5,935 nt of DNA, from assembly GCA_025464735.1 (NCBI GenBank), contig JAODMX010000036.1, forward strand, positions 1-5,935, in the 5' to 3' direction. Shown in pieces: positions 1-5,935 of the stretch. A program made the position numbers and the translations under genes. The notes below the pieces were generated by a model that worked only from the letters and a program-made list of their open reading frames with translations, was not told the origin of the DNA and did no database searches. The first letter of the stretch is position 1. Each line of letters starts with the position of its first letter. This DNA comes from Frondihabitans sp. GTDB lineage: Bacteria > Actinomycetota > Actinomycetes > Actinomycetales > Microbacteriaceae.

Positions 1-152
1 GGTCCCCGCCCGGCACGGCGGCGCGACCGCGCTTCGCGCGGCGCGACGCGGCGCGGCGCGGCATCGCGGATGAGGCTCGGCTTCGCGGAAATGCGCGACG
101 CCACAGGCGAATGAGCGACGCGGAGGCACCCGAGCGCGACCGAGCCAGCCCG
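1..152. repeat. GC-rich intergenic stretch with short repeats
   Basis: No convincing gene is seen here on either strand; the short open frames lack start signals and are arginine/alanine-rich in the way random GC-rich DNA is. The heptamer GCGCGAC occurs four times (21-27, 41-47, 93-99, 134-140), CGCGG occurs in three tandem copies (47-61), and TCGCGGA is repeated at 64-70 and 83-89. This lies just downstream of the amidohydrolase stop, so it may hold the end of that transcription unit. The left edge could also contain the tail of a gene outside the window, but nothing in the sequence proves it. Confidence 0.5.
27..41 (-). terminator. possible hairpin terminator after the amidohydrolase operon
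   Basis: CCGCGC-TTC-GCGCGG forms a perfect 6-bp, all-G/C stem with a 3-nt loop, about 110 nt beyond the amidohydrolase stop codon. There is no T-rich tract on the minus strand after it. Actinobacterial terminators often lack one, but in such GC-rich DNA a hairpin of this size can also arise by chance, so this is only a candidate. Confidence 0.25.
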
Positions 153-1397
153 CTACGCGCCGAAACGGGTCAAGCGCTCCACCGTGCGCCCAGTGCGCGA
201 CTCCTCGTCCCAGGCGTAGACGGGCACCCCCGCGATCAACACCCGCTCGGCCCGCGACTGCACATCGAGGGGATCCCCCGACCAGACGACCACATCGCCG
301 TCGAGGCCCGGTGTGAGCGAACCAACCCGCGACGACAGCCCCAGGATCGACGCGGGATTCACCGTGAGGGCCTCCAGCGCCACACTCGCGGGCAGGCCGT
401 CCTTCACGGCGAGCGACGCCTGGTGCACCAGGTAGTTGATCGGCACGACGGGCGCATCGGTCGTGATCGCGACCGTGACGCCGGCTCGGTGCAGTGCCGC
501 GAGGTTCGAGATCGCGCGGTCCCGCAGCTCAACCTTCGAGCGCGAGGTGAAGAGCGGCCCATAGATCACCGGAATGTTCTTCTCGGCCAGGACATCGGCC
601 AGCTTGTGCCCTTCCGTTCCGTGGTTGACGACAAGTCGGTAGCCGAACTCCTCCGACAGTCGTATCGCGGTGGCGATGTCGTCGTGTCGGTGCGTGTGCT
701 GATCCCAGGCGAGTTCGCCGTCGAGCACCCGAGCGAGAGTCTCAAGTCGGAGATCGCGGCGGAACGGTTCGCCTTTCTCCAGAGCGGCGGAACGCTGCGC
801 CGCGTAGAAGCGAGCGTCTTCGAAGGCCTGGCGCAGGACGTACGCGACCCCGAGGCGAGTGGAGGGCAGCTTGTCTTTGCTGCCGTAGACCCGTTTGGGG
901 TTCTCCCCCAACGCCGACTTGACACTCACGGAGTCGCTGATCACCTGCTCGTCGATGGTACGACCGCCCCAGGTCTTGATCGCGACCGTCAGGCCACCGA
1001 TGACGTTTCCGCTCCCCGGCTTGACGACGATGCTCGTGATTCCACCGGAGAGGGCGTCACGGAACCCTTCGTCGTCGATGTCGATGGCGTCGATGGCGCG
1101 GACACCGGCCGTGTTCGGATCCGTCATCTCGTTCGTGTCGTTGCCCGCTAGTCCGTTGGCCTCTTCGTGGATGCCGACGTGCCCGTGCGCCTCGACGAAC
1201 CCGGGAACGACCCACTTGCCCGTGGCGTCAATGACGGTGGCGTTCGTCGGGACGGCGACATCGGCGCCGACTGCCGTGATGAGGCCGTTCTCGATCAGAA
1301 CCGTTCCACCGTCGATCGGTGCCGACGACACCGGGACGACATACCCGCCAGTGATGGCGGTGACGGATGAGGACGGAGAGGAATTCGTGGAAGTCAT
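153..1397 (-). CDS. metal-dependent amidohydrolase (imidazolonepropionase-like family)
   Basis: 414 residues; a cytoplasmic hydrolase of the amidohydrolase superfamily, with no signal peptide or membrane segment. The N-terminal beta-sandwich part (about 14-65) leads into the TIM barrel at VPGFVEAHGHVG, whose H71 and H73 are the HxH metal ligands. Further family signatures are SVKSALGENPKRVYG around K160 (candidate bridging lysine), HTHRHDD (H234/H236), NHGTEGH (H259) and TTDAP with the catalytic Asp D314. The C-terminal NPASILGL and PGLDGDVVVWSGDPL blocks (348-377) return to the sandwich domain, so the protein looks complete and active. Substrate is not deducible; relatives cleave cyclic amides, dipeptides or related C-N bonds, and 'imidazolonepropionase-related' labels do not imply histidine degradation, since no hut genes are nearby. 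The ATG overlaps the GntR stop by 4 nt (ATGA, 1394-1397), implying translational coupling; GGGGGA directly before the ATG is too close to be an ideal ribosome site. Confidence 0.93.
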   Translation of the reverse strand: MTSTNSSPSSSVTAITGGYVVPVSSAPIDGGTVLIENGLITAVGADVAVPTNATVIDATGKWVVPGFVEAHGHVGIHEEANGLAGNDTNEMTDPNTAGVRAIDAIDIDDEGFRDALSGGITSIVVKPGSGNVIGGLTVAIKTWGGRTIDEQVISDSVSVKSALGENPKRVYGSKDKLPSTRLGVAYVLRQAFEDARFYAAQRSAALEKGEPFRRDLRLETLARVLDGELAWDQHTHRHDDIATAIRLSEEFGYRLVVNHGTEGHKLADVLAEKNIPVIYGPLFTSRSKVELRDRAISNLAALHRAGVTVAITTDAPVVPINYLVHQASLAVKDGLPASVALEALTVNPASILGLSSRVGSLTPGLDGDVVVWSGDPLDVQSRAERVLIAGVPVYAWDEESRTGRTVERLTRFGA

Positions 1398-1783
1398 TCC
1401 CCCACGTTAGAGCCCCGCCCCGCGGGAACGTCACCGTCAAGCGCCCTCGCGACGAGGCGAAGAGCCTCGGGTGCCGCCAGACCCAGCTTCGTGACGCGAT
1501 CGGCATACGTCCGCGCCGCCTCCTGAGCCTCTCGCTCGAGCGCATCTCCCTGGGGGCGGACGACGGTGCCGTTCCGGCCGCGGGTCTCGACGAAGCCGTC
1601 GGCTTCGAGCTCGCGGTAGGTGCGCGCGACCGTGTTCGGAGCAAGGCCCAGGTCGGCCGCCAGCTTCCGGACCGTGGGTAGGCGTTGCCCCGCGGAGGTG
1701 CGCCCTGCCCGGATTTCCGCGACCACCTGCTGGCGTAGCTGCTCGAAGGGCGGAACCGGCGAACGCGGATCAATCCGAATCAC
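1394..1783 (-). CDS. short GntR-family transcriptional regulator (YtrA-like)
   Basis: 129 residues from a GTG start. Residues 1-75 are a complete GntR winged-helix domain: IDPRSPVPPFEQL at the N-terminus, the helix-turn-helix LPTVRKLAADLGLAPNTVART (about 35-55), then YRELEADGFVETRGRNGTVV with the wing. Only about 50 residues follow, mostly helical, which matches the short YtrA-like subfamily with a small dimerisation tail and no ligand-binding FCD or UTRA domain. A longer reading frame reaches an upstream start at 1861, but GTG at 1783 is preferred: the family begins with this IRIDP block, GAGG lies about 6 nt upstream, and the GTG overlaps the stop of the upstream microprotein as GTGA. It probably represses its own operon by binding the inverted repeat at 1948-1967; YtrA-like proteins usually control transporter operons, and none is present here. 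Confidence 0.92.
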   Translation of the reverse strand: MIRIDPRSPVPPFEQLRQQVVAEIRAGRTSAGQRLPTVRKLAADLGLAPNTVARTYRELEADGFVETRGRNGTVVRPQGDALEREAQEAARTYADRVTKLGLAAPEALRLVARALDGDVPAGRGSNVGE

Positions 1784-1923
1784 ACCGAGCCTCGGGTTCG
1801 TTCCAGCTCCTCTTCGGGCGTGCGCCGCCGGGCGCCGTGCCAGAGCGATCCGAGATACCACGTGCGGGAGTGCCGGAGCATGGCCGCCACAACGACCAGG
1901 ATCGGAACCGCGAGCTGCTCCAT
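1780..1923 (-). CDS. 47-residue putative membrane microprotein
   Basis: The frame opens with ATG at 1923 behind a very strong ribosome site (AAAGGGGG, 5-nt spacer) and ends in TGA overlapping the GTG of the GntR gene by 4 nt. Residues 4-16 (LAVPILVVVAAML) form a short hydrophobic segment, followed by RHSRTWYLGSLWHG with two Trp and one Tyr, then a charged tail ARRRTPEEELERTRG. The layout fits a small inner-membrane protein with a cytoplasmic tail, although the hydrophobic core is short for a full membrane span. Initiation signals, the spacing to the promoter and coupling to the regulator argue that it is a genuine first cistron and not a leader sequence. I do not recognise the family and assign no function. 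Longer in-frame starts (up to 2052) would overlap the promoter, the inverted repeat and the end of tdk, and are unlikely. Confidence 0.78.
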   Translation of the reverse strand: MEQLAVPILVVVAAMLRHSRTWYLGSLWHGARRRTPEEELERTRGSV

Positions 1924-1928
1924 CGACG

Positions 1929-1936
1929 CCCCCTTT
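1929..1936 (-). promoter_or_regulatory. strong ribosome binding site of the microprotein gene
   Basis: AAAGGGGG on the minus strand ends 5 nt before the ATG at 1923. It is the best ribosome site in this operon and fixes the start of the 47-residue protein; the two downstream genes rely at least partly on stop/start overlaps. Confidence 0.75.
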
Positions 1937-1945
1937 GTAGCAATG

Positions 1946-1974
1946 ATTGTCTCATCGTACTGAGACAGCCGCAA
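1946..1974 (-). promoter_or_regulatory. candidate promoter of the microprotein-GntR-amidohydrolase operon
   Basis: On the minus strand TTGCGG (1974-1969) and GACAAT (1951-1946) are separated by 17 nt, matching the housekeeping consensus at 3 of 6 and 4 of 6 positions. A start about 7 nt further on, near 1939, would leave a short leader of about 16 nt containing the AAAGGGGG ribosome site. The spacer is almost entirely occupied by the inverted repeat at 1948-1967. This is an inference from motif match and placement. Confidence 0.5.
1948..1967. promoter_or_regulatory. perfect inverted repeat, likely operator for the GntR regulator
   Basis: TGTCTCA and TGAGACA are perfect 7-bp arms around a 6-bp centre (TCGTAC on the plus strand). 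The repeat lies 25-44 nt before the microprotein start and between the predicted -35 and -10 elements, overlapping the latter. GntR dimers bind short inverted repeats, and those encoded next to such sites are commonly autorepressors, so steric blocking of RNA polymerase by the GntR protein of this operon is the simplest interpretation. An RNA hairpin role is unlikely, as the predicted transcript would start downstream of the repeat. Confidence 0.65.
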
Positions 1975-1982
1975 GGACAGCG

Positions 1983-1995
1983 CCGGGGGCCCCGG
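1983..1995 (-). terminator. weak GC hairpin after tdk
   Basis: CCGGG-GCC-CCCGG (minus strand) is a 5-bp stem with a 3-nt loop, 12 nt after the tdk stop and just before the predicted promoter of the next operon. There is no T tract. Only about 32 nt separate the tdk stop from the -35 element, so some read-through from the kinase operon into the microprotein operon is possible. Confidence 0.2.
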
Positions 1996-2006
1996 GAATC
2001 GCCCGC

Positions 2007-2612
2007 TCAGGCGAGCACGCCGCCCGACTCCTCGAGATAGCACGAGGCACACAGGGGCTCGTACGTCACGCTCTCACCGTCGATGGCCACCTGATCGCCG
2101 TCGAAGACATAGCGGCCGTCGATGAGGCGGGAGTTGAACATGGCCTTGCGGCCACACCGGCAGATCGTCTTCAGCTCTTCGAGCGAGTGGGCGACCTCGA
2201 AGAGGCGCGCCGCACCCGCGAACGCCTTGGTCCGGAAATCGGTTCGGATTCCGTACGCGAGCACAGGGATGCCGTCGAGAATGGCGATGCGCAGGAGGTC
2301 GTCGACCTGCGACGGCGTCAAGAACTGCGTCTCGTCGACCAGGAGGCAGGCGACGTCTCCGCCGGTCGCGGAAACGACGCCGGCACGAGCTTTCGAGAAC
2401 ACCTCGAAGACGTCGTCCTCGGGCGCGAAGAGGAGATCCACCTGACGGGTGACACCCAGACGCGAAACGATCTGGTCGTCGCCGCGAGTGTCGGTGTCGG
2501 GCTTGGCGACGAGCACGTGCTGGCCGCGTTCCTCGTAGTTGTAGGCGGCCTGCAGCAACGCCGTGCTCTTGCCGGAGTTCATCGCGCCGTAGCGGAAATA
2601 CAGCTTCGCCAC
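2007..2612 (-). CDS. tdk: thymidine kinase (type II, TK1-like)
   Basis: 201 residues, full length for the family. It phosphorylates thymidine to dTMP with ATP in the pyrimidine salvage pathway (EC 2.7.1.21) in the cytoplasm; family members are tetramers inhibited by dTTP. Seen directly: the Walker A loop GAMNSGKST (9-17) close to the N-terminus; DETQ (93-96) with E94 as the expected catalytic base; YGIRTDFRTKAF (120-131); the zinc ligands CxC (C151, C153) and CxxC (C188, C191); and YEPL just before the last pair, in the substrate-binding lasso region. All key residues are present. The start is GTG at 2612, sharing one base with the TAG stop of the response-regulator gene, and no Shine-Dalgarno sequence is visible before it. 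Translation therefore probably depends on ribosomes finishing the regulator. It is the last gene of the two-component operon. Confidence 0.97.
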   Translation of the reverse strand: MAKLYFRYGAMNSGKSTALLQAAYNYEERGQHVLVAKPDTDTRGDDQIVSRLGVTRQVDLLFAPEDDVFEVFSKARAGVVSATGGDVACLLVDETQFLTPSQVDDLLRIAILDGIPVLAYGIRTDFRTKAFAGAARLFEVAHSLEELKTICRCGRKAMFNSRLIDGRYVFDGDQVAIDGESVTYEPLCASCYLEESGGVLA

Positions 2613-3355
2613 TAGAGCAAGTAACCGTCTTCGGCGGCACGACGGATCAGCTCGGCCTTCTTCGACGCCGGCCGGTTGGCCTTCGCGTATTTCTCGCGGA
2701 CCCGTCGGAGGTAGGTCTTCGCCGTCTCGTACTGAACATTCATCTGTTGCGCGACCTCGTTGGTACTGAAACCGGAGACGTACAGCCGGAAGGCCTCTGC
2801 CTCACCGGCGCTCAGTTTCGGCCTGCTCTGGCTGGCGGCCCCGACGGGGAGCGGGCGCCAGTCCCGCTGCGGCGCGCTGTCGCGCGCGACGCCCATGACC
2901 TGGCGTGCGGCGTCCATGACCTCCCGCATCGGAAGAGCCTTCGAGAGGAACGCCGACGCTCCGGCATCGAGGGCGCGCTCCCGCGATTCGCGGGTGTCAA
3001 GACTCGACAGGACGACCACTTTGGCTCCTGCAGCGCGACAGGTGCGGACCCGCGCCTCGATCGACACCGGCTCTTTGAGCTGGAAGTCGAGGAAGACCAG
3101 GTCGGTCGGGAAGTTGTCGCTGTGCACGAGTTGCAACCAGGTGTGCGCGGTGAGGACGAGATCGAAGTCGAAAGCATTGACGTTGATCCAGCTGGAGAGG
3201 CTGTCGAGGAGCACCTCGTGGTCATCGAGGATGGCCAGGCGAACTCGACGTTGCGGGGGCATCTCGGATGCGAGCGAGTTCCACGATGCCGCCGGAGCGG
3301 AGAGTGACGAGCTCGAGCGGAGAGCGGAGCTACCGTTCGGGTCAGTGCTGGTCAT
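2612..3355 (-). CDS. NarL/LuxR-type response regulator
   Basis: 247 residues; DNA-binding partner of the kinase(s) encoded just upstream. The receiver domain (about 37-155) begins VRLAILDDHEVL with the acidic pair D44/D45; VFLDFQL carries the phosphorylation site D90, VVVLSS the switch Ser (S117/S118) and FLSKA the conserved Lys K139. The C-terminal LuxR-type helix-turn-helix (about 181-240) is LSAGEAEAFRLYVSGFSTNE followed by VAQQMNVQYETAKTYLRRVR, somewhat divergent from the usual 'T.rE.EVL.L...G.s..EIA' pattern but complete. The ATG at 3355 overlaps the upstream gene by 14 nt and has AAGG 7 nt before it. Residues 1-31 are a Ser/Ala-rich extension not normal for the family, so the ATG at 3262 (M32, EMPPQRRVRL) is an alternative start, although its ribosome site is weak. 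The TAG stop overlaps the tdk GTG. Confidence 0.94.
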   Translation of the reverse strand: MTSTDPNGSSALRSSSSLSAPAASWNSLASEMPPQRRVRLAILDDHEVLLDSLSSWINVNAFDFDLVLTAHTWLQLVHSDNFPTDLVFLDFQLKEPVSIEARVRTCRAAGAKVVVLSSLDTRESRERALDAGASAFLSKALPMREVMDAARQVMGVARDSAPQRDWRPLPVGAASQSRPKLSAGEAEAFRLYVSGFSTNEVAQQMNVQYETAKTYLRRVREKYAKANRPASKKAELIRRAAEDGYLL

Positions 3356-4487
3356 AGGAAAACCTTAGTGTCAGGAGTGATTCGGTCACGTCGACCTGAA
3401 GGTCGCGGAACACGATGCGTAGGACGGCGAAATAGGGGGCGTAGAGCTGCCGGATGGCTGCATCGACAGCGGCGCTGTCCATGCGGACAAGGGCCCGGAC
3501 GACCGGGGTGCCGTCGTGCAGCACGATGCCCAGGCTGGAGGTGTCGGAGGCGACGTCGACTGCCATCGCGCTCACGAGCGCGCGAATCGCGGTTCGCTGG
3601 TCAGTGGTCATCCGCTCCGCCAGATGTGAACGATCGACGACCGTCCCGGCGAATCCGCTCGGGCAGATGTCGATCAGTGCCTGCTCCAGCCAGGTGCGGT
3701 CGGTTTCGGCCACGATGACGTCCCGGATAACGGCGGCGACCCTGCCTGCTCGCTGTCTGTCGTCGTCCGTGATCTCGTCGCGTTCAACCAGGTCGGTGAA
3801 GAACGGCACGACCTCGCGGTTGAGCGCGGTGACGCTGTCCTGCTGAACCGAGCGAGCGATGCCGGGACGCATCTCGAGGGCGCTCTCCTTGGTCATGACG
3901 CTGGCACGGGCGAGCCACCGATGAACCAGCCTGACGAGCGTCGACGAGTACGCTGCGCTGCCCGCCCCGAGCGCGACGACCGGGGTCAGGCCGACGACGA
4001 GGAAGGCGATCGGTGGCGCCTGCGTCGCGAAGCCGGGGACTTCGCGCCACACCACGATGCCCTCCACGATCGCGACGACGATCGTCCCAACGACGAGGTC
4101 GCGACCCGGGCGATACGGAGCACAGGCCAGGAGGAGGAGGCCGGCGACGGCGCTCCCCCAGTTGTCGCGGATCAGCGAGTCGTGCCCAGCCTTCGACACG
4201 GCCTCGGCGACAAGCCCCAGGATCCCGCAGCTCACGATCACGCCGAAGCTGCGGCGCGTGAACGGGGCGCGATAGGGCGAGGTCGCCACGGTCATGACGA
4301 CGGCCGCGACCGCAACGAGGACGATCCCCGCGATGGCGACTCGCAGGTTGACCTGACCGTCGCGGTGAATGGCAGTTCGCGCTATTGCCAAAGTCAAAGC
4401 GAAGATCGTGATGACGATCGAGATCGGACGCTGATTGAGAGCACCAAGAGGATCGGTCTGCTGTGCGGTGAGTTCCCGGTTGCTCAC
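3342..4487 (-). CDS. degenerate histidine-kinase-like membrane protein
   Basis: 381 residues from GTG at 4487. The start is chosen for its GTGA overlap with the upstream kinase gene and for GGGGGA 6 nt before it; an open frame extends further but only inside the upstream gene. Residues 22-190 carry about six hydrophobic segments (near 22-40, 50-68, 80-98, 112-123, 131-147 and 158-182), the architecture seen in NarL-family sensor kinases. The cytoplasmic part (190-381) has the size of a dimerisation plus ATPase module, but the region expected to hold the phospho-accepting His reads ARSVQQDSVTALNREVVPFF, with no His. No N-box NxxKH, DxGxG or glycine-rich ATP-lid motif is visible; the terminal TESLLTLRFSY could be a relic of the last ATPase strand. 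I infer a catalytically inactive sensor or partner subunit for the neighbouring kinase. A different membrane-protein family cannot be excluded without structure comparison. Confidence 0.8.
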   Translation of the reverse strand: MSNRELTAQQTDPLGALNQRPISIVITIFALTLAIARTAIHRDGQVNLRVAIAGIVLVAVAAVVMTVATSPYRAPFTRRSFGVIVSCGILGLVAEAVSKAGHDSLIRDNWGSAVAGLLLLACAPYRPGRDLVVGTIVVAIVEGIVVWREVPGFATQAPPIAFLVVGLTPVVALGAGSAAYSSTLVRLVHRWLARASVMTKESALEMRPGIARSVQQDSVTALNREVVPFFTDLVERDEITDDDRQRAGRVAAVIRDVIVAETDRTWLEQALIDICPSGFAGTVVDRSHLAERMTTDQRTAIRALVSAMAVDVASDTSSLGIVLHDGTPVVRALVRMDSAAVDAAIRQLYAPYFAVLRIVFRDLQVDVTESLLTLRFSYDQH

Positions 4488-5698
4488 GCGGCGTCCCCCG
4501 GCCGGGCCAGCAGTCGGGACTCGATCGGCAGCCCGATCATCACCGACGTGCCGCTTCCCGGCGACGACCACACCTGAACGGAACCTCCGACGCGCTCGAT
4601 TCGCGCACGAACGGAGTTCCTGAGGCCGAGACGATCCCGCGGGGTCGCGCTCTCGGTGAAGCCGACACCGTTGTCGATCACCATGACCGAGACATCGACG
4701 CCCGACGACAGAAGGACCAGCTCGGCGCTCATCGTCTGCGCGTGCTTGATCACGTTGACGAGGCATTGCGCCACGGCGAGTGACAGGGCACGAGCCCGCT
4801 CAGGAGTGACCACGGCCACGGCCGAGACGTCACCAGTCACGATCACGTCCAGCCCCTGGTCGCGTGCCTGCTCGACGGCCTGATGGAGGTCACTGGCCTC
4901 CCAGTCGCCTTGCGCAGCCGTCATGTTGGCAGCGGCATCGTGGATCCATTCCTCACCGACGAGGGTCTCGAGGTCGCGTTTCATCGATCGTGAGAGCGCC
5001 GGATCCAGGCCCCCTGGTGCAGCGATCGAGATCGCTGCGAGATGGCTGAGCACCGTGTCGTGCACAAGCGCCGATGCCTGCTGCTCGATCTCAACACGGA
5101 GGTTCGAGATCTCTTGGTCGCGGGCTGCCCGGTGGAGATTCGGTTGGGCACGCCTCGCACGATCTCGGGCGACGATCGACCCTCCCATAGTCACAACGAT
5201 GAGGATGTAGCCGAGGAGGGTCGTGAGGTCGACCTTGGGGGTGGCCCCGGTCTGCGCGGTCGCGATCTGGGTGGCAGCTTCGCCGGCGAGAAGGCCGAAC
5301 GTAGCCCAGAGCGGGCCACGTCGTGCGTAGAGACCGCTCCCTCCCACGAGGACGAGCGCTAGCTTCGGGAGCGACACCGCGAAGGCATCTGACGAGGTGA
5401 TGAAGCTGATTTGAGACAGCACGGTCACGGCGTAGACGTAGATCGCTGCCGCGCCGATCACGAGGTAGGCGATCGTCGAGAGGGTCGAGCGCACTCGCTC
5501 GACCAGGACGAGTAGCCCCAGCATCGGCACGAGCGACAGCAGAGCGGGCCACAGGATGAGCGCTGGCGCCGACACCTGTGCCGACACGAGCAGGATCGTG
5601 GCCCCCACCAGCAGGACTGTGGCTATGACGTGACAGGAGCGGGCGATTGCGCGGCCGGAACTCTGGGGAACGAGATGACTGGGGAGCCCGAGCAGCAC
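4484..5698 (-). CDS. membrane sensor histidine kinase (NarL/DesK-type)
   Basis: 404 residues. The N-terminal half has about six membrane segments (near 21-41, 45-66, 73-95, 106-122, 128-146 and 160-177) with little extracellular sequence, suggesting that it senses something in or at the membrane. A helical linker (about 188-212) leads to the phospho-acceptor motif ALVHDTVLSHL, with H213. ATPase motifs follow in order: N-box QCLVNVIKHAQ (N315, K318, H319), G1 box IDNGVGF (342-347), RLGLRNSVRARI (357-368) and GSGTSVMIGLP. It therefore looks catalytically intact, and should phosphorylate D90 of the response regulator two genes downstream. In relatives of the HDxxxQ type the Gln supports phosphatase activity; here that position is Ser (S218). 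Start: GTG at 5698 has AAGGAGGA just upstream (4-nt spacer from AGGAGG), whereas the longer frame from TTG at 5734 has no ribosome site. First gene of the operon. Confidence 0.94.
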   Translation of the reverse strand: MLLGLPSHLVPQSSGRAIARSCHVIATVLLVGATILLVSAQVSAPALILWPALLSLVPMLGLLVLVERVRSTLSTIAYLVIGAAAIYVYAVTVLSQISFITSSDAFAVSLPKLALVLVGGSGLYARRGPLWATFGLLAGEAATQIATAQTGATPKVDLTTLLGYILIVVTMGGSIVARDRARRAQPNLHRAARDQEISNLRVEIEQQASALVHDTVLSHLAAISIAAPGGLDPALSRSMKRDLETLVGEEWIHDAAANMTAAQGDWEASDLHQAVEQARDQGLDVIVTGDVSAVAVVTPERARALSLAVAQCLVNVIKHAQTMSAELVLLSSGVDVSVMVIDNGVGFTESATPRDRLGLRNSVRARIERVGGSVQVWSSPGSGTSVMIGLPIESRLLARPGDAA

Positions 5699-5701
5699 GA
5701 G

Positions 5702-5709
5702 TCCTCCTT
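5702..5709 (-). promoter_or_regulatory. consensus ribosome binding site of the sensor kinase gene
   Basis: AAGGAGGA on the minus strand, followed by CTC and the GTG at 5698. The near-perfect complement to the 16S rRNA tail decides the start in favour of GTG 5698 over TTG 5734, even though the spacer is slightly short. Confidence 0.8.
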
Positions 5710-5750
5710 CGATCTCCGGTGGGCGCCCGCACAATGCCGGCGTACTCGAA

Positions 5751-5779
5751 AGTATGCCAAATCATGAACCGGCCGTGTA
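5751..5779 (-). promoter_or_regulatory. candidate extended -10 promoter of the two-component/tdk operon
   Basis: The minus strand reads TGG followed by CATACT (5756-5751), an extended -10 element matching TATAAT at 4 of 6. The hexamer 17 nt upstream is TACACG (5779-5774), a poor -35 element (3 of 6). Transcription would start near 5744, giving a leader of about 46 nt. A weak -35 combined with the adjoining palindrome at 5776-5797 is what an activator-dependent promoter looks like. Inferred only from motifs. Confidence 0.4.
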
Positions 5780-5797
5780 CCCCGATATCAGGGGACA
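5776..5797. promoter_or_regulatory. 22-bp imperfect palindrome, candidate regulator binding site
   Basis: The pattern is TGTnCCCnGATATC then nGGGnACA: 18 of 22 positions are symmetric, including the central GATATC (5784-5789) and the outer TGT/ACA. It overlaps the predicted -35 hexamer of the kinase operon, and its centre is about 42 nt before the predicted start, the usual place for a class II activator. LuxR/NarL-type response regulators bind dyads of about this length, so the regulator encoded in this operon is the first candidate ligand. Because a plus-strand gene appears to start to the right, the site could serve both directions. Confidence 0.6.
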
Positions 5798-5830
5798 AAT
5801 GGCGTCAAGAGCGCTCACATGAGTCGTTTT

Positions 5831-5846
5831 GTGCCCCGAATGGCAC
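5831..5846. repeat. small inverted repeat in the divergent intergenic region
   Basis: GTGCC and GGCAC flank a 6-nt centre (CCGAAT). With 5-bp arms it could be a regulatory half-site pair or leader hairpin for the plus-strand gene starting near 5906, but it may well be chance. I found no convincing plus-strand promoter around it. Confidence 0.25.
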
Positions 5847-5905
5847 CCGAGAAGGTGTAACCCGCAACCGTGACCGAAGAACTCCCGAGTGGAGGTCAGG
5901 CGTGG

Positions 5906-5935
5906 ATGCCCAGCGTCTTTGCGGTGGTCGCCATG
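5906..5935 (+). CDS. start of a plus-strand gene, cut by the window edge
   Basis: ATG at 5906 is preceded by GGAGGT (5891-5896) with a 9-nt spacer, and the ten visible codons (MPSVFAVVAM) end in G or C at nine of ten third positions, as real genes here do. A longer in-frame start, GTG at 5870, exists, but its extra codons lack that third-position bias and have no well-spaced ribosome site. The visible residues are hydrophobic, which fits either a membrane segment or the first beta strand of a Rossmann-like enzyme such as a glycosyltransferase; nothing allows a choice. Confidence 0.55.
   Translation, partial: MPSVFAVVAM

What the first reader, a model, noticed from the sequence alone, without database searches (positions are those of the whole stretch)
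3342..4487. Catalytically degenerate kinase-like membrane protein translationally coupled to an intact sensor kinase
The second gene keeps the six-segment membrane layout and the size of a sensor kinase but lacks the phospho-accepting His, the N-box and the G-boxes, all clear in its neighbour (H213, N315, DNGVGF). The genes overlap by GTGA, so the products are made together in one place, as expected for subunits of a hetero-oligomer. A pseudokinase that gates or localises an active kinase would be an unusual three-component arrangement. That it descends from a kinase is inference.
Basis: partly seen in the sequence, partly recalled or inferred. Interest (0 to 1): 0.7.

Follow-up and report, generated by a model that had tools for sequence, protein, structure and literature searches.

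The report
Silent partner of a sensor kinase
Actinobacteria of the Microbacteriaceae make, directly beside a working membrane sensor kinase, a second protein with the predicted shape of such a kinase but none of its catalytic residues; in some relatives the two are one protein, so the dead copy is probably a fixed part of the sensor rather than a leftover.

The parts
4484..5698 (-). intact sensor histidine kinase (likely GTG start 5698, 404 aa): six membrane helices, HDTVLSHL H-box, N-box, DNGVGF G1-box
   Evidence: (HATPase_c E 8.9e-9)
5060..5062 (-). codon of the kinase's phospho-accepting His213
   Evidence: H in 121 of 121 loci
4484..4487 (-). GTGA overlap of kinase stop and partner start
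   Evidence: same overlap possible in 70 of 77 loci
3342..4487 (-). pseudo-histidine-kinase partner, 381 aa
3702..3920 (-). partner residues about 190-262: DHp-like helical hairpin without a conserved His (QQDSV; invariant Pro228)
   Evidence: pLDDT falls to 58 at residues 211-220
3345..3695 (-). partner residues 265-381: CA-fold domain without N- and G-boxes
2612..3355 (-). NarL-type response regulator with receiver and LuxR-type HTH; overlaps the partner by 14 nt
   Evidence: Response_reg E 1.4e-9, GerE 7.6e-6

Best explanation
The gene encodes the non-catalytic subunit of a two-subunit sensor kinase. Shown: gene order and overlaps, strict co-occurrence with an intact kinase, shared tree history, loss of every catalytic motif, and natural fusion of the two halves in relatives. 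Predicted: six membrane helices plus a helical hairpin and a CA-fold domain. Inferred: kinase and pseudokinase are made together, meet through their membrane helices and long helices (as a 1:1 pair or as two interlocked dimers), only the kinase binds ATP and is phosphorylated on His213, and the pseudokinase transmits or tunes the signal by setting the conformation of the kinase; the phosphoryl group then goes to the NarL-type regulator encoded next. Its conserved hairpin would be the contact surface to the kinase or the regulator. The signal and the target genes are unknown.
For: CA fold of residues 265-381. Kinase motifs intact and partner motifs absent in 121 distinct loci. Kinase directly upstream in 77/77 orthologous loci and 70/70 partner genes in 60 genomes (67 by search, 3 on inspection); 42/42 kinase matches of 140 bits or more have the partner downstream. 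Congruent trees in 118 loci: Mantel r 0.88, 0 of 2000 permutations as high, 71 of 115 splits shared, so the pair also duplicates as a unit. Fusions: 37 clusters of 698-760 aa with exactly one H-box and one DxGxGF each, and open frames in L139 and L141 that match both profiles. The fused C-halves belong to the family (hhalign 96%, E 3e-9). Fused C-half and N-half share similarity in the membrane part (66%, E 6e-5), pointing to duplication.
Against: Direct profile comparison of partner and kinase finds nothing (probability 0.3% whole, 0.9% cytoplasmic parts), so homology to kinases is by predicted fold only. The model is least sure at the hairpin (pLDDT 58-72 at residues 201-230; pTM 0.56). Couplings between the proteins were not interpretable at 101 effective sequences. 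dN/dS of the partner is up to about three times that of the kinase. Foldseek alone gave no match with E<=0.001. Adjacency and fusion show linkage, not the mechanism; no complex could be predicted here.
Confidence: 0.62

Rival explanations
1. The partner is the phosphatase or regulator-binding half: the kinase only phosphorylates the response regulator, and the pseudokinase hairpin removes the phosphoryl group or holds the regulator.
For: The position where kinases of this type carry a phosphatase Gln or His (DxxxQ/H, recalled) holds Q or H in only 1 of 121 kinases. Orthologues of the partner conserve an acidic-x-x-T/N pattern at 217-220, like the HisKA phosphatase motif (recalled), in 57 of 77 loci.
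Against: That pattern occurs in only 5 of 44 paralogous partners, and many kinases lack measured phosphatase activity anyway. PMC12632262 (section 6 read) argues against phosphatase as a general role of pseudo-histidine kinases.
Confidence: 0.2
2. The partner is a membrane sensor or anchor of LiaF type that happens to end in a kinase-like fold, and controls the kinase through the membrane only.
For: Six membrane helices with conserved loop residues; no catalytic motif; close operon link.
Against: No LiaF or other Pfam match in 37 members. The cytoplasmic hairpin and C-terminus are among the most conserved parts, which an anchor would not need.
Confidence: 0.12
3. Not kinase-derived at all: an unrelated membrane protein whose C-terminal alpha/beta domain only resembles GHKL folds.
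For: No sequence similarity to kinases; no match in solved-structure sequences.
Confidence: 0.05
4. Local decay: a second kinase gene losing function.
For: The catalytic motifs are gone.
Against: They are gone in all sampled relatives, the frame is open in nearly all listed matches, and close pairs show dN/dS 0.12-0.47.
Confidence: 0.01

Closest known systems
DivL of Caulobacter (pseudo-histidine kinase acting on CckA; PMC4211667, abstract and passages seen)
   Same: Kinase-shaped protein without the phospho-His that acts on another kinase; no kinase activity needed.
   Different: DivL has Tyr for His but keeps the H, N, G1, F and G2 boxes (PMC4211667 passage) and reads a response regulator through PAS domains; here all boxes are gone and the gene is overlapped with its kinase.
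RcsD of enterobacteria (PMC13317618, preprint, abstract and passages seen)
   [quoted passage not shown] type recalled).
   Different: RcsD carries an Hpt phosphotransfer domain after the dead kinase; here the protein ends with the CA-fold domain.
RetS-GacS of Pseudomonas (named in PMC9491836, passage seen)
   Same: One kinase controls another by hetero-oligomer formation.
   Different: RetS is not tied to GacS by gene overlap or fusion (recalled) and is a hybrid kinase (recalled).
ChrS pseudokinase of Corynebacterium glutamicum (PMC9491836, abstract and passages seen)
   Same: Actinobacterial dead kinase that raises signalling through another kinase, HrrS; the native kinases form heterodimers.
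   Different: A frameshift selected in the laboratory, not a natural conserved family; the truncated form showed no heterodimer in their two-hybrid test.
DesK / VraS-type kinases (HisKA_3 class)
   Same: Best solved relatives of the neighbouring kinase and among the best fold matches of the partner.
   Different: They are active homodimeric kinases.

Membership tests
Active histidine kinase | phospho-accepting His in the DHp helix | tested here: not met
   No conserved His: 10 of 121 at column 215, 3 at 216. Which column replaces the His is not settled (215 most likely; 224 also fits).
Active histidine kinase | N-box and DxGxG box | tested here: not met
   DxGxG in 1 of 121 partners against 121 of 121 neighbours; no Pfam HATPase match.
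Active histidine kinase | CA (GHKL-type) fold | tested here: met
Pseudo-histidine kinase | kinase architecture lacking one or more kinase functions | tested here: met
   By predicted fold and motif loss; definition as given in PMC12632262, section 6.
Pseudo-histidine kinase | works inside a two-component network | tested here: inconclusive
   Strict linkage and fusion with a kinase; no functional data.
DivL | H, N, G1, F and G2 boxes kept apart from the His | tested here: not met
   DivL features from PMC4211667 passage
RcsD | C-terminal Hpt domain | tested here: not met
   Protein ends with the CA-fold domain at 381; no Hpt match in Pfam.
LiaF-type kinase inhibitor | match to a described LiaF family | tested here: not met
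   No such match in P0001 or in 37 members scanned.
Heterodimeric sensor kinase | direct contact of both subunits | not testable with these tools

The most novel reading that the evidence does not exclude
An obligately asymmetric histidine kinase: one catalytic and one catalytically dead chain, each with its own six-helix membrane sensor, pair 1:1 through their DHp hairpins, so that a single phospho-His per complex is made and each half can take in its own signal. The fused versions in Microbacterium and at least one Nocardioides would then be single-chain pseudo-dimers. The arrangement is kept by most Microbacteriaceae sampled, often in several copies, and goes unseen by Pfam because the dead half matches no family.
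Probability: 0.35. Interest if true: 0.85.

Novelty: new variant of a known kind. Interest (0 to 1): 0.68.

Why it matters
Histidine kinases are treated as homodimers, and pseudo-histidine kinases as rare special cases: PMC12632262 counts only 56 of 16,025 HisKA_3 domains without the His. That count needs a recognised HisKA_3 domain, and the family here is recognised by no Pfam model, so such partners are missed. Here a dead kinase is a standing subunit in a whole bacterial family (194 of 299 genomes searched), diversified into several paralogous pairs, and with natural fusions. It gives a tractable natural system for asking what a pseudokinase does to a kinase: the two are always together, the loss of catalysis is complete, and fused and split forms can be compared. 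It also adds a third component to many operons now annotated as plain two-component systems.

Tried and rejected
Sequence-level proof of descent from a kinase: BLASTP, profile comparison of the whole proteins and of the cytoplasmic parts from the 121 loci found nothing usable; a sequence search of solved structures found no match.

The exact column of the lost His: column 215 is favoured because 10 of 121 loci have H there, two of them (L072, L075) as VHENVLGVL, which looks like an H-box. Counting back from the end of the first hairpin helix favours residue 224, and counting Pro as H+5, as in HisKA kinases, would favour 223. Left open.

First genome scan with the single protein found nothing; the alignment found 77 loci.

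My own hmmsearch did not recover the fusion L147 with the partner profile at E<=0.01; its link to the family rests on the genome search (E 7e-6) and on the profile comparison with its 37 relatives. That the second half of the Cryobacterium ORF in L059 is a dead kinase was judged by eye.

Rows dropped: L078-L081 and L086-L093 as repeat fetches; three gapped loci before the trees (118 of 121 used). Of 44 kinase matches of 95-140 bits 25 had a listed partner and of 3 weaker ones none; one of the unpaired, looked at, did have a partner (L154), the other unpaired ones were not looked at.

Literature: nine searches of the open-licence PMC library showed nothing on this family in the listings; subscription papers are not held, so this is not proof that nothing is in print.

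Full report
What is there. The window holds, on the minus strand, an operon of kinase (5698-4484), the 381-aa protein of the finding (4487-3342) and a NarL-type response regulator (3355-2612), followed by a thymidine kinase gene (2612-2007; NCBIfam and Pfam), a GntR-type regulator and an amidohydrolase. Genes overlap by 4 and 14 nt. The kinase carries H213, N315 and DNGVGF; the regulator has receiver and HTH domains. The 381-aa protein has no Pfam match.

A family. A protein search gave 200 homologues at E<=0.01 (120 listed), those with names from Frondihabitans, Frigoribacterium, Conyzicola and unnamed Microbacteriaceae, mostly called hypothetical. A scan of reference genomes with an alignment gave 77 loci; the named genera are Microbacteriaceae, a few records are named only as Actinomycetota or Micrococcales. 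Among 299 genomes drawn from the family of one of these, 194 match, up to four times each, so there are paralogues. I fetched 44 further loci of these, giving 121 distinct loci. With an alignment that includes paralogues, 26 of 396 genomes of the order and 13 of 296 of the class match, partly the same Microbacteriaceae, so it is rare outside.

Kinase next door, always. In the 77 orthologous loci a kinase matching the neighbour's profile lies directly upstream in 77, and the regulator directly downstream in 69; one contig ends there, and in seven Cryobacterium loci the regulator is not adjacent. In the paralogues the kinase is again upstream, while the regulator may lie downstream, upstream or not nearby. 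In 60 genomes searched with both profiles, 67 of 70 partner genes had a listed kinase upstream; the other three, fetched and read, have one with H-box and DxGxGF that was below the search threshold. Conversely 42 of 42 kinase matches of 140 bits or more have the partner; weaker kinase matches, 25 of 44 at 95-140 bits and 0 of 3 below, include other kinases. In the orthologues the chromosomal place is conserved: malate:quinone oxidoreductase upstream and thymidine kinase downstream in 63 of 77 loci each (names by NCBIfam on one example and on the window).

One live, one dead. Across the 121 loci the kinase keeps H 121, D after it 121, N 120, DxGxG 121. The partner has DxGxG once, His at column 215 in ten loci and at 216 in three; instead Pro228 is kept in all 118 with a residue there, and Leu222 in 112. 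The kinase position that carries Gln or His in phosphatase-competent relatives (DxxxQ/H, recalled) is N, S, G or A in 118, V or T in two, H in one.

They travel as one. Trees of kinase and partner in 118 loci agree: distance correlation 0.88, none of 2000 shuffles above 0.19, 71 of 115 splits shared. In 18 close pairs (dS 0.15-0.39, many of them Cryobacterium and not independent) partner dN/dS is 0.12-0.47, kinase 0.09-0.21: constrained, but looser than the kinase.

Natural fusions. Distant matches from other genomes include single open frames in which the kinase is followed by the partner: L139 (one N stretch in the kinase's membrane part) and L141 match both profiles. L147 led to 37 protein clusters of 698-760 aa, named ones from Microbacterium and one Nocardioides gilvus, called sensor histidine kinase or ATP-binding protein. 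Each of the 37 has exactly one H-box pattern and one DxGxGF, both in the first half; a narrow N-box pattern hit 23 of them. Their second halves belong to the partner family by profile comparison (96%, E 3e-9; with orthologues only, 93%, E 5e-7), and the membrane parts of first and second halves resemble each other (66%, E 6e-5), as duplication would leave. In Cryobacterium (L059) a split pair without adjacent regulator, thymidine kinase, a regulator and an 895-aa fused-looking kinase lie in a row; the dead second half there was judged by eye.

How it most likely works. Co-translation, strict pairing, common history and fusion make a physical complex by far the most economical reading; fusion of partner proteins is established evidence of that kind. 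The catalytic steps can only be done by the kinase. The partner's own sensor-like membrane part and its constrained hairpin suggest that it sets the state of the kinase, perhaps adding a second input. Whether one kinase chain pairs with one dead chain, or two dimers associate (as suggested for RcsC/RcsD in PMC13317618, passages seen), cannot be told here. A phosphatase role is the main rival.

Known context. Pseudo-histidine kinases are described: DivL (PMC4211667), RcsD (PMC13317618), a laboratory-made ChrS pseudokinase (PMC9491836), and an overview in PMC12632262 that finds 0.3% of HisKA_3 domains without His (abstracts, passages or section 6 seen). None of these, as far as seen, is an obligate, overlapped and sometimes fused partner as here. 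Nine literature searches listed nothing on this family, within an open-licence library. I rate it a new variant of a known kind.

Noticed in passing
window 4484-5698 and 121 loci: The kinases of these pairs lack the DxxxQ/H phosphatase residue at H+5 (Q or H in 1 of 121; N, S or G mostly), although they are DesK/VraS-like by fold.
   Followed up: partly
L059 8443-12309 (Cryobacterium adonitolivorans): Next to a split kinase-pseudokinase pair that has lost its adjacent regulator lie thymidine kinase, a different regulator and an 895-aa fused-looking kinase; six more Cryobacterium loci look alike by position of the hits.
   Followed up: partly
L072 and L075, partner residues around column 215: Partner proteins with VHENVLGVL, a nearly intact H-box, but no ATP-binding boxes: possible intermediates in the loss of function.
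   Followed up: partly
window 2007-2612 and 63 of 77 loci: The operon sits in a conserved chromosomal place between malate:quinone oxidoreductase and thymidine kinase; the start of the thymidine kinase gene abuts the regulator's stop in the window (both at 2612).
   Followed up: partly
database entry P0008 (Frondihabitans sucicola): The partner protein carries a public name 'FUSC family protein', which the Pfam scan of the window's protein does not support.
   Followed up: no
L123, L124, L126, L127, L111, L113, L102: In some paralogous pairs the response regulator lies upstream of the kinase and none downstream, so gene order RR-kinase-partner and kinase-partner-RR both exist.
   Followed up: no
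window 1394-1861 minus and 153-1397 minus: A GntR-type regulator (best model Rv1152-like) and an amidohydrolase gene overlap by four bases at the far end of the window.
   Followed up: no
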